Of a DNA stretch of 64,000 bases, positions 1-64,000 are shown in pieces (the first letter of the stretch is position 1; the number at the start of each line of letters is the position of its first letter). Below the pieces are notes generated by a model. It ran no database searches. It was given only the letters and a program-made list of their open reading frames with translations, and was not told the origin of the DNA. Where the stretch lies: positions 1 through 64,000 of the forward strand of contig NZ_SELO01000010.1 in assembly GCF_004146235.1 (NCBI RefSeq), in the 5' to 3' direction. The translations under genes and the position numbers were made by a program. This DNA is from Tropicimonas sp. IMCC6043. Its GTDB lineage: Bacteria > Pseudomonadota > Alphaproteobacteria > Rhodobacterales > Rhodobacteraceae.

Positions 1-63
1 TGGCTCGGGACCTGCTACATTGCCTCACTGAATGAATCTTGTTTTGACATTGAAGGGGCAGAC

Positions 64-666
64 ATGACTTCACACGCGCAGCGTTCCATCTACCTGTTCA
101 GCTGGCACGACCGCATCAACAACGGGGTAAACACCGTTGTGGGCAGACTGCGACAAATCACCGATGTGACGGGGCTCGTGCTCCACCAAACGTCGTTCAA
201 CCGCGGCAATGACACGGGTGCTTACGATAAGATCAATGCACATTTTGTCATCCTTCCGAATGGAACGACAGTTACCAAGTTCGACGAAACTGAGAATCGT
301 CCCTGCTCGGGAGGCTTCAACTCTTACACGGTCGGTGTCGAGTTTGTCGGTAACTTTCCAATGGATAGCGGGCGTTGGTGGAAGGGAAATTCTAGCCATG
401 ACATGCCTACCTGGGCTCAGATCCACTCAGGACGGTGCTTGGTAAATTATCTCCAGAATGCCGTGGGGATCACCCATGTCTTCGCCCATCGGCAGACCGT
501 GCCTGGCAATCGGCGTAGCAACTGTCCAGGGCCTCACATCTGGTACAATGTCGGGGAGTGGGCGATGAACCGCGGCTTGAGCGACGGAGGGCTGGGCTAT
601 GCCATTAAAGGCGGAAACCCCATCCCAGAGCTCTGGCGCGAGCAGCAATTCGACCTATATGCGTGA
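64..666 (+). CDS. N-acetylmuramoyl-L-alanine amidase (Amidase_2/PGRP-like domain)
   Basis: A 200-residue protein with the Amidase_2 fold signature. A first metal-binding His sits in GLVLHQTSFN near residue 40. A C-terminal AHRQTVPG..SNCPG stretch carries the second His and the Cys ligand expected for Zn-dependent cleavage of the MurNAc-L-Ala bond in peptidoglycan. No signal peptide is visible from this start, which would suit a phage-type endolysin or a cytosolic/secreted effector. The ATG has a purine-rich GAAGGGG about 5 bases upstream. However, the frame stays open without a stop back to base 1, so the true start may lie outside the window and the protein may be longer. Family call is fairly sure, role unknown. 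Confidence 0.75.
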   Translation: MTSHAQRSIYLFSWHDRINNGVNTVVGRLRQITDVTGLVLHQTSFNRGNDTGAYDKINAHFVILPNGTTVTKFDETENRPCSGGFNSYTVGVEFVGNFPMDSGRWWKGNSSHDMPTWAQIHSGRCLVNYLQNAVGITHVFAHRQTVPGNRRSNCPGPHIWYNVGEWAMNRGLSDGGLGYAIKGGNPIPELWREQQFDLYA

Positions 667-814
667 CCCTGCGGTGGCTTGCCTCAAACCTGAACCGAAA
701 TCCACTACTTCTCGCACTTGGCGCGAATGCTAATTCCAATACGCGATTTCTTGAGGAAATGGAGCTGAAGCCCTAAGGCACCAAGAAGGAGATCGAGACG
801 ATGGACATCGAGAC

Positions 815-824
815 CTCCCGCCAA
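815..824. repeat. Left target-site duplication of the ISAs1 element
   Basis: The 10 bases CTCCCGCCAA lie immediately left of the insertion sequence and are repeated exactly at 2046-2055. An exact 10-bp duplication is consistent with ISAs1-family transposition and indicates a fairly recent insertion. Confidence 0.9.
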
Positions 825-2045
825 CAGGGCAATCGCGTTTGGCTCAGGCGGCTGCCAGCCCATTGAGAATGCTGCGTAGGAAGGCGTCGTCCCAGCCTGC
901 GCGCTGGAGCTTCATGGAGAGCGAGGCCTTCGACGTGTCGCTGCGGGCGACGTCCAGCGCCCGGCGACGCAGGACGGCGATGTTGGCTGGGCCGTTATCC
1001 TTGCGGTTGCGCGCCGCGTCCTCGCGAAACGAGACATCGAGTTGCCAGTGCAGCGCATTCTCGATGGCCCAGTGAGCGCGGACCCTGGCCATGAAGACCG
1101 CCGGCGTTGGCAGCCAGGACAGGGCGAAGAAGCGCGTCTCGGAGGTGGTTCTGCCGTCGGCCTCACGGCTCGCTTCGATCCGCCCGAACCCCTTGAGCCA
1201 AGGGAATTCATGATGTTCTGCCAGACCCTTGGCAGATACGACCATGGCCGTCCGAGTCTCCTGCCGGCCGTGACCGGCCTCCTCCTGCCGGGCAACCGGA
1301 TGGGTCTCCTTCACCGCGCCAAAGCAAGCCCGGGCATCGGACAGCAACGAGTCCTGGTTCGCCCTCAGCGCCAGGCACCAGTCGCCGCCCCGCGCGTTGA
1401 TCGCCGCAACCGTCCGGCGATTGCAATGAAGCGCGTCGGCCGTCACGACCTTGCCCTTGAGCGCGAGAAGCCCGAGGACCTCGAGCGCGGCGTCCAGCTC
1501 CGCGCCGTTGTCGGCTGCCCGGCTGGCCAGCGTCAGGCGTAGCCGCGCGGCATAGGCCGACACCATCATCCGCGTCCGCGCGCTCTCGCCCTTGCCCCGT
1601 GCGCCGCGCAATGCCTTGCCGTCGATGGCGATCACGTCCCCCTCGCGCAGCAGCGCCGCGACCTCGGCCAACACCTGCCCGAATGCCGCATCGAGGGCTT
1701 TGGGATCGATCATCCGGAACACCGTGGAGAAGGTGTCATGCGACGGGATCGCATGCTTCAGCTTCAGGAAGTCCCTGAAAAGGCACTCCTTCGCCCGGCC
1801 GAACATGGCCATCCCGGCGCAGGATGTCGCCCCACAGAGAACCGCCACGAGCGCGATGACGAGAAGCTCGCCGAGGTCATGGCGCGCATTGTCGGCGCGG
1901 GGATCGGGGATGTCATCGAAGGCGGTGAGGAAGATGTCCATGCTGACAACGGGCTCCGGAGGATGAATCCTCCATCCAGAATCCATCCCGACCACCGCTG
2001 CAAGGGCTGCGGCTCACCCCGTCAAAGCCAAACGCGATTCCCCTG
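825..2045 (-). mobile_element. Complete ISAs1-family insertion sequence, 1221 bp
   Basis: The ends are 20-bp inverted repeats matching at 19 of 20 positions: CAGGGCAATCGCGTTTGGCT at 825-844, and the complement of 2026-2045 reads CAGGGGAATCGCGTTTGGCT. The element is flanked by an exact 10-bp direct repeat (815-824, 2046-2055) and carries one intact transposase gene on the minus strand. The element therefore looks structurally complete and probably still mobile. It sits 24 bp inside a host gene. Confidence 0.95.
844..1941 (-). CDS. ISAs1-family transposase
   Basis: A 365-residue DDE transposase. The N-terminus (FDDIPDPRADNARHDLGELL) is the DDE_Tnp_1-associated region. The catalytic core shows the first Asp in VIAIDGKALRGA, the second in VVTADALHCNRRT, and the C-terminal signature HWAIENALHWQLDVSFRED with the Glu, typical of ISAs1/H-repeat proteins. 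I start it at the ATG at 1941; an upstream in-frame ATG at 1995 would add 18 residues that do not resemble the family. The stop codon lies at the inner edge of the left inverted repeat. Length and motifs are normal, so the enzyme is probably functional. Confidence 0.93.
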   Translation of the reverse strand: MDIFLTAFDDIPDPRADNARHDLGELLVIALVAVLCGATSCAGMAMFGRAKECLFRDFLKLKHAIPSHDTFSTVFRMIDPKALDAAFGQVLAEVAALLREGDVIAIDGKALRGARGKGESARTRMMVSAYAARLRLTLASRAADNGAELDAALEVLGLLALKGKVVTADALHCNRRTVAAINARGGDWCLALRANQDSLLSDARACFGAVKETHPVARQEEAGHGRQETRTAMVVSAKGLAEHHEFPWLKGFGRIEASREADGRTTSETRFFALSWLPTPAVFMARVRAHWAIENALHWQLDVSFREDAARNRKDNGPANIAVLRRRALDVARSDTSKASLSMKLQRAGWDDAFLRSILNGLAAA

Positions 2046-2055
2046 CTCCCGCCAA
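2046..2055. repeat. Right target-site duplication of the ISAs1 element
   Basis: CTCCCGCCAA, identical to 815-824. Removing the element plus one copy restores an open reading frame across the junction. Confidence 0.9.
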
Positions 2056-2410
2056 CGCTTCCGACCGGAAACGGTGCGGATATTGATGGTGGGCGAGAGT
2101 CACCCTGCAGCGGTCGAGGGCAAGCAGGAATTCTTTTATTTCGGGCGCGGCTCGTTTTTTAGTCACATCCGCCGTTCGCTATCTTTCATAGACGGCGAGG
2201 GCGAGGATTTTCTAATCAACTTCAAGAAATCGGGATTCTTCCTGGACGACCTGATTCCAGTCGCTGTGGACAAGAACGCGGTGGCCCCGGCAACGCGAAA
2301 GCAACTTGCCGTTAGATTTCCCGTTCCGATACCAGGACCGGGCAGCACGTCGCCCCTTCACGAATGGAGCCGCGCCGCCGGTCATACACGGATCATTACT
2401 GGAGCTTCCG

Positions 2411-3292
2411 TCAGCCGATGAAGTCCGCGCGCCGCTCGAGCAGGCTCTCGTAGAGGAAATCGACGAAGATCCGGACCCGCTTCACCCGGCGCAGGTCGCC
2501 ATGCATCAGCACCCAGGTGGAGCGGCTCTGGTCGAGATCGGTTCCGGGCACGCGCTGCAACTCGGGAAACACGCTTTGCACCCAGGTCGCCAGAAAGGTC
2601 ATTCCAGCGCCCGCCCGGGCCATGTGCAGGTGCATCGCCGGATCGGCAATCGCGTGCCGCACCGTCGCGCGCGGAAAGGGTGAGGCGGCGATCATTGCCT
2701 GCAGTTCCGGCACCTCTCCATAGCCGATCCAGGTCAGCCCCTCGCCGCGCGGGCCGGCGGCGTGCAGATGCCTGTCGAGGTAGCTGCGCGAGGCCAAGAC
2801 ACCGAGCGACAGCGGGAAGAGCTTGCGCCCCACGGCATCGCCGGTCACCTCGCGTACATGGCGGATCGAGACATCGGTTTCGAGCTTCTCGATCGAGTCG
2901 ATGGCATAGGCGAGGTTCATGTCGATGTGGATGTCGGGATAGAGCGACAGGAACTCGCCCAGAACCGGCGCCAGCAGGAAGTGCGCGGTCATCGGGTCGG
3001 CGGAGAGCCGGATACGTCCCGCCGCCTCGCTGTCGAGCCCGCGGACGGCGTTGAAACCTTGCCGAAGGGCCGCCTCGGCCTCGATCGCCTGCGGCAGCAG
3101 CCTGCGCCCCGCGGCCGACAGGTCCAGACCTCCGGCGCGGCGGCGGAACAGCATGACGCCCAGTTGCGCCTCGAGCCCTTCGATCTGCCGGCGCACGGTC
3201 GCGTGGGTGCCGCCGGTCTGCTCCGCAGCGCCACGCAGCGAGCCCGTTCGCGCAACTGCCAGAAAGGCCGGGAGAGATTTCCAGTCCACCAT
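2411..3292 (-). CDS. LysR-family transcriptional regulator
   Basis: A 293-residue regulator. The N-terminal winged helix-turn-helix spans about residues 3-62 (FLAVARTGSLRGAAEQTGGTHATVRRQI, then LFRRRAGGLDLSAAGRRLLP). A LysR substrate-binding domain follows (SIRHVREV..GDAVGRKLFPLSLGVLAS). I chose the ATG at 3292 (MVDWKSLPAF) over one 39 bases upstream because it fits the family start. It is transcribed divergently from the MDR oxidoreductase gene at 3391, with a 98-bp shared regulatory gap, and so probably regulates that gene. The inducer cannot be read from sequence. Confidence 0.88.
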   Translation of the reverse strand: MVDWKSLPAFLAVARTGSLRGAAEQTGGTHATVRRQIEGLEAQLGVMLFRRRAGGLDLSAAGRRLLPQAIEAEAALRQGFNAVRGLDSEAAGRIRLSADPMTAHFLLAPVLGEFLSLYPDIHIDMNLAYAIDSIEKLETDVSIRHVREVTGDAVGRKLFPLSLGVLASRSYLDRHLHAAGPRGEGLTWIGYGEVPELQAMIAASPFPRATVRHAIADPAMHLHMARAGAGMTFLATWVQSVFPELQRVPGTDLDQSRSTWVLMHGDLRRVKRVRIFVDFLYESLLERRADFIG

Positions 3293-3390
3293 GTGGAACG
3301 AATATGAACCATACCGGTGCGAATCTGGCAATGCTCGGATCGTTCTTGCTCCGATAGAGTCAGCGCGATCAAGCCGAAAGGAGGCCTGCC

Positions 3391-4371
3391 ATGACCACCA
3401 CGCTCACCGCCTGGAGCATCGAACGCTACGGCGCACCCGAGGTTCTGACCCGCGTGACGCCTCCCATGCCGGTGCCCGAGCCCACCGAGATCCTGATCCG
3501 CATCCGCGCCTCGGCCATCACGCGCGCCGACGGGATGATGCGGTCCGGGCGCCCGCTCTTTGCCCGCCCCTTCCTTGGCCTGCGCCGCCCGCGCCGGAAC
3601 CTCTTGGGAACCGGGCTTTCGGGCGAGGTGATCGCCGTGGGGGACAAGGTCACCCGGTTCGCCCTCGGCGATGCCGTCTTTGGCGAGGCGGGGCTCCGGT
3701 TCGGCGCAAATGCCAGCCATATCTGTCTCGATGAAAGCGGCGTGCTGATGAAGAAGCCGGATGCGCTGTCCCACGAGGACGCAGCCGGGATGTGCGACGG
3801 TCCGCTGACCTCCTATCATTTCCTGCACGAGATCGCGCGGGTGAGGCCGGGGCAGAGCATCCTGGTCCTCGGCGGGTCCGGCAGCCTCGGCAGCGCGGCC
3901 GTGCAGATCGCCTCCGCCGCAGGTCTTCATGTTACTGCTACGTGCAGCGCGCGAAACGCCGGTCTCGTCGCGGATCTCGGGGCGGATCGGGTCGTCGACT
4001 ACACACGCGAGGACGTTATCGCACTCCCGAACCAGTATGATGTGATCTTCGACACGATCGGCATCAGCTCCTATGCGGTGGCTCGGGCGCGGCTCACCGA
4101 GGACGGGCGCTATATCTGCCCCGTGCTGACGCTCGGGCTGCTTGGCGCCATGCTGATAAGCCGGGTTGTCGGCCGCCGCAGGGCACTCTTCGCCGCTGCC
4201 GGCCTGCAACCGCCCGAGACCCTGCGCCGCCACCTGGAGAGCCTGTTGGTGATGGTAGAGGCAGGAACGCTGGCCCCGCTGCTCGACCGGGTCTACCCCT
4301 TGGCTGATCTGATCGAAGCGCACCGGTACATGGAAACGGGGCACAAGCGCGGGAACGTGGTCGTCACTTGA
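3391..4371 (+). CDS. NAD(P)-dependent medium-chain alcohol dehydrogenase/quinone oxidoreductase
   Basis: A 326-residue MDR-superfamily protein. A GroES-like N-terminus (WSIERYGAPEVLTRVTPPMP...ASAITRADGMM) precedes the glycine-rich nucleotide motif VLGGSGSLGSAAVQIA around residues 155-170. The Cys/His pattern of catalytic zinc enzymes is absent, which fits the zeta-crystallin/quinone-oxidoreductase branch. A purine-rich AAAGGAGG lies just before the ATG. The divergent LysR gene probably controls it. Substrate unknown; a role in detoxifying electrophiles or quinones is an inference from the family. Confidence 0.85.
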   Translation: MTTTLTAWSIERYGAPEVLTRVTPPMPVPEPTEILIRIRASAITRADGMMRSGRPLFARPFLGLRRPRRNLLGTGLSGEVIAVGDKVTRFALGDAVFGEAGLRFGANASHICLDESGVLMKKPDALSHEDAAGMCDGPLTSYHFLHEIARVRPGQSILVLGGSGSLGSAAVQIASAAGLHVTATCSARNAGLVADLGADRVVDYTREDVIALPNQYDVIFDTIGISSYAVARARLTEDGRYICPVLTLGLLGAMLISRVVGRRRALFAAAGLQPPETLRRHLESLLVMVEAGTLAPLLDRVYPLADLIEAHRYMETGHKRGNVVVT

Positions 4372-4485
4372 CGGGCTGTCCCCGGGCGGTCGCCTGCAAG
4401 GTCCCACAAGGCGAGGATCCTCCGGGACATCCCGGCGGAATGGCCTGCCTCGGCTGGTGAACAAGCCGAAATCCGGGATAGACGA

Positions 4486-4510
4486 AGGGTGCCGGGATAC
4501 CCGGCGCCCT
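4486..4510. terminator. Hairpin between convergent oxidoreductase and htrA genes
   Basis: An 11-bp stem (AGGGTGCCGGG / CCCGGCGCCCT, one G-T pair) with a 3-base loop sits between the 3' ends of two convergent genes, 25 bp below the htrA stop. Neither side has a strong T tract, so termination is plausible but weakly supported. Confidence 0.5.
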
Positions 4511-4534
4511 GTCCTGCCGCCACCTGGGCGAGGT

Positions 4535-6013
4535 TTACTGGAGGGTCAGCGCGACGAAACGGGGTTCGCCGGCGCGGCGGATCAGCAGCAGGATCGACTT
4601 GCGGCCGGCGTCCTTCGAGTCCTCGATCCGGGCCTCGAGTTCGTCGATCGAGGTGACCTCGACCTGGCCTGCCTGGGTAATGACGTCACCGGCGCGCAGG
4701 CCCTTCTCGAAGGCCTCGCTCATCTCGTCGACCTCCTTGACCACGAGGCCGGTGGCATCCGAGCCGAGATTCATCTCCTCGGCGATCTGCGGCGTCACCG
4801 GGGTGACGGTCAGGCCGAGGATCTCGGCGTCGCTCGGCGCCTCGGCATTCGGCGTGGCGGCGGCGGGCACGGCTTCTTCGGCGGTCTCGCGGCGACCCAG
4901 CGTGACCATCAGCGTCTCCGTCTTGCCCTCGCGGAAGACTTTCATGCGGACGGATTTGCCGATCTCGGATTCGCCGACCTGCTGGACCAGCCCGCGGGTG
5001 TCCTCGACATCCTTGCCGTCAAAGCTCAGGATCACGTCGCCCGCGACAACGCCGGCCTCCATCGCGGGTCCCTCGGGCACGTCGGTGACCAGCGCACCTT
5101 TCGCCTCCTCGAGCCCGATCGCGTCGGCCACGTCCTCGGTAACGTCCTGAATGCGCACGCCAAGCCAGCCGCGGCGGGTCTCGCCGAACTCCTTGAGCTG
5201 GCTGATGACATTGGTCGCAACGCGCGAGGACATGGCGAAACCGATGCCGATCGAACCGCCATTGGGCGACAGGATTGCCGTGTTGATGCCGATCACCTCC
5301 CCGTCCATGTTGAACAGCGGTCCGCCGGAATTGCCCCGGTTGATCGCGGCGTCGGTCTGAATGAAATCGTCATAGCTGCCCGAAAGCGCGCGGCCACGCG
5401 CCGAGACGATGCCGGCGGAAACCGAGAAGCCCTGGCCGAGCGGGTTGCCCATGGCCATCACCCAGTCGCCGACGCGCGCCTCATCGGAATTTCCCCAGGG
5501 CACGAAGGGCAGCGGTTCCTCTGTATCGACCTTGAGCAGCGCAAGGTCGGTCTTTGGGTCGATCCCGACCACTGTCGCATCCAGCTCCACGCCCGAGAAG
5601 AACTCGATGCTGATCTCGTCGGCTTCGGCGATGACGTGGTTGTTGGTGACGATATAGCCGTCCTCGGAGATCACGAAGCCCGATCCGAGCGCCGAGGAGC
5701 GGCGCGGGCGCTGCGGCACGCCGTCCGGGCCGTTGCGCTCCATGAAGTCACGGAAGAAATCCTCGAAGGGCGATCCCTCCGGAACGATCGGCCCCTCGCC
5801 ATGCGGGCCGGAGGCGGTCGCCACGGTGGTCGAGGTGGTAATGTTCACCACCGCCGGGCTGACCTTTTCGGCGAGCTCGGCGAAGGATTCGGGCGCGCCG
5901 CGGGCATGCGCGCTCAGCGTCTGCGCGAGCAGCAGGGCCAGCCCGACCAGGAAGGCCGGAATCAGCCGCGGGTTGACCGCCTGACGCGGAAGGGGAAGAG
6001 CCTGATAAGTCAC
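4535..6013 (-). CDS. Do-like periplasmic serine protease (DegP/HtrA/MucD family)
   Basis: A 492-residue protein from a GTG start at 6013 with GAAGGAA a few bases upstream; longer ATG starts add unlikely Arg-rich sequence. A signal/anchor segment (about residues 18-36) precedes a trypsin-like domain with a complete triad: His126 (TNNHVI), Asp156 (KTDLALL) and Ser229 (RGNSGGPLF). Two PDZ domains follow (GWLGVRIQDVTEDVA... and ILGLTVTPVTPQIAEEM...). This is a periplasmic quality-control protease. It lies downstream of hflK-hflC-DUF2065 on the same strand, a familiar alphaproteobacterial arrangement that groups two envelope proteolysis systems. Confidence 0.93.
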   Translation of the reverse strand: MTYQALPLPRQAVNPRLIPAFLVGLALLLAQTLSAHARGAPESFAELAEKVSPAVVNITTSTTVATASGPHGEGPIVPEGSPFEDFFRDFMERNGPDGVPQRPRRSSALGSGFVISEDGYIVTNNHVIAEADEISIEFFSGVELDATVVGIDPKTDLALLKVDTEEPLPFVPWGNSDEARVGDWVMAMGNPLGQGFSVSAGIVSARGRALSGSYDDFIQTDAAINRGNSGGPLFNMDGEVIGINTAILSPNGGSIGIGFAMSSRVATNVISQLKEFGETRRGWLGVRIQDVTEDVADAIGLEEAKGALVTDVPEGPAMEAGVVAGDVILSFDGKDVEDTRGLVQQVGESEIGKSVRMKVFREGKTETLMVTLGRRETAEEAVPAAATPNAEAPSDAEILGLTVTPVTPQIAEEMNLGSDATGLVVKEVDEMSEAFEKGLRAGDVITQAGQVEVTSIDELEARIEDSKDAGRKSILLLIRRAGEPRFVALTLQ

Positions 6014-6302
6014 TCGATGTTCCTTCTGTTTCCTGGAACCCGCCAGAGGGGTGGGCGGGCGAAGCTTGGCGGCGCTTGGATGCACAGCCATTGCGCGCAA
6101 ATATTTTTCATGCCGCCGAAAGACGCAATTCAAACACCCGTCGCGCAGCGTCACGAGGGCGTGACGCTTGCGGCGCAGGCAAAGGCGGCGCGCCTGTCGG
6201 CCCACGGGGCAAGTGTCTCAGTCCGCAAGCCGGCGCGCAAGCCGTAAGCATTCGGACCGGGCAGCGCGACGGGCGCGCCTCTCCGAGACCTCCTCTCACC
6301 CG

Positions 6303-6497
6303 TTACCCGCCCAGCCAGTTTGCCAGCCACAGCAAGATACCGCCGGATGTGATCGCCAGAAGCCCGAGCAGGCGGCGGATCTCGACCGGCATCTCGGCAA
6401 TCGCCTTCAGGATCTCGTCGATACGCGAAGGGGCCAGTGCAAGCACCAGCCCCTCCAAAATGAAGACAAGTCCCAGTCCCAGCAACAGGTGAGACAT
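6303..6497 (-). CDS. DUF2065 small membrane protein
   Basis: A 64-residue protein with an N-terminal hydrophobic helix (LLLGLGLVFILEGLVLAL) and a second C-terminal one (LLGLLAITSGGILLWLANWLG), matching the DUF2065 pattern. It abuts hflC with no gap, so it is almost certainly part of the hflKC operon. Proteins of this family are frequently encoded beside hflC; function is not established. Confidence 0.85.
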   Translation of the reverse strand: MSHLLLGLGLVFILEGLVLALAPSRIDEILKAIAEMPVEIRRLLGLLAITSGGILLWLANWLGG

Positions 6498-7379
6498 CTA
6501 CTCGGCCGTTCGCTTTGAACCCGTGAAATAGTCGAAGAATTCGCTGTCTGGCGAGATGACCAGCGAGGAGTTCTCACCTCTGAGCGCCGCCTGGTAGGCC
6601 GAGAGCGAACGATAGAACTCGAAGAACTCGGGGTCGGCACCATAAGCACCGGCGAAGATCGCGTTGCGCTCGGCATCGGCTTCACCGCGCGCGATCTCCG
6701 ATTCCTTCCGCGCCTCGGAGACCAGTTCCACCACGGTCCGGTCGGCCTGGGCACGCACCCGCTGCGCGGCCTCGTTGCCGCGGGCGATCTCGTCGGCCGC
6801 CTCGCGTTCGCGCTCGGCGCGCATCCGCTCGAAGGTGGCGTTGAGGTTCTGCTCGGGCAGGTTGGTCTGCTTGAGCCGCACATCGACCACGTCGAGCCCG
6901 AGCGCACGCGCCTCGTTCTGCGCCTGGTCTCGGATCCGGTTCATCAGCACCCGGCGGTCTTCCGACAGGATCGTGTCGGAGGTCACCTGGTCGGCGCCGA
7001 GCACCTCGCGGATCTGCGCGTTGAGAATCGAGGAGAGCCGGGTCTCGGCGGCAGGCAGCCCGCCGACGCCAACGGCCTGCCGGAAGCGGACCACGTCGTC
7101 GATCCGGTAGCGCGCGAAGGCGTCCACGACGAGACGGCGGTCATCCGACGGCGTGACCTCGATCGTGTCGGTGTCGAGCGCGAGGATCCGGTCGTCGTAA
7201 TAGACGACCTCCTGGATCAGCGGGATCTTGACGGCGATCCCGGGGTCTTCCTTGACCCGCTTGATCTGGCCGAATTGCAGGACCAGCGCCTTCTCGCGCT
7301 CGTCGACGATGAAGATCGAGGCCATGATCGCCGCGACCACGACGATGCCAATGGGCAGAAGATAGGTCAGACGCTTCAT
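6498..7379 (-). CDS. hflC: HflC, SPFH-domain subunit of the HflKC modulator of FtsH
   Basis: A 293-residue protein with one N-terminal transmembrane helix (residues about 5-24, LLPIGIVVVAAIMASIFIV) followed by an SPFH/band-7 domain (EKALVLQFGQIKRV...DVVDVRLKQTNLPE) and an Ala/Glu/Arg-rich helical region. With HflK it forms a membrane complex that surrounds and modulates the FtsH protease. It starts one base after the hflK stop, so the two are translationally coupled. Confidence 0.95.
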   Translation of the reverse strand: MKRLTYLLPIGIVVVAAIMASIFIVDEREKALVLQFGQIKRVKEDPGIAVKIPLIQEVVYYDDRILALDTDTIEVTPSDDRRLVVDAFARYRIDDVVRFRQAVGVGGLPAAETRLSSILNAQIREVLGADQVTSDTILSEDRRVLMNRIRDQAQNEARALGLDVVDVRLKQTNLPEQNLNATFERMRAEREREAADEIARGNEAAQRVRAQADRTVVELVSEARKESEIARGEADAERNAIFAGAYGADPEFFEFYRSLSAYQAALRGENSSLVISPDSEFFDYFTGSKRTAE

Positions 7380-7380
7380 G

Positions 7381-8535
7381 TCAGTTTCCCCCCTCGGTCG
7401 GCCTGCGCAGTTCGTTCAGCGGCAGATAGGGCACGACGCCCTGGCCGGACCCCTCGCCGCCGGTCTCACCAAGGATCACCTTGTTCACGTCCCCGAGGAC
7501 GTTTTCCATCGTTTCGAGGTAGAGGCGTTTGCGGGTCACTTCCGGCGCCTTCTTGTATTCCGTGAGTACCGCTGAGAAGCGGCTGGCCTCACCCTCGGCT
7601 TCGTTGACGACGCGCGCCCGGTAACCTTCGGCCTCCTCGAGCACCTGCGCGGCCTCACCGCGGGCGCCGGCGAGCACCCGGTTGGCATAGGCGTCGGCCT
7701 GCCGTTCGAGCCGGTCGCGCTCCTGTTCGGCCGCCTGGACTTCGCGGAACGCGTCGATCACCTCGCGCGGCGGGTCTGCCTTGTCGAGGTTCACACGGAC
7801 GATGTTGATGCCCGAATCGTAGGTGTCGAGCGTGCCCTGGATCGAGGTTTTGGCGGTCTCGGCGATCAGGCCCCGGTCCCGGTTGAGGATCGGCGCAAGT
7901 TCGGAGGCAGCGATGATCTCGCGCATAGCCGATTCCGATACTGCGACGACCGTGTCGCGCCCGTCGCGCAGGTTGAACAGGAACTTCGCCGGATCGATGA
8001 TATTCCAGACCACCTGGAAGTCGATGTCGACGATGTTGGCGTCGGTGGTCAGCATCAGGCCCGAATCGGAGCGCGAGTTGAAATCGGTGCCGATATCTTC
8101 GGTCCGCTCCGAGGTCACGTTGACCACCTCGGCGGTAACCAGCGGCCAGGGAGCGAAGTTCAGGCCCGGCTGACCGATGGAGGAGAACTCACCCAGGAAC
8201 AACTCGACCGACTGCTCTTCCGGTTTGACCGTGTAGAAGGAGGCTAGGCCCCAGAGCACGACCAGCGCCGCGCCGCCGAGCAGGATCGTGCCGCGCGAGA
8301 AACTCGGGCCTCCGCCGCCTTCACCGCCGCCGCTCTGCGGGTCGCGCGGGCCGCCGCGCCCGCCCATCAGCACCCGGAGCTGCTCCTGGCCCTTCTTCAC
8401 GATCTTGTCGATATCGGGGATCTGCGGATCGTCGCCCGGGCGGCGTCCGTCGCCGCCATTGCCGCGATTGCCGCCGCCGTTCTGGCCACCACCGCCGGAG
8501 CCGCCGCCCCAGGGTCCGCCACTATGTCCTGCCAT
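7381..8535 (-). CDS. hflK: HflK, SPFH-domain subunit of the HflKC complex
   Basis: A 384-residue protein. A Gly-rich, low-complexity N-terminus (GGPWGGGSGGGGQNGGG, with the family's PDIDKIVKKGQEQLR motif) precedes a transmembrane helix (ILLGGAALVVLWGLASFY) and the SPFH domain (VKPEEQSVELFLGEF...GINIVRVNLDKADPP), then a charged coiled region. I use the ATG at 8535, which gives the family N-terminus MAGHSGGPWG and has purine-rich sequence upstream; an ATG 45 bases earlier is less likely. First gene of the hflK-hflC-DUF2065-htrA run. Confidence 0.93.
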   Translation of the reverse strand: MAGHSGGPWGGGSGGGGQNGGGNRGNGGDGRRPGDDPQIPDIDKIVKKGQEQLRVLMGGRGGPRDPQSGGGEGGGGPSFSRGTILLGGAALVVLWGLASFYTVKPEEQSVELFLGEFSSIGQPGLNFAPWPLVTAEVVNVTSERTEDIGTDFNSRSDSGLMLTTDANIVDIDFQVVWNIIDPAKFLFNLRDGRDTVVAVSESAMREIIAASELAPILNRDRGLIAETAKTSIQGTLDTYDSGINIVRVNLDKADPPREVIDAFREVQAAEQERDRLERQADAYANRVLAGARGEAAQVLEEAEGYRARVVNEAEGEASRFSAVLTEYKKAPEVTRKRLYLETMENVLGDVNKVILGETGGEGSGQGVVPYLPLNELRRPTEGGN

Positions 8536-8622
8536 GAAACTCTCTTCCCTTTCGTCTCTGCCGCTAGGCTTCTCTGCCAAATGGTTGTCCCGGGCGGTAT
8601 TTCAACCGTCCGAAACGCCCGG

Positions 8623-9981
8623 TCAGGCCCGGCGCACCGGCGTCTTCAGGGTCACCAGTTCCTCCGACATGGTCGGGTGAACGGCAACGGTTCGGTCGAA
8701 ATCTTCCTTGGTGGCGCCCATCTTGACCGCGACTCCGGCGAGTTGGATCATCTCGCCCGCGTGGTCGGCCACGATATGGACGCCGAGCACCTTGCGGGTC
8801 TCCGCGCAGACGATCAGCTTCATCAGCACCCGGTCCTCGCGCGCGATGAAGCTCTTGTGCATGGGCCGGAAGGCGGTGGAATAGACCTCGATCGGCCCTT
8901 TTTCCCGTGCCTCCTCCTCCGATAGCCCGACGGCGCCGTATTCCGGCTGGGTGAAGACGGCCGACGGGATCAGCTCGTGGTCGACCGGCGTCGGGTTGCC
9001 CTTGAACACCGTCTCGACGAAGGCCATGCCCTCGCGGATCGCAACCGGCGTCAGTTGCACCCGGTTCGTCACGTCGCCAATGGCGTAGATCGAGGGCACC
9101 GCGGTCTGGCTGTACTCGTCCACCACGATCTCGCCGCGCCGGCCGATCTCGACACCCAGTTCCTCGAGCCCCAGCCCGCGGCTGTTTGGCGTCCGGCCGG
9201 TGGCGAACAGAACCTGGTCATAGACATGGGTCTCGCCGGTGGTCGCCGTCACCTCGATACCCTTCGCGCCCTTGTGCATCCGCAGGATATTGGTGCCGCA
9301 ATGGATCGCGATGCCGTGGCGTTCCATATGCTCGGCGATATGGCCGCGCGCCTCTCCGTCGAAGCCGCGCAGGATCTGCGCGCCGCGATAGAACTGCGTG
9401 ACCTTTGTCCCCAGCCCGTTGAAGATACAGGCCATTTCGCAGGCGATATAGCCGCCGCCGACGACCAGCAGGCGCTCAGGAAGTGCCTCAAGGTGGAAGA
9501 CCTCGTTTGAGGTGATCCCAAGCTCCTCGTTTTCCAGACCGGGCATCAATGGCCATCCACCGGTGGCGATGAGGATATGCTTGGCGGTTTTCTCGATGCC
9601 GTCGGCGAGGCGCACGGTATGCGCGTCGACCAGCGTCGCCCGTTGGGGGAAGACCTCCACGCCCGAGCCCAGGAGCAACTTGTTGTAGACGCCCTCCAGC
9701 CGGTCGAGCTCGCCCTCGAGCTTGGTGCGGAACCGCGTCCAGTCGAAGCCGCCGATCGTCACGTCCCAGCCGTAATCGATCGCCTCGTGCATGCCCTCGG
9801 CATATTCGGAGGCGAACACCATGAGCTTCTTCGGCACGCAGCCCCGGATGACGCAGGTGCCCCCCATCCGGCTCTCCTCGCCGAGGCCGACCCTCGCACC
9901 GGTCTCGCCCGCCGCCACCCGCGCCGCGCGCACGCCGCCCGAGCCGCCGCCGATCACGAAGAGGTCGAAGTCGAAGTCCAT
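8623..9981 (-). CDS. gor: Glutathione-disulfide reductase
   Basis: A 452-residue flavoprotein. The FAD motif GGGSGG is at residues 11-16, the redox-active pair CVIRGC at Cys43/Cys48, an NADPH-binding GGGYIACEMA near the middle, a second FAD motif ATGRTPN...AIGDVTNR, and the dimer-interface HPTMSEEL with the active-site His near the C-terminus. It reduces glutathione disulfide with NADPH in the cytosol. It lies upstream of hflK on the same strand, with 87 bp between. The 190 bp separating it from rpiA hold nothing I recognise. Confidence 0.95.
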   Translation of the reverse strand: MDFDFDLFVIGGGSGGVRAARVAAGETGARVGLGEESRMGGTCVIRGCVPKKLMVFASEYAEGMHEAIDYGWDVTIGGFDWTRFRTKLEGELDRLEGVYNKLLLGSGVEVFPQRATLVDAHTVRLADGIEKTAKHILIATGGWPLMPGLENEELGITSNEVFHLEALPERLLVVGGGYIACEMACIFNGLGTKVTQFYRGAQILRGFDGEARGHIAEHMERHGIAIHCGTNILRMHKGAKGIEVTATTGETHVYDQVLFATGRTPNSRGLGLEELGVEIGRRGEIVVDEYSQTAVPSIYAIGDVTNRVQLTPVAIREGMAFVETVFKGNPTPVDHELIPSAVFTQPEYGAVGLSEEEAREKGPIEVYSTAFRPMHKSFIAREDRVLMKLIVCAETRKVLGVHIVADHAGEMIQLAGVAVKMGATKEDFDRTVAVHPTMSEELVTLKTPVRRA

Positions 9982-10171
9982 GAGCCTGCTCTCGATTGCC
10001 GCTGAGACGTCCTACCGCGCCTTGCCGGGCAGGGCCAGCCCGGAGATCGCGGGGAACCCGCCCTCACGACGATGCGGTAACGGCCGGAAGGGATATCCGG
10101 TCTCCCTCGCGCGATTCGGGGCATCGGCATGTGTCTCGTCCCGGGACCTCGGTGCGGCTTGGCAACGCGCC

Positions 10172-10957
10172 TCAGGTGTCGTCGGCGAAGATGTTGTCGC
10201 TCTCGAGAATGTCGATCTGGCTGGCCGAGACCGACCCCGCATTGATGTCGCGCACCTCAACCGTGCCATCGCCATGGCCGATCACCACCACGTCGCAGAT
10301 GTCGATGAAGAGCCCGTTCTCGACGATGCCCGGGATCTGGTTCAGCACGAGGCTGAGCTGGCGCGGGTTGCCGATCCGGTGCAGGTGCAGGTCGAGGATG
10401 TAATTGCCCTCGTCGGTGACGTAGGGCGCATCGTCATTCATCCGAAGCGTGGCCTCGCGGCCGAGCACGTCCATGTTGACCAGTGTCTCTTCGACCAGCG
10501 CCTTGGTGGTCTGCCAGCCGAAGGGCACGGTTTCGAGCGGCAGCGGAAAGGCCCCGAGCGTCTTCACCTCCTTGGCGACATCGGCGATCACTACCATCCG
10601 GTCCGACGCCGTGGCGACGATCTTCTCCTGCAGCGAGGCGCCACCGCCTCCCTTGATGAGGTTCAGGTTCGCGTCGAACTCGTCGGCGCCGTCGATGGTG
10701 ATGTCGAGCCACTTCACGTCGTCGAGCGTGGCGACGCGGATACCGAGCGAGCGCGCCAGGTCCGCCGTCCGCGCCGAGGTTGGCACGCCGACGATGTCGA
10801 GCCCCTCGTTCTGCACCCGCTCGCCGAGCCCGCGCACCATCCAGGCCGCTGTCGACCCGGTGCCGAGGCCGACACGCATGCCACTCTCCACGAAATCGCA
10901 GGAGCGGCGGGCGGCGACGAACTTGGCGCGGTCGATGGGCGAGAGATCTTGGGACAT
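10172..10957 (-). CDS. rpiA: Ribose-5-phosphate isomerase A
   Basis: A 261-residue enzyme interconverting ribose-5-phosphate and ribulose-5-phosphate in the pentose phosphate pathway. Visible family motifs are the phosphate loop GLGTGSTA (residues 29-36), DGADEFD (catalytic acidic residues) and KGGGGASLQEKI. The start at 10957 (MSQDLSPIDRAK) is preferred to an ATG 39 bases upstream because homologues begin near here. The C-terminal LESDNIFADDT is acidic. It follows the marR-type gene by 72 bp on the same strand. Confidence 0.94.
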   Translation of the reverse strand: MSQDLSPIDRAKFVAARRSCDFVESGMRVGLGTGSTAAWMVRGLGERVQNEGLDIVGVPTSARTADLARSLGIRVATLDDVKWLDITIDGADEFDANLNLIKGGGGASLQEKIVATASDRMVVIADVAKEVKTLGAFPLPLETVPFGWQTTKALVEETLVNMDVLGREATLRMNDDAPYVTDEGNYILDLHLHRIGNPRQLSLVLNQIPGIVENGLFIDICDVVVIGHGDGTVEVRDINAGSVSASQIDILESDNIFADDT

Positions 10958-11029
10958 GGCAGCGGACTCCGGAATGTTTGACGCCTTATAGGGCATGGGC
11001 CCGGGTGCCGCGAGGGGCTTTCGCCGCGC

Positions 11030-11467
11030 TCAGCTGCGCCGCGTCAGCGCGGCGATGACCTGTCTCATCTCGGCCAGGAACCCCGCCTGTGCCTCCGGCG
11101 CGAGCCCCGCCAGCGCCTCCCGGTTGATCCGCCGCGCCGCATCCAGTGCCGGGGCGCGCAGCGTCTGTGCCCGATCGGTGGTCCAGACCAGCCGCGCACG
11201 GGCGTCCTCGGCATGCGCCCTGCGCGCGACCAACCCGTCGCGCTCCATCCGCGACAACGTGTTGGCCATGGTTGCCTGTTCGACCGCGAGCCGCTGGCTC
11301 AGCGCCGCCTGGGTCTGGCCATCCGTCTCCCAGAGTTCGACCAGAACCATGAACTGCGCCGGTGCGAGCCCGAGCGGCTTCAGTTCCGTCTGCAGGGCCC
11401 GGGCAAAGAGCCGGGCCATGTGATTGGCGAGAAATCCCGCGGAGTCCTGCGCGAATGGTGCGGTCAT
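11030..11467 (-). CDS. MarR-family transcriptional regulator
   Basis: A 145-residue regulator starting at MTAPFAQDSAG. The winged helix contains LAPAQFMVLVELWETDGQTQAALSQRL, then the recognition region TMANTLSRMERDGLV and the wing RAHAEDARARLVWTT. Long helices at both ends make the dimer interface. It is divergent from the membrane-protein gene at 11542, and the 74-bp gap holds two palindromes typical of MarR operators, so autoregulation and control of its neighbour are likely. The ligand is unknown. Confidence 0.88.
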   Translation of the reverse strand: MTAPFAQDSAGFLANHMARLFARALQTELKPLGLAPAQFMVLVELWETDGQTQAALSQRLAVEQATMANTLSRMERDGLVARRAHAEDARARLVWTTDRAQTLRAPALDAARRINREALAGLAPEAQAGFLAEMRQVIAALTRRS

Positions 11468-11483
11468 TGTTGGACCTTGCACA

Positions 11484-11526
11484 TTGCATAGCATGCAATG
11501 CAAATCTATTTTAGTTAGCATGCTAA
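11484..11526. promoter_or_regulatory. Two palindromic operator candidates between marR-type gene and membrane protein
   Basis: TTGCATAGCATGCAA (11484-11498) has perfect 6-base arms around AGC. TTAGCATGCTAA (11515-11526) is a perfect 12-base palindrome. Both share the GCATGC core, and their centres are about 30 bp (roughly three helical turns) apart in the divergent gap. This is the usual look of a MarR operator; binding is inferred. Confidence 0.6.
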
Positions 11527-11541
11527 GCAATGGAGTGCATA

Positions 11542-12033
11542 ATGATCCCGACCCTTCGCCTTCACCTCGTCAGCGGCGGCCTCGCCCTCGCGACCATCGC
11601 CACGTTCTGGACTTCCACGGTTCTGACGGAGCTCTTCCGATCCGCCGCGGCCGTCGCCACCGTCAAGTCAGCGATCCTGTGGGGTTTCGCCCTGCTCATT
11701 CCCGCGCTCGCAACCGCCGGGATCACCGGCAACCGCCTCGCCCGAGGCCGTTCCGGCGGGTTGGTCACGGCCAAGCGGCGGCGCATGGCGATCGCTGCAC
11801 TGAACGGGCTGCTGATCCTCGTCCCCGCTGCCATCCTGCTGGCGCGCTGGTCGGCGGCGGCGCAGTTCGACGCCACTTTCGCGCTCGTTCAGGCGGTGGA
11901 ACTCGCCGCCAGTGCGGCCAATGTCACGCTCCTTGCCCTGAATCTCCGCGATGGGCGGAAAATGAGCCGTGCTCGACGCCGTGTCCGCGAAAAACCGGCT
12001 TTCGACAGGAAAGGGTCGCAATCGGCGCTGTGA
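11542..12033 (+). CDS. Four-helix membrane protein of unknown function, MarR-linked
   Basis: A 163-residue hydrophobic protein with four predicted transmembrane helices: VSGGLALATIATFWTSTVL, SAILWGFALLIPALATAGI, IAALNGLLILVPAAILLA and a last one around ALVQAVELAASAANVTLLAL. A GGAG six bases before the ATG at 11542 decides the start over an ATG at 11530. I do not recognise a named family with confidence. Its divergent placement and shared palindromes suggest control by the MarR regulator, perhaps in response to a toxic small molecule. Confidence 0.7.
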   Translation: MIPTLRLHLVSGGLALATIATFWTSTVLTELFRSAAAVATVKSAILWGFALLIPALATAGITGNRLARGRSGGLVTAKRRRMAIAALNGLLILVPAAILLARWSAAAQFDATFALVQAVELAASAANVTLLALNLRDGRKMSRARRRVREKPAFDRKGSQSAL

Positions 12034-12079
12034 TGCGCGGCCGCGCCGCGCTATCTCGGTGGTGCAGCAAGGGACCCAC

Positions 12080-13453
12080 ATGTTTCTCAGCGTCTTCGAC
12101 ATCTTCAAGGTTGGTATCGGACCATCCTCTTCGCACACGATGGGGCCGATGGTGGCGGCGGGCCGTTTTCTCGACCAACTCCGCGCCTCGCCCTTCCACG
12201 CCCGCGGCCTGCGCGCTTCGCTGCACGGCTCGCTGGCCTTTACAGGCGTGGGTCATGCGACCGACCGCGCGGTGATCCTCGGCCTCGCGGGCTTCTCTGC
12301 CGCGGAATACGACGCCGCGAAAGCCGAGGAGGCGCTGGCCCGGATCCGGGAGCGCCGGCAGGTCGCGCCTGAGGGCCTCGACCCGCTGGCCTTCGATCCC
12401 GAGACGGACCTCATCTTCGACTATGGCCCGTCGCTGCCCGGCCACGCCAACGGGCTCAGGCTCATGGCGACAGATGCGCAGGGCGACGTGCTGCTGCAAG
12501 AGACATACTATTCCATCGGCGGCGGGTTCGTGGTCACCGAGGAGGAGCTTGGCCGCGATGTCGCGCCGGCGGACGCGGTCGAGGTACCCTTCCCGTTCCG
12601 CAACGCCGCGCAGATGCTGGAAATGGCCGAACGCTCCGGCAAGAGCATCGCCGCGATGAAACGCGCGAACGAGATCGCCCATCATGGGGCCGGCGGGCTC
12701 GACCAGGGCATCTTGCGGCTCTGGCAGGTGATGTCGGACTGCATCGACCGCGGGCTATCGACCCCGGGCATCCTGCCCGGCGGGCTGGAGGTCCGCCGCC
12801 GCGCGCCCGTGCTCCTTGCCGGGCTCGAGGCCGAGCGCGGGCTGAACCTCGCCCCGCCGCATTCGGTGAACGACTGGATCAGCACCTATGCAATGGCCGT
12901 CAACGAGGAGAACGCCGCCGGCGGGCAGGTGGTCACCGCGCCCACCAACGGCGCCGCGGGCGTGGTGCCGGCGGTGATCCGTTACTGGCTGAACCATGTG
13001 CCGGGCGCCACCGCCGCGCGCCTGCCGGAATTCTTCCTGACCGCCGCGGCGATCGGCGGGCTGGTCAAGGCCAATGCCTCGATTTCGGGCGCAGAAGCCG
13101 GATGCCAGGCCGAGGTCGGCAGCGCATCGGCGATGGCTGCGGCGGGGCTTGCCGCGGTGATGGGCGCAACGCCCGAGCAGGTCGAGAATGCCGCCGAGAT
13201 TGCCCTCGAGCACCATCTCGGCATGACCTGCGACCCGGTGAAGGGCCTGGTGCAGGTGCCCTGTATCGAGCGCAACGGGCTCGGCGCGATCAAGGCGGTG
13301 AGCGCAGCCTCGCTCTCCCTACGCGGCGACGGGCGCCACCTCGTGCCGCTCGACGCCTGTATCGAGGCGATGCGGCAGACCGGCCGCGACATGTCTGACA
13401 AATACAAGGAAACATCCCTCGGCGGCTTGGCGGTCAACTTGCCGAACTGCTGA
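12080..13453 (+). CDS. sdaA: L-serine ammonia-lyase, iron-sulfur-dependent, single chain
   Basis: A 457-residue enzyme deaminating L-serine to pyruvate. The N-terminal beta domain begins [24 protein letters not shown], and the alpha domain contains [13 protein letters not shown] and a cluster-binding Cys in [21 protein letters not shown] and VPCIERN. This is the fused SdaA-type architecture. AAGGGA upstream of the ATG at 12080 supports that start. It lies downstream of the membrane protein in the same direction with a 46-bp gap, but no functional link is evident. Confidence 0.95.
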
Positions 13454-13495
13454 AACTGCTTTCCATTTTGCCGCGTCGCCCATAGCGTCGCCGCG

Positions 13496-14431
13496 ATGGA
13501 CCGCGACAAGCCTCTCCTCGGTATCGCCTTCATGCTGGGCTTCTGCATCCTGGCGCCGCTCGGCGACGCCATGGCAAAGCTGATCGGCCACGCAGTTCCG
13601 CTCGGCCAGGTGATCCTCGTCCGATTTGCGGTTCAGGCGCTGATCGTCTGGCCCATCCTGCGCCGCAGTGGCCAGACGCTGCGGATCCGCGGTCACCTGC
13701 TGGGCTGGGTGGTCCTCCGCACGCTATTGGTCATCGGCGGCATCGGCACCATGGTGTTGTCCCTCCGTTACCTCCCGCTGGCGGACGCAATCGCGATCGC
13801 CTATGTCATGCCCTTCCTGCTGCTGCTCCTGGGGCGCGTCTTCCTCGACGAGGAGGTCGGTTGGCGGCGGCTCGCGGCCTGCATCGTGGGTTTTTGCGGC
13901 ACACTCCTCGTCATGAAGCCCTCCTTCGCGGAGGTCGGCTGGGTCGCGGCGCTGCCGCTTGTCGTGGCGCTCGACTTCGCCCTCTACATGCTGGTCACCC
14001 GCCGGATCAGCCGCGCGATCGACCCGATTCCGCTGCAGGCGGCCACCGGCATTCTCGGCACGCTGATGCTCTTCCCGGTGATCGTTCTGGCTGACGGTCG
14101 CGGCTGGCCCGAGCTCGACCCGGTCACCCCGGACCTGCGCGAGACAGTGCTGCTTGGCCTGCTTGGCCTCCTCGGCAGCGCCTCGCACATGTTGATGACG
14201 TGGTCGCTCCGCTTCGCTCCGGCCTCGACCGTGGCGCCGATGCAGTATCTCGAGATCCCCTTCGCCGCGCTCTTCGGCTGGCTGATCTTCGCCCAGTTCC
14301 CTGACGGGCTGGCACTCGCGGGCATCGCCATCGTGATGGGCGCGGGGCTCTATGTCATCCTGCGGGAACGAACGGTTCTGCGCGCGCAAGCCCGGCAACC
14401 GCTGCCGCAAGGGCCGCCCTCGGCAGAATAA
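13496..14431 (+). CDS. DMT-superfamily (EamA) transporter
   Basis: A 311-residue protein with about ten transmembrane helices arranged as two EamA halves: the first starts GIAFMLGFCILAPLGDAMAKL, the second VGWVAALPLVVALDFALYML. The family exports metabolites or amino acids; the substrate is not readable. Its 3' end overlaps the convergent thiamine pyrophosphokinase gene by 77 bp, so each C-terminus is antisense to the other. Confidence 0.85.
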   Translation: MDRDKPLLGIAFMLGFCILAPLGDAMAKLIGHAVPLGQVILVRFAVQALIVWPILRRSGQTLRIRGHLLGWVVLRTLLVIGGIGTMVLSLRYLPLADAIAIAYVMPFLLLLLGRVFLDEEVGWRRLAACIVGFCGTLLVMKPSFAEVGWVAALPLVVALDFALYMLVTRRISRAIDPIPLQAATGILGTLMLFPVIVLADGRGWPELDPVTPDLRETVLLGLLGLLGSASHMLMTWSLRFAPASTVAPMQYLEIPFAALFGWLIFAQFPDGLALAGIAIVMGAGLYVILRERTVLRAQARQPLPQGPPSAE

Positions 14432-15050
14432 CGAGCATGCCGGGCGCCGGAAACTCGAGCGCGACCGGCCCTGCCGGCGCTTCCTCCACCCGGTTCGAGG
14501 TGCCGATCCCCGCGCCGGGCGCCATGTCCAGCCCCTCGATCGGCCAGTGCAGCCCCTGTGAGCGCCCGGAAATCGGCGCCATCGGAAACAGCGACACCCG
14601 GCTGCCCGGATCGAGGTCGAGCCGGATCTGCGCCGGCGCGGCAAAGACGACGTCATGTGTCCCGATCAGGATGCAACGCCGCTCCGCCCGCCGCACCAGC
14701 ACATTGAGATTGGCAAGCTGGTGGTCGATCCTCCGGCCGAGGAATCCGACACCAAGGACCAGTGGTGCCGCGACCGAGCGCAACGCCTTGTCGAAATCGG
14801 TGCTGTCCTGCTCCGGGATCTCGTGCAGGCGATCCGCCGGGATCGCCGTGCGCGCGCCTTCGGGAAGCGAATCCATGTCCCCGATAACCGCGCGCGGCGT
14901 GACGCCCGCGGCCAGCGCCGTCTCGGCCCCGCCATCCACCGCAACGAGGCAGGGCGCGAGTGCGAGTGCCTCGTTCAGGTCCTCCGTCGCGGCATCTCCC
15001 CCGCCAAGCAGGGTAATCCCACGAGAATCCCGGAAAATATGGTCATCCAT
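14355..15050 (-). CDS. Thiamine pyrophosphokinase
   Basis: A 231-residue enzyme converting thiamine to thiamine diphosphate. The catalytic domain shows VAVDGGAETAL, VIGDMDSLPE (metal-binding Asp) and QDSTDFDKAL, followed by a GFLGRRIDHQLANLNVL nucleotide-contact motif. A C-terminal thiamine-binding region (SLFPMAPISG...GLHWPIEGLDM, ...GTSNRV) completes the fold. I place the start at MDDHIF (15050) with GAGG upstream. It is divergent from the giant acidic-protein gene (140 bp gap) and its 3' end overlaps the DMT transporter gene. Confidence 0.92.
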   Translation of the reverse strand: MDDHIFRDSRGITLLGGGDAATEDLNEALALAPCLVAVDGGAETALAAGVTPRAVIGDMDSLPEGARTAIPADRLHEIPEQDSTDFDKALRSVAAPLVLGVGFLGRRIDHQLANLNVLVRRAERRCILIGTHDVVFAAPAQIRLDLDPGSRVSLFPMAPISGRSQGLHWPIEGLDMAPGAGIGTSNRVEEAPAGPVALEFPAPGMLVILPRAALAAAVAGLARAEPFVPAG

Positions 15051-15190
15051 GCGTGATTTGCCTCGAATTCCCCGCGAAGGCCATATTCTCGCCCGGAAAT
15101 GATCCTCTTGATTTCCTGTAGTCGTTCCCATTCCGGAACCAATACGTGGTAGACCGGGGAGGCTGGTAGAGGAAGAAAGCGAGCAAAGCG

Positions 15191-18100
15191 ATGGTAGGCT
15201 CCAACAAGATTCTGACCGTGTCCTATGGCACCTTTTCGTGCACCCTGGAAGGTTTCGACGATTCCTTCGGCACGATGAAGGCCATCGCGGAGTATTTTCG
15301 CAACCTCGCAGCCGAAGATCGCTACTTCGGAGCCGAACCGCCGACGCCAGATGCCGAAATGCTCCAGCGGATCGTGGAGAAGGAAATCCAGCGCCGCGTC
15401 GAGGCGCGGGTCAGCGAACGGGGAATCACCCTGAAAGCCGGCGACCGCGTCGCGCCCGAGATGGCGGCCGCGGCTCCGGACCTCGAGGAAACACAGACCG
15501 ACCAGCCCGGCGAAGTGGAAGCGGCCCCGGCAGAAGCAGAGATGCCGGTCCCTGAGGCTGCGGCCGAAGACATCGTCGCGACCCGTGCTGACGAGGCGCC
15601 GAGCGAAAGCATCGCCGCCAAGCTCGCGCGGATCCGTGCGGTTGTCTCGAAGTCGCTCGAGGAGAAGGAAAAGGAGCGGCTCCGCAAGGCGCAATCCCAG
15701 GTCACGCCCGACGAAACGACGGATGACGACCAGGTGCCCGAGGCTGCCGCGGAACCGACGCTCGTGCCCCAGCCCGTCGCGGCCTGGGAAGAGGCAGAAG
15801 CGCCCGCCCCGGACATGGACATGCCGACCGAGGAAGCTGCCGAAGCAACGGATGCCGCACAGGATACCGTCTCGCAGGACGACGCGGCCGAAACTCTCCC
15901 GATGGAGGAGCCGGACACCGCGCCCGTCGAGACGGCCGAAACGCCGGAAACCCTGTCCGAGGACAGCGATGAGTCGGCCCAGGAAGACCGGACGGCTGCC
16001 TTCATGCCGACGCCGGACGTTTCCGACGTCGCGCCCTTCGAAGAGGCTGAGCTGTCGGACGACCTCACTGAGACCGCCGACGAGCCGGCGCAGGACGCTG
16101 CCTACATGGATGCGCCGGACGTCACCGAGCCTGAGTCCTTCGAGGCCGCCGAACCTTCGGAAGACCTGTCCGAGGCCAGCATCGAGCCGACGTGGGACGA
16201 GCACGTCGCAGCAGAGATGCCGACGCCCGAAGTCGCCGACACCACTCTTTCCGAAACGGCCGAACTGTCGGACGACATGTCCGACGCTGGCATCGAGACA
16301 GCACAGGAGGAGTTGACGGACGCCTCCATGGATGCGTCGGAAGACACCGCGCCGTTCGCAGCGGCCGAACTGCCGAACGACATGTCCGAAGCAAGCACCG
16401 AATCGACCTGGGAAGGACAGGCGGCTGCCTTCACGCCGACACCGGACGTTACCGACGCCGCCCCCCTCGAGACGCCCGGACTTTCGGACGAAGGTCTCGA
16501 GACCGCCGACGAAATACCGCCAGAAGATCAGTCGGTTGCCTTCATTCCGACGCCGGAAATCGCCGCCGCCGCACCCTTCGAGGCTGCAGAGCCATCGGAG
16601 GACCTGTCGGAGGGCAGCTACGAGACGGCTCAGGACGAAGAGACGGCCACCTCCACGGATGCGATGGACGCCACTGAAACTGAGCCCTTCGAGACTGCCG
16701 AACAGTCGGACGACCTGCCCGAAGCGAGCATTGAGCCGACCTGGGGCGAGCAGACGGCTGCCTCCACGGAGACGCCGGACGTCACCGATACCGCGCCTTT
16801 CGAGACGGCTGACCTGTCGGACGACATGGCTGAGGCCAGCATCGAACCGACGTGGGAAGACCAGATGGCCGCCTTCACGCCGCCGCCTGAAGACACCGCC
16901 ATTGCGCCCTTCGAGACTGCCGACCTGTCGGCGGAAAGCATCGAAACGGCTCAGGAAGAGCAGACGGATGCTTTCATGCCGATGTCGGAAATCACCGATA
17001 CTGCGCTCTTCGAAAGCACAGACCTGCCGGAAGATCATACCGAGGAGAGTTCCGAGACGGCTCAGGACGAGCAGGCGGCCATCTCCACGGAAGCGCCGGA
17101 AGTCACCGACGCCGCGACCTACGAGACCGCGGACATGTCGGGTGACATGCCTGAAGCCCGCACTGAATGGACCTGGAACGAGCCGACGGCTGCCTTCATG
17201 CCGACGCCGGACGTCACCGACAGCGCGCCGTTCGAAGCGGCCGAACGGTCGGACGAGCTGTCCGAGGCTGCTATCGAATCTGCGCGGGAAGACCTCACGG
17301 ACGCCTCGATGGAGACGCCGGAAGACACTGTCACAGAGTTCTTCGAGAGTGCCGAGTTGTCGGACGATCTCTCCGAAGCCAGCACAGAACCGAGCTGGGA
17401 AGAGCAGACGACTGCCCTTACGCCGACACTGGACGTCACCGATACCGAGACAACCGGCCTGTCGGACGACATTACCGAAGCCGGCCCCGAGTCGTCCTGG
17501 GAAGAACAGACGGCTGCTTCCATTGAGACGCCGGACGTCACCGACGAAGCGCCCCCCCTGGAGACGACCGGGCTGTCGGACGATCTCGCCGAGGCCAGCA
17601 TCGAACCGACTTGGGAAGAGCAGGTCGCTTCCGACATTCCGACGCCGGAACTCACCGACACTGCGCCCTTCGAAGCGGCTGAACTGTCGGACGAGTTGTC
17701 CGACTCCACCGACGAGCCGGCACAGGACGAGCAGGCGGCGGCCTATATGGAAACGCCGTTGGATATCGACGCCGAGTCGTTCCAGGTGACCGAAATCGCG
17801 GACGACCTGCCCGAAAGCGCCTATGAGCGTCTCATGGAAGAGGACGCCCCGGCAGAGATGCTGGCGCAGGAGCCCGAGGACACCGAGCCGTTCGAAGCGG
17901 CCGACCTGACGGAGGAGCTGTCCGAGGCCACCCCCGAGGTAGCGCAGGCCGTGCCGGCCGCCGAACTGCCGCAGGACATGCAGCCCTTCGTGCTGACAGA
18001 GGCTCTCCCCGAAGACACGCAGGGTTCGGAAGAGGCCGAAATCACGCGGTCCGAAGCGGCGGGACCGCAGGCGGACGAGACGGCTTCCGAGGCGGAGACG

Positions 18101-19852
18101 ACCCTGGACGAGAGCGACTCCGAGCCCGAAGACACCGCCCCGCGTGGACGCGTCATTCGCGTGCGCAAGCAGTCGCTCATGGCGTCGCTGCGGGCCGCGC
18201 TGTCCCTGAACGGCGGACGCCACGACACCGACGACACCACGCTCGACCACGAAGTTGCGGCGGCGCCGGACCATTTGCCGAACCTCGCGGCACGCGCCAG
18301 CGAGAGCGAGACCGCGCGTCCCACGTCGTCGACCTTGGACGAACGCGTTCTTTCCGAGCCGATGGAGAATCCTCCGGCAGAACCGGCGGACAGCAGCCTG
18401 CCCGCAGAAGCCGAGGCCGACCTGCTGCGCGAACTCGAATCCGTCGAGCGGGAACTGGCCGAGGAGGCCCCCGACGCCGGCGTGTCGCCTGCGCCAAAGA
18501 CCCTGCAGGATCCGTTCGAGACTCTGTCGGCCGCTTCCCACAGGGAGCAGGAACAGAAACCAGCGCCGGAGGAGGTTCGCCCGACGATTTCCTTTGCGTC
18601 GCACAGCACCTTCTCGGAACCGGTGAGCGAAAGCGACTTCGAGAGCGAAGACGAAGATCTCCGGCCGGAACCCGAACCCGCCGCCACGGCGAAGGACGAG
18701 ATGGGCACGTTCGCTGCCCGGACCATCGACGACGACGACGAAGAGGGCGACCCGTTCCAGGCGGAGCACGCGGCCGACGCGGCGTGGAATGCCCATGAGG
18801 TCGCCAAAACGGAAGACACCGGGTCGACGGCCGGGCAGGAGCCGGACCACGACGACGCGCTGACCGACGCGGTTGCCCGCGTCGCCCAGCAGACCCAGGA
18901 AGAGCTCCGCAGCGAGGCAGCCGCCGAACGCCGGGCGCGCGCACTCGGGTCCGACCAGGATGAAGACCCGAATATCTCGCGCCTGATGGAGGAGGCGGAC
19001 TCGAAGCTCGCCGGGCCCGAACTCCGCCGCCGCCGCTCCGCGATCGAGCACCTCAAGGCTGCCGTCGCGGCGACAAAGGCCGAGGGCCGCCCGAAACGCG
19101 ATGGCGACGCGGAGGCCGACCCCTATCGCATCGACCTGCGGATGGCCGTGGGGCAGCCGTCGCTACCGATCGATGACGATGACGAGGAGCTCGAAACCGG
19201 GACCGACTCGCCTGCCGTCGAGCCGCTTGCCTTCGAGCCGCCCGCCGCGCCGGAGCCGAAAGACCCGAATGCACCAGTGCGCCCGCGCCGACCGGTCCTG
19301 CAGGACAGCCGCATGCGCGAGTCCCGTCCGATGTCACGCGCCGACCGGCCCAATGTCGCGCCGCTCATGCTGGTGTCCGAGCAGCGGGTCGACGACGACG
19401 CGCCCGAGCCCCCGCAAGCCCCCGCGAGCACGCTCCCGGTTCGTCCCCGCCGGGTGACCGCCGGACGCATGACCGCGGTCGATTCCGACGACACGTCGCT
19501 GGAGCAACCGCGCGAGATGGTCACGAATGACCTCGAGGCCGCCGGGATCTATGCCGAGAGCACGACCTTCGACGAGTTCTCCGAGCGCATGGGAGCCGAA
19601 AGCCTGGAGCAGCTGCTGGAATGCGCCGCCGCCTACACATCCTATGTGCAGGGCCGGCCGCATTTCTCGCATCCCGAGATCATGGACGTGGTCCGCCAGG
19701 TCGAGGGCCAGGAAGCGCTGCGCCGTGAGGACAGCCTGCGGACCTTCGGTCAGCTTCTCCGCCAGGGCAAGATCCAGAAGCTCGACCGGGGCCAGTTCAC
19801 ACTTTCGCAAAGCTCTCGTTATACGGTCGACAAGCGCAGCGTCGTGCTCTGA
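15191..19852 (+). CDS. Giant acidic repeat protein, 1553 residues, function unknown
   Basis: An uninterrupted gene for a very acidic protein. It has three parts. Residues 1-75 are a compact, ordered-looking N-terminus ([20 protein letters not shown]...[19 protein letters not shown]). Residues about 274-927 are about 18 degenerate repeats of about 37 residues with consensus [21 protein letters not shown], then [10 protein letters not shown]. The C-terminus (about the last 110) is ordered-looking and ends VDKRSVVL. The regions between are Glu/Asp/Ala/Pro-rich with some basic tracts ([18 protein letters not shown]). There is no signal peptide or transmembrane helix. I recall similar N- and C-termini in other Rhodobacterales hypothetical proteins, so the ends look like the core and the middle an expansion. 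Strong intrinsic terminator follows. Confidence 0.85.
16010..17971 (+). repeat. Degenerate ~111-bp coding tandem repeats (about 18 units)
   Basis: Successive units begin at ACGCCGGACGTC-like sequence (TPDVTD) and encode about 37 residues each, with occasional 3- to 9-base shortenings that keep the frame. Two unit flavours alternate irregularly: one ending in EPTWEEQ, the other in ETAQEEQ. The divergence between units shows an old expansion, not a fresh duplication. Confidence 0.85.
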
Positions 19853-19885
19853 CGCAAGCGCTGCTGCACCGGTAGTAGTGAGTGT

Positions 19886-19916
19886 GGGCGGGGGACCGGG
19901 AAGTCCCTCGCCCTTT
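19886..19916 (+). terminator. Intrinsic terminator of the giant acidic-protein gene
   Basis: GGGCG-GGGAC pairs with GTCCC-CGCCC (one mismatch) around a short loop, followed by TTT, 34 bp after the stop codon. Confidence 0.7.
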
Positions 19917-19936
19917 CACATTGGCCGGATGTCGAG

Positions 19937-20227
19937 TCAGACGCCTCCGGGAGGCGGCGCATCGTCGCGATCGCGTCGGTCCGCCTGTCGCGTCGCCGCA
20001 TCGGTCCCCGCTTCCCCATCCGGATCTGCCTGGCCGATGCCGCGGAAGAGAAAGCGGAACGGCAGCGCCCAGAGGATGCCGAGGATCACGTAGACCGCGA
20101 GTTCCACCAGCACAGGCGGCCGCCCGAGCAGGTTCAGAAGGGTGACCGCCACCACGACATAGACGGGCATCCCGACGAGAAGGATGACGAGCGACCAGCG
20201 TCGCCGGGCCTTGTAGCTCAGCGCCAT
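19937..20227 (-). CDS. DUF2842 small membrane protein
   Basis: A 96-residue protein starting MALSYKARRRW, with two transmembrane helices (LVILLVGMPVYVVVAVTLLNLL and LVELAVYVILGILWALPFRFLF), matching DUF2842, followed by an Asp/Arg-rich hydrophilic tail. It starts one base after the purA stop on the same strand, so it is co-transcribed with purA. Function is unknown. Confidence 0.85.
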   Translation of the reverse strand: MALSYKARRRWSLVILLVGMPVYVVVAVTLLNLLGRPPVLVELAVYVILGILWALPFRFLFRGIGQADPDGEAGTDAATRQADRRDRDDAPPPGGV

Positions 20228-20228
20228 G

Positions 20229-21521
20229 TCAGTCCGCGAAGGGGTCGGTGACGAGGATCGTGTCCTCCCGCTCGGGAGAGGTCGACAGCAGCGCGACCGG
20301 GCATTCGATGAGTTCCTCGATCCGGCGGACATATTTAACCGCCGCGCCCGGAAGGTCGGCCCAGCTCCGCGCGCCAGCGGTGCTCTCGGTCCAACCCTCG
20401 ATGGTCTCGTAGATCGGTGTCACCCGCGCCTGCTGGTCCGCTGCCGTCGGCAGGTAGTCGAGCCGTTCGCCGTCGAGCTCGTAGCCGATGCAGATCTTCA
20501 GCTCCTCGAGCCCGTCGAGCACGTCCATCTTGGTGAGCGCGATGCCGTTGACGCCGGAAAGCGCGCAGGTCTGGCGCACCAGCACCGCGTCGAACCATCC
20601 GCAGCGCCGCGACCGCCCGGTCACGGTGCCCTTCTCGTGGCCGACCCGTGCCAGGTGCTCGCCGACCTCGTCGAAGAGTTCGCAGGCGAAGGGCCCTTCG
20701 CCTACGCGGGTCGTGTAGGCCTTGACGATGCCGAGCACGAAATCGATCGAGCCCGGCCCCATGCCGGTGCCGGACGCGGCCGCGCCCGAGATCGTGGTCG
20801 AGGAGGTCACGAAGGGATAGGTGCCGAAATCAACATCGAGAAGCGAGCCCTGCGCACCTTCGAAGAGGATCCGCTTGCCGGCCTTCCGGGCGATGTTCAT
20901 CTCCCGCCAGACCGGGCGGGCGAAGGGAAGCACCTTTGGCGCGACCTCGCGCAGGCTTGTCAGCAGCGCCTCCACATCGACCGGCGGCAGGCCGAGGCCC
21001 TTGCGCAGCGCGTCGTGGTGGACGAGCAGCCGACCGACGCGTGTCTGCAACGTCGCCTCGTCGGCGAGATCGGCCACGCGGATCACCCGGCGGCCGACCT
21101 TGTCCTCATAGGCCGGACCAATGCCGCGGCCGGTGGTGCCGATCTTGGCAACCGAATTCTGCGCCTCACGGCCGCGGTCGAGCTCGCCATGCAGCGGCAG
21201 GATCAGCGGCGTGTTCTCGGCGATCATCAGGTTCTCGGGCGTGATCTCCACGCCCTGGCCGGCGAGCTTCTCGATCTCGGCCACCAGCGCCCAGGGGTCC
21301 AGCACGACGCCGTTGCCGATCACCGAGATCTTGCCCTTTCGGACGATGCCGGAGGGCAGCAGCGACAGCTTGAAGACCTCGCCGTCGATCACCAGCGTGT
21401 GGCCCGCATTGTGGCCGCCCTGGAACCGCGCGATCACGTCGGCGCGTTCCGACAGCCAGTCAACGATCTTGCCTTTTCCCTCGTCGCCCCACTGGGCGCC
21501 GACCACGACAACATTGGCCAT
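20229..21521 (-). CDS. purA: Adenylosuccinate synthetase
   Basis: A 430-residue enzyme of AMP synthesis, joining IMP and aspartate with GTP. The P-loop-like start [20 protein letters not shown] holds the catalytic Asp and Lys, followed by GGHNAGHT, the [17 protein letters not shown] region, the [21 protein letters not shown] motif and a GTP-binding [14 protein letters not shown] six bases before the ATG at 21521 fixes the start. Length is exactly typical. Confidence 0.97.
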
Positions 21522-21703
21522 TTCCATCTCCTCGGCTGGCTGGGAAACCCGCGGCTGTATAGCGGTCACGCGTGGCTGCGGAAACCACCTTTCTGACGCA
21601 TGGCCGCCGCGGGGCCGGTGCGTCGGCGCACCGGGCCGGACGGGGGTTGCGGGCATCCCGGCTTGCGATTAGATACCGCCCATCCGATATCGAGGCCCCC
21701 TGC

Positions 21704-22102
21704 ATGCAAAACGTCATACTCATCGTCCACCTGATCCTGGCGCTCAGCCTGATCGGCATCGTGCTGCTGCAGCGCTCCGAAGGCGGGGGCTTGGGCATGG
21801 GCGGCGGAGGCGGCGGCGTCATGTCCGGCCGGGCGGCGGCCACGGCGCTCGGCAAGCTTACCTGGGCCTTCGCGATCGGCTTCATCATCACTTCGATCAC
21901 GCTGACGATCCTTGCGGCAGCGAATACCGAGGGCGCCTCGGTGGTCGACCGGGTCACGGATGCGCCCGAACCGGCCCCCGCAACGGCGCCGGTGAGCCCC
22001 GCGACGGACGGCCAGGACCTTCTGCCGCCTGCGCCGGCTGGCAACACGCCGCTCGTTCCGCAGAACGCCGACACGCCCCTCGTGCCGCCGGCCGCGGAAT
22101 GA
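21704..22102 (+). CDS. secG: Preprotein translocase subunit SecG
   Basis: A 132-residue inner-membrane protein of the SecYEG channel. Two transmembrane helices (VILIVHLILALSLIGIVLLQ and LTWAFAIGFIITSITLTIL) flank the conserved cytosolic Gly-rich loop RSEGGGLGMGGGGGGVMSGR. A long Pro/Ala-rich C-terminal tail is typical of alphaproteobacterial SecG. It is divergent from purA and upstream of pyrG, a common alphaproteobacterial order. Confidence 0.93.
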   Translation: MQNVILIVHLILALSLIGIVLLQRSEGGGLGMGGGGGGVMSGRAAATALGKLTWAFAIGFIITSITLTILAAANTEGASVVDRVTDAPEPAPATAPVSPATDGQDLLPPAPAGNTPLVPQNADTPLVPPAAE

Positions 22103-22298
22103 CCTGCGGCCGATCGGCCACAAGCTTTTGGCCAAGCCCGCAAATCGACAACATCATCTAGAGGTGCTGTTGCTCCGTCGCGGCGAATCCTCTAGACTCT
22201 GAGTCCCGTGATGGTGCGTTTTTTCGAGCGCCTGACAGCTGCTAACACGGGCGTCGCCGCGAGCCGGTTTCGCCTCAGATCACGGGGGTCGGCCAGAC

Positions 22299-23942
<1,644 letters not shown>

Positions 23943-24024
23943 CCCTGCTGGCCTGTCGGACCGCATTGCGTCCGAACCGGCCTCCGGTCCGTGCGTGGAT
24001 TTCCGCGCAGGTGTCTGTCGTTGC

Positions 24025-24042
24025 GGCGGAACTCCGCCTTTT
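24025..24042 (+). terminator. Weak terminator candidate after pyrG
   Basis: GGCGGA-AC-TCCGCC followed by TTTT, about 80 bp after the pyrG stop. The two-base loop means the real stem is shorter, so this is tentative. Confidence 0.35.
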
Positions 24043-24132
24043 CGTGGCAAAAGCAAGACGCCATCGCCTTCGAAATGCCTGTCTTAAGTGAGTAAGATGG
24101 CCGATGATGACGCGTATCTTCGGAGAAAAACG

Positions 24133-25407
24133 ATGCAGATCCTGAGAAATTTGACTGTTGCTTTAGTGGTGCTGTGTCTCCCCCCCGCTCTTTCCGGACA
24201 AAGCTTTGTAGATATTGGAGATTTCGGCGCCGCCTACGCCAAGAACGGCAATAGTGGCAAGGGTTCCGAGAAGAGCGACAATGGCCGCGACAAGGGCTCC
24301 TCAAGCAAGAGCGACCGGGGCGGCAAGAGTGGCGGAATGTCGGGCTCGAACGGCAACGCCTCGAAATCCGCCTCGAAAGGCTCCGAGAAAGCGTCGAAGC
24401 CCGGAAAGTCCGGCGGACTTTTCAAGGGGATCCGGAACGCCTTCGACCCGAAGGCGAAGAAGACGACCAAGGCCAAGAACACCGTCCGGAAAACCGCAAC
24501 CAAGTCGCAGGGCGTCAAGCCGGCGAAGGCGGAGAAAGTGGCCAAACTGGCCGGCGCTGCTGTCGGCGCAGGCTCGGTCGACGCGCAGCTCAAATCCCTG
24601 CACTCGCTCAACCGGAACATCAACGGCCTGATGAACAGCAGCGACCCGAAGATGGATCCGTTCCGCGATTTCATCGAGGCGAGCATCGCCAACGAGGAGG
24701 CCCGGGAGGCGCTGGAAGCGGCGGTCGCGGACATGACGGCCTCTGGAGCGGCATTCGGTGACGCGGCCGAAGCGCTCGGCATCACGGCCACGTCATTCGA
24801 GGAGGCGCAGGCCGATTTGACCAAGATGACGGAACTGCACGCCGGCGCCGTGCCGGAAGAGCCGACGGCGCCCGTCGAAGCGGGTTACAATGACCCGCAG
24901 GACTACCAGGACGCCTTGGCCGCATACAACTCGGCCTACTCGACCTGGCAGCAAGACAAGCAGGCCTGGGATGAAAAATCCGCCGACCTTGCCGAAGCCC
25001 AGGCCCTCGCGGACGCGCTTGCGACCGACCTGGCCACCTACGAGGCGGCCGATGCCAAGGTGATCGAGACCGAGGCGGCGAGTTCCGAGGAAGCGATGCG
25101 TCAGGCGATGGCCGATTCGCTCAATACCACCGGCGCCCGTGGGGTCACCGCGGACGACATGACCGACGAGATGGCGGCCTGGGTGGCCGACCGCCTTGGC
25201 GTTGACGAGTCCGACGGCCTTATCGACGACTATCGCAGCGCGCTGGAGTATCGCGACACACTGGAGACCGACTCCGCCTCGCCGGCAGAGGACGAGGTCG
25301 AAGACGCCGGTCTCGAGGAAGACGACCTCGATGAGGACGACCTCGAAGACGACGAGGTGGTTCTCCTGCAAGACCCCGAGTCCGTCGAGACGGCAGCGGC
25401 CGAGTGA
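24133..25407 (+). CDS. Secreted charge-polarised protein of unknown function
   Basis: A 424-residue protein from the ATG at 24133 (GGAG upstream). A signal peptide (MQILRNLTVALVVLCLPPAL) is followed by a Lys/Ser/Gly-rich basic low-complexity stretch (about residues 33-125). A mostly helical Ala/Glu-rich region follows (DFIEASIANEEAREALEAAV; later YQDALAAYNSAYSTWQQDKQ and TADDMTDEMAAWVADRLGV). The tail is extremely acidic (EEDDLDEDDLEDDEVV). I recognise no catalytic motif or family. The basic-to-acidic layout suggests electrostatic self-association or envelope binding, which is inference. It ends before a bidirectional terminator. Confidence 0.75.
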   Translation: MQILRNLTVALVVLCLPPALSGQSFVDIGDFGAAYAKNGNSGKGSEKSDNGRDKGSSSKSDRGGKSGGMSGSNGNASKSASKGSEKASKPGKSGGLFKGIRNAFDPKAKKTTKAKNTVRKTATKSQGVKPAKAEKVAKLAGAAVGAGSVDAQLKSLHSLNRNINGLMNSSDPKMDPFRDFIEASIANEEAREALEAAVADMTASGAAFGDAAEALGITATSFEEAQADLTKMTELHAGAVPEEPTAPVEAGYNDPQDYQDALAAYNSAYSTWQQDKQAWDEKSADLAEAQALADALATDLATYEAADAKVIETEAASSEEAMRQAMADSLNTTGARGVTADDMTDEMAAWVADRLGVDESDGLIDDYRSALEYRDTLETDSASPAEDEVEDAGLEEDDLDEDDLEDDEVVLLQDPESVETAAAE

Positions 25408-25412
25408 CCGTT

Positions 25413-25447
25413 TTCCGTCCCGGCGGCGCGCAGCCGCCGGGACGGAA
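25413..25447. terminator. Bidirectional intrinsic terminator
   Basis: A perfect 15-bp stem, TTCCGTCCCGGCGGC with its complement, and a 5-base loop, lies between the stops of two convergent genes. TTTT precedes it on the plus strand and the 3' flanks are mixed. Confidence 0.85.
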
Positions 25448-25455
25448 GCATTCCG

Positions 25456-26301
25456 TTATTCCAGGAACTTGAAGACCGAGGGATCCGGCCCGGTCCGCAG
25501 GCCGACATCCAGCGTGCCGATGGCCTCCATCTCATCCGCGGTCAGCTCGAAATCAAAGACATCGAGGTTTTCCGCCTGCCGCTCCGGTCGCACCGAGCGC
25601 GGGATCACCGCATGTCCGAGTTGGACATGCCAGCGCAGGATCACCTGTGCCGGGCTCTTACCGGTGCGGGCCGCCGCGGCGGTGATCGGTTCCTTTTCGA
25701 AGGAGCGGGCGTTGCCGAGCGGCGTCCAGGCCTGGGAGATGATCCCGTTCTCGGAATTGAAGGCACGCAGTTCCGGCTGCTGCAACTCAGGGTTGAGTTC
25801 GATCTGATTGACCGCCGGAACGACGCCGGTCTCCGAGATCAGCCGTTTGAGATGCGAGACGTTGAAATTCGACACGCCGATGGAGCGCATCAGCCCCTCT
25901 TCGCGCATCTCGACAAAAGCCTCCCAGGTCTCGACATAGAGATCCCGGCTCGGCACCGGCCAATGGATCAGCACGAGGTCGAGCTGGTCGACGCCGATCG
26001 TCTTGAGGCTCCGCTCCACCGACGCCCGCGCCCGGGCGCGGCCCTGATCATTGTTCCAGACCTTGGTGGTAACAAAGATGTCCGTGCGCGGCACGCCGGA
26101 GGCGCGCAGCCCCTCGCCGAGCCCGGCCTCGTTCATGTAGAGATAGGCGCCGTCGATCAACCGGTAGCCGGTCCGGATCGCGCTTGCCACCGCCTCCGCG
26201 GCGATCTCCGGCGGCACCTGCCAGATGCCGAAGCCGAGCTGCGGGATCTGGTGGCCGTCATTCATCGTCAGGTTTGGGACGTCGGGCATAGGGAACCTCA
26301 T
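25456..26301 (-). CDS. Aldo/keto reductase
   Basis: A 281-residue NADPH-dependent reductase of the 2,5-diketo-gluconate reductase-like branch. The catalytic tetrad is visible: Asp and Tyr in LIDGAYLYMNEAGLG, Lys in VTTKVWN, His in LVLIHWP. The cofactor-binding end includes VIPRSVRPERQAENL with the usual Arg residues. Substrate is unknown. It is convergent with the secreted-protein gene and shares its terminator. Confidence 0.92.
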   Translation of the reverse strand: MRFPMPDVPNLTMNDGHQIPQLGFGIWQVPPEIAAEAVASAIRTGYRLIDGAYLYMNEAGLGEGLRASGVPRTDIFVTTKVWNNDQGRARARASVERSLKTIGVDQLDLVLIHWPVPSRDLYVETWEAFVEMREEGLMRSIGVSNFNVSHLKRLISETGVVPAVNQIELNPELQQPELRAFNSENGIISQAWTPLGNARSFEKEPITAAAARTGKSPAQVILRWHVQLGHAVIPRSVRPERQAENLDVFDFELTADEMEAIGTLDVGLRTGPDPSVFKFLE

Positions 26302-26394
26302 GCTGTTGAATGATAAGGCGGACGCCGCGCGGCGCCCGACCTTGGCGCGCCGGGGCGTTGCTACCTCGACGCGTCTGTCCGTTTCGTCGGGGCC

Positions 26395-28326
26395 TCAGCC
26401 GGCCGCGGCCTCCTTGGCCTCCTCACTGATCCGCGTGGCCTCCTTGCCATGCAACTCCTCGTAGTGGTCGAAGACCGCCTCATACCAGGCCGTGCCCTGC
26501 GCTGCGCCGCCAAGCGCGCGGGAGAGCTCGCCAAGCGAGCTGTCGGGCAGCAGGGCGTGGAAGATGTCCCAGCCCTTGGCGTCCGGGTTCGGATCGAAGC
26601 CCAGAACCTGCCCCTTGAGCGAGGAGACCAGCGTGACGATGGCGCCCGAGAAGACCGACGGCACATGGATGTCCACCTTGTCGATCGGCTGGAGGAGCAC
26701 CGGCGAGGCGTCGTTCAACGCCTCCCGGACACAGGCCTTGCCGGCGGCGCGGAAGGCGAAATCGGAACTGTCGACCGAATGCGACTTGCCGTCGAGCAGG
26801 GTCACCGCGATGTCGATGACCGGGAAGCCGAGCGGGCCCTGGACGATCGCATCCTTGGCGCCGGCCTCCACCGAGGGGATGTAGTTGCGCGGCACCGCGC
26901 CGCCCTTCACCACCTCGTCGAAGGAGAAACCCTCGCCGCGGGCCTGTGGTCCGATCTTCATCACCACATCGGCGAACTGTCCCGCACCGCCCGACTGCTT
27001 GCGGTGGCGGTGCTGGTGCTCGACGGATTTCGAGATTGTCTCGCGGTAGCGCGCGGAGACCTCCTCGGTTTCGGCCTCGACACCGAAATCACTCTCCAGG
27101 AGCGCCTGTATGCGGCGCAGATGCATCGGGCCCTGAAGCCGCAGCATCGCGTGGCCCGACGCCTCGTCCTGCTCGTAGGTCAGGCCCGGATCGATCTCCG
27201 CGACCCTGGCCAGCGCTGAGGAAAGACGCGCGTCGTCCTTCTCGTGCACCGGCGTGACCAGCGAGGCATAGCTCGGCGGATGGCCGCGCGCCCAGTCCGG
27301 CATCGGATCGCTGCCGGCGGCTGAGAAATACTGGCCGGCATTCAGGTGGTCGGACTTCACCGCCATGCCGATGAAGCCGGGTTCGATCCGGTCGACCGGG
27401 TGCTTGGCCTCGATGCCGCTCAGGTTGCCCACGTTCGCCCCGCCGAGCTGTGCGCCGGCGGTCACCGGCGACGCCAGCGCCCGCAGCACGACGGCCTTGC
27501 CCATGTGCTTGCGATAGCTGGCGAAGACACCCGCGGCGATCGCGTCGGTCCCGATCCGCTCGATCGTCTTCTCTACCGAGGGCGCTTCGTGGCGCAGCGA
27601 CTTCATCAGCCGGGTGATCCCGTTATGGGCGCTTGCGGAGCCGAGGAAGGCGGGAATGTCGTCATTGTCGCGCAGCACCGCGGAGGCGACTTCGTAGACC
27701 TCGTCACGCGGCGGCGCCTTGTCCTCGATCAGCTCCTCGAGCAGGTGATCGTCGAAATCCGAGAGGTGCTCGAGCAGTTCGGCGCGGGCTTCCTGTTCGC
27801 GGTCCAGCACGTCCGCGGGGATCTCGATCAGTTGCGACGGCTGGCCCTCCTGGAACTCCCAGGCGCGTTCGGAGATCAGGTCCACCGTGCCAACGACCTC
27901 GCCGTTTTCGCGGATCGGCACCTGGCGGAGGATGATCGTGTGGTTGGCATAGGCCTGGAGGCTCGACACGATGTCGCGCACACGGTTCTCGGTGGTGTCC
28001 ATCCGGTTGATGAAGAGGATGCAGGGCGTCCCGCTCTCCTCGATCAGGCGCAGGTAGGGCGCGCAGAGCACGGCCGCCTCCGGCTCGGGCGGCACGCAGA
28101 GGATCACGGCGTCACTGGCGGCCAGCGCCTCGCCCGCATAGCCGAGATATTCGGCGCCGCCGGCGATGTCGAAGGCCGCCCAAGGCTCGTCCAGATAGGT
28201 GAACTCGCTCACCGCGAAGAACTCGGAGAGCTCGGACCGGACAGGTTTGGAATCGAGGCTGCCCAGAGCCTCGACGAGTGTCGTCTTGCCCGCGCTCGCG
28301 GGGCCTAGGACGGTGAAACAACGCAT
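26395..28326 (-). CDS. Divergent elongation factor G-like GTPase
   Basis: A 643-residue EF-G paralogue. The P-loop GPASAGKTTL (about residues 8-17), NRMD in place of NKMD, and GSAS give a GTP-binding domain, and domains II-V follow (HYRKHMGKAVVLRAL in the joint to domain II; RYRETISKSVEHQHRHRKQSGG in domain IV). The spacing from P-loop to the third GTPase motif is only about 40 residues, the switch I RGITI element is missing, and the usual DTPGH is DIAGG, so the catalytic His is gone. Translocation on ribosomes is therefore doubtful. I start at MRCFTVLG (28326). Confidence 0.8.
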   Translation of the reverse strand: MRCFTVLGPASAGKTTLVEALGSLDSKPVRSELSEFFAVSEFTYLDEPWAAFDIAGGAEYLGYAGEALAASDAVILCVPPEPEAAVLCAPYLRLIEESGTPCILFINRMDTTENRVRDIVSSLQAYANHTIILRQVPIRENGEVVGTVDLISERAWEFQEGQPSQLIEIPADVLDREQEARAELLEHLSDFDDHLLEELIEDKAPPRDEVYEVASAVLRDNDDIPAFLGSASAHNGITRLMKSLRHEAPSVEKTIERIGTDAIAAGVFASYRKHMGKAVVLRALASPVTAGAQLGGANVGNLSGIEAKHPVDRIEPGFIGMAVKSDHLNAGQYFSAAGSDPMPDWARGHPPSYASLVTPVHEKDDARLSSALARVAEIDPGLTYEQDEASGHAMLRLQGPMHLRRIQALLESDFGVEAETEEVSARYRETISKSVEHQHRHRKQSGGAGQFADVVMKIGPQARGEGFSFDEVVKGGAVPRNYIPSVEAGAKDAIVQGPLGFPVIDIAVTLLDGKSHSVDSSDFAFRAAGKACVREALNDASPVLLQPIDKVDIHVPSVFSGAIVTLVSSLKGQVLGFDPNPDAKGWDIFHALLPDSSLGELSRALGGAAQGTAWYEAVFDHYEELHGKEATRISEEAKEAAAG

Positions 28327-28624
28327 GGCAGATCCTCCAAACTGTGCCGGTTTGGCGGGCTCGACCATGCGCGCGGCCCGGCCCGCTTCTCAAGTGGCGG
28401 GCCTTCGTGGATCCCGCGCGGTCTCGCGCCGCCCTTTTGATCCTGCCGCGTGGCCGGGCCGGGATTCTGACGATCCTGGGGACCGGAATGGCCTTGCCGC
28501 GCGGCCCTCAAGTATTCCGCCGTTGCCGGAGGGAAGGTCAAGGGCCTCGGCGGCGATTTGGCTGCGACATTCCCGTGTTTTCGCCCCGGCGGGCCGCGAC
28601 GGCCGCAGGGCGCCGCACAGAAAG

Positions 28625-28652
28625 TTCACATTCGGCAACTTGAATTTGTGAA
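28625..28652. promoter_or_regulatory. Operator candidate upstream of the sulfide operon
   Basis: TTCACA and TGTGAA arms, extended by TTC and GAA, are separated by 16 bases about 100 bp before the first operon gene. Imperfect and not a match I recognise as a BigR box, so tentative. Confidence 0.3.
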
Positions 28653-28710
28653 CCGGCGGGTTTAGATCGCTTTCCATCTGCCCGTGAATCGGGTCAGGCT
28701 CATGTTACCT

Positions 28711-28729
28711 GCCGGTCCGCCGGACCGGC
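28711..28729 (+). promoter_or_regulatory. Leader hairpin before the sulfide operon
   Basis: GCCGGTCC pairs perfectly with GGACCGGC around GCC, ending 19 bp before the DUF2892 start and just before its ribosome-binding sequence. It could stabilise mRNA or modulate translation; only a short T run follows, so it is a poor terminator. Confidence 0.4.
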
Positions 28730-28748
28730 CTTTGAAAGGGAAAGTGAA

Positions 28749-28958
28749 ATGACCAAGAACATGGGATCCATCGATCGGATCGTGCGTGCCATAGTGGGTA
28801 TCATCTTGCTCGTTCTCGCCTTCACCGGCGGCTGGAGCACGCTCTGGACCGTGATTGCCGCCGTGGTCGGCCTTGTGTTGCTGGCCACCTCGGCTCTCGG
28901 CTACTGCCCGCCCTACTCGATCCTCGGCATCAAGACCAACAAAGCGGACGACGCCTAA
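28749..28958 (+). CDS. DUF2892 (YgaP-like transmembrane) protein
   Basis: A 69-residue protein beginning MTKNMGSIDRIVRAIVGIIL, the hallmark of DUF2892, with two hydrophobic helices and the CPPYSILGIKT ending. The same domain is found attached to rhodaneses in YgaP-type proteins, and free-standing copies occur in sulfide-detoxification operons. First gene of the persulfide operon, 3 bp before the next gene. Precise role unknown. Confidence 0.88.
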   Translation: MTKNMGSIDRIVRAIVGIILLVLAFTGGWSTLWTVIAAVVGLVLLATSALGYCPPYSILGIKTNKADDA

Positions 28959-28961
28959 TAC

Positions 28962-29390
28962 ATGACTATCGTTGATTTTACGCCCCTGCCGGCGCTTCTT
29001 GGCGGCGGGTTGATCGGGCTTGCGACAACGCTCCTGATGGCCTCGATCGGCCGCATCATGGGCGCGACGGGAATCCTCTCCGCCGCCTTCTTCGCCGAGG
29101 ACGACCGCGCATGGCGCTGGTTCCTGCTCGCCGGCATGATCTCCGGTCCGGCGGCCTATCTGACCCTGACGGGAAGCTGGCCGGAGATCACCGTTCCGGT
29201 GTCGACGCTGTCGCTGGTTGTCGGCGGCTTCCTTGTCGGTATCGGCGTCTCCTATGGCTCGGGCTGCACGTCCGGTCACGGCGTCTGCGGACTGGCCCGG
29301 CTGTCGCCGCGCTCGCTGGCGGCAGTGCTGACCTTCATGGCGACGACGGCGATCACCGTCTATGTCGTGCGCCACGTGGTGGGGGGCTAG
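28962..29390 (+). CDS. YeeE/YedE (PmpA-type) sulfur transport protein
   Basis: A 142-residue membrane protein with about four helices. The YeeE/YedE signature GGFLVGIGVSYGSGCTSGHGVCGL carries the conserved Cys thought to relay thiosulfate or persulfide sulfur across the membrane. It is followed by its partner four bases downstream. In this operon type the two half-size permeases are thought to act together; direction and substrate are inferred. Confidence 0.88.
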   Translation: MTIVDFTPLPALLGGGLIGLATTLLMASIGRIMGATGILSAAFFAEDDRAWRWFLLAGMISGPAAYLTLTGSWPEITVPVSTLSLVVGGFLVGIGVSYGSGCTSGHGVCGLARLSPRSLAAVLTFMATTAITVYVVRHVVGG

Positions 29391-29393
29391 GCG

Positions 29394-29924
29394 ATGCGGC
29401 TTGTTTCGGTTTACCTGATCGGCCTGATCTTCGGGCTGGGGATTTCGATCTCGGGCATGGCGAACCCGGAGAAGGTGCTGAACTTCTTCGATTTCGCAGG
29501 CACCTGGGATCCCTCTCTTGCCTTCGTCATGGCCAGCGCCGTCGTCGTCGCCTTCTTCGGCTACCGCTTCGTGCTGAAGCGGCCGGGGCCGAGCTTCGAC
29601 CACGTCTTCCACCTGCCGCAGAACCAGAAGATCGACGTCAAGCTGCTCGGCGGCTCCGCGATCTTCGGAGTTGGCTGGGGCCTCTCCGGCTTCTGCCCCG
29701 GAGGCGCGCTGCCTGCCATCGGCACCGGCCGGAGCGAGGTGCTGATCTTCGCTCTCGCGCTCGTCGCCGGCATGGGCGTCGCCCGCTACATCAACACCCA
29801 CGCCGCCAGGCGCTTCCAGACGCCCTGGGGCCCGGACCATCACAAGCCGGTCGCCCACGGCCCGATCTCGCACGCGCCGCGCGGGCCGCTTCCCGAGGCC
29901 CCCGGCGAGAGCTACAAAGACTGA
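29394..29924 (+). CDS. YeeE/YedE (PmpB-type, DUF6691) membrane protein
   Basis: A 176-residue protein with four to five hydrophobic segments. It contains the second half-permease motif GVGWGLSGFCPGGALPAIGTGR with the conserved Cys, and GLGISISGMANPEKVLNFFD typical of this family. Immediately follows the PmpA-type gene and precedes the persulfide dioxygenase by 17 bp, with AAAGGAGG between. The pair probably moves a sulfur species. Confidence 0.86.
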   Translation: MRLVSVYLIGLIFGLGISISGMANPEKVLNFFDFAGTWDPSLAFVMASAVVVAFFGYRFVLKRPGPSFDHVFHLPQNQKIDVKLLGGSAIFGVGWGLSGFCPGGALPAIGTGRSEVLIFALALVAGMGVARYINTHAARRFQTPWGPDHHKPVAHGPISHAPRGPLPEAPGESYKD

Positions 29925-29941
29925 ATTCAAAGGAGGACCCG

Positions 29942-30823
29942 ATGACCTATCCCGTCGACCTGTCCCTGAAGCCCGACGTCAAGGGCTTCTTCGATCCCCA
30001 GACCCACACGATCTCCTATATCGTCAAGGATCCGGGCTCGAGCTCCTGCGCCATCATCGACTCGGTGATGGATATCGACTACGCCGCCGGCCGCATCACC
30101 TATGAGCATGCCGACGAACTGATCGCCTATGTGCAGGAGAACGGCCTCACGCTCGAATGGCTGATCGAGACCCATGTCCATGCCGACCACCTCTCGGCCG
30201 CGCCTTATATCCAGGCGAAGCTCGGCGGCAAGATCGGCATCGGCGAGAACATCACCGTCGTGCAGGACACCTTCGGCAAGGTTTTCAACGAGGGCACCGA
30301 GTTCCAGCGCGACGGCTCGCAGTTCGACGCGCTGTTCAAGGATGGCGACAGCTACCAGATCGGCGGCATGACCGCCTTCGCGATCCACACGCCGGGCCAC
30401 ACGCCGGCCTGCATGACCCATGTCGTGGGCGACGCCGCTTTTGTCGGCGACACGCTCTTCATGCCCGATGGCGGTTCGGCCCGGGCCGACTTCCCCGGCG
30501 GCGATGCGGGCGTGCTCTATGATTCGATCATGAAGGTGCTGTCCCTGCCCGACGAGATGCGCCTCTTCATGTGCCACGATTACGGCCCCAACGGCCGCGA
30601 CATCGAGTGGGAAACCACGGTCGGTGACGAGAGAAAGCACAACATCCATGTCGGCGAGGGCAAGAGCCGCGAAGACTTCATCAAGTTCCGCACCGAGCGC
30701 GACGCCACGCTCAAGATGCCGAACCTGATCATCCCCTCGCTGCAGGTCAACATGCGCGCCGGCGAGGTGCCGAAGGACGACCAGGGCAACCCGATGCTGA
30801 AAGTGCCGGTCAACGGCCTCTGA
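29942..30823 (+). CDS. MBL-fold persulfide dioxygenase-like hydrolase
   Basis: A 293-residue metallo-beta-lactamase fold protein. Metal ligands appear in THVHADH (residues about 78-84), HTPGHTPACMTH and FVGDTLFMPD, and the C-terminal MCHDYGP supplies another His. This is the pattern of ETHE1/Blh-type persulfide dioxygenases, which oxidise glutathione persulfide to sulfite. Its place between sulfur permeases and sulfide:quinone oxidoreductase supports that. A strong AAAGGAGG precedes the ATG. Confidence 0.9.
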   Translation: MTYPVDLSLKPDVKGFFDPQTHTISYIVKDPGSSSCAIIDSVMDIDYAAGRITYEHADELIAYVQENGLTLEWLIETHVHADHLSAAPYIQAKLGGKIGIGENITVVQDTFGKVFNEGTEFQRDGSQFDALFKDGDSYQIGGMTAFAIHTPGHTPACMTHVVGDAAFVGDTLFMPDGGSARADFPGGDAGVLYDSIMKVLSLPDEMRLFMCHDYGPNGRDIEWETTVGDERKHNIHVGEGKSREDFIKFRTERDATLKMPNLIIPSLQVNMRAGEVPKDDQGNPMLKVPVNGL

Positions 30824-30908
30824 GGCCGAGCCCGACCCGGACGGAGAGACCCCCAGCCGGGGCGCCCGAACGCGGCATCCCGGTCATCCGCCAAGTGGAG
30901 GACACTGA

Positions 30909-32594
30909 ATGGACATCAAGAAACTGACAGACAGCATCTCCGTCGCGGGGCAGATCACGGCGGAGGACCTCCCGAAGATCAAGGAGGCCGGGTTCCGCGC
31001 GATCATCTGCAACCGTCCCGACGGCGAGGGCAACGACCAGCCGACCTTCGAGGAAATCGAGATGACGGCACAGGGGCTCGGGCTGGAATGCCGCTACCTG
31101 CCGGTCACCTCCGGAATGGTGCAGGACGAACAGGCCGTGGAATTCGGGCAGGCGCTGACCGAGTTGCCCGGTCCGGTGCTTGCCTATTGCCGTTCCGGGA
31201 TGCGCTCGACGACGCTCTGGTCGCTTTCCCACGCGAAGGACATGGAAACCACCAGGATCCTCGCCACCGCCAAGGCCGCGGGCTATGACATGGGCGGCGT
31301 GGTCCGCCGCATCGTCAATGGCGGCAAGACGCCCACCGATACCGGTGACGCGAAATTCGACGTGGTGATCGTCGGCGGCGGCGCCGGCGGCATCTCGGTT
31401 GCGGCCTCGCTGAAGGCACGGATGCGTGACCTCAACATCGCCCTGATCGACCCGGCCGACATCCACTACTACCAGCCGGGCTGGACCATGGTCGGCGCCG
31501 GCATCTTTGACCCGGCCACCACCGCGCGCACCATGGCGAGCCTGATCCCCAAGGGCGTCCACTGGATCAAGGCCGCCGTCGCCGCCTTCGAGCCCAAGAA
31601 CGACGCGGTGATCCTCGACGGCTGCCGGGTGGTGAAATACGACCGGCTGATCGTCTGCCCGGGCCTCAAGCTCGACTGGCACGCGGTTGAGGGGCTTGTC
31701 GACACGCTCGGCAAGAACGGCGTGACCTCGAACTACCGCTACGACCTCGCGCCCTACACATGGCAGCTCGTGCAGGAGATGAAGGAGGGCCGCGCGCTCT
31801 TCACCCAGCCGCCGATGCCGATCAAATGCGCCGGCGCGCCGCAAAAGGCGATGTATCTCTCGGCCGACCACTGGCACCGCCAAGAACGCCTGAAGGATAT
31901 CGACATCCATTTCATGAATGCCGGCGGCGTGCTCTTCGGGGTGAAGGACTACGTGCCGGCCCTTATGGAATATGTCGAGAAATACGGCGCACATCTCGAT
32001 TTCTTCCACAACCTCGTCGCCGTCGACGGCCCCGCGAAAAAGGCCACGTTCGAGGTGAAGGCGCCGGACACGGAGCCCACCACGGTCGAGGTCGAGTTCG
32101 ACATGATGCATGTCTGCCCACCCCAGACTGCGCCCGATTTCATCCGCGTCTCGCCGCTCGCGGACGCAGCGGGCTGGGTCGACGTCGACCAGATCACGCT
32201 CCAGCACAAGACCTACGAGAACATCTGGTCGCTCGGCGACGTGATGAACGCGCCCAATGCCAAGACCGCCGCCGCGGCGCGGATGCAGGCGCCGGTGGTG
32301 GCCGCCAACGTCACCGCCGACATCCTCGGCGGCTCGCCCCAGGGCGCCTATACCGGCTACGGCTCCTGCCCGCTCACCGTCGAGAAGGGCAAGATCGTGC
32401 TGGCCGAGTTCGGCTATGGCGGCACCATCATGCCGATCCTGCCGACCTGGCTGATCAACGGCAAGAAGCCTACCCGCGCCGCCTGGATCCTCAAGGAGAT
32501 GCTGCTGCCACCGGTCTATTGGCGCGCCATGCTCAAGGGCCGCGAATGGATGGCCAAGCCCGAGAAGGTCACCGGCGACGGTGCCACGGTCTGA
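30909..32594 (+). CDS. Fused DUF442 phosphatase-like/sulfur-transferase domain and sulfide:quinone oxidoreductase
   Basis: A 561-residue fusion. Residues about 1-110 are a TIGR01244/DUF442 domain (MDIKKLTDSISVAGQI) with a CRSGMR Cys-x5-Arg loop. From about 148 it is an SQR-type FAD enzyme: VVIVGGGAGGISVAASL, the YYQPGWTMVGAG motif with no extra Cys nearby, IKCAGAPQKAMY with a redox Cys, and VCPPQTAPDFI then LGDVMNAPNAKTAAA. SQR oxidises sulfide to persulfide/polysulfide and passes electrons to quinone; the DUF442 part may act on the persulfide. The fusion is common in proteobacteria. Membrane-peripheral, periplasm or cytosol side uncertain. Confidence 0.9.
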   Translation: MDIKKLTDSISVAGQITAEDLPKIKEAGFRAIICNRPDGEGNDQPTFEEIEMTAQGLGLECRYLPVTSGMVQDEQAVEFGQALTELPGPVLAYCRSGMRSTTLWSLSHAKDMETTRILATAKAAGYDMGGVVRRIVNGGKTPTDTGDAKFDVVIVGGGAGGISVAASLKARMRDLNIALIDPADIHYYQPGWTMVGAGIFDPATTARTMASLIPKGVHWIKAAVAAFEPKNDAVILDGCRVVKYDRLIVCPGLKLDWHAVEGLVDTLGKNGVTSNYRYDLAPYTWQLVQEMKEGRALFTQPPMPIKCAGAPQKAMYLSADHWHRQERLKDIDIHFMNAGGVLFGVKDYVPALMEYVEKYGAHLDFFHNLVAVDGPAKKATFEVKAPDTEPTTVEVEFDMMHVCPPQTAPDFIRVSPLADAAGWVDVDQITLQHKTYENIWSLGDVMNAPNAKTAAAARMQAPVVAANVTADILGGSPQGAYTGYGSCPLTVEKGKIVLAEFGYGGTIMPILPTWLINGKKPTRAAWILKEMLLPPVYWRAMLKGREWMAKPEKVTGDGATV

Positions 32595-32601
32595 CACGAA
32601 C

Positions 32602-32629
32602 GGCCGGCGCGGCTCCGCACGCGCCGGCC
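32602..32629. terminator. Hairpin after the SQR gene
   Basis: A perfect 10-bp stem GGCCGGCGCG / CGCGCCGGCC with an 8-base loop lies between the SQR and SulP genes. No T tract follows, so it may mark mRNA processing or partial termination. Confidence 0.45.
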
Positions 32630-32654
32630 TCTCCCACCCCTCAAGGTTCTGAAG

Positions 32655-34394
32655 ATGCCCGCGTTTCTCCGCCGCTACCTGCCCATTCTCGACTGGGGCA
32701 GCCAGTATGACCGCCAAACATTTGAGAGCGACGCGCTCGCCGCTGTGATCGTCACGATCATGCTGATCCCGCAATCGCTCGCCTATGCGCTGCTTGCGGG
32801 GCTGCCGGCGGAGATGGGGCTCTACGCCTCGATCCTGCCGCTCGTCGCCTATGCCGTCTTCGGCACGTCCCGCGCGCTGGCCGTCGGCCCGGTCGCCGTG
32901 GTCTCGCTGATGACCGCCGCCGCGGTCGGCAATCTCGGCCTCAGCGACCCGGGCGCCATCGCGCTCGCCGCGGTCACACTGGCCTTCCTCTCGGGGCTCT
33001 TCCTCACCGCGATGGGGCTCTTTCGCCTCGGCTTCGTGGCGAATTTTCTCTCCCACCCGGTGATCGCCGGCTTCATCACCGCCTCGGGCATCCTGATCGC
33101 CGCCAGCCAGCTCAAGCACATCCTCGGGATCCCGGCCTCCGGTCATAACCTCCTCGAGACGCTGGAGAGCCTGCTGGCCCATCTCGGCCAGACCAATCTC
33201 TGGACGCTCGCCATCGGCGTCGCCGCCACCGGCTTCCTGTTCTGGGTCCGCAAGGGGCTGAAGCCGCTGCTGCGCGCCCGGGGCGTCTCGGCCCGCATGG
33301 CCGATATCGCCGCAAAGGCCGGCCCGGTGGCGGCGGTTGTCGTGACCACGCTCTTCGTCTGGATCCTCGGGCTCGATCAGCGCGGCGTCGCCATTGTCGG
33401 CGAGATCCCCGGCGGGCTGCCGCCGCTCACCGCGCCCAGTTTCGATCTCGGCATGTGGTCGACGCTGATCGGCTCGGCGATCCTCATCTCGATCATCGGC
33501 TTCGTCGAATCGGTTTCGGTTGCCCAGACGCTCGCCGCCAAGCGGCGCCAGCGGATCGACCCGGACCAGGAGCTGATCGGCCTCGGCACCTCCAACATCG
33601 CCGCCGCGATCTCCGGTGGCTACCCGGTGACCGGCGGTTTCTCCCGCTCGGTGGTGAATTTCGATGCCGGCGCCGAGACTCCCGCCGCCGGCGCCTTCAC
33701 TGCCCTCGGCATCCTGCTCGCGGCGCTCGTGCTGACGCCGCTGCTCTTCTTCCTGCCCAAGGCGACGCTCGCCGCGACGATCATCGTCGCCGTGCTCTCG
33801 CTCGTCGATTTCTCGATCCTGAAACGCGCCTGGACTTTCTCTCGGGCGGATTTCTTCGCCGTTTCGGCGACGATCCTGCTGACCCTCGGCATGGGCGTGG
33901 AGGCCGGTGTCTCCGCAGGCGTGGTGCTGTCGATCTTCCTGCATCTCTACAAGACCTCGCGCCCGCATGTAGCCGAGATCGGCCTCGTGCCCGGCACGCA
34001 GCATTTCCGCAATATCTGCCGCCACCGGGTGATGACTGACCCCGCCGTGGTGACGCTGCGCGTCGACGAGAGCCTCTATTTCGCCAATGCGCGCTTCCTC
34101 GAGGATTACATCTATGACCGCGTCGTGAAGGACACCCGGCTCAAGCATGTCGTGCTGAACTTCCCCGCGGTGAATGAGGTCGATCTCTCGGCGCTCGAAT
34201 CGCTCGAATCCATCCTGCTCCGGCTCAAGGATCTCGGCATCAAGCTGCACCTCTCCGAAGTGAAGGGGCCGGTGATGGACAGGCTAAAGCGCAGCCACTT
34301 CCTCGACGAGATGAACGGCCGCGTCTTCCTGTCGCAATACGACGCCTGGATGGCCCTGTCGGGCGGGGAGGAGCCGGCACAGGCCGCCGAGTGA
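32655..34394 (+). CDS. SulP-family anion (sulfate) transporter with STAS domain
   Basis: A 579-residue transporter. Ten or more transmembrane helices start near residue 28 (AVIVTIMLIPQSLAYALLAGLP, the SulP signature), and a C-terminal STAS domain (VVTLRVDESLYFANARFLEDY ... VDLSALESLESI) occupies the last 130 residues. SulP proteins move sulfate, sulfite or bicarbonate. Downstream of a pathway that ends in sulfite/sulfate, export of the oxidation product is a sensible inference. Confidence 0.9.
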   Translation: MPAFLRRYLPILDWGSQYDRQTFESDALAAVIVTIMLIPQSLAYALLAGLPAEMGLYASILPLVAYAVFGTSRALAVGPVAVVSLMTAAAVGNLGLSDPGAIALAAVTLAFLSGLFLTAMGLFRLGFVANFLSHPVIAGFITASGILIAASQLKHILGIPASGHNLLETLESLLAHLGQTNLWTLAIGVAATGFLFWVRKGLKPLLRARGVSARMADIAAKAGPVAAVVVTTLFVWILGLDQRGVAIVGEIPGGLPPLTAPSFDLGMWSTLIGSAILISIIGFVESVSVAQTLAAKRRQRIDPDQELIGLGTSNIAAAISGGYPVTGGFSRSVVNFDAGAETPAAGAFTALGILLAALVLTPLLFFLPKATLAATIIVAVLSLVDFSILKRAWTFSRADFFAVSATILLTLGMGVEAGVSAGVVLSIFLHLYKTSRPHVAEIGLVPGTQHFRNICRHRVMTDPAVVTLRVDESLYFANARFLEDYIYDRVVKDTRLKHVVLNFPAVNEVDLSALESLESILLRLKDLGIKLHLSEVKGPVMDRLKRSHFLDEMNGRVFLSQYDAWMALSGGEEPAQAAE

Positions 34395-34513
34395 TCCGGA
34401 GCCCGGTGGACCGGCGGCGCCCCTGAACGGGCGCGACGTAACGCCCCAAACCTGACCCCGGACAGGCGCTGTTTCGGTTGGAAACGGCAGCGCCGCGGAT
34501 TAAGACCCGCTTC

Positions 34514-35623
34514 ATGGATCACGCCGATTTCTCCGTTGCGTCGATGCAGTCGCTCTCCGTCGCGGGCAGCGGTCTGGAACGCGACTCCATCGTGCCGCCG
34601 GCGGCGCAGGGTCCGGGTTTCGCGGAGGCCTATGACCGCACGACGCTCTGGTATGACGCCGTGGACCACGGCCACCGGATCCGCCTCGTCTGCCCGAAAC
34701 TGATGAACCTGCGCCGGCTGCTGTCGCCCGGCGCGCTGGAGATCGACGGGGCCAGCGCCCGGATCTGCCGCATCCGCCGCTTCCGCCGGCACGACATCGT
34801 CTCGCTGGAGCGGCCGGCCGGCGCGCAGCGGCTCACCGTCCGCGACGGCGACTGGACCGCCTCGAGCGGCCTCAGCCCGGATGACTCGGGGATCTTTGCG
34901 GGGCTCAACGCCTCGCTGCATATCTCGCGCAACAACCGGCTCGACTGGATCGCGGACTGGGCGCGGTTCCACATCGCCGAGCACGGGCTCGAGGCGATGC
35001 TGGTGATGGACAATGCCTCCGATGCCTATCCGCCCGAGGCCATCCTGGAGACGCTCTCGGCCACCGGGCTCAAGCGCGCCGTCGTGCTCAAGGTGCCGCA
35101 ACCCTACGGCCCGGTGCGCTCCCGGACCGGCGGCGGAGGCGCCAAGTTCCTGCAACCGGCGATGCTGAACCTCGCGCGCATGCGTTTCCTCTCGCGCGCC
35201 CGCGCAGTGCTCAACGCCGATATCGACGAACTGGTCTGGAGCCGGCGCGGCTCGATCTTCGACGCCGCCGTGAAGAGCCCGCTCGGCATCGTCGCTTTCG
35301 ACGGGGAATGGGTGAACCCGGGGCCGGAGCGGCGGGAACCCTACCGCCATGCCGATCACCTGCATCCGGAAGTCGGCACCAGCCGCTGCCCGACGAAATA
35401 CTGCATCCGCCCCGATGGCTGGCGCAAACGCCTCGGCTGGGACGTCCACCGCCCCGAATCGTTCCCGCCGCTCTCGTCGATCCGCAGCCGCGACTTCGGC
35501 TACTGGCATTGCCGGGCCATCACCACCAACTGGAAGAGCTACGACCGGCTCGAGCCGCGCTATGTCTCCGAACCGGATCCCTATGCCGCCGCCACGCTCG
35601 CCCGCCTTCTGCCCGAAGACTGA
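34514..35623 (+). CDS. Glycosyltransferase family 2-like (Glyco_tranf_2_4) protein
   Basis: A 369-residue cytosolic protein. The central region has RNNRLDWIADWARFHI, LVMDNASDAYPPE and the DxD-like NADIDELVW, as in Roseobacter-group glycosyltransferases with the Glyco_tranf_2_4 domain. The C-terminus holds RSRDFGYWHCRAITTNWK. The start at 34514 (MDHADF) is uncertain; an ATG at 34478 adds 12 residues. It probably transfers a sugar to a cell-surface polymer, substrate unknown. It stands alone between the sulfur operon and deoC. Confidence 0.65.
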   Translation: MDHADFSVASMQSLSVAGSGLERDSIVPPAAQGPGFAEAYDRTTLWYDAVDHGHRIRLVCPKLMNLRRLLSPGALEIDGASARICRIRRFRRHDIVSLERPAGAQRLTVRDGDWTASSGLSPDDSGIFAGLNASLHISRNNRLDWIADWARFHIAEHGLEAMLVMDNASDAYPPEAILETLSATGLKRAVVLKVPQPYGPVRSRTGGGGAKFLQPAMLNLARMRFLSRARAVLNADIDELVWSRRGSIFDAAVKSPLGIVAFDGEWVNPGPERREPYRHADHLHPEVGTSRCPTKYCIRPDGWRKRLGWDVHRPESFPPLSSIRSRDFGYWHCRAITTNWKSYDRLEPRYVSEPDPYAAATLARLLPED

Positions 35624-35697
35624 GCCGGCTGGCTATTGCCCGCCCCGCCGGGCCATGCGACCTTGACCCCGACACGCCCAAGGGAGGACCTGTCCCC

Positions 35698-36708
35698 ATG
35701 CCCACGAAAAGCGAGTCCGGCACCGCGCTGGCCCGCAAGGAGGCGCATCTGCCGCAGATTCGCGGCGAGGCGCGCAACCCAGGAATGGAGCTCGACATGG
35801 ACTGGGTGATGCGCGCCCAGGCCAATACCTCTGCCATCGAGCGCCGCACCGCCACGCTGCCCGGCCGCCGCTCGGTCAAGAAGGCGTATCAGGCCGCCTG
35901 GCTGGTGAAGGCGATCTCGCTCATCGACCTGACGACACTGTCGGGCGACGACACGCCCGGCCGTGTCCGCCGGCTCTGCGCCAAGGCGCGCCAGCCGGTC
36001 CGCGCCGACCTGCTGGCAGCACTCGGGCTGGACCGGCTGACCACCGGAGCGGTCTGTGTCTATCACGAGATGGTGCCGACCGCGGTCGAAGCGCTCAAGG
36101 GCTCCGGCGTGCCCGTCGCCGCCGTTTCCACCGGCTTTCCGGCCGGCCTCTCGCCCTTCGCGCTGCGGCTCGCCGAGATCGGCCAGTCGGTACAGGCGGG
36201 CGCGGCCGAGATCGACATCGTGATCTCCCGCCGCCATGTGCTCACCGGCAACTGGCAGGCGCTCTATGACGAGATGCGCGAGTTCCGTGCCGCCTGTGGC
36301 GCCGCGCATGTGAAGGCGATCCTGGCCACCGGCGAGCTCGGGTCACTCCGCAACGTTGCCCGCGCCTCGCTGGTCTGCATGATGGGCGGCGCCGATTTCA
36401 TCAAGACCTCGACTGGCAAGGAGAGCGTCAACGCCACCCTGCCGGTGTCGCTCGTGATGATGCGGGCGATCCGCGAGTTCGAGGCAAGGACCGGCATCAA
36501 GATCGGCTACAAGCCCGCCGGCGGCATCTCGACCGCCAAGGATGCGCTCACCTACCTGATGCTGCTCAAGGAGGAACTCGGCCGCCGCTGGCTCGAGCCC
36601 GACCTTTTCCGCTTCGGCGCCTCCTCGCTGCTGGGCGATATCGAGCGCCAGCTCGAACACCATGTCACCGGCGCCTATTCGGCGTCCTACCGCCACCCGC
36701 TGGCATGA
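35698..36708 (+). CDS. deoC: Deoxyribose-phosphate aldolase
   Basis: A 336-residue class I aldolase splitting 2-deoxyribose-5-phosphate to acetaldehyde and glyceraldehyde-3-phosphate. The Schiff-base Lys is in GADFIKTSTGKESVN, with VKAILATGELGS and IGYKPAGGIST supplying the other active-site residues. It is longer than E. coli DeoC because of an N-terminal extension, as in related alphaproteobacteria. GGGAGG lies upstream of the ATG. Its stop overlaps the next start (ATGA), and the downstream ALDH could oxidise the acetaldehyde. Confidence 0.93.
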   Translation: MPTKSESGTALARKEAHLPQIRGEARNPGMELDMDWVMRAQANTSAIERRTATLPGRRSVKKAYQAAWLVKAISLIDLTTLSGDDTPGRVRRLCAKARQPVRADLLAALGLDRLTTGAVCVYHEMVPTAVEALKGSGVPVAAVSTGFPAGLSPFALRLAEIGQSVQAGAAEIDIVISRRHVLTGNWQALYDEMREFRAACGAAHVKAILATGELGSLRNVARASLVCMMGGADFIKTSTGKESVNATLPVSLVMMRAIREFEARTGIKIGYKPAGGISTAKDALTYLMLLKEELGRRWLEPDLFRFGASSLLGDIERQLEHHVTGAYSASYRHPLA

Positions 36709-37127
36709 AACCCTTAGGTGACGATAAGCACACCACGGGGCCGCCTGCGCCATCCGTGGCTTCATGGAAGGACACGGTCGAGCTCGCCTTGAAACACGCC
36801 GATGTGGCCACCAAACTCGTGCAGTTCTTCGTCCTCGCAAGTGTTGCCGTCGGCGGCTGGGTCGTGGCATCCGAAGACCTTCGAGCCATGCCCGCATTCA
36901 GCTCACCGCGCCTCGTTTGGGCAATTCTCTACACCCTTATGGCCGCTCCAATCTGGCTGGCGCTTCTCGACCTTCAGCGGCGGATTAATGCCTGCTATGC
37001 GCTTGCGCGCCAAACCATGCCCGTGGTGGCCGATGACCTTGCCCGAGACTTCGACGTCCGGCTGGTCGCCTTTGGCTTTCCCCTGTTCGTCGTCACGATC
37101 GACCTCATCATCCTGTTAGCGCCATGA
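36705..37127 (+). CDS. Hypothetical two- or three-helix membrane protein in the deoC-ALDH locus
   Basis: A 140-residue protein whose start overlaps the deoC stop (ATGA), so it is translationally coupled. Hydrophobic helices are LVQFFVLASVAVGGWVVA, LVWAILYTLMAAPIWLALL and VAFGFPLFVVTIDLIILLAP. I recognise no family. Codon use is less GC-biased than its neighbours (runs such as AAACACGCC, TTAATGCC), hinting at later acquisition. It separates deoC from the aldehyde dehydrogenase it normally adjoins. Confidence 0.65.
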   Translation: MKPLGDDKHTTGPPAPSVASWKDTVELALKHADVATKLVQFFVLASVAVGGWVVASEDLRAMPAFSSPRLVWAILYTLMAAPIWLALLDLQRRINACYALARQTMPVVADDLARDFDVRLVAFGFPLFVVTIDLIILLAP

Positions 37128-37170
37128 CCGATCTCCCGAAGATCTTTCCCAGACCTGCGAGCCCTATCCA

Positions 37171-39501
37171 ATGACCATCAGAGATATCCTCGAATCCATG
37201 GAATACGGACCTGCCCCCGAGAGCGGCGCCGAGGTCCAGTCCTGGCTGGACGGACGGGCGCGCGCCTTCGGTCATTTTATCGCCGGCACCTTCACCGCGC
37301 CCGGCGAGGGCTTCGAGAGCCGCAACCCGGCCAATGGCGCGCTCCTGGCGCGGGTGAGCCAGGCGAGCCAGGCGGATATCGATGCCGCGGTCGCCGCCGC
37401 GCGGGCGGCCCAGCCGGGCTGGGCGGCGCTCGGCGGCCACCGGCGGGCGCGTGTCCTCTACGCGCTGGCCCGCCTGCTCCAGAAGCATTCCCGCCTCTTC
37501 GCCGTGCTCGAGACGCTCGACAACGGCAAGCCGATCCGCGAGAGCCGGGACATCGACATCCCTCTCGCCGCGCGGCATTTCTATTACCACGCCGGCATGG
37601 CGCAGCTCATGGAGGAGGAGCTGCCGGACCGCGCGCCCTTGGGCGTCTGCGGCCAGATTATCCCCTGGAACTTCCCGCTCTTGATGCTGGCCTGGAAGAT
37701 CGCCCCGGCGATCGCCATGGGCAACAGCGTGGTCCTGAAGCCCGCCGAATACACGCCGCTGACGGCGCTGCTCTTCGGCCAGATCTGCCAGGAGGCGGGG
37801 GTGCCCGCGGGCGTGGTCAACATCGTTACCGGCGACGGCGCGGCGGGCGAGAGGCTCGTCGCGGCGCCGGTCGACAAGATCGCCTTTACCGGCTCCACCG
37901 CCGTCGGCCGCGCCATCCGCAAGGCGACCGCCGGCTCCGGCAAGGCGCTCACGCTCGAGCTCGGCGGCAAGTCGCCCTATATCGTCTTCGAGGATGCCGA
38001 TCTCGATTCCGCCGTCGAGGGGCTGGTGGACGCGATCTGGTTCAACCAGGGGCAAGTCTGCTGCGCCGGCTCCCGCCTGCTGGTGCAGGAGGGCATCGCG
38101 GACCGGTTCCACGACAAGCTCAGGGCCCGGATGGATGCGCTTCGCCTCGGCGACCCGCTCGACAAGTGCATCGACGTCGGCGCGCTCGTGGACCCGGTGC
38201 AGCTCGCCACTGTCAAGCGTTTTGTCGACGAAGGCGCCGGCGCGGGCGAGATCTACCAGCCGGACGTCGCCCTGCCCGAGGGGTGTTTCTACCCGCCGAC
38301 GCTGATCACCGGCCTCGCGCCCGCCGACCGGCTGATGCAGGAGGAGATCTTCGGCCCGGTCCTCGTCTCCACAACCTTCCGCACGCCCGCCGAAGCGGTG
38401 CAGATCGCCAACGACACGCGCTACGGGCTCGCCGCAACGCTCTGGTCGGAGAATATCAACCTCGCGCTCGACGTGGCCCCGAAGCTCGCCGCCGGCGTCG
38501 TCTGGGTCAACGCCACGAACCTCTTCGATGCCGCCGCCGGTTTCGGCGGGGTGCGCGAGAGCGGCTTCGGCCGCGAGGGCGGCTGGGAAGGGCTTCTCGC
38601 CTATACCAGATCGGCGGAGGCGCCCGCCCGCGCCAGACCCCTCGCCCCCTTCGCCGCGCCCGAGGCCCCGGCGCCCGACGACCCGCTCGACCGCACCGCG
38701 AAGATGTATGTCGGCGGCAAGCAGGCCCGGCCCGATTCGGGCTATTCCCGCGCGGTCTGGTCCCCCGCCGGCGTGCTGCTCGGCCATGTCGGCTCGGGCA
38801 ACCGCAAGGACATCCGCAACGCCGTGGAGGCGGCGCACAAGGCGGCCGGCTGGTCGCGGACGACCGGGCATCTGAGGGCGCAGATCCTCTTTTACATCGC
38901 CGAGAACCTTTCGGCGCGGGCGGCCGAGTTCGCCGCGCGGATCGACGCGATGACCGGCGGGTCGGGCGGCGCCGGCGAGGTCGAGGCTGCCATCGACCTG
39001 CTCTTCACCCATGCTGCCTGGGCCGACAAGCATGACGGCGCGGTCAAGCCGGTGCCGCTCCGGGGCCTCGCGGTGGCGGTCAACGAGCCGGTCGGCATCA
39101 TCGGCGCGATCTGCCCGCCGGACCGGCCGCTCCTCGGCCTCGTCGCCGCGATGGCGCCGGCCGTCGCCATGGGCAACCGCGTCGTGCTGGTTCCCTCCGA
39201 GGCATTCCCGCTCGCGGCCACGGATTTCTACCAGGTGCTGGAGACCTCCGACGTTCCGGCCGGCGTGGTCAATATCGTCACCGGCGCGCAGGACGCGCTC
39301 GCGGCCGATCTCGCCACGCATCTCAATGTCGACGCGGTCTGGAACCTCTCGACCGGCGATCTCGACGCCACCATCGAGCGCGCCGCGGCGGGCAACCTGA
39401 AGCGCACATGGTGCACCGGGATCGGCGACACGCCCGCCAGCCGCGAGGCGCTCGCCGCCGCCACCGAGGTCAAGACGATCTGGGTGCCATATGGGGTCTG
39501 A
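37171..39501 (+). CDS. Two-domain aldehyde dehydrogenase (ALDH16-like)
   Basis: A 776-residue protein with two ALDH folds. The first half is complete: GQIIPWNFPLLMLAWK, FTGSTAVG, the general-base Glu in LTLELGGKSP and catalytic Cys in FNQGQVCCAGSR. The second half (from about 505) keeps the fold (VNEPVGIIGAICPPDRPLLG) but lacks the Cys motif, as in ALDH16 where the second domain is structural. It probably oxidises aldehydes with NAD; after deoC, acetaldehyde from deoxyribose is a plausible substrate. Confidence 0.88.
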   Translation: MTIRDILESMEYGPAPESGAEVQSWLDGRARAFGHFIAGTFTAPGEGFESRNPANGALLARVSQASQADIDAAVAAARAAQPGWAALGGHRRARVLYALARLLQKHSRLFAVLETLDNGKPIRESRDIDIPLAARHFYYHAGMAQLMEEELPDRAPLGVCGQIIPWNFPLLMLAWKIAPAIAMGNSVVLKPAEYTPLTALLFGQICQEAGVPAGVVNIVTGDGAAGERLVAAPVDKIAFTGSTAVGRAIRKATAGSGKALTLELGGKSPYIVFEDADLDSAVEGLVDAIWFNQGQVCCAGSRLLVQEGIADRFHDKLRARMDALRLGDPLDKCIDVGALVDPVQLATVKRFVDEGAGAGEIYQPDVALPEGCFYPPTLITGLAPADRLMQEEIFGPVLVSTTFRTPAEAVQIANDTRYGLAATLWSENINLALDVAPKLAAGVVWVNATNLFDAAAGFGGVRESGFGREGGWEGLLAYTRSAEAPARARPLAPFAAPEAPAPDDPLDRTAKMYVGGKQARPDSGYSRAVWSPAGVLLGHVGSGNRKDIRNAVEAAHKAAGWSRTTGHLRAQILFYIAENLSARAAEFAARIDAMTGGSGGAGEVEAAIDLLFTHAAWADKHDGAVKPVPLRGLAVAVNEPVGIIGAICPPDRPLLGLVAAMAPAVAMGNRVVLVPSEAFPLAATDFYQVLETSDVPAGVVNIVTGAQDALAADLATHLNVDAVWNLSTGDLDATIERAAAGNLKRTWCTGIGDTPASREALAAATEVKTIWVPYGV

Positions 39502-39552
39502 TCGGGCCGTGTCGGTCGATCAGATCTGACAGTGTTTGCCGTTCGAGCACGG

Positions 39553-39620
39553 CACCATGGCGCGGAGCAAGGCCGCAAGGCCGCCGCGCCATCGCCGGGC
39601 CGCACCCACGGCCCGGCGAT
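39553..39620. repeat. Two consecutive strong hairpins in the ALDH16-puuD intergenic region
   Basis: GGCGCGG at about 39559 pairs with CCGCGCC around a nested GGCC-GCAA-GGCC stem. A perfect 12-bp stem ATCGCCGGGCCG / CGGCCCGGCGAT (39591-39602 and 39609-39620) follows. It sits between convergent 3' ends of ALDH16 and puuD, so it may stop transcription or be a dispersed intergenic repeat. No T tract is present. Confidence 0.55.
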
Positions 39621-39750
39621 ACGGTGAGATCAGCGCAACGCTTCGGGCTTGTTCGGGATCCCCACTATAAATCGCTCCGACCCATCGTCGGATCGCCGCG
39701 CCGCGGCCCTTCGATGGCGCGGCTCCGCGCGTCTCTCCTGAGGTCGTCGC

Positions 39751-40989
39751 CTACCCGTCCAGCGCCCCGCGATACCAGCGCCGCAGCGTCGCACGATCCT
39801 CGGCTTCCATGTAATTCGCCACGCCCGGCGGCATCGCGTGTGTCACGCCGGCCTGCAGGTAGATCTCCCGCGCATGCCGGGCGACATCGCTCATCGTCAC
39901 CAGCTTGACGCCCTTCGGCGGCACGCCCAGCCCCTCCCAGGAGGGCTGCGGCGCGTGGCACATCGAGCAATTGGTCATCACCACGTCATAGGCCTCCTCG
40001 AAGCCCGCCGCGTCGGCATAGCGTTGCTGATGCGGCGTCAGCACCGCCTCGTCCCAGCCCTCGTCCTCGCCATAAAGCGGCGCCATTGACAGCGCGACGA
40101 TGGCGATGAACAGCAGCGCCGTCGCCCCCCAGGTCCAGAGCGGCCCCTTCTTCGGCCAGGGCGAGGCGTGCAGCGTGTTGAAGTAGTGCCGGATCGTCAC
40201 CCCCATCAGGAAGACGAGGCTCGCGATCACCCAGTTCCACTCGCTGGCGAAGGCCAGCGGGTAGTGGTTCGACAGCATCAGGAACAGGACCGGCAGGGTC
40301 AGGTAGTTGTTATGCGTCGAGCGCTGCTTGGCGATCTTGCCATATTTCGCGTCCGGCACCCGCCCCGCCTTCAGATCCTCCACGACGATCTTCTGGTTCG
40401 GGATGATGACGAAGAACACGTTCGCCGACATCACCGTCGCGGTGATCGCGCCCAGATGCAGCATAGCCGCGCGCCCGGAGAAGACATGCGTGTAGCCCCA
40501 GGCCAGCACCACCAACACCAGGTAGAGAAACACCATCAGCTTGGTGTTGTCGTCGCCGAAGCGCGACTTGCAGAGCGCGTCATAGGCCAGCCAGCCGAGC
40601 GACAGCGAGGCGAAGGAAATGACGATGGCGAGCCAGATCGGGATGTCGAGAACGGCCGGATCGACCAGGAAGAGATCCGCCCCCATGTAATAGACCAGCA
40701 CCAGCATGACGACGCCGCTGAGCCAGGTCGAATAGCTCTCCCACTTGAACCAGACGAGATGCTCGGGCAGCCGGTCCGGCGCCACGAGATACTTCTGGAC
40801 ATGGTAGAAGCCGCCGCCATGCACCTGCCATTCCTCGCCAGAGACGCCCGGCGCCAGGTCCGGCGCCTTGCGCAGGCCGAGATCGAGAGCGATGAAATAG
40901 AAGGAGGACCCGATCCAGGCGATCGCGGTGATGACATGCGTCCAGCGCGCCGCGAATTCCGCCCAGGCCCAGAAAATCGTCATGTCCAT
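39751..40989 (-). CDS. puuD: Urate hydroxylase PuuD (membrane protein with cytochrome c domain)
   Basis: A 412-residue protein. About eight transmembrane helices (from WAEFAARWTHVITAIAWIGSS) form the urate hydroxylase N-terminal domain with conserved His residues (GGGFYHVQKY, HLGAIT, RSTHNNYLTLPVLFLML). A C-terminal cytochrome c domain has the heme motif CSMCH. It oxidises urate to 5-hydroxyisourate using the respiratory chain. It is divergent from allantoicase, fitting purine breakdown. Starts at MDMTIFWAW; a longer ATG is improbable. Confidence 0.93.
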   Translation of the reverse strand: MDMTIFWAWAEFAARWTHVITAIAWIGSSFYFIALDLGLRKAPDLAPGVSGEEWQVHGGGFYHVQKYLVAPDRLPEHLVWFKWESYSTWLSGVVMLVLVYYMGADLFLVDPAVLDIPIWLAIVISFASLSLGWLAYDALCKSRFGDDNTKLMVFLYLVLVVLAWGYTHVFSGRAAMLHLGAITATVMSANVFFVIIPNQKIVVEDLKAGRVPDAKYGKIAKQRSTHNNYLTLPVLFLMLSNHYPLAFASEWNWVIASLVFLMGVTIRHYFNTLHASPWPKKGPLWTWGATALLFIAIVALSMAPLYGEDEGWDEAVLTPHQQRYADAAGFEEAYDVVMTNCSMCHAPQPSWEGLGVPPKGVKLVTMSDVARHAREIYLQAGVTHAMPPGVANYMEAEDRATLRRWYRGALDG

Positions 40990-41211
40990 CGCGCTGTCTC
41001 CCGTTGGCTCTGACAGACGTTCCCGCAATGCTCTTTCGAAATCAAATGCAAAGGCAGAGGCCGACGCGGGCTTGCCTGACGCGGCAGGCATCGACTAGGA
41101 AATGGGCAAGCCCGTGTCCGGCCCGGACAGAAACCCGGCAGATCTCCGAACCGACCGCCCGCCAGCCGCGCCGGACCGGTGGATTTGCCGCCCTTTGCAG
41201 ATAGTTGCACC

Positions 41212-42222
41212 ATGCCCACGATCGAGTCCCTCAATCCCGACATCCCGCTCTTCGCCCGCACCGGCATCAATCTCGCCTCCGCCGGTCTCGGCGCGCGGGC
41301 CGTCTCTGCCAGCGACGAGTTCTTCGCGCCGCTGGAGCGGATGCTCGCCGACGCCGAGCCCGTCTTCTACCCCGACAGGTTCGACGACCACGGCAAGTGG
41401 ATGGATGGCTGGGAGACCCGGCGGCGGCGCGGCGGCGGCCACGACCACGCGGTGATCAAGCTCGCCGCCCCGGGGCGGATCCTCGGCTTCGACGTCGACA
41501 CGCGGCATTTCACCGGCAATTATGCGCCCGCCTGCCGAATTGAGGCGGCGAGCACCACCGAGATCACCGAAGAAACCCGCTGGGCCGAGATCCTGCCGCA
41601 CCGCCCGCTGGGGCCAAGCGCCCAGCATTACTTCCGCTGCGAAAGCTACGAGAGCTGGACCCATCTGCGGCTCCACATCTATCCCGACGGCGGCGTGGCG
41701 CGGCTGCGTGTCTTCGGCGTGCCGGAGCTCGACGCCAGGCCGGATGGCGAGGCGATTGACCTCGCCGCCTCGCTCAACGGCGGCCGCATCCTTGCGATGT
41801 CGGACGCGCATTACGGCGACTACACGCGCCTGCTCGCGCCGGGGCGCGGTGCCAACATGGGCGACGGCTGGGAGACTCGCCGCCGTCGCGAGCCCGGTCA
41901 TGACTGGATGGTGATCGCGCTCGGCGCGCGCGGGCTGATCGAGGGCGTTCGCGTCGACACCGCGCATTTCAAGGGCAACTTCCCCGATCGCTGCTCGCTC
42001 CTGGCCGCCGACATGCAGAATTTCGGTGACGGACTGACCCAGGCGCTGGTGACCGACTCGATGTTCTGGAAGACGGTGCTCCCCGAAGTGTCGCTCGGCG
42101 CCGACGCGATCCACGAGTTCCGCGCCGAACTGCACGATATCGGTCCGGTTACCCATGTGCGCTTCAACATCTTCCCCGATGGCGGCGTGAGCCGGCTCAG
42201 GATCCTCGGCCGGCCCGCCTGA
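41212..42222 (+). CDS. alc: Allantoicase
   Basis: A 336-residue enzyme made of two homologous beta-jelly-roll halves, each with GWETRRRR (residues about 66 and 221) and VDTxHFxGN (GFDVDTRHFTGNYAP, GVRVDTAHFKGNFPD) and FPDGGVSRLR-like ends. It hydrolyses allantoate to ureidoglycolate and urea. Its divergent neighbour puuD makes the first purine-ring-opening step; intermediate genes (uraH, uraD, allantoinase) are not in the window. Confidence 0.94.
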   Translation: MPTIESLNPDIPLFARTGINLASAGLGARAVSASDEFFAPLERMLADAEPVFYPDRFDDHGKWMDGWETRRRRGGGHDHAVIKLAAPGRILGFDVDTRHFTGNYAPACRIEAASTTEITEETRWAEILPHRPLGPSAQHYFRCESYESWTHLRLHIYPDGGVARLRVFGVPELDARPDGEAIDLAASLNGGRILAMSDAHYGDYTRLLAPGRGANMGDGWETRRRREPGHDWMVIALGARGLIEGVRVDTAHFKGNFPDRCSLLAADMQNFGDGLTQALVTDSMFWKTVLPEVSLGADAIHEFRAELHDIGPVTHVRFNIFPDGGVSRLRILGRPA

Positions 42223-42352
42223 CCCTCCCCGCGGCCGCCGGAACACCGGCGCCGCATCTCCTCTGCCTCGGTGCTGTCACGCCGCCACCCGATTGACGCC
42301 CCACAGGCGTCCTATCGGAAGAGGCGACGGTGCTGCACGACATGAGGAGACG

Positions 42353-43945
42353 ATGACCGCGACAGCCCCCCTGCCCAGGAACCCCGCCGCGCCGGCCTGG
42401 CCGGTCCTGCTTGCCGTCGGGCTGATCGCGATCACGATCCGCCTCACTTTCCTGTCCGGCGGCCCCGACCGGCTCGACCGTCTGTTCTTTCCCGACGACA
42501 CCTACTACCTGCTGACCATCGCCCGGAACATCGCCGCGGGCGCGGGTCCGTCGATCGACGGCGTGACGCTGACCACGGGCTTCCAGCCCCTGATCGTGGC
42601 CTTTCTCGTCCCGGTCTTCCTGCTGATGGACAACCCCGAGATGGCCGCCGTCGCGCTGGCCGCGATCACCGCCCTGTTCGGCGTCCTCGCCAACGTGCTG
42701 GCCGCCTGGCTGGCGCTGGTGCTGACACAGTCGCGGCTGGCCGCCACCGGCGTCGGCCTGCTGATCGCGACTGGCCCGGTCTTCGTTGTCTCGCATCTGA
42801 ACGGTCTTGAGACCTCGCTCGCCGCGGCGACCCTGCTCGCGGTGGCCCTGCTCGTCCTCCGGACACCGCCCGGAGCGGGCCTCGGCCGGTTTCTCGCCAT
42901 CGGTGTCCTGAGCGGGCTCGCCATCCTCGCCCGGGTGGACAGCGCCCTCGCCCTGATCCCGATCGCCGCGTTCGGTGTGATGCGGCACGGCTGGCGTCCG
43001 CTGCTCCCGGTCGGCCTCGCCGCGGCAGCCGTGATGGCGCCCTGGGTCGCGTTCTGTCTCGCGGTCGGCGGCACGCCGATCCCGGAAAGCGGCAGCGCCG
43101 TGCGGCACATCGCGTCACTGCATGTCTTCACCCCGATCCAGACCGCATTGATGGGGCTGCTGGCCCTCGGCGCGATCTTCCCGAGCGGCCTCTTCGAGCC
43201 GTCGCTTCCCTTCGCCCTCACCGTCGCCGCGATCCTCGCCCTGCCGCTCGCCATTGCGATCGTCGAGCGCCGCATGACGGCCGTAACGGCCCTTGCGCTC
43301 TCCTGCCTGCTGCTGCTGGCCGCCTACGCGCTCTGGCTGCGCGCCTTCTGGTTCTTCGACCGCTACTTCTCGCCGATCTACACGCTCGTCCCGATCATCG
43401 CCGCCGCGCTGATCTTCGAGCGCCTGCCGCGGCGCCCGGCGCGCCGGCTGTGGGCGATGCTGACGCTCGTCCTCTGCAGCCTGAACTTCACCGCGCTTGC
43501 CCTGCACGCCGCGCGCCCGGTCATCACCTCCGCCCGCGCTTTCGCGCCGCCCATGGCCTATGCCGCCGTGGCGAGGGACCTTCTGCCCCGGCTGCCCGCC
43601 GGCACGGTGCTCGGTGCGAAGCAGAGCGGCGCGCTCACCTATTTCGCCCCCGAAACGATCCGCGTGGTCAATCTCGACGGCGTCGTCAACGGTCCCGCCG
43701 CCGCCGCGGCCCGAACGAACCGCATGTGCGGCTACATCGCGGCCCAGGGCGTGACCCATTTCGCCGATTGGGAGTTGAACGCGCGCTTTCTCAGCCGTGA
43801 AGTCGCCGCCGGGGAAAGTGTCGAGCTGGACCTGCTGGGCCTGTCGGAAGTGATCCAGGACCGGAACCGCTACGGCCTCTACGCCGTGACGCCCCGCTGC
43901 GCCACCGTCCGAACCGCGGCCACGGGCCAAAAGCACCCCGCCTGA
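42353..43945 (+). CDS. Membrane glycosyltransferase (GT-C/ArnT-like)
   Basis: A 530-residue protein with about ten to twelve transmembrane helices. The N-terminal periplasmic loop contains FFPDDTYYLLTIARNIAAGAGPSIDGV, the DD motif typical of polyprenyl-phosphate-sugar GT-C enzymes, and a soluble C-terminal part follows (LPAGTVLGAKQSGALTYF). GAGGAG precedes the ATG at 42353. It probably glycosylates a lipid, polymer or protein on the periplasmic face; substrate not readable. Confidence 0.75.
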   Translation: MTATAPLPRNPAAPAWPVLLAVGLIAITIRLTFLSGGPDRLDRLFFPDDTYYLLTIARNIAAGAGPSIDGVTLTTGFQPLIVAFLVPVFLLMDNPEMAAVALAAITALFGVLANVLAAWLALVLTQSRLAATGVGLLIATGPVFVVSHLNGLETSLAAATLLAVALLVLRTPPGAGLGRFLAIGVLSGLAILARVDSALALIPIAAFGVMRHGWRPLLPVGLAAAAVMAPWVAFCLAVGGTPIPESGSAVRHIASLHVFTPIQTALMGLLALGAIFPSGLFEPSLPFALTVAAILALPLAIAIVERRMTAVTALALSCLLLLAAYALWLRAFWFFDRYFSPIYTLVPIIAAALIFERLPRRPARRLWAMLTLVLCSLNFTALALHAARPVITSARAFAPPMAYAAVARDLLPRLPAGTVLGAKQSGALTYFAPETIRVVNLDGVVNGPAAAAARTNRMCGYIAAQGVTHFADWELNARFLSREVAAGESVELDLLGLSEVIQDRNRYGLYAVTPRCATVRTAATGQKHPA

Positions 43946-43954
43946 CCGGGCGCC

Positions 43955-44659
43955 TCAGCGCGACACGAGCAGGTAGCCGCGCGACCGGTTGTCGTTGTCC
44001 GAATCCGGCGTGTTCATCGCATCGAACAGCGCTGCCGCCTCGACCCAGATCGGCGGATACTTGTAGCGCGTGACATCGAGAATCAGGAATCGGTCGGTCT
44101 CGGCGTCATAGGCGCCGAGCGGCGATATGTGCCCGCCCCGTTCCTGGCCGATCCCGGCCCGCAGATAGTTGACCAGAACGAAGCTCTGGTCGTCCTCCAG
44201 GCTCGCGATCGCGGCCTTCCGGAAGGCGTCGAGCGAACTGTCCTCGGCATGATGCACCTCGGCGGCGACCTCATGCGCGCCGAACATGCCGGCAAGCTCG
44301 TCGAGCGTCAGGCCGGCGCGCTCGATCCGGGCGCGCGGCTTCACCGCCTCGGTCGCGTCGGTAAAAACGTTCTCCTGGTCGAACATCCCCAGCCCCAGCG
44401 TCATGTCGGAGGCCGGCCGCGGCAGCTCCAGCGCATTCAGCACCATGGCGATCGTCGCCGGACCGCAGAAGGCCGGGTGGACCTGGTTGGTGAAATGGAT
44501 GGAAAGGTCGAAATAATCCGCATTGGCCTCCGAGGAGAGCAGCATCTGCCCGCCCTCGGCGCTGTTGAGCGCGATGAGGCTCTGCGGCAGGGAGAGCGTT
44601 TCGGCCGCGGCAGGCAGGGCCGCGGCAAGGAACAGGAGGCCGGGAAGAACAGGTCGCAT
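43955..44659 (-). CDS. Phytochelatin synthase-like cysteine protease, secreted
   Basis: A 234-residue protein with a signal peptide (MRPVLPGLLFLAAALPAAAE) and the papain-like catalytic triad of phytochelatin synthases: Cys65 (HPAFCGPATIAMVLNAL), His in GGHISPLGAYD and Asp in FLILDVTRYKYPP. Bacterial forms with only this catalytic domain mainly cleave glutathione to gamma-Glu-Cys and poorly make phytochelatins. Export to the periplasm is implied. It lies downstream of secY on the same strand but is separated from it by a terminator, so an independent promoter is likely. Confidence 0.88.
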   Translation of the reverse strand: MRPVLPGLLFLAAALPAAAETLSLPQSLIALNSAEGGQMLLSSEANADYFDLSIHFTNQVHPAFCGPATIAMVLNALELPRPASDMTLGLGMFDQENVFTDATEAVKPRARIERAGLTLDELAGMFGAHEVAAEVHHAEDSSLDAFRKAAIASLEDDQSFVLVNYLRAGIGQERGGHISPLGAYDAETDRFLILDVTRYKYPPIWVEAAALFDAMNTPDSDNDNRSRGYLLVSR

Positions 44660-44778
44660 GGGAATCCTCGCGCTGGATATCTCGGTTTCGGAAACGCCGC
44701 AGTATCCGATGACGGTAGCGGCCGGCCGGGAGTCTGGCAATGGCAGGCAGGGCGGGGCCGGCGGCCCGGAAAACGACA

Positions 44779-44803
44779 ACGGGCGCCCGTGAAGGACGCC
44801 CGT
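44779..44803 (-). terminator. Intrinsic terminator of rplO-secY
   Basis: ACGGGCG pairs with CGCCCGT across an 11-base loop, 28 bp after the secY stop in minus-strand direction, and is followed on that strand by TTGTCGTTTTCC. It ends the secY transcript before the phytochelatin-synthase-like gene. Confidence 0.75.
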
Positions 44804-44831
44804 CTGGTCGGTATGTCGTGTGCGCGACGAT

Positions 44832-46187
44832 CTAGCGGCGCGACGGCGCCTTGCGCTGGCGCTTCTTGCCGCGCAGGTTCGATTTCTCGATCAGGCCCTC
44901 GTATTGATGCGCGAGCAGGTGCGACTGGACCTGCTGGATCGTGTCCATCGTCACCGAGACCACGATCAGCACCGAGGTGCCGCCGAAATAGAACGGGATC
45001 GAGAGCTGGTTGCGGATGATCTCCGGCAGCAGCGCCACCATCGCGAGATAGGCAGAGCCCAGAACCAGCACTCGGTTGACCACGTATTCGAGGTATTCCG
45101 ACGTCTTCTTGCCCGGCCGGATACCCGGCACGAAGCCGTTCTGGTTCTTCAGGTTGTCGGCGACGTCATCCACCTTGAAGGACACGTTGAGCGTGTAGAA
45201 ATAGGTGAAGAAGATGATCATCGAGGCGAAGAACAGCAGGTAGAGCGGCTGTCCGGGGCCGAAATAGGCGAGGATCGTCGACATCACCGCGCCGGTATTG
45301 CCACCCGAGAAGGTCGCGATCGTCGTCGGCAGCAGCAGCAGCGAGGAGGCGAAGATCGCCGGGATGACGCCCGCCGGGTTGACCTTGACCGGCAGGTGCG
45401 AGGAACCGCCGTCATAGACCTTCATGCCGACCTGGCGGCGCGGATACTGGATATGGATCTTGCGCAGCGCCCGCTCCATGAAGACCACGAAGGTCACCAG
45501 ACCGATCATCAGCAGCAGGATGCCGATGATGAGCACCGGCGAGATCGCCCCCGACCGGCCCGAGGCGAGGAACCGCGCCAGAGCAGCGGGGATCTCGGCG
45601 ACGATGCCGACGAAGATGATGAGCGAGATGCCGTTGCCGATGCCGCGGGCGGTGATCTGCTCGCCCAGCCACATCAGGAACATCGTGCCGCCGACCAGCG
45701 TGATCAGCACGGCCGCGCGGAAGAACCAGCCGGGATCATGCGCCAGACCGCCGGCCTCGAGGCTGACAGCAAGGCCATAGGCCTGGAAGGTCGCGAGGAA
45801 GACCGTGCCGTAGCGCGTATACTGGTTGATCTTCTTGCGGCCCTGTTCGCCCTCTTTCTTGAGCTGCTCGAGCTGCGGCACCATCGAGGCCAGAAGCTGG
45901 ATGATGATCGAGGCCGAGATATAGGGCATGATGCCGAGGGCGAAGATCCCCATCCGGCCGAGCGCGCCGCCGGTGAACATGGTCAGGATGCCGCCCAGAC
46001 CGGCCGATGCCTGCTCCATGAAGTCACGAAGCGCCTGACCGTCGATGCCGGGGACCGGGATATAGGTGCCGAGGCGGTAGACGATCAGGAGCCCGATGGT
46101 GAAGAAGATGCGCTGACGGAGCTCGGTCGCTTTGCCAAGCGCACCCCAGCTCATGTTCGCCGCCATTTGCTCTGCTGCAGATGCCAT
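44832..46187 (-). CDS. secY: Preprotein translocase subunit SecY
   Basis: A 451-residue, ten-helix channel protein of the Sec translocon. Signature segments include LVYRLGTYIPVPGIDGQAL near residue 30, FTGGALGRMGIFALGIMPYISASIIIQLL, and the C-terminal LVVVSVTMDTIQQVQSHLLAHQYEGLI in family positions. It starts at MASAAEQMAAN (46187). In most bacteria adk-rpsM-rpsK-rpoA-rplQ follow; here a terminator and an unrelated gene do. A strong hairpin separates it from rplO. Confidence 0.97.
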   Translation of the reverse strand: MASAAEQMAANMSWGALGKATELRQRIFFTIGLLIVYRLGTYIPVPGIDGQALRDFMEQASAGLGGILTMFTGGALGRMGIFALGIMPYISASIIIQLLASMVPQLEQLKKEGEQGRKKINQYTRYGTVFLATFQAYGLAVSLEAGGLAHDPGWFFRAAVLITLVGGTMFLMWLGEQITARGIGNGISLIIFVGIVAEIPAALARFLASGRSGAISPVLIIGILLLMIGLVTFVVFMERALRKIHIQYPRRQVGMKVYDGGSSHLPVKVNPAGVIPAIFASSLLLLPTTIATFSGGNTGAVMSTILAYFGPGQPLYLLFFASMIIFFTYFYTLNVSFKVDDVADNLKNQNGFVPGIRPGKKTSEYLEYVVNRVLVLGSAYLAMVALLPEIIRNQLSIPFYFGGTSVLIVVSVTMDTIQQVQSHLLAHQYEGLIEKSNLRGKKRQRKAPSRR

Positions 46188-46208
46188 TCGCGGTCTCTCT
46201 ATGTGGCT

Positions 46209-46240
46209 GCGCCGCCGGACCGTCTTCCGGTCGGCGGCGC
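46209..46240 (-). promoter_or_regulatory. Intercistronic hairpin between rplO and secY
   Basis: GCGCCGCC and GGCGGCGC form an 8-bp stem that continues with GACCG / CGGTC past a single bulge, 22 bases before the secY start. It may tune secY expression relative to rplO or mark processing. Confidence 0.5.
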
Positions 46241-46289
46241 TGGAAAACGTGAGGGATAAGTAAGGGCCATGACCGGCCCCCACAACCTC

Positions 46290-46763
46290 TTATTCGGCCG
46301 CTGCCGCTGTCGTGACGGTGAGCGAGCCGCCGGCCTTCTCGACGGCCTCGACGGCCGGCTTGGACGCGCCGGACACCTGGAGCTCGACCTTGGCCGAGAA
46401 GTCGCCCTTGGCCAGCACCCGGACGCCGTCCAGCTTGCGGCGCACGAGGCCCGAGGTCACGAGGACATCCTCGGTGATCGGCGCGCTGGCGTCGATCTTT
46501 CCGGCATCGATGAATTTCTGCAGGATGCCGAGGTTCACCACCGCCCAGGACTTGCGGTTCGGCTTGTTGAAGCCGCGCTTCGGCAGCCGCATGTAGAGCG
46601 GCATCTGGCCGCCTTCATAGCCGTTGATCGCCACGCCCGAGCGGGATTTCTGACCCTTGATACCGCGACCGGCGGTCTTGCCCTTGCCGGAGCCGGGGCC
46701 GCGCGCGATGCGTTTCTTGGACGGGGTGGAGCCCGCAGCGGGGCTGAGGTCATGCAGTTTCAT
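46290..46763 (-). CDS. rplO: 50S ribosomal protein L15
   Basis: A 157-residue ribosomal protein starting [26 protein letters not shown] in the family manner, with the Gly/Lys-rich region [17 protein letters not shown] and a basic middle. AAGGAG sits just before the ATG. Normally L30 (rpmD) lies a few bases upstream. Here 5 kb of other genes and a terminator intervene, so rplO must have its own promoter in 46764-46912, though none is obvious by eye. Confidence 0.97.
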
Positions 46764-46912
46764 GTCGCTTCTCCTTGCCGGATGCGGCCCCCAGCGACGG
46801 GAGCGGCCGAACACGGCATTTCTTGTTGGTTGAGTCGGGCCCCGGAGGACCACCGGGCGCGTCTACACCCTGCCGCGCCACGGTTCAAGCATTCTCGGGG
46901 CGAATAGCCGTT

Positions 46913-47632
46913 TCAGGCAGAGAATTCGAGCTGCCGGCGCGGGAACTCGCAGATCGCGCGCGCCGAGCGCGCGTCGGCATGGAGCCACCAGGACTGGCGC
47001 TCGAGCGGCGCGGGGCTGGCAAAGGCGGCGCAGGCCAGGACGGTGACGTTCCGCCGCCCCTCTGCGTCGCGCACCGAGTGCGAGAGGAGGACCTCGATCC
47101 CGGCCGTCCGCGCGGTCTCGGCCAACGCCTGGCAGGGCGCGTATTCCACCGGGTCCGTCCAGGCCGCGCGGTCGGCGTCGAGCGGTGGCGCCGTCAGGTC
47201 GGTCGCCACCGGCGTCGTGACTGCCATGCTGAAGGCGGTGTATTGCGCCGCGCCGCTCGGCGGGCGGGTATCCGGGGATTCGCGGAAGAAGAGCATCCGG
47301 TAATGCGCCATCTCGGCTGCCGCCGTCTCGACATGCTCGGCCGCATAGAGCAGCCCCGGCCCGGCCCCGGCGCGGCGGAAGCGCGAGCCTGCTGCACCAT
47401 GCAACCGGTACCGAAAGGGCGTGTAGAGCAGGTAGTCGAGATGCGCGCAGTCCTCCGGGACCGGCGGCTTGGAGGCGTCGATCAGCCCTTCGAGCAGTTC
47501 CTGCTCCTCCAGCGTGTCGACGAGCTTCATGGTCGAAACCACGTGCTGCGCCTCGACCATCCGCCACGCGGTGCCGGAATAGGGCACCGCCTCAGAGCGG
47601 AGCGCGTCGGCTGTCCAGGTAGGTGACGACAT
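46913..47632 (-). CDS. RES-family toxin (NAD+ phosphorylase-like)
   Basis: A 239-residue RES-domain protein: WRMVEAQHVVSTMKLVDTLEEQELL at the N-terminus, PFRYRLHGAAGSRFRRAG and LLYAAEHVETAAAEMAHYRM with the conserved Arg, Tyr and Glu residues of RES toxins, which degrade NAD+. Its start overlaps the end of the Xre-type antitoxin gene by 41 bp, the normal antitoxin-first layout. Length and key residues look intact, so the pair is probably functional. Confidence 0.85.
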   Translation of the reverse strand: MSSPTWTADALRSEAVPYSGTAWRMVEAQHVVSTMKLVDTLEEQELLEGLIDASKPPVPEDCAHLDYLLYTPFRYRLHGAAGSRFRRAGAGPGLLYAAEHVETAAAEMAHYRMLFFRESPDTRPPSGAAQYTAFSMAVTTPVATDLTAPPLDADRAAWTDPVEYAPCQALAETARTAGIEVLLSHSVRDAEGRRNVTVLACAAFASPAPLERQSWWLHADARSARAICEFPRRQLEFSA

Positions 47633-47966
47633 CCACCAGCCCCATCGTCGTCCGGATCAGCTCCGCGGGAATGCCGCCGAGCGCCGAGTTGGCGTTTCGC
47701 ATCCACTCCGCGTTCACCCGGCTGTCACCGCCGGTGATCGCGTCGAGCGAGCGGAAGAGGCGCAGCAGCAGCGTTCCGAACTCGAACTCCTTGCGCGCCT
47801 CGTGCAGGAAATACTCGCCACGGAACATCCGCGACGCGGTCGGCGCGCTGACCCCGAGCAGGGCGGCCATCTCGGCCTGGCTGAGCCCGAGCCGCCCGGC
47901 CGCGTTGCAGACCGCCTTGGTCAGCACGACTTCCCTTCGGCTCGGGAGCGTCTCTGATCTCGCCAT
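47592..47966 (-). CDS. Xre/MbcA/ParS-type (DUF2384) antitoxin
   Basis: A 124-residue protein. An N-terminal helix-turn-helix (LGLSQAEMAALLGVSAPTASRMFRGEYFL) precedes the DUF2384-like C-terminus (LLLRLFRSLDAITGGDSRVNAEWMRNANSALGGIPAELI), which blocks the RES active site. It is the first gene of the toxin-antitoxin operon and probably represses it through palindromes just upstream. This pair lies within the ribosomal operon interruption. Confidence 0.87.
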   Translation of the reverse strand: MARSETLPSRREVVLTKAVCNAAGRLGLSQAEMAALLGVSAPTASRMFRGEYFLHEARKEFEFGTLLLRLFRSLDAITGGDSRVNAEWMRNANSALGGIPAELIRTTMGLVDVVTYLDSRRAPL

Positions 47967-47990
47967 AGCAACTTCCTTCTTCTGAAATCA

Positions 47991-48016
47991 ATATAGCTGT
48001 TTCTTTCTTCAGAAAC
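47991..48016 (-). promoter_or_regulatory. Promoter/operator region of the RES-Xre operon
   Basis: On the minus strand TTGTTTC and TATATT resemble -35 and -10 elements (AT-rich in a GC-rich context). GTTTCT-TTCTTC-AGAAAC (47999-48016) is an inverted repeat overlapping them, and GAAG lies before the start at 47966. Likely autoregulatory site. Confidence 0.5.
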
Positions 48017-48078
48017 AAGACTGCCTGAAAGCATCGACAGGATTACCACCGGAAACCGAGGCCGCGCCCCCCTCGGGC

Positions 48079-48648
48079 CTAGTCGCCGACCAGCTCCCAG
48101 CATTGCGGGAAGCCGTATCCCCACCGCCAGGGCAGGCCGGTGCAGGGGCCGCCGCCGAGCCGGACGGCCTGGAACATCGCCTCCGCGATCGCGGAGTAGA
48201 TCCCGCGGATCTGTTCCTGGCTCAGGCCATACTCCGCCGCCAGGATCGCATCCCGCGCATCCGTCGTGGCGCGCACGCAGGCGCGCAGCGCCCGGTCCGC
48301 GTCGAGGCGGGCGTCGTAGCTGGCCTCGGGGGCGGGGTCCGGGCCGGCCGCGTGATAGGCGCGGTCATGGGTGACACAGCAGTCCTCCCAGGGCGGAACG
48401 CCGCCATGCGCCTCGGCAAATCCCGGGTAGCGCTCGGCGGTGAAGCTCCAGAGGCTCGACATGCCGCCGCTGCATCCATCGGTCGTGAAGGGCGCCAGCG
48501 CCGTGCCCGGTGCGGCCCGGATCTCGGCCAGCCGCCCGTGCGCCGGCAGCTCCACCCTGCGCGAAAGCTGGTCGGCCCAGCCCTCCGCCGTGGCCGGCGC
48601 AGCCGCCAGCAGCAGCAGAACCGGAAGGCACAGGTCAGGGCGAGTCAT
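48079..48648 (-). CDS. Secreted phospholipase A2-like protein
   Basis: A 189-residue protein with a signal peptide (LCLPVLLLLAAAPATAEG). The region TTDGCSGGMSS ... WEDCCVTHDRAYH resembles the PLA2 calcium loop plus CCxxHD catalytic helix, with Cys residues placed for disulfides. The family is not identified beyond that motif, so lipase activity is an inference. Its start overlaps the end of the GDPD gene by 14 bp, and the two may be co-translated. Together they could release glycerol-phosphate from phospholipids. Confidence 0.6.
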   Translation of the reverse strand: MTRPDLCLPVLLLLAAAPATAEGWADQLSRRVELPAHGRLAEIRAAPGTALAPFTTDGCSGGMSSLWSFTAERYPGFAEAHGGVPPWEDCCVTHDRAYHAAGPDPAPEASYDARLDADRALRACVRATTDARDAILAAEYGLSQEQIRGIYSAIAEAMFQAVRLGGGPCTGLPWRWGYGFPQCWELVGD

Positions 48649-50482
48649 CGCGATAGACCTTGTCGCTCGTCGCGAGCCCGAAGGTGCTCCCGAGGGCGAG
48701 GATCAGCCGCTCGGGCATGCTCAGCTCCGCACGTTCCGCGATCACCTCCCGCGCCAGCGCAGGCTCGTCGGTGATCAGCCCGTCGACGCCGAGGCTCAGC
48801 ATGCGCGACATCGCCAGCGGGTCGTCCACCGTCCAGACATAGAGCGGCTTGCCCGCGTCCCGGCTGCGGCGCACCAGCGTGGCGCTCGCCATGCCGGCAT
48901 TCACCGCGAGGAAATCTGCCTCCAGTTCCCAGAGCCGCCCGACCGAGGTCGCCGCCAACAGCCCCACGGTCCAGTCCGGGCGCAGCGCCTTCATCTTCTG
49001 CACCCCCTCGTATTTCAGGCTCATCAACGAGACCTGGTCGACCATCCCGGTTTCCTCGACCAGCGCGGCGACGCGTTCCTCGAGCGCCTCGTCATGGCCG
49101 TAATATTTCAGCTCGATCAATACGCCCGAGCCGGTGCCCTTCGCCATCTCGAGCACGTCGCGCAGGAGCGGCGTGCGCTCGCCGGCATAGTCGGGCCCGA
49201 ACCAGCTGCCGATATCGATCTCGGCCAGCCTGTCGGCCGTCGCGTCCCAGGCCTTCAGGTCGACGCCCGCGAGCTTCATGAAGTCGCTGTCATGCACGAC
49301 GATGATCTCGCCCTCGGCGCTCTCCTGCACATCGAGCTCGACCCAGTCCGCCTTGTCTTCGATCGCCTGCGCGAAGGCCGCCATGGTGTTTTCCGGCCGG
49401 ATCCCCGCCGCGCCGCGATGCGCGATCACCTCCACCTTGTCCGGCATCCTGCGGGACAGGAGATCCGCGCCGCCGAGCAGGGCCAGCACCGCCGCCCCCG
49501 CGATCGACAGGATCAGGCCGTTCCTCAGGAGGTGACGGCTCCGCGGGGTCACGTCCATGACGCCGCCGACGCCCGGCCAGTCCGCGCGCTCCATCAGGAG
49601 ATTGGCCAGCGCGCCGCTGGTCGTCGCGGTGACCAGCATGTTCGCCAGCCACCAGAGCCCGAGCAGGATCGCCAGGCCCGCGGCGAGCCTGCTGAGATCC
49701 GCCCAGAGGCTCTCCGCCATCAGGGTCGCCGCGACGCTGGCCACGCCGAGAACCACGGACATGGCAAGCACCGAGACCGCCGCCCAGCCAAGCAACGCCA
49801 GCAACAGGTCGAGCCGGCGCCCCTGCATCGCCCGGGCGCTGGCAGCGAAACTCTCGGACGGGTGCACCCCGGCAAAAAGCACCATCGGCAGCGCGACCGC
49901 CCAGCCGAGCAGCGCCCGGATCAGCACCACGGCCATGACGGCAAGGGCGATGCCGACGATCGCCACCGTGCGCAGGAACTCCGGCGGGTGCTGGGACAGG
50001 TAGTAGTTGATGTCGTAATCCCCGAGCCAATGCGCCGCCACCAGCAGCCCGAAGATCAGGAAGGGCAGGACGATGCCGAACACGCGCAGCAGCAGCCGCC
50101 AGGCGAAGCCGAGAAGCCGCCCGAACCGCGGCAGCACTTGCGCCGCGCCCTCCTCGAACCGCCGTTCGCCGCTGCGCCGCGCATGCAGCGCGATCGCCAT
50201 CATGAAGGCAATGTTGAGCACCTGCGCGACCAGCACGAGGCTCGCCACGAGGAGCGCCGCGACGAACCCCACAGGAGACAGCAGGAAGAGCGCGATATCG
50301 AGATCCGACAGGGCCGGCTTGCCGGACAGCGCGAGCGCCGCGCGCAGCGCGAGCGAGATGACCGGCGCCAGCAGCGCCAGTACCACGAGCCCGACCACCA
50401 GCCGCGAGACCAGGAACGGCCAGCGCAGGCGCCAGGCCTCGTGAAAGGCATCCGCGACCGCGCGCATCGGCATGTTGATCAT
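48635..50482 (-). CDS. Glycerophosphodiester phosphodiesterase with N-terminal membrane domain
   Basis: A 615-residue protein. The first about 330 residues carry six to eight transmembrane helices (LVVGLVVLALLAPVISLAL, FMMAIALHAR and others) of the GPDPase membrane type. A catalytic GDPD domain follows: VIAHRGAAGIRPENTMAAF (catalytic His, Arg, Glu), WVELDVQES and VVHDSDFMKL (second His), ending with VWTVDDPLAMSRMLSLGVDGLITDEP. It hydrolyses glycerophosphodiesters to glycerol-3-phosphate. Gene of the block interrupting the spc operon. Confidence 0.9.
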   Translation of the reverse strand: MINMPMRAVADAFHEAWRLRWPFLVSRLVVGLVVLALLAPVISLALRAALALSGKPALSDLDIALFLLSPVGFVAALLVASLVLVAQVLNIAFMMAIALHARRSGERRFEEGAAQVLPRFGRLLGFAWRLLLRVFGIVLPFLIFGLLVAAHWLGDYDINYYLSQHPPEFLRTVAIVGIALAVMAVVLIRALLGWAVALPMVLFAGVHPSESFAASARAMQGRRLDLLLALLGWAAVSVLAMSVVLGVASVAATLMAESLWADLSRLAAGLAILLGLWWLANMLVTATTSGALANLLMERADWPGVGGVMDVTPRSRHLLRNGLILSIAGAAVLALLGGADLLSRRMPDKVEVIAHRGAAGIRPENTMAAFAQAIEDKADWVELDVQESAEGEIIVVHDSDFMKLAGVDLKAWDATADRLAEIDIGSWFGPDYAGERTPLLRDVLEMAKGTGSGVLIELKYYGHDEALEERVAALVEETGMVDQVSLMSLKYEGVQKMKALRPDWTVGLLAATSVGRLWELEADFLAVNAGMASATLVRRSRDAGKPLYVWTVDDPLAMSRMLSLGVDGLITDEPALAREVIAERAELSMPERLILALGSTFGLATSDKVYRDDSP

Positions 50483-50631
50483 CTGGCTCCCCTCTGTCCT
50501 GCAAAGGTCACGCTAGCCGCGGATCGCGCAGAGGTCGATGCACAAAGGAAGTCTCGGCTGGGCGTGCGCCGAAGAGTGGGCCTCCCTCGTGCAGGTTGCG
50601 AGGCGCTATGGCATCAGGGCACACTGTCAGA

Positions 50632-51003
50632 ATGCTGGGACTGACGCCAAGGATCATCGCGGCCGTGTTGCTGACGCAGGTCGGCACCAACGCACCGGCT
50701 TCGGTGATGCGCTGCGAACGTCCCGATGACCCAAACCACAGTTACACTGTTGCCGGTGACCACGGTGACTACACCTGGAATGACCACGGGATAGAGCGGT
50801 CATGGTCGCTGACATGCAACGGGCAGCAAGGCGGCTCAACTGCGTGTCACAGGCGGGAGCAATACGGCGAGAACGGCTTGAGTCTGATGACCTTCACGAT
50901 GCTGCCTGACGGAACTCTGATCCAGGCTGGTTCTCTGGCATTGCTCGATGTCAGCTACGTCAGCGTCACGCCCGGCTTCGAGTGCACAAACCAACGCGAC
51001 TGA
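50632..51003 (+). CDS. Small secreted protein of unknown function
   Basis: A 123-residue protein from MLGLTPRIIAAVLL, with a signal peptide (cleavage near TNAPAS-VMRC) and four Cys in the mature part (MRCERPDD, LTCNGQQ, TACHRRE, FECTNQRD), suggesting two disulfides. ATGs at 50596 and 50608 are alternatives. Its base composition is lower in GC than its neighbours and it is the only plus-strand gene within the inserted block. No family recognised. Confidence 0.6.
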   Translation: MLGLTPRIIAAVLLTQVGTNAPASVMRCERPDDPNHSYTVAGDHGDYTWNDHGIERSWSLTCNGQQGGSTACHRREQYGENGLSLMTFTMLPDGTLIQAGSLALLDVSYVSVTPGFECTNQRD

Positions 51004-51177
51004 TCACGCTCTCTTGTAGCGTCTCGTTCGGAACCTGCGCGCACCGGACGTTCAGGCAGATGCCGCGCCTCGCTAGAGGAGCACGAAATCGGTCGACACT
51101 GAACTGCCCGGATGTGCCGCCGGTGAATTCTGCGTCGAGCGATCGCTCCGAGCCGATTGCAGGCATCGGCCATGACG

Positions 51178-51666
51178 CTATGGCATCAGCAAACGGACGT
51201 AGGCAGGGGCATCCGACGAGGGTCCCAGAACGGCAAACAGGTTGTCGAATTCGCTCTGATCGATGGTGACGTCTTCCATCACCCCAAGGCTCTCCAGAAT
51301 TCCCGGGATGGTCTCGGCATGCGCGACGATCAGCACACTGTCTTCTTCGTGATCGAATTCGAGAACGTCCAGCAAACCGGCAGTGTCACCTCCGGGCAAT
51401 GCGGTGACGTCAAGACCGAGAGCGTCCGCGATTATTCCTCCCGTTTCCCGGGTCCGAAGGGCATTCGACGTGATGACGGCATCGAGGCCAACATGCTGGA
51501 GCATCTCGGCCCAATTCGCTGCGCGTTGCCGCCCCTCCGGTGTCAACGCAGGATCGTCCTCCGACAATTCTTTCTCGCAATGCCGGATCAGATACACCGC
51601 GTCCTGCGCCGCCGCAGGTACACTGGTTGCCACAAGCAACCATAGACCAATACAGAATTCACGCAT
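51178..51666 (-). CDS. Secreted histidine-phosphatase-superfamily protein
   Basis: A 162-residue protein starting MREFCIGLWLLVATSVPAAAQ (signal peptide). The phosphoglycerate-mutase-like motif VYLIRHCEKEL has RHC in place of the usual RHG, with a second catalytic region ITSNALRTRETG and LIVAHAETIPG (second His). Likely a periplasmic phosphatase of unknown substrate. It lies directly downstream of the rpmD terminator in the same direction. Confidence 0.82.
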   Translation of the reverse strand: MREFCIGLWLLVATSVPAAAQDAVYLIRHCEKELSEDDPALTPEGRQRAANWAEMLQHVGLDAVITSNALRTRETGGIIADALGLDVTALPGGDTAGLLDVLEFDHEEDSVLIVAHAETIPGILESLGVMEDVTIDQSEFDNLFAVLGPSSDAPAYVRLLMP

Positions 51667-51799
51667 GGAGTGGCCCCTCTCTCGTTGGCGTGCGAACACT
51701 CTTCCCGCACAGCCCTTTGAAATCAAGAAAGGGCAGCGCCAGAGCGAATGGCGGTTTCTTAGGCAGGCTCGACCCACACGAATTGCGTCGCCCAAAAGA

Positions 51800-51828
51800 A
51801 ACGCCCCGGACCATCGGTCCGGGGCGTT
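51800..51828 (-). terminator. Strong intrinsic terminator after rpmD
   Basis: A 13-bp stem (AACGCCCCGGACC and complement) with a 3-base ATC loop lies 28 bp after the rpmD stop. In the minus-strand direction it is followed by TTTCTTTT. It should stop transcription of the ribosomal operon before the inserted genes. Confidence 0.88.
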
Positions 51829-51855
51829 CTGATTTCCACGAAGAGGTCGCTGCGC

Positions 51856-52044
51856 TCAGCCGCGCTCTTCGACGATCTCCACCAGATGCGGGATCTTGTT
51901 GATCATGCCGCGGACCGAGGGCGTGTCCTCAAGCTCGCGGGTCTTGTGCATCTTGTTGAGCCCGAGGCCGATCAGCGTCTTGCGCTGGATCTCGGGGCGA
52001 CGGATCGGCGAGCCGATCTGCTTGACGACGATGGTCTTGGCCAT
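51856..52044 (-). CDS. rpmD: 50S ribosomal protein L30
   Basis: A 62-residue protein starting [20 protein letters not shown], with the conserved [30 protein letters not shown] core. It follows rpsE by 12 bp. It is the last gene before the terminator that separates this part of the spc cluster from rplO. Confidence 0.97.
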
Positions 52045-52056
52045 GTTTCCGTCTCC

Positions 52057-52656
52057 TTACGCGTCAGCTGCGGCCGGGGCGGCCTCTTCGACCGTCTGCA
52101 CGCTCTCGGCGGGGCTCTCGTCCCGCTTCGGCAGGATGTCCGCAACCTTCTTGCCGCGGCGCTGCGCGACCATCCGGGGGGAGGATTCCTTCTGAAGCCC
52201 GTCGAGCGTGGCGCGGATCATGTTGTAGGGGTTCTGCGAGCCGACCGACTTGGCAACGACGTCATGAACGCCCAGCATCTCGAACACGGCGCGCATCGGG
52301 CCGCCGGCGATGATCCCGGTGCCCTGCGGGGCAGTGCGCATGACGACGCGGCCCGCGCCGTGGCGGCCCTCGACGTCGTGGTGCAGCGTCCGGCCCTCGC
52401 GCAGCGGCACGCGGACGATCTGGCGCTTGGCCTGCTCGGTGGCCTTGCGGATCGCCTCGGGGACCTCCTTGGCCTTGCCCTTGCCGAAGCCGACACGGCC
52501 CTTCTGGTCGCCAACGACCACGAGCGCGGCGAAGCCGAAGCGCTTGCCGCCCTTGACGGTCTTGCTGACGCGGTTGATCGCGACGAGGCGATCGGCGAAT
52601 TCCGGGGTTTCGTCGCGGTCGCGGCGGTTGCCCCGGCGGTTGTCACGTTCTGCCAT
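52057..52656 (-). CDS. rpsE: 30S ribosomal protein S5
   Basis: A 199-residue ribosomal protein with [34 protein letters not shown] and [28 protein letters not shown], hallmarks of S5. A C-terminal acidic Ala-rich extension is typical of alphaproteobacteria. S5 is needed for decoding fidelity and mRNA unwinding. A 106-bp gap with a hairpin separates it from rplR. Confidence 0.97.
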
Positions 52657-52736
52657 GCGGCAATTCCTCTTTCATGGGCGTGCGGCGCCCGTGCCATACT
52701 CGATCCCGGTGAGCCCGGCGGGTTCCCGGATCATCG

Positions 52737-52756
52737 GGGCGGCCCGGAGGCCGCCC
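52737..52756 (-). promoter_or_regulatory. Hairpin in the rplR-rpsE gap
   Basis: GGGCGGCC-CGGA-GGCCGCCC, a perfect 8-bp stem with a tetraloop, directly after the rplR stop on the coding strand. Possible processing or attenuation site; the gap is unusually long for this operon. Confidence 0.45.
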
Positions 52757-52762
52757 ACACTC

Positions 52763-53122
52763 TCAGAACTTCAGGCCGCCTTCACGGGCGGCGTCGGCGA
52801 GCGCCTTCACCTTGCCGTGGAACAGGAAGCCGCCACGGTCGAAGTAGCATTCCTCGATGCCGGCCTTCTTGGCGCGCTCGGCCAGCGCGGTGCCCACCTT
52901 GGCGGCGGCTTCCACGTTGTTCTTGCCGACCACGCCCAGATCCTTCTCGAGGCTGGAGGCCGCGGCGAGCGTCGCGCCCTTCACGTCGTCGATCACCTGG
53001 GCGCTGATGTTCTTGCCCGAGCGGTGCACGCTGAGGCGCAGCTTGCCCGGGTTCGATCTGCGAAGTTTGTTCCGGACGCGCAGGCGGCGCTTCAGGAACA
53101 GGGTCCGTTTGCTGTTTGCCAT
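52763..53122 (-). CDS. rplR: 50S ribosomal protein L18
   Basis: A 119-residue protein with a basic N-terminus ([17 protein letters not shown]) and the conserved [19 protein letters not shown]...[44 protein letters not shown]. It binds 5S rRNA. Spaced 11 bp after rplF. Confidence 0.97.
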
Positions 53123-53133
53123 CTCTCTCGTCC

Positions 53134-53667
53134 TTACTTCTTCTTGCCTTCCTTGCGGAAGATGAACTCACCCTTGTAACGGATGCCCTTGCCCTTGTAG
53201 GGCTCCGGCGCGCGCCATTCGCGGATGTTGGAGGCCACCTGGCCGACCTGCTGCGGGTCGATGCCCTCGACGACGATCTCGGTCTGCTTGGGGCAGGTCA
53301 CCGTGATGCCGTCCGGGATCGGGAACTCGACGTCATGGGAGAGGCCGAGGTTCAGCTTCAGAGCGTTGCCGGCCATCTGGGCGCGGTAGCCGACGCCCTG
53401 GATCTCCAGCTCCTTCTTGAAGCCCGTGGTCACGCCGGTCACGAGGTTCGCGACCATCGTGCGGGACATGCCCCACTGCTGGCGCGCACGCTTGGACTTG
53501 CCGCGCGGCTCGACCGCAATGGTATTGCCGTCGATGGTGATGGTCACATCGTCGGTGGCGGTGAAGCTCAGGGTGCCTTTCGGCCCCTTCACCTCGATGG
53601 TCTGGCCGGAGAGGGACGCGGAGACGCCCGACGGCAGCTCGACCGGTTGCTTACCAATACGAGACAT
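53134..53667 (-). CDS. rplF: 50S ribosomal protein L6
   Basis: A 177-residue protein beginning [15 protein letters not shown], with two repeats of the L6 fold ([40 protein letters not shown]) and the C-terminal [20 protein letters not shown] signature. Twelve bases follow the rpsH stop. Confidence 0.97.
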
Positions 53668-53679
53668 AGTCAGACCTCC

Positions 53680-54069
53680 CTAGAATACGGTGCAGAGAAC
53701 TTCGCCACCAACATTGTTGGAGCGAGCCGCTGCATCCGACATCACGCCCTTGGACGTGGAGACGATGGAGACACCCAGGCCCTGGCGGACCGAGGGGATG
53801 TCGTTGACGCTCATGTAGACGCGGCGGCCGGGCTTGGAAACGCGCTTGAGTTCGCGAATGACCGGGGTGCCGTCGAAATACTTGAGGCTGATCTCGATTT
53901 CGGGGTGCTCGGCATCGGCCACGCTTTCGTAGCCGCGGATGTAGCCCTCGTCGGCCAGAACGTCGAGCACCCAGGCGCGAAGCTTGGAGGCCGGCGTGCG
54001 GACGGTGGACTTGCCGCGCAACTGGGCGTTGCGGATGCGGGTCAGCATATCACCAAGAGGATCGTTCAT
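53680..54069 (-). CDS. rpsH: 30S ribosomal protein S8
   Basis: A 129-residue protein with [20 protein letters not shown] at the start, [47 protein letters not shown] at the end. It binds 16S rRNA and, in many bacteria, represses the spc operon mRNA. No regulatory site was identified here. Confidence 0.97.
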
Positions 54070-54081
54070 GTCATCTCCTCC

Positions 54082-54387
54082 TTACCAGCTCGACTTGACC
54101 ATGCCGGGGATCTTGCCTTCGGAGGCAAGGTCCCGGAGCGCGATCCGGCTCATCTTCAGCTTACGATAGTAAGCCTTCGGACGGCCCGAGACCTGGCAAC
54201 GGTTGTGCAGGCGGGTGGCCGAGGAATTGCGCGGCAGCTTGGCCAGCTTCAGGCGAGCCTTGAAGCGCTCTTCCATCGGAAGATCCTCGTTATTCGCGAT
54301 TTCTTTCAGCGCGGCACGCTTGGCAGCATATTGCTTCACCAGCGCCTCGCGCTTCTTCTCGCGCTCGATCATGCTTTTCTTAGCCAT
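54082..54387 (-). CDS. rpsN: 30S ribosomal protein S14
   Basis: A 101-residue protein ([20 protein letters not shown]) of the zinc-free long type: no CxxC pair, ending [43 protein letters not shown]. Sixteen bases follow the rplE stop. Confidence 0.97.
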
Positions 54388-54403
54388 AGGTTTTCGGGTC
54401 CCC

Positions 54404-54967
54404 TCAGCTGTTGAACGGCATGTTGAAATGCTTCAACAGCGCCTTGGCTTCCGCATCCGTGGGAGCGGAGGTGCAGATAACGATGTCCATGCCCCAGGTC
54501 TCGTCGACCTTGTCGAAGTCGATCTCGGGGAAGACGATGTGCTCCTTGAGGCCGAGAGCATAGTTGCCGCGGCCGTCGAAGCTCTTGCCGGAAACGCCGC
54601 GGAAGTCGCGGACGCGCGGCAGGGCGATGGTGATCAGCCGGTCGAGGAACTCGTACATCCGGTCACCGCGGAGCGTCACCTTGGCGCCGAGCGGCATGCC
54701 TTCACGGACGCGGAAGGTCGCGATCGACTTCTTGGCCTTGGTCACCACGGCCTGCTGGCCGGCGATGGCGGTGAGGTCGTCGGCGGCCGTCTTGGCCTTC
54801 TTGGAGTCCTTCACGGCCTCGGTGCCCGCACCGATATTGAGCACGATCTTCTCGAGCTTCGGGATCTGCATCTCGTTCTTGTAGGAGAATTCCTCCTTCA
54901 GAGCGGCGCGGATCTTGTTCTTGTACTCGGCCTTGAGGCGCGGGGTGTAAGTGGCGGTATCGAGCAT
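54404..54967 (-). CDS. rplE: 50S ribosomal protein L5
   Basis: A 187-residue protein with [22 protein letters not shown] and [33 protein letters not shown], the L5 signature, ending [26 protein letters not shown]. It binds 5S rRNA. Its start overlaps the rplX stop by one base. Confidence 0.97.
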
Positions 54968-55272
54968 CAGATCACGTCCCCCGTGGTCTTCGCGAAGCGG
55001 ACCTTCTTGCCGTCTTCCTCGCGGAAGCCGACACGGGTCGCCTTGCCGTTGGCGTCGACGATGGCGAGGTTCGACAGGTCAACCGGCATCGCCCGGGCGA
55101 TGCGGCCACCTTGCGAATTCTGCGTCTGCTTGGTGTGGCGGATGGCGATGTTGATGCCGCCGACGACGGCCTTGCCGGCCTTCGGGTCGACGCGCTCGAT
55201 CTCGCCGGTCTTGCCCTTGTCCTTGCCGGCAAGGACGACGACCTTGTCACCTTTGCGGAGTTTGGCAGCCAT
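54967..55272 (-). CDS. rplX: 50S ribosomal protein L24
   Basis: A 101-residue protein with the KOW motif ([24 protein letters not shown]) and the family end [28 protein letters not shown]. The ATG at 55272 overlaps the rplN stop as TGATG, so the genes are coupled; a GTG one codon upstream is less likely. Confidence 0.96.
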
Positions 55273-55640
55273 CACAGCACCTCCGGGGCGAGCGAGATGA
55301 TCTTCATGAAGTTCTTGGCGCGCAGCTCGCGAACCACCGGGCCGAAGATACGGGTGCCGATCGGCTCGCCGTTGTTTCCCAGGATCACGGCCGCGTTGCG
55401 GTCGAAGCGGATGGCGGTGCCGTCTTCGCGACGGACTTCCTTGGCGGTCCGGACGACGACGGCCTTGCGCACGTCACCCTTCTTCACACGGCCGCGCGGG
55501 ATTGCTTCCTTGACCGACACCACGATGATGTCGCCCACGGATGCGTATTTCCGCTTCGAGCCGCCGAGGACCTTGATGCACTGCACCCGGCGTGCGCCGG
55601 AATTGTCAGCGACATCCAGATTGGTCTGCATCTGGATCAT
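55272..55640 (-). CDS. rplN: 50S ribosomal protein L14
   Basis: A 122-residue protein beginning [28 protein letters not shown], with the family core [31 protein letters not shown]. It contacts 23S rRNA at the subunit interface. Separated from rpsQ by 78 bp. Confidence 0.97.
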
Positions 55641-55718
55641 GAGGTTTCTCCCGACCTTTGGGGGATGTTCTGGTTGTTCCCCCCAGGGTTTCGATCAAAC
55701 CGGATTGTGACGGCGGCC

Positions 55719-55952
55719 TCAGGAGGCCGAAATCACCTCCCAGCGCTTGGTTTTCGAGATCGGCGCACATTCCTGGATGCGGACGCTGTCGCCGGCCTTG
55801 AATTCGTTCTTCGGGTCATGCGCCCGGTATTTCTTCGAGGACCGGACGGTCTTGGCCAGAAGCGGGTGCTTGTAGCGCCGCTCCACCAGCACGGTGACGG
55901 TCTGCTCGTTCTTGTCCGAGGTGACGGTGCCTCTGAGGATACGCTTGGGCAT
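55719..55952 (-). CDS. rpsQ: 30S ribosomal protein S17
   Basis: A 77-residue protein with [46 protein letters not shown], the S17 OB-fold signature. Starts three bases after the rpmC stop. Confidence 0.97.
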
Positions 55953-55955
55953 TGG

Positions 55956-56162
55956 TTAAGCCTCCGACGCGGCAGAGGCCGCCTTTTCGTTCAGAACGGT
56001 CTTCACGCGGGCCACATCACGGCGGATCTGGCGCACGCGCGCGGTGTTTTCCATGGCGCCCGTGGCCTGCTGGAATCGCAGGTTGAAGGCTTCCTTCTTC
56101 AGGTCGGTCAGTTTCTCGCGGAGCTGGTCCGGAGTCTGATCGCGAAGTTCGCTGGCGTTCAT
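55956..56162 (-). CDS. rpmC: 50S ribosomal protein L29
   Basis: A 68-residue protein ([31 protein letters not shown]) with the long antiparallel helices of L29. AAGGAA six bases before the ATG at 56162 favours this start over one at 56168. Normally rplP lies just upstream; here there is a 435-bp stretch with a dispersed repeat, so this is the first ribosomal gene visible. Confidence 0.95.
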
Positions 56163-56597
56163 CGCCATTTCCTTTCTCAAAACGCCAGTGAGCCCCTGAT
56201 GGTCAGGGTCACTCGGGACCTGGCGGATGATTAGACGTCAAAACGCACGAATCCCGTCGCCGGGAACCCGTGAGATGCCGCTCTATAAGGGTGAGTCTCG
56301 GGGAGGGCAAGGAAAAAAGGCCCGTGGAAGCGCGCTGGCTGCGCCATGCACACCGAGAGGGCGATCAGACCGGGTCACGTTCGACCTCGGGAGGGCGTCC
56401 GAAACGACGCAGCGATGCACTTTATGGTGCAACCCGCTGCAACGCTGGTTCTTCCGGCAAGGTCGCAAAACGCCCTCCCTGGGGGGAGGTCGGGCGTGGC
56501 CCGGGCTGATCGCCCTGGCCGGCAGGTGGTGAAGGTGCGCCCGATTATCCTTCGCCCGCGACCACCGCCCCCGCAATTGGGGCCGCCACGTTACTCC
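56163..56597. other. Non-coding interval upstream of rpmC, holds repeat copy A
   Basis: The interval contains the dispersed palindrome-ended repeat at 56358-56516. The remaining about 200 bp before rpmC should hold the promoter of the ribosomal run, since no ribosomal gene precedes it. TTTTGACG at about 56230 on the minus strand is a weak -35-like match; no convincing -10 was found. Confidence 0.5.
56358..56516. repeat. Dispersed intergenic hairpin repeat, copy A
   Basis: Terminal inverted arms (AGGGCGATCAGACCGGGTCA and further, paired with the complement ending CTGATCGCCCT) enclose an inner GGGAGGGCG / CGCCCTCCC stem and a core with GGTGCAACC and GGCAAGGTCGCAAAACG shared with copies B and C. 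Confidence 0.85.
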
Positions 56598-56888
56598 TCA
56601 GCGGCAGCTTTCACAGGCCGAATAGCCATGCTCGGCAATGGCGTCGGCCTCTTCCCGACCCGATAGCTTGACGAGCCGCCCGCCGGACAGCTTGGCAAAG
56701 TATTCGCCGCTCTGCTTGTGTTGGACGACCTCGATATTCGCCGCCATGGTCTCCTCCAGGAAACGATCGATCCGGGCCCGGCCCGCTTCGGAAGACAGCG
56801 CATAGATGAGAAAGAACAGGAGCCCGACACAGCCCACGATCGTGACGAGGACAGTCGGCTTCTGCCGCGTGTGGTCGTCCCAAAGCAT
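56598..56888 (-). CDS. Hypothetical single-span membrane protein
   Basis: A 96-residue protein: one transmembrane helix (VLVTIVGCVGLLFFLIYAL) near residues 13-31, then a helical and beta-like soluble tail with YFAKLSGGRLVKL and two Cys near the end (SACESCR). No family recognised. It points toward rpmC but is separated from it by the repeat interval. Confidence 0.6.
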   Translation of the reverse strand: MLWDDHTRQKPTVLVTIVGCVGLLFFLIYALSSEAGRARIDRFLEETMAANIEVVQHKQSGEYFAKLSGGRLVKLSGREEADAIAEHGYSACESCR

Positions 56889-57100
56889 CGCGCGCCCCCT
56901 TTTCGCCGGACTGACCGGGCAATGCTACCAGATCCGTCGCGATCTGCCCAACATCCGCGACGTCCGGCGTGGGGCGGGCGGACCGGCACTTCGTTCGTCC
57001 GCAAGATCGATCCGGGACGCATCTCCCTTCTGCCGCCCCAAGACTCGACATGTGACGCATCCAAACTAGACTTTGGCATCTGTTTAGCAGGGAGGCTACA

Positions 57101-58681
57101 ATGTTAAGATTAACGACTGTCACCGCAGTCGCTGTGTGCGCGTTGGTAGGTTTTGCTTCGGCGCAGGAAAACGAGCGTCCGAACATCCTAGTCATCTGGG
57201 GCGACGATATCGGGTGGTCCAACCTGTCCGCCTACAATCATGCGGTGATGGGCTACTCGACACCCAATATCGATCGGATCGCCCAGGAGGGCATCCTCTT
57301 CACCGATCACTATGCCCAACCGAGTTGCACCGCCGGTCGCGCTGCCTTCATCACCGGGCAGTATCCGATCCGCTCTGGCATGACGACGGTTGGCCAGCCT
57401 GGCTCGCCGCTCGGACTTCAGCCGGATTCGCCCACGCTGGCCGAGCTTCTGAAGGCAGAGGGCTATCGCACCGGACAGTTCGGCAAGAACCACCTCGGCG
57501 ACCGGAACGAACATCTTCCGACCAATCACGGCTTCGACGAGTTCTTCGGCAACCTCTATCACCTCAACACGCAGGAAGAAGCCGAGCAGCGCGACTACCA
57601 GCGCTTTGGCGAAGCCTTCTCCGGGTCTCTCGAAGCCTATGAAGAGCGCTTCGGCACGCGCGGCGTGCTGCACAGCTTTGCCACGGAAGAGTTCGACGAG
57701 ACCGAAAGCGAACGCTTCGGCGTCGTCGGCTACCAGACGATTGAGGACACCGGCCCGCTGACGCAGGAGCGGATGAAGACCTTCGACACCGAGGAGATGA
57801 TCCCGCGCGCACTCGATTTCATGGCCGCCTCGCAGGACGCCGGGGATCCCTTTTTCGTCTGGCTGAACACCAGTCGGATGCACCTCTACACGCGGCTGCG
57901 CGACGAAAGCCGCTATCTCGCGGAGGAGTTCACCCACGAGGAGGACTACTACGGTTCAGGCATGATCGAGCATGACATGGATATCGGTCATGTCTTGGAC
58001 TGGCTGGAAGAGCGCGGGCTGAGCGACAACACCATTGTCTGGTACTCCACCGACAACGGCCCCGAACATGCATCCTGGCCGCATGGCGGCACGACACCGT
58101 TCCGCGGCGAGAAGATGACGACCTATGAAGGCGGCATCCGCGTGCCTTCCGTGATCCGCTGGCCTGGCGTCTTGCCCGAGGGCGTGACGAAAAACGGCAT
58201 TCAGGCGCATCAGGACATGTTCACGACGCTTGCCGTGGCAGCCGGGATCGAAGATCCGGTGGCACGCGTGCGGGAAGAGATGGACCAGTATATCGACGGC
58301 GTGAACAACCTGCCCTACTGGCTGGGCGAGGCAGAGCAATCGGCGCGCAACCACATCTTCCACTACTATGAAAGCCAGCTCACCGCCGTGCGGATGGGTC
58401 CGTGGAAGTTCCACTTCTCCACCAAGGAGGATTACTACGCCAACGTGGTTGCCCGCACGATGCCACTCATCTTCAACATTCGCTCGGACCCGTACGAGAG
58501 CTACGACAGCATCGACAGCTACGGGCACCTGACCCAAAAGATCTCATGGCTGTTCCAACCCATGAGCGTGCTGATGGGCGAGCACCTGCAATCCCTCGCC
58601 GACTACCCGCCGGTCCAGGGCGGCTCGTCCTTCGACATGTCGAACGTTGTCGAAGAGTTCATCAACAAGGCGCGGCAATAG
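57101..58681 (+). CDS. Secreted Cys-type arylsulfatase family protein
   Basis: A 526-residue sulfatase with a signal peptide ([21 protein letters not shown]). Metal ligands begin in [15 protein letters not shown]. The formylglycine motif [13 protein letters not shown] (CxAxR) carries the Cys that must be oxidised by a formylglycine-generating enzyme, which is not in this window. TVGQPGS and a C-terminal [23 protein letters not shown]-type segment complete the family pattern. GGGAGG precedes the ATG. It probably desulfates an extracellular organic sulfate. It stands alone, followed by a terminator. Confidence 0.92.
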
Positions 58682-58756
58682 GCCGGCCCATCCGCGGCGG
58701 GGCGCCACCTGCGTTCCGCCCGGATGAGGTCATGCCGATCGCCTGATCGTCAAAGG

Positions 58757-58786
58757 AAGGAGCGGCGCGACCCGGCGCCGCTCCTT
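58757..58786 (+). terminator. Intrinsic terminator after the sulfatase gene
   Basis: A perfect 12-bp stem, AAGGAGCGGCGC with its complement and a 6-base loop, 76 bp after the stop. The T-rich side (CTCCTTCGCTTCG) is moderate. Confidence 0.7.
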
Positions 58787-58915
58787 CGCTTCGGGATGAC
58801 CATCCAGCCGGCAATCGCCGGCCGGAGCGGCAGGATGCCATGAAGGGGCTTGGTGCGTTCGGATGACCCCGAGACCGGAAGGCGCGGCCCTTTTCCGACT
58901 TCGGCCCCGCGCTGG

Positions 58916-59236
58916 TCAAGCCGGTTCGGCGTCCGGGGCGAAAACGCCTTCCTCCCGCAGGGCAAAGAGAAACTCGTGGATATCGATGTCCGGCGCCGCG
59001 ACGACCTTGTAGGCGGCGGGGATCGTCTTCGCCAGTTCGGTCTCCCGAAAGGCCAGCATCGCCTCGCGTGACTTCCAGACATAGAAGCCGCCGTAGTGAT
59101 TGGGCTTGTTGAGCTTCAGGTAGAACTTCTGGACCAGGCCATCGATTGCGCGGAACTGCGGCGCGCGCGCTTCGGCGACGGCCATCACCTCATCCTCGGA
59201 AAGCGACGTTTCGAACTGAACGAATTGAACGAACAT
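58916..59236 (-). CDS. YdhR-like putative monooxygenase (ABM-type fold)
   Basis: A 106-residue protein starting MFVQFVQFETSLSEDEVM. The pattern LVQKFYLKLNKPNHYGGFYVWKSREAMLAFRETELAKTIPAAYKV matches YdhR/antibiotic-biosynthesis-monooxygenase-like proteins with a ferredoxin-like fold. Metal-free oxygenase or stress role is known for relatives, not proven here. Divergent from the LysR gene with a 129-bp gap, so LysR probably controls it. Confidence 0.78.
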   Translation of the reverse strand: MFVQFVQFETSLSEDEVMAVAEARAPQFRAIDGLVQKFYLKLNKPNHYGGFYVWKSREAMLAFRETELAKTIPAAYKVVAAPDIDIHEFLFALREEGVFAPDAEPA

Positions 59237-59365
59237 TGTGTTTCTCCTGTTCCCGGGATGCCGCGGCTGGCATCGCCTCCGTGAAACCAGCATGCCCTGT
59301 TTTCTTTTGCCCCGGAATCCGCCAAGTTCGTAAGGTCAGCTTGCAAAAACGGACAGGGGGCCAGG

Positions 59366-60346
59366 ATGCCCAGGACGACCGAGTTGCAGACCACCCACCG
59401 GGTCCTCGAGTGGAACGACCTTGCCGTCATTCTGGCGATTGGCCGGTCCGGCAGCCTGTCGGGGGCCGCGCGTTCCCTGGGCAAGACCCACAGCACGGTG
59501 TTTCGAAGGATCAAGGCGATCGAGGAGAAGGTCGGCGTGCGCTTCTTCGATGCCTTCGACAGCGGCTACGTTCCGACCGATGCGGGGCGCTCCGCGATCG
59601 CCTGTGCGGAGCGTATCGAGGGCGAGGTGCACGCCCTGGGGATCGAGGTTCTGGGGCTGGACGAGAAACTCGGCGGCCGGGTCCGGGTCACCTGCCCCGA
59701 GGCATTTGCCGAGGACCACGCGCCCGGGCTGATGGCGGGCTTCATCCGCAGGCATCCCGAGATCAGGATCGACGTGAGCCCCGGCCATGGCGCCGTCGAT
59801 CTCAACCGGCGCGAAGCGGAGATCGCCATCCGCGCGACGCGGAAACCGCCGGACACCGCCTTCGGCCGCAAGATCTGTCCATTCCGTTTCGCGCTCTATG
59901 CCAGCCCGGACTACATCGGGAACGCGCCGGAGCAACCACTGGCCGACCACCCGTTCTGCATGATCGAGGGGACGGTGAACTGGCTGATCCCCACGATCTG
60001 GAAGACCCGCGAAGATGGAGAGGATCGCGCCGTCTTCCAGTGCCGGGCCTCGCGCGCCGTTCAGAACGCCGCCGCCGAAGGTCTCGGACTGACCTGCCTG
60101 CCCTGCTACGTGGGCGACCCCGATCCTCGCCTCGTCCGTGTCTCGGATCCGATCGAAAGCATCGACATGGACCTTTGGGTGATCACCCATCCCGAGCTGC
60201 GGAACACCGCGCGCGTGCGGTCGCTGATGGCCTTTCTCTACGAGGAACTGGCCGCGCAGGCCGACCTCTGGGGAGGACGGACGACGTCGACCGGCGCGCA
60301 CAACCTGCTACGGCGAAAGGGATGGGACCCGACGGCGCGCGAATAG
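59366..60346 (+). CDS. LysR-family transcriptional regulator
   Basis: A 326-residue regulator. The N-terminal HTH is WNDLAVILAIGRSGSLSGAARSLGKTHSTVFRRIKAIEEKVGVRFFD, followed by YVPTDAGR and a substrate-binding domain (VRVTCPEAFAEDHAPGLMAGF...RREAEIAIRATRKPPD). AGGGGG precedes the ATG. It is divergent from the YdhR-like gene, the usual layout of a LysR target pair. A basic C-terminal tail (NLLRRKGWD) is longer than typical. Confidence 0.88.
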   Translation: MPRTTELQTTHRVLEWNDLAVILAIGRSGSLSGAARSLGKTHSTVFRRIKAIEEKVGVRFFDAFDSGYVPTDAGRSAIACAERIEGEVHALGIEVLGLDEKLGGRVRVTCPEAFAEDHAPGLMAGFIRRHPEIRIDVSPGHGAVDLNRREAEIAIRATRKPPDTAFGRKICPFRFALYASPDYIGNAPEQPLADHPFCMIEGTVNWLIPTIWKTREDGEDRAVFQCRASRAVQNAAAEGLGLTCLPCYVGDPDPRLVRVSDPIESIDMDLWVITHPELRNTARVRSLMAFLYEELAAQADLWGGRTTSTGAHNLLRRKGWDPTARE

Positions 60347-60700
60347 CCACGCTCGACGCGCATCTGAAATTCCGGGAGGTCGAGATCTGCCCGGCATCCT
60401 CGATGACGGGAGGATAGGCGACCGGACGCAGCCACACCTGGCCTCGGGAGGGCGCGCGCGCCTGCGGGACGAGGCACTTGATGGTGCAACCAACTGCCAC
60501 GGCGATTCTTCTGGCAAGGTCGCAAAACGCCCTCCCGGGGGACTGAGGAGGGACCGTGGCCGCAGTGGAGCCGCATACGCCGACGAAGGGCGTGCCCCGG
60601 GCTGGTCGCCCGGACCGACAAGCGGAGAGGGCGCGCTTTGCATTCCTGCATCCGCGACTGGAACCATTTTCCGTCAGCCTACCGTAGCGCGACCTTGGAG
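60347..60700. other. Non-coding interval with dispersed repeat copy B
   Basis: Lies between the convergent lysR and cytochrome c genes. About 200 of its 354 bp are a diverged copy of the hairpin repeat; no other structure or gene is evident. Confidence 0.6.
60417..60613. repeat. Dispersed intergenic hairpin repeat, copy B (diverged)
   Basis: Shares the CTCGGGAGGGCG arm, the GATGGTGCAACCAACTGCC core, and GGCAAGGTCGCAAAACGCCC with copies A and C, and ends GCCCCGGGCTGGTCGCCC. An insertion of about 40 bp lies in the right arm and the left outer arm is degenerate. Confidence 0.75.
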
Positions 60701-61267
60701 TTAGGGCACCAGGTCCCTGAGCTCCCCCGGGATATCGTCTTTCGAGATCTCGGACTGCACATCCGCATCGTGGACGAAGGCGACGATGTCAGCCAATTCC
60801 TGGCCATTCAACGCAATCATCTCGCCTAGCAGGTCTTCCTGCATCTGGGCCATAGCCGGTGCGCCGCGCCACATGCGGGCTGCGAATTCAAACGCGTTCA
60901 TAGGTTGCGCCATGTCTGCAGCGTCAAACGATGGTCCAACCGCGCCGCCCACTCCATTCACGGAGTGGCAAACAATGCAGCCCTTTTTCATGAAGGCCTC
61001 CGCACCGCGATGACTGTCCATCGTCGGCACGACGAGGCCGATGTCCATCAGAAAGTCCATCGTCCGACGCATGTCTTCTTCCGACACATCGTCCATCGCT
61101 TCGAAATCATGTTCATGATCGTGGCCCGCATGCATCTCACGCATGACGTCCAGCGTATGGGTGGCCGTTGGCTCGTCATGGCTATGATCACCGCTTCCCT
61201 CCGCGTATGAGATAGTCGCACAAAGTAGAGCAGGAATGGCGGTCAACAGTAGCTTGACAAATTGCAT
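60701..61267 (-). CDS. His-rich monoheme cytochrome c, periplasmic
   Basis: A 188-residue protein starting MQFVKLLLTAIPALLCAT (signal peptide). The mature N-terminus is rich in His, Asp and Glu (GDHSHDEPTATH, MHAGHDHEHDFEAMDD), suggesting metal binding. A class I heme site CIVCH appears around residue 100, followed by GGAVGPSFDAADMAQPM and further Met residues that could provide the axial ligand. A periplasmic electron-transfer or metal-sensing role is inferred. It is convergent with the LysR gene and alone. Confidence 0.8.
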   Translation of the reverse strand: MQFVKLLLTAIPALLCATISYAEGSGDHSHDEPTATHTLDVMREMHAGHDHEHDFEAMDDVSEEDMRRTMDFLMDIGLVVPTMDSHRGAEAFMKKGCIVCHSVNGVGGAVGPSFDAADMAQPMNAFEFAARMWRGAPAMAQMQEDLLGEMIALNGQELADIVAFVHDADVQSEISKDDIPGELRDLVP

Positions 61268-61534
61268 GGACGCCCCCTTTCGGCTCGTCGCATTCAGTCG
61301 CGCGATCGATACCGCTTCCAAGATGCCCGTGCAGTGAAGCAATACCTGATCGCCGTGTCCTCAATTCATACCATACTCGCGCGGTCGCTCAAACTCTTGC
61401 GCCTGCAGTCTGCTTCCGGGCGCTTATCAACCTCCGGCCTGCGCTCGGTTTGGCATCTGACAGGAACGCTCAGATGTCCTCCAAGCCGGCAACCCGCCCC
61501 ACCCCTCACCCGTCCTCGAACCCACCAACTTTGG

Positions 61535-61587
61535 TCCGGGCGACCAACCCGGGCCGCGCCCGACCCTTCTCCCCCCGGGAGGACGCC
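61535..61587. repeat. Dispersed intergenic hairpin repeat, half copy D
   Basis: TCCGGGCGACCAACCCGGGC and onward to GGGAGGACGCC match the reverse complement of the right arm of copies A and C. The core and other arm are missing. Confidence 0.65.
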
Positions 61588-61681
61588 TTGGCGATGTCAA
61601 TCACCGCACATTCCTTGTTCGGGGCTTTGGGAGAAACCGCAGACCACAAGCGCCGCGGGCATCGAACCATCTCGCGACAGC

Positions 61682-61839
61682 AGGGCGATCAGACCGGGCC
61701 ACGCCCGACCTCGGGAGGGCGCTCGCGCGGACGGGGCGAGGCACTTCATGGTGCAACCAACTGCCACGCCGGTTCTTCTGGCAAGGTTGCAAAACGCCCT
61801 CCCTGGGGGGAGGTCGGGCGTGGCCCGGGCTGGTCGCCC
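61682..61839. repeat. Dispersed intergenic hairpin repeat, copy C (best preserved)
   Basis: The outer arms of about 30 bp differ at only three pairs (AGGGCGATCAGACCGGGCCA side against CGGGCTGGTCGCCC side). A 7-base bulge separates them from the perfect inner stem GGGAGGGCG (61713-61721) / CGCCCTCCC (61795-61803). The 73-base loop contains CATGGTGCAACCAACTGCCA. Confidence 0.88.
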
Positions 61840-61952
61840 GGGCCGGCGGATGAAGAGGGCGTGACTGGATTTCGTAAGGCAGCCATTGCGGGTGGAGTCT
61901 TCGGCCTAGCACAGCTTCCGTCCACTCTTCCCATTGAGCGGTCATTCACGCC

Positions 61953-62291
61953 TCACCCCTCCTCAAACCCACCCCGATACCCGCCTTCCCCGGAACCGGG
62001 ATAGAGCACCGCCCGCGGGCTCTGCCGTCCCGCCTCCTGTGCGGCGGCGAAGCGGCGGGCGATGTCCTCGAACTCGCGGCGCATCTGCTCGACCGAGCGG
62101 CCGTCGAACCGTTCGATCATCTCCAGGTCGCGCATCGAGACCACGGCGGCGAAAGGGCGGCCGTGTTTGGTCAGCAGGATGCGTTCGGGGACATGGGCGA
62201 CCCGCGCGGTCCACCGGGCGATCTGCGTGCGGAAATCGCTGAGCGGGATCATGTGGGTCTTGACGGTCGGGTTGGGCAGCATCTCGGGCAT
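61953..62291 (-). CDS. Phd/YefM-family antitoxin without adjacent toxin
   Basis: A 112-residue protein. IPLSDFRTQIARWTARV and ILLTKHGRPFAAVVSMRDLEMIER match the Phd/YefM DNA-binding and dimerisation domain. The C-terminus (about 55 residues, EQMRREFEDIARRFAAAQEAGRQ...GGYRGGFEEG) is longer and Gly-rich. No RelE, YoeB or Doc toxin gene lies next to it on either side, so it is either an orphan or a regulator. ATG at 62282 is an alternative start. Confidence 0.75.
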   Translation of the reverse strand: MPEMLPNPTVKTHMIPLSDFRTQIARWTARVAHVPERILLTKHGRPFAAVVSMRDLEMIERFDGRSVEQMRREFEDIARRFAAAQEAGRQSPRAVLYPGSGEGGYRGGFEEG

Positions 62292-62690
62292 GGGCACATC
62301 TGACCCCGCCAAGGTTTCGGAGCGGTTAACCGGGCGGGCGTCGGCGAGGCCGGGTGCGCGTCTTCGGTCTGTCTTTCGGTCGAAACCGGGGGACGGATTG
62401 ACCGAAATCGCGTGCAATCCGGGATTCCGGGCGGTTGCGACGTGTGTCGCGAGGCGGAACCGGTCGAAACTCCGGTCCTGTCGGTCGGGACATGGGTCTA
62501 AGCCGTACCCGGTTTCGTGCATTCTGACCGAAAGCCGGGCACAAAGTCCGGCCCTTTTCGACAATACGGGCCGAAGCGCCTGTTTTCGCGCCGTTTTCGG
62601 CTTCGACGACCCGGGGCACACGCAAACCGTAGGCGGATCGTGGAAAGCAAGTTATGCTCAACGAAATGTGATAAGCAGGGAGTATCAGAC
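62292..62690. other. 399-bp non-coding interval with recurring GACCGAAA/TTTCGGTC motif
   Basis: At least four occurrences of CGGTCGAAA or its complement: TTTCGGTCGAAA (about 62371), TTGACCGAAAT (about 62399), CGGTCGAAAC (about 62462) and TGACCGAAAGC (about 62527). It lies between the antitoxin gene and the AGCS transporter and should hold both promoters. No known riboswitch pattern was recognised. Confidence 0.5.
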
Positions 62691-64000
62691 GTGGGCCTTC
62701 TCGAAAGCTTCTTCGGTCTCATCGGAGACCTGACCTGGGGGTGGTCGCTCATCCCCCTCCTCGTCATTTTCGGCATCTTCATCACCGCACTGACCCATTT
62801 CGTTCAGTTCCGGTTCTTCAAGCGGATGTTCCGGGTGCTTTCGTCGAAAAACCAGTCGGGCGACCCCAATGCGATTTCCGCCCGCGAAGCGCTTCTGATC
62901 TCGGTCGGCGGCCGGGTTGGCGGCGGCAACATCGCCGGCGTCGCCGTCGCGATCACGCTTGGCGGCCCCGGCGCCGTCTTCTGGATGTGGGCGATCGCGC
63001 TGGTCGGCATGGCCACGAGCCTCGTCGAATGCTCGCTCGCGCAGCTCTACAAGCGCCGCCAGCCGGATGGCATGTTCCGCGGCGGCCCGGCCCGCGCCAT
63101 CCTGCACGGGCTCGGAGAGGAATTTAACTGGCTCGCGGTGATCTATTCGGTCTGCCTGATCGCCGCTTTCGGCCTTGGTTTCAATGCCTTCCAGGGCAAC
63201 ACCGTCGCCGGCGCGGTCCAGGAGAGTTTCGGTCTCAGCCGCTTCATCACCGGCGCCGCTCTGGCCGTCGTCTCGGGCATCATCGTCTTCGGCGGCATCC
63301 ACCGCATCGCCAAGGCCGCGGATGTCGTGGTTCCGATCATGGCCGTGACCTACATCGCGATGGCGCTGGTCGTCATCCTGCTCAACATCGTGCACCTGCC
63401 CGGCGTGCTCTGGACGATCTTCACCAATGCCTTCGGCATCGAACAGGCAGTCGGCGGCGGCATGGGCGCGGCGATCGCGCAGGGTCTCCGGCGCGGCCTC
63501 TTCTCCAACGAGGCGGGGCTCGGCTCGGCACCGAACGTGGCCGCGACCGCGGATGTCCGCCACCCGATCAGCCAGGGCATCACCCAGAGCTTCTCGGTCT
63601 TCATCGACACGATATTCATCTGCTCCTGCACCGCCTTCATCATCCTTCTGGGTGATGTCTACGTTCCGGGCGCCGAGGGTATCGACGGCATCGTGCTCAC
63701 CCAGCAATCGCTGGCCTCGCATCTTGGCAGCTGGTCGCAATACCTTCTGGCCTTCATGATCATGCTCTTCGCCTTCAGCTCGATCATCTACAACTACTAC
63801 CTCGGTGAGAACGCCCTCACGATCATCACCAAGAACCCGATGGCGCTGACCATCCTTCGCGTGGTCATCATCGGCGTTGTCTTCCTCGGCGCCACCGCAC
63901 CCGGCGCGACGGCGGTGTTCTTCTTCTCCGATCCGCTGATGGGCGTCCTGGCGCTCGTGAACCTCGTGGTGATCATGATGCTGCTGCCGGCGGTTCTGCG
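62691..64000 (+). CDS. Alanine/glycine:cation symporter (AGCS family), 3'-truncated by window
   Basis: An open frame of 436 codons running off the window end. The start is GTG at 62691 (AGGGAG 7 bases upstream), because no ATG precedes the first conserved helix. Residues SFFGLIGDLTWGWSLIPLLVIFGIFITALTHFVQFRFF are the AGCS N-terminus. ISVGGRVGGGNIAGVAVAIT carries the signature GGxxGxGNxxGVA, and LFSNEAGLGSAPN is the second family motif. It imports alanine, glycine or related amino acids with Na+ or H+. The C-terminal end is unseen. Confidence 0.92.
   Translation, partial: MGLLESFFGLIGDLTWGWSLIPLLVIFGIFITALTHFVQFRFFKRMFRVLSSKNQSGDPNAISAREALLISVGGRVGGGNIAGVAVAITLGGPGAVFWMWAIALVGMATSLVECSLAQLYKRRQPDGMFRGGPARAILHGLGEEFNWLAVIYSVCLIAAFGLGFNAFQGNTVAGAVQESFGLSRFITGAALAVVSGIIVFGGIHRIAKAADVVVPIMAVTYIAMALVVILLNIVHLPGVLWTIFTNAFGIEQAVGGGMGAAIAQGLRRGLFSNEAGLGSAPNVAATADVRHPISQGITQSFSVFIDTIFICSCTAFIILLGDVYVPGAEGIDGIVLTQQSLASHLGSWSQYLLAFMIMLFAFSSIIYNYYLGENALTIITKNPMALTILRVVIIGVVFLGATAPGATAVFFFSDPLMGVLALVNLVVIMMLLPAVL

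Follow-up and report, generated by a model that had tools for sequence, protein, structure and literature searches.

An EF-G paralogue without switch I, conserved in a lineage found mainly in one bacterial family

The window, that is, the whole 64-kb stretch of DNA that was analysed, carries on its minus strand a gene for a paralogue of EF-G. The features to which the text refers are listed below, all on the minus strand, with residues counted in the translation and the source of each assignment in brackets. Papers are cited by PMC number.

26395–28326, minus strand: switch-less EFG II paralogue, translation of 643 aa (NCBIfam NF009379; clade in tree)
28334–28338, minus strand: GGAGG ribosome-binding site, 7 nt 5' of the ATG at 28326 (sequence)
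28282–28305, minus strand: G1 or P-loop, GPASAGKT, residues 8–15 (alignment)
28204–28251, minus strand: site of the switch I/G2 deletion, residues 26–41 (alignment and spacing; two short strands in the model)
28156–28170, minus strand: degenerate G3, DIAGG, residues 53–57 (alignment)
27997–28008, minus strand: G4, NRMD, with Lys changed to Arg, residues 107–110 (alignment)
27721–27798, minus strand: acidic G' helix region, residues 177–202 (conserved columns of a 33-row alignment)
27634–27642, minus strand: G5, GSA, residues 229–231 (alignment)
26704–27060, minus strand: domain IV, residues 423–541 (Pfam; best conserved part relative to canonical EF-G)
26965–27000, minus strand: domain IV loop KQSGGAGQFADV, residues 443–454 (alignment)
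26779–26781, minus strand: His516, aligned with His573 of T. thermophilus EF-G (alignment)
26319–26338, minus strand: weak terminator-like hairpin between the EF-G paralogue and a downstream aldo/keto reductase gene (consensus scan)

The consensus scan returned five terminator-like sites in 25300–29100 against 2.1 expected, and no sigma-70-type promoter in the same interval. Neither Rfam families nor tRNAs were found within the 64-kb window. The G' region of EF-G is described as the part that meets the L7/L12 stalk (PMC3150367).

Family membership and predicted fold

The protein matched NF009379 with 752.7 bits, above the cut-off of 513. Comparison with the profiles of EF-G, EF-G2 and tetracycline-resistance proteins, which the earlier note had proposed, left it below the cut-off of each: canonical EF-G (TIGR00484) with 266.3 bits against 659.4, RGITI and DTPGH being absent; Bacteroides EF-G2 (NF058620) with 218.1 against 1000; and "EF-G-like protein EF-G2" (NF009377), a profile that we take to be of the actinobacterial type, with 242 against 890. 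Tetracycline ribosomal protection (NF012153) was rejected at 150.8 bits against a cut-off of 775. The NF009379 cut-off itself separates EFG II poorly; the genome's canonical EF-G reaches 507.8 bits, and second matches in Alphaproteobacteria, taken for canonical EF-G, score up to 547.

EFG II, with an alphaproteobacteria/Cyanobacteria sub-subgroup, was defined by Margus et al. 2011, who describe R/HxMS/GV in G2 as conserved in the group, DxPG in G3 as conserved in EFG II and the crucial G2 position as kept (PMC3150367); the role of EFGII is called unknown by Atkinson (PMC4342817). The window protein keeps G1, G4 and G5 (GPASAGKT, NRMD and GSA), lacks the G2 motif, the segment being deleted, and has DIAGG in place of DxPG in G3. 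The family is a known one (NF009379; the EFG II of Margus 2011), and the lineage described below, judged by its motifs, is one that breaks the G2 and G3 statements made for it. Clear membership of an already characterised class, which the earlier note had named as a refutation, applies in part: the class EFG II is described, and no description of a switch-less EF-G lineage was found in the mostly open-access literature searched.

An AlphaFold2 model from 33 sequences reached a pLDDT of 86.8 and a pTM of 0.82. The structures closest to it are those of ribosome-bound EF-Gs (Z 34.0 over 625 residues, rmsd 3.1), with superposition on ribosome-bound EF-G over residues 1 to 639, and its strands 29–34 and 37–44 occupy the place of switch I. 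When compared with 8dmf, the ribosome-bound EF-G2 of Bacteroides, the model gave a TM score of 0.85 by query length and 0.77 by target length. Domains II–V had been read as present in the earlier note: Pfam recognises III, IV, V and part of G, and does not recognise II in the window protein, though the model superposes across it. PDB entry 7uvp_A, labelled "Tetracycline resistance protein TetQ", has the same sequence as 8dmf (Bacteroides thetaiotaomicron EF-G2, ribosome-bound).

Loss of switch I and retention of domain IV across a clade

In an alignment of 100 proteins the P-loop Lys14 of the window protein lies 39 positions from the G3 Asp53, and in the 38 rows of its clade this spacing was either 39 (22 rows) or 40 (16 rows). 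It was 58 in 56 of 61 switch-intact alphaproteobacterial paralogues, with values of 46, 52, 57, 59 and 59 in the other five, and 69 in the canonical EF-G of the same genome, a protein with RGITI, DTPGH and an insert. These 61 rows comprise 50 from the class sample, six from the same family and five of the 16 switch-intact loci of the phylum sample. A scan of named genomes gave 521 relatives, of which the best 80 were kept, the remaining 441 being outside every count of 80 given here; spacing among these best 80 was 39 at 77 loci and 40 at three. The difference between 39–40 and 58 means that 18–19 residues, the G2 motif included, have been deleted, and its recurrence in 38 of 38 clade rows and in all of the best 80 named loci of 521 excludes chance. 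The earlier note had stated that the P-loop is kept, that no room is left for switch I and that DTPGH reads DIAGG, and all three readings were borne out. Row L122 (G035), a switch-intact-type paralogue, has the region of switch I separately and partly shortened and is without the MSxE motif; it is most likely the row with a spacing of 46 against 58, and may represent a similar step taken independently.

The switch II His is absent from all 38 switch-less rows and also from all 61 switch-intact paralogues, so its loss is not particular to the window gene. The earlier note had held that this loss removes hydrolysis, a claim that is not supported by comparison with Thermus EF-G-2, which has DAPGY at this place and is cited as hydrolysing GTP and as active in poly(Phe) synthesis (PMC3150367). 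In E. coli EF-G, the H91A, H91R and H91E changes impaired ribosome-associated hydrolysis to varying degrees, and H91Q was reported to hydrolyse GTP like the wild type (PMC4532990). The Thermus GTPase and H91Q together mean that loss of the His leaves the hydrolysis question unsettled; a better argument against hydrolysis is the deletion of switch I. The G3 motif is still DxPG[SAP] in seven early-branching clade rows (L094–L098, L209 and L210) and mostly D-x-[not P]-G-G in the remainder, with DxPGG in four (L060, L064, L066 and L067) and single exceptions reading EVDGG and DIAGS; its Asp is present in 77 of the best 80 of 521 named relatives and replaced by Glu in three. These rows also trace a stepwise erosion: the His is absent in all 99 of them, switch I disappeared on the clade's stem, and the G3 Pro was lost later in most of its members.

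The tree, a quick one restricted to the columns that follow switch II, places the 38 switch-less rows together on one side of a single branch (SH-aLRT 100, stem 0.87), as the sister of the 61 others; a single canonical EF-G, itself on a long branch, is its outgroup, and it is without EFG II of other phyla. The lineage would be either derived from alphaproteobacterial EFG II or sister to it. Of the 240 genomes in the class sample, 87 have a match above 600 bits, the next match being at 547, presumably the point from which canonical EF-G begins, and 50 of the 86 matches other than the window's own were aligned. Using the window protein as query at E <= 1e-80, we found matches in 25 of 149 genomes from the order. 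Of 200 genomes from the phylum 24 had a match, and every one of these belongs to the same class. At E <= 1e-100, 43 of 198 genomes of the family sample had a match and 155 had none; the 43 and the counts into which they divide are lower bounds because weaker matches fall outside the listing. The 43 divide into 35 with switch-less proteins above 600 bits, six with switch-intact proteins (36–39% identity) and two with fragments only (52–59% identical), and both kinds together occurred in no genome among them.

The lineage is found mainly in one bacterial family, and among the named members of the clade are Ruegeria, Tropicimonas, Aliiruegeria, Rhodovulum and Defluviimonas. Three genomes from outside the main family, Oricola (L134) and two of another family (L209 and L210), nest with the clade, which suggests that the gene likely reached other families by horizontal transfer.

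Several motifs are retained throughout. In all of the best 80 of 521 named relatives we found GK[TS], the Asn and Asp of G4, His516 and the motif KQSGG[AS]GQFAD[VI]; the 38 clade rows all have the P-loop Lys14, the G4 Asp and His516, and 37 of them the G4 Asn. The domain IV loop is identical in 71 of the same 80 loci and differs by one residue in the other nine. In canonical EF-G this loop and His573, the counterpart of His516, serve translocation. Compared with the genome's own EF-G, the clade has a mean identity of 0.20 for G1–G3, 0.22 for the rest of G with G', 0.14 for domain II, 0.26 for III, 0.50 for IV and 0.27 for V; for the switch-intact paralogues, compared with the same EF-G, it is 0.25 for II and 0.49 for IV.

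The switch-less gene is under purifying selection. By a simple Nei-Gojobori calculation, dN/dS for the window gene was 0.104 against L137, 0.133 against L129, 0.221 against L131 and 0.125 against L132, and 0.040–0.044 for three Ruegeria-group pairs; taken by domain, II was the loosest and V the tightest in most pairs. Just one of the 35 family-level matches above 600 bits contains a stop, a TGA. All seven genomes tested have one canonical EF-G and one paralogue at E <= 1e-40.

Gene neighbourhood and FnrL boxes

The earlier note had placed the gene next to, and divergent from, the persulfide operon and had proposed a test under sulfide stress. An association with sulfide was rejected, since the neighbourhood is confined to close relatives of the window: persulfide genes occur in the flanks of one of 34 switch-less loci, a locus of the same genus (flanks of at most 8 kb, some much shorter), and near five of the best 80 of 521 named loci, whose proteins are 79–87% identical to that of the window. 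Among 26 other loci, L117 has two persulfide genes 8 kb away. The fetched flanks held no neighbourhood common to the whole clade, and neighbours that we take, from their sequences, to be fnrL-like and hemN-like co-occur in seven of the 34 switch-less loci. Two further genes of the window may be recorded. A small YgaP-like transmembrane protein (PF11127) is encoded at 28749–28958, immediately ahead of the sulfide operon's first YeeE gene, and at 30909–32594 a 561-aa protein fuses a BLH-type phosphatase-like domain (PF04273) with an FAD-dependent oxidoreductase domain (PF07992).

In the literature, R. sphaeroides RSP_2247 and R. capsulatus RCC01495, both named fusA, are listed as activated by FnrL, RCC01495 with a ChIP enrichment of 17 and a 3.48-fold change (PMC4634722), and RSP_2247 also appears in a CrpK list without the mark for sites unbound by FnrL (PMC4263372). 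Within the 2.52 Mb of fetched loci the box published for RSP_2247 has a single occurrence, at contig position 862804 of locus L100, inside the published peak chr1 862600–862999. The same 14-base box is also printed for R. capsulatus dksA2 (PMC4634722), so the match rests on its position and not on the letters alone. The gene beside the box (start 862947 or 862962) is a switch-intact EFG II paralogue with an intact switch I region and DCPGS, and the canonical EF-G of that genome lies at 304298–306412; the box and paralogue are recorded as G290:C4:862804 and 863007–864962. We infer that the genome of L100 is R. sphaeroides, and it is very probable that the FnrL-activated fusA RSP_2247 corresponds to this switch-intact paralogue and not to the translocase EF-G.

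A box with at least 9 of 10 consensus positions precedes two of the six switch-intact genes of the family, against a background of 11/600 (P 0.005), and one with at least 8 of 10 precedes four of six, against 72/600 (P 0.0025). Before the switch-less genes the strong box (at least 9/10) is not enriched, with one in 117 upstream stretches against a background of 3.1%, and the weak box (at least 8/10) shows a slight excess, 26 of 117 against 15.7% (one-sided P 0.04); these 117 stretches include some genomes twice and many near relatives, with start codons guessed by script. One stretch shorter than 150 bases was dropped, that of L222, which is not switch-less. On the same 10-position scale the box printed for RCC01495 itself scores 7, so FnrL may also control switch-less genes.

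Possible functions and comparison with known systems

Our preferred reading, for which we would claim not quite an even chance, is that the protein is a derived, switch-less EFG II factor of the A site that promotes slow translocation by binding energy, without a GTPase cycle. Such a factor would still bind guanine nucleotide, would be recruited to the L7/L12 stalk through the G' helix and would insert domain IV into the A site; there, binding energy alone might drive slow translocation or some step close to it. GTP or GDP would then be a ligand with a structural part, or would signal no more than occupancy. A deleted switch in a protein that keeps the pocket, the stalk helix and domain IV fits this picture. 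Of what the earlier note had suggested, nucleotide binding without a working switch remains plausible from the kept G1, G4 and G5 and the deleted switch I, and association with the ribosome from the conserved G' helix and domain IV. The factor may be used when energy or growth is low; this part is borrowed, because the low-oxygen link belongs to the switch-intact sisters and the strong box is not enriched here. Against the preferred reading stands the strong divergence of domain II (0.14, against 0.25 in switch-intact paralogues). Moreover, the high-affinity GTP state of canonical EF-G on the ribosome depends on an ordered switch I, so the loss of switch I could abolish productive binding.

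A factor without a hydrolysis switch should depart from the ribosome slowly, which would also suit a protein that sits in the A site or splits subunits and so protects or parks idle ribosomes without translocating. EF-G paralogues elsewhere do divide translocation from recycling (PMC3150367), and the gene is dispensable to the family, given the 155 of 198 genomes with no match at E <= 1e-100. We nevertheless regard this explanation as unlikely, for recycling alone might relax the domain IV loop and His516, which are kept in all of the best 80 of 521. The pattern of conservation, with its centre in domain IV, also favours an A-site role over one in ribosome assembly or quality control of the kind played by the eukaryotic Ria1/EFL1. 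EF-G-family members have taken such roles (Ria1, PMC4342817) and a degenerate switch permits a scaffold role, but the presence of a match in just 43 of 198 genomes is odd for an assembly factor, and we hold this alternative to be improbable.

Whether other residues replace switch I and the His in an ordinary, GTPase-active alternative EF-G must be weighed with the two proteins named above, the Thermus EF-G-2 and E. coli H91Q, which hydrolyse GTP without the His, and with the G3 Asp, which is mostly kept (77 of the best 80 of 521). In Thermus EF-G-2, however, the switch I region aligns gaplessly to that of the switch-intact locus L009, whereas the clade has lost the G2 segment itself together with the Thr/Ser that coordinates Mg (role: PMC3150367), which makes continued GTPase activity rather improbable. 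Erosion of motifs and frequent absence in the family might recall a decaying relic. As a general account of the clade this is refuted by the dN/dS values, 0.10–0.22 between the window gene and four relatives and 0.04 in three Ruegeria-group pairs, and it is also opposed by the 34 stop-free sequences among the 35 matches and by the relatives from two other families that nest with the clade; we give it hardly any weight.

It has long been asked whether GTP hydrolysis by EF-G serves as a power stroke, as a timer or as no more than an exit ticket. A conserved relative without switch I, standing beside a normal EF-G and present in named Ruegeria isolates among others, makes the question of the fuel cycle directly testable; with its decoding-site part kept and its GTP-sensing part lost, the paralogue may be a natural test of the need for a GTP cycle. 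It is conceivable, if somewhat doubtful, that we are dealing with an EF-G that has no G-protein switch and is still a motor or a brake of the ribosome, its pocket being a fixed or sensory site (for GTP, GDP or possibly ppGpp) and not a timer. If this were true, a whole lineage (all of the best 80 of 521) would carry the deletion that the translocation field makes by mutation.

By analogy, Bacteroides EF-G2 (fusA2, BT2167; NF058620; 7uvp and 8dmf) may serve as a functional precedent for a switch-less factor: it likewise is a paralogue beside a normal EF-G, shares the overall fold and is described as enabling GTP-independent translation (PMC10294740). The precedent is inexact, since the switch I of Bacteroides EF-G2 is apparently of normal length; a stretch of 126 of its residues is matched to 107 of the window protein (sub-threshold, E 0.27), and in this weak match it is about 19 residues longer from the P-loop to G4. 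M. smegmatis EF-G-2 is cited as binding nucleotide without ribosome-dependent GTPase activity (PMC3150367), and is likened to the window protein by description only. The T. thermophilus EF-G-2 (1wdt) is also without the His (DAPGY) and without the canonical P-loop Asp, but differs in its full-length switch I region. RSP_2247, which matches L100, is very probably an EFG II paralogue from the same bacterial family with switch I intact, unlike the window protein; R. capsulatus RCC01495 is perhaps another such relative. The closest likeness in kind is to the EFG II sub-subgroup, with which the window protein has in common the five-domain layout (in the model), G1, G4 and G5 and the absent switch II His, and from which it differs in that the sub-subgroup keeps the R/HxMS/GV and DxPG motifs (PMC3150367), where the window protein has G2 deleted and the Pro of G3 lost.
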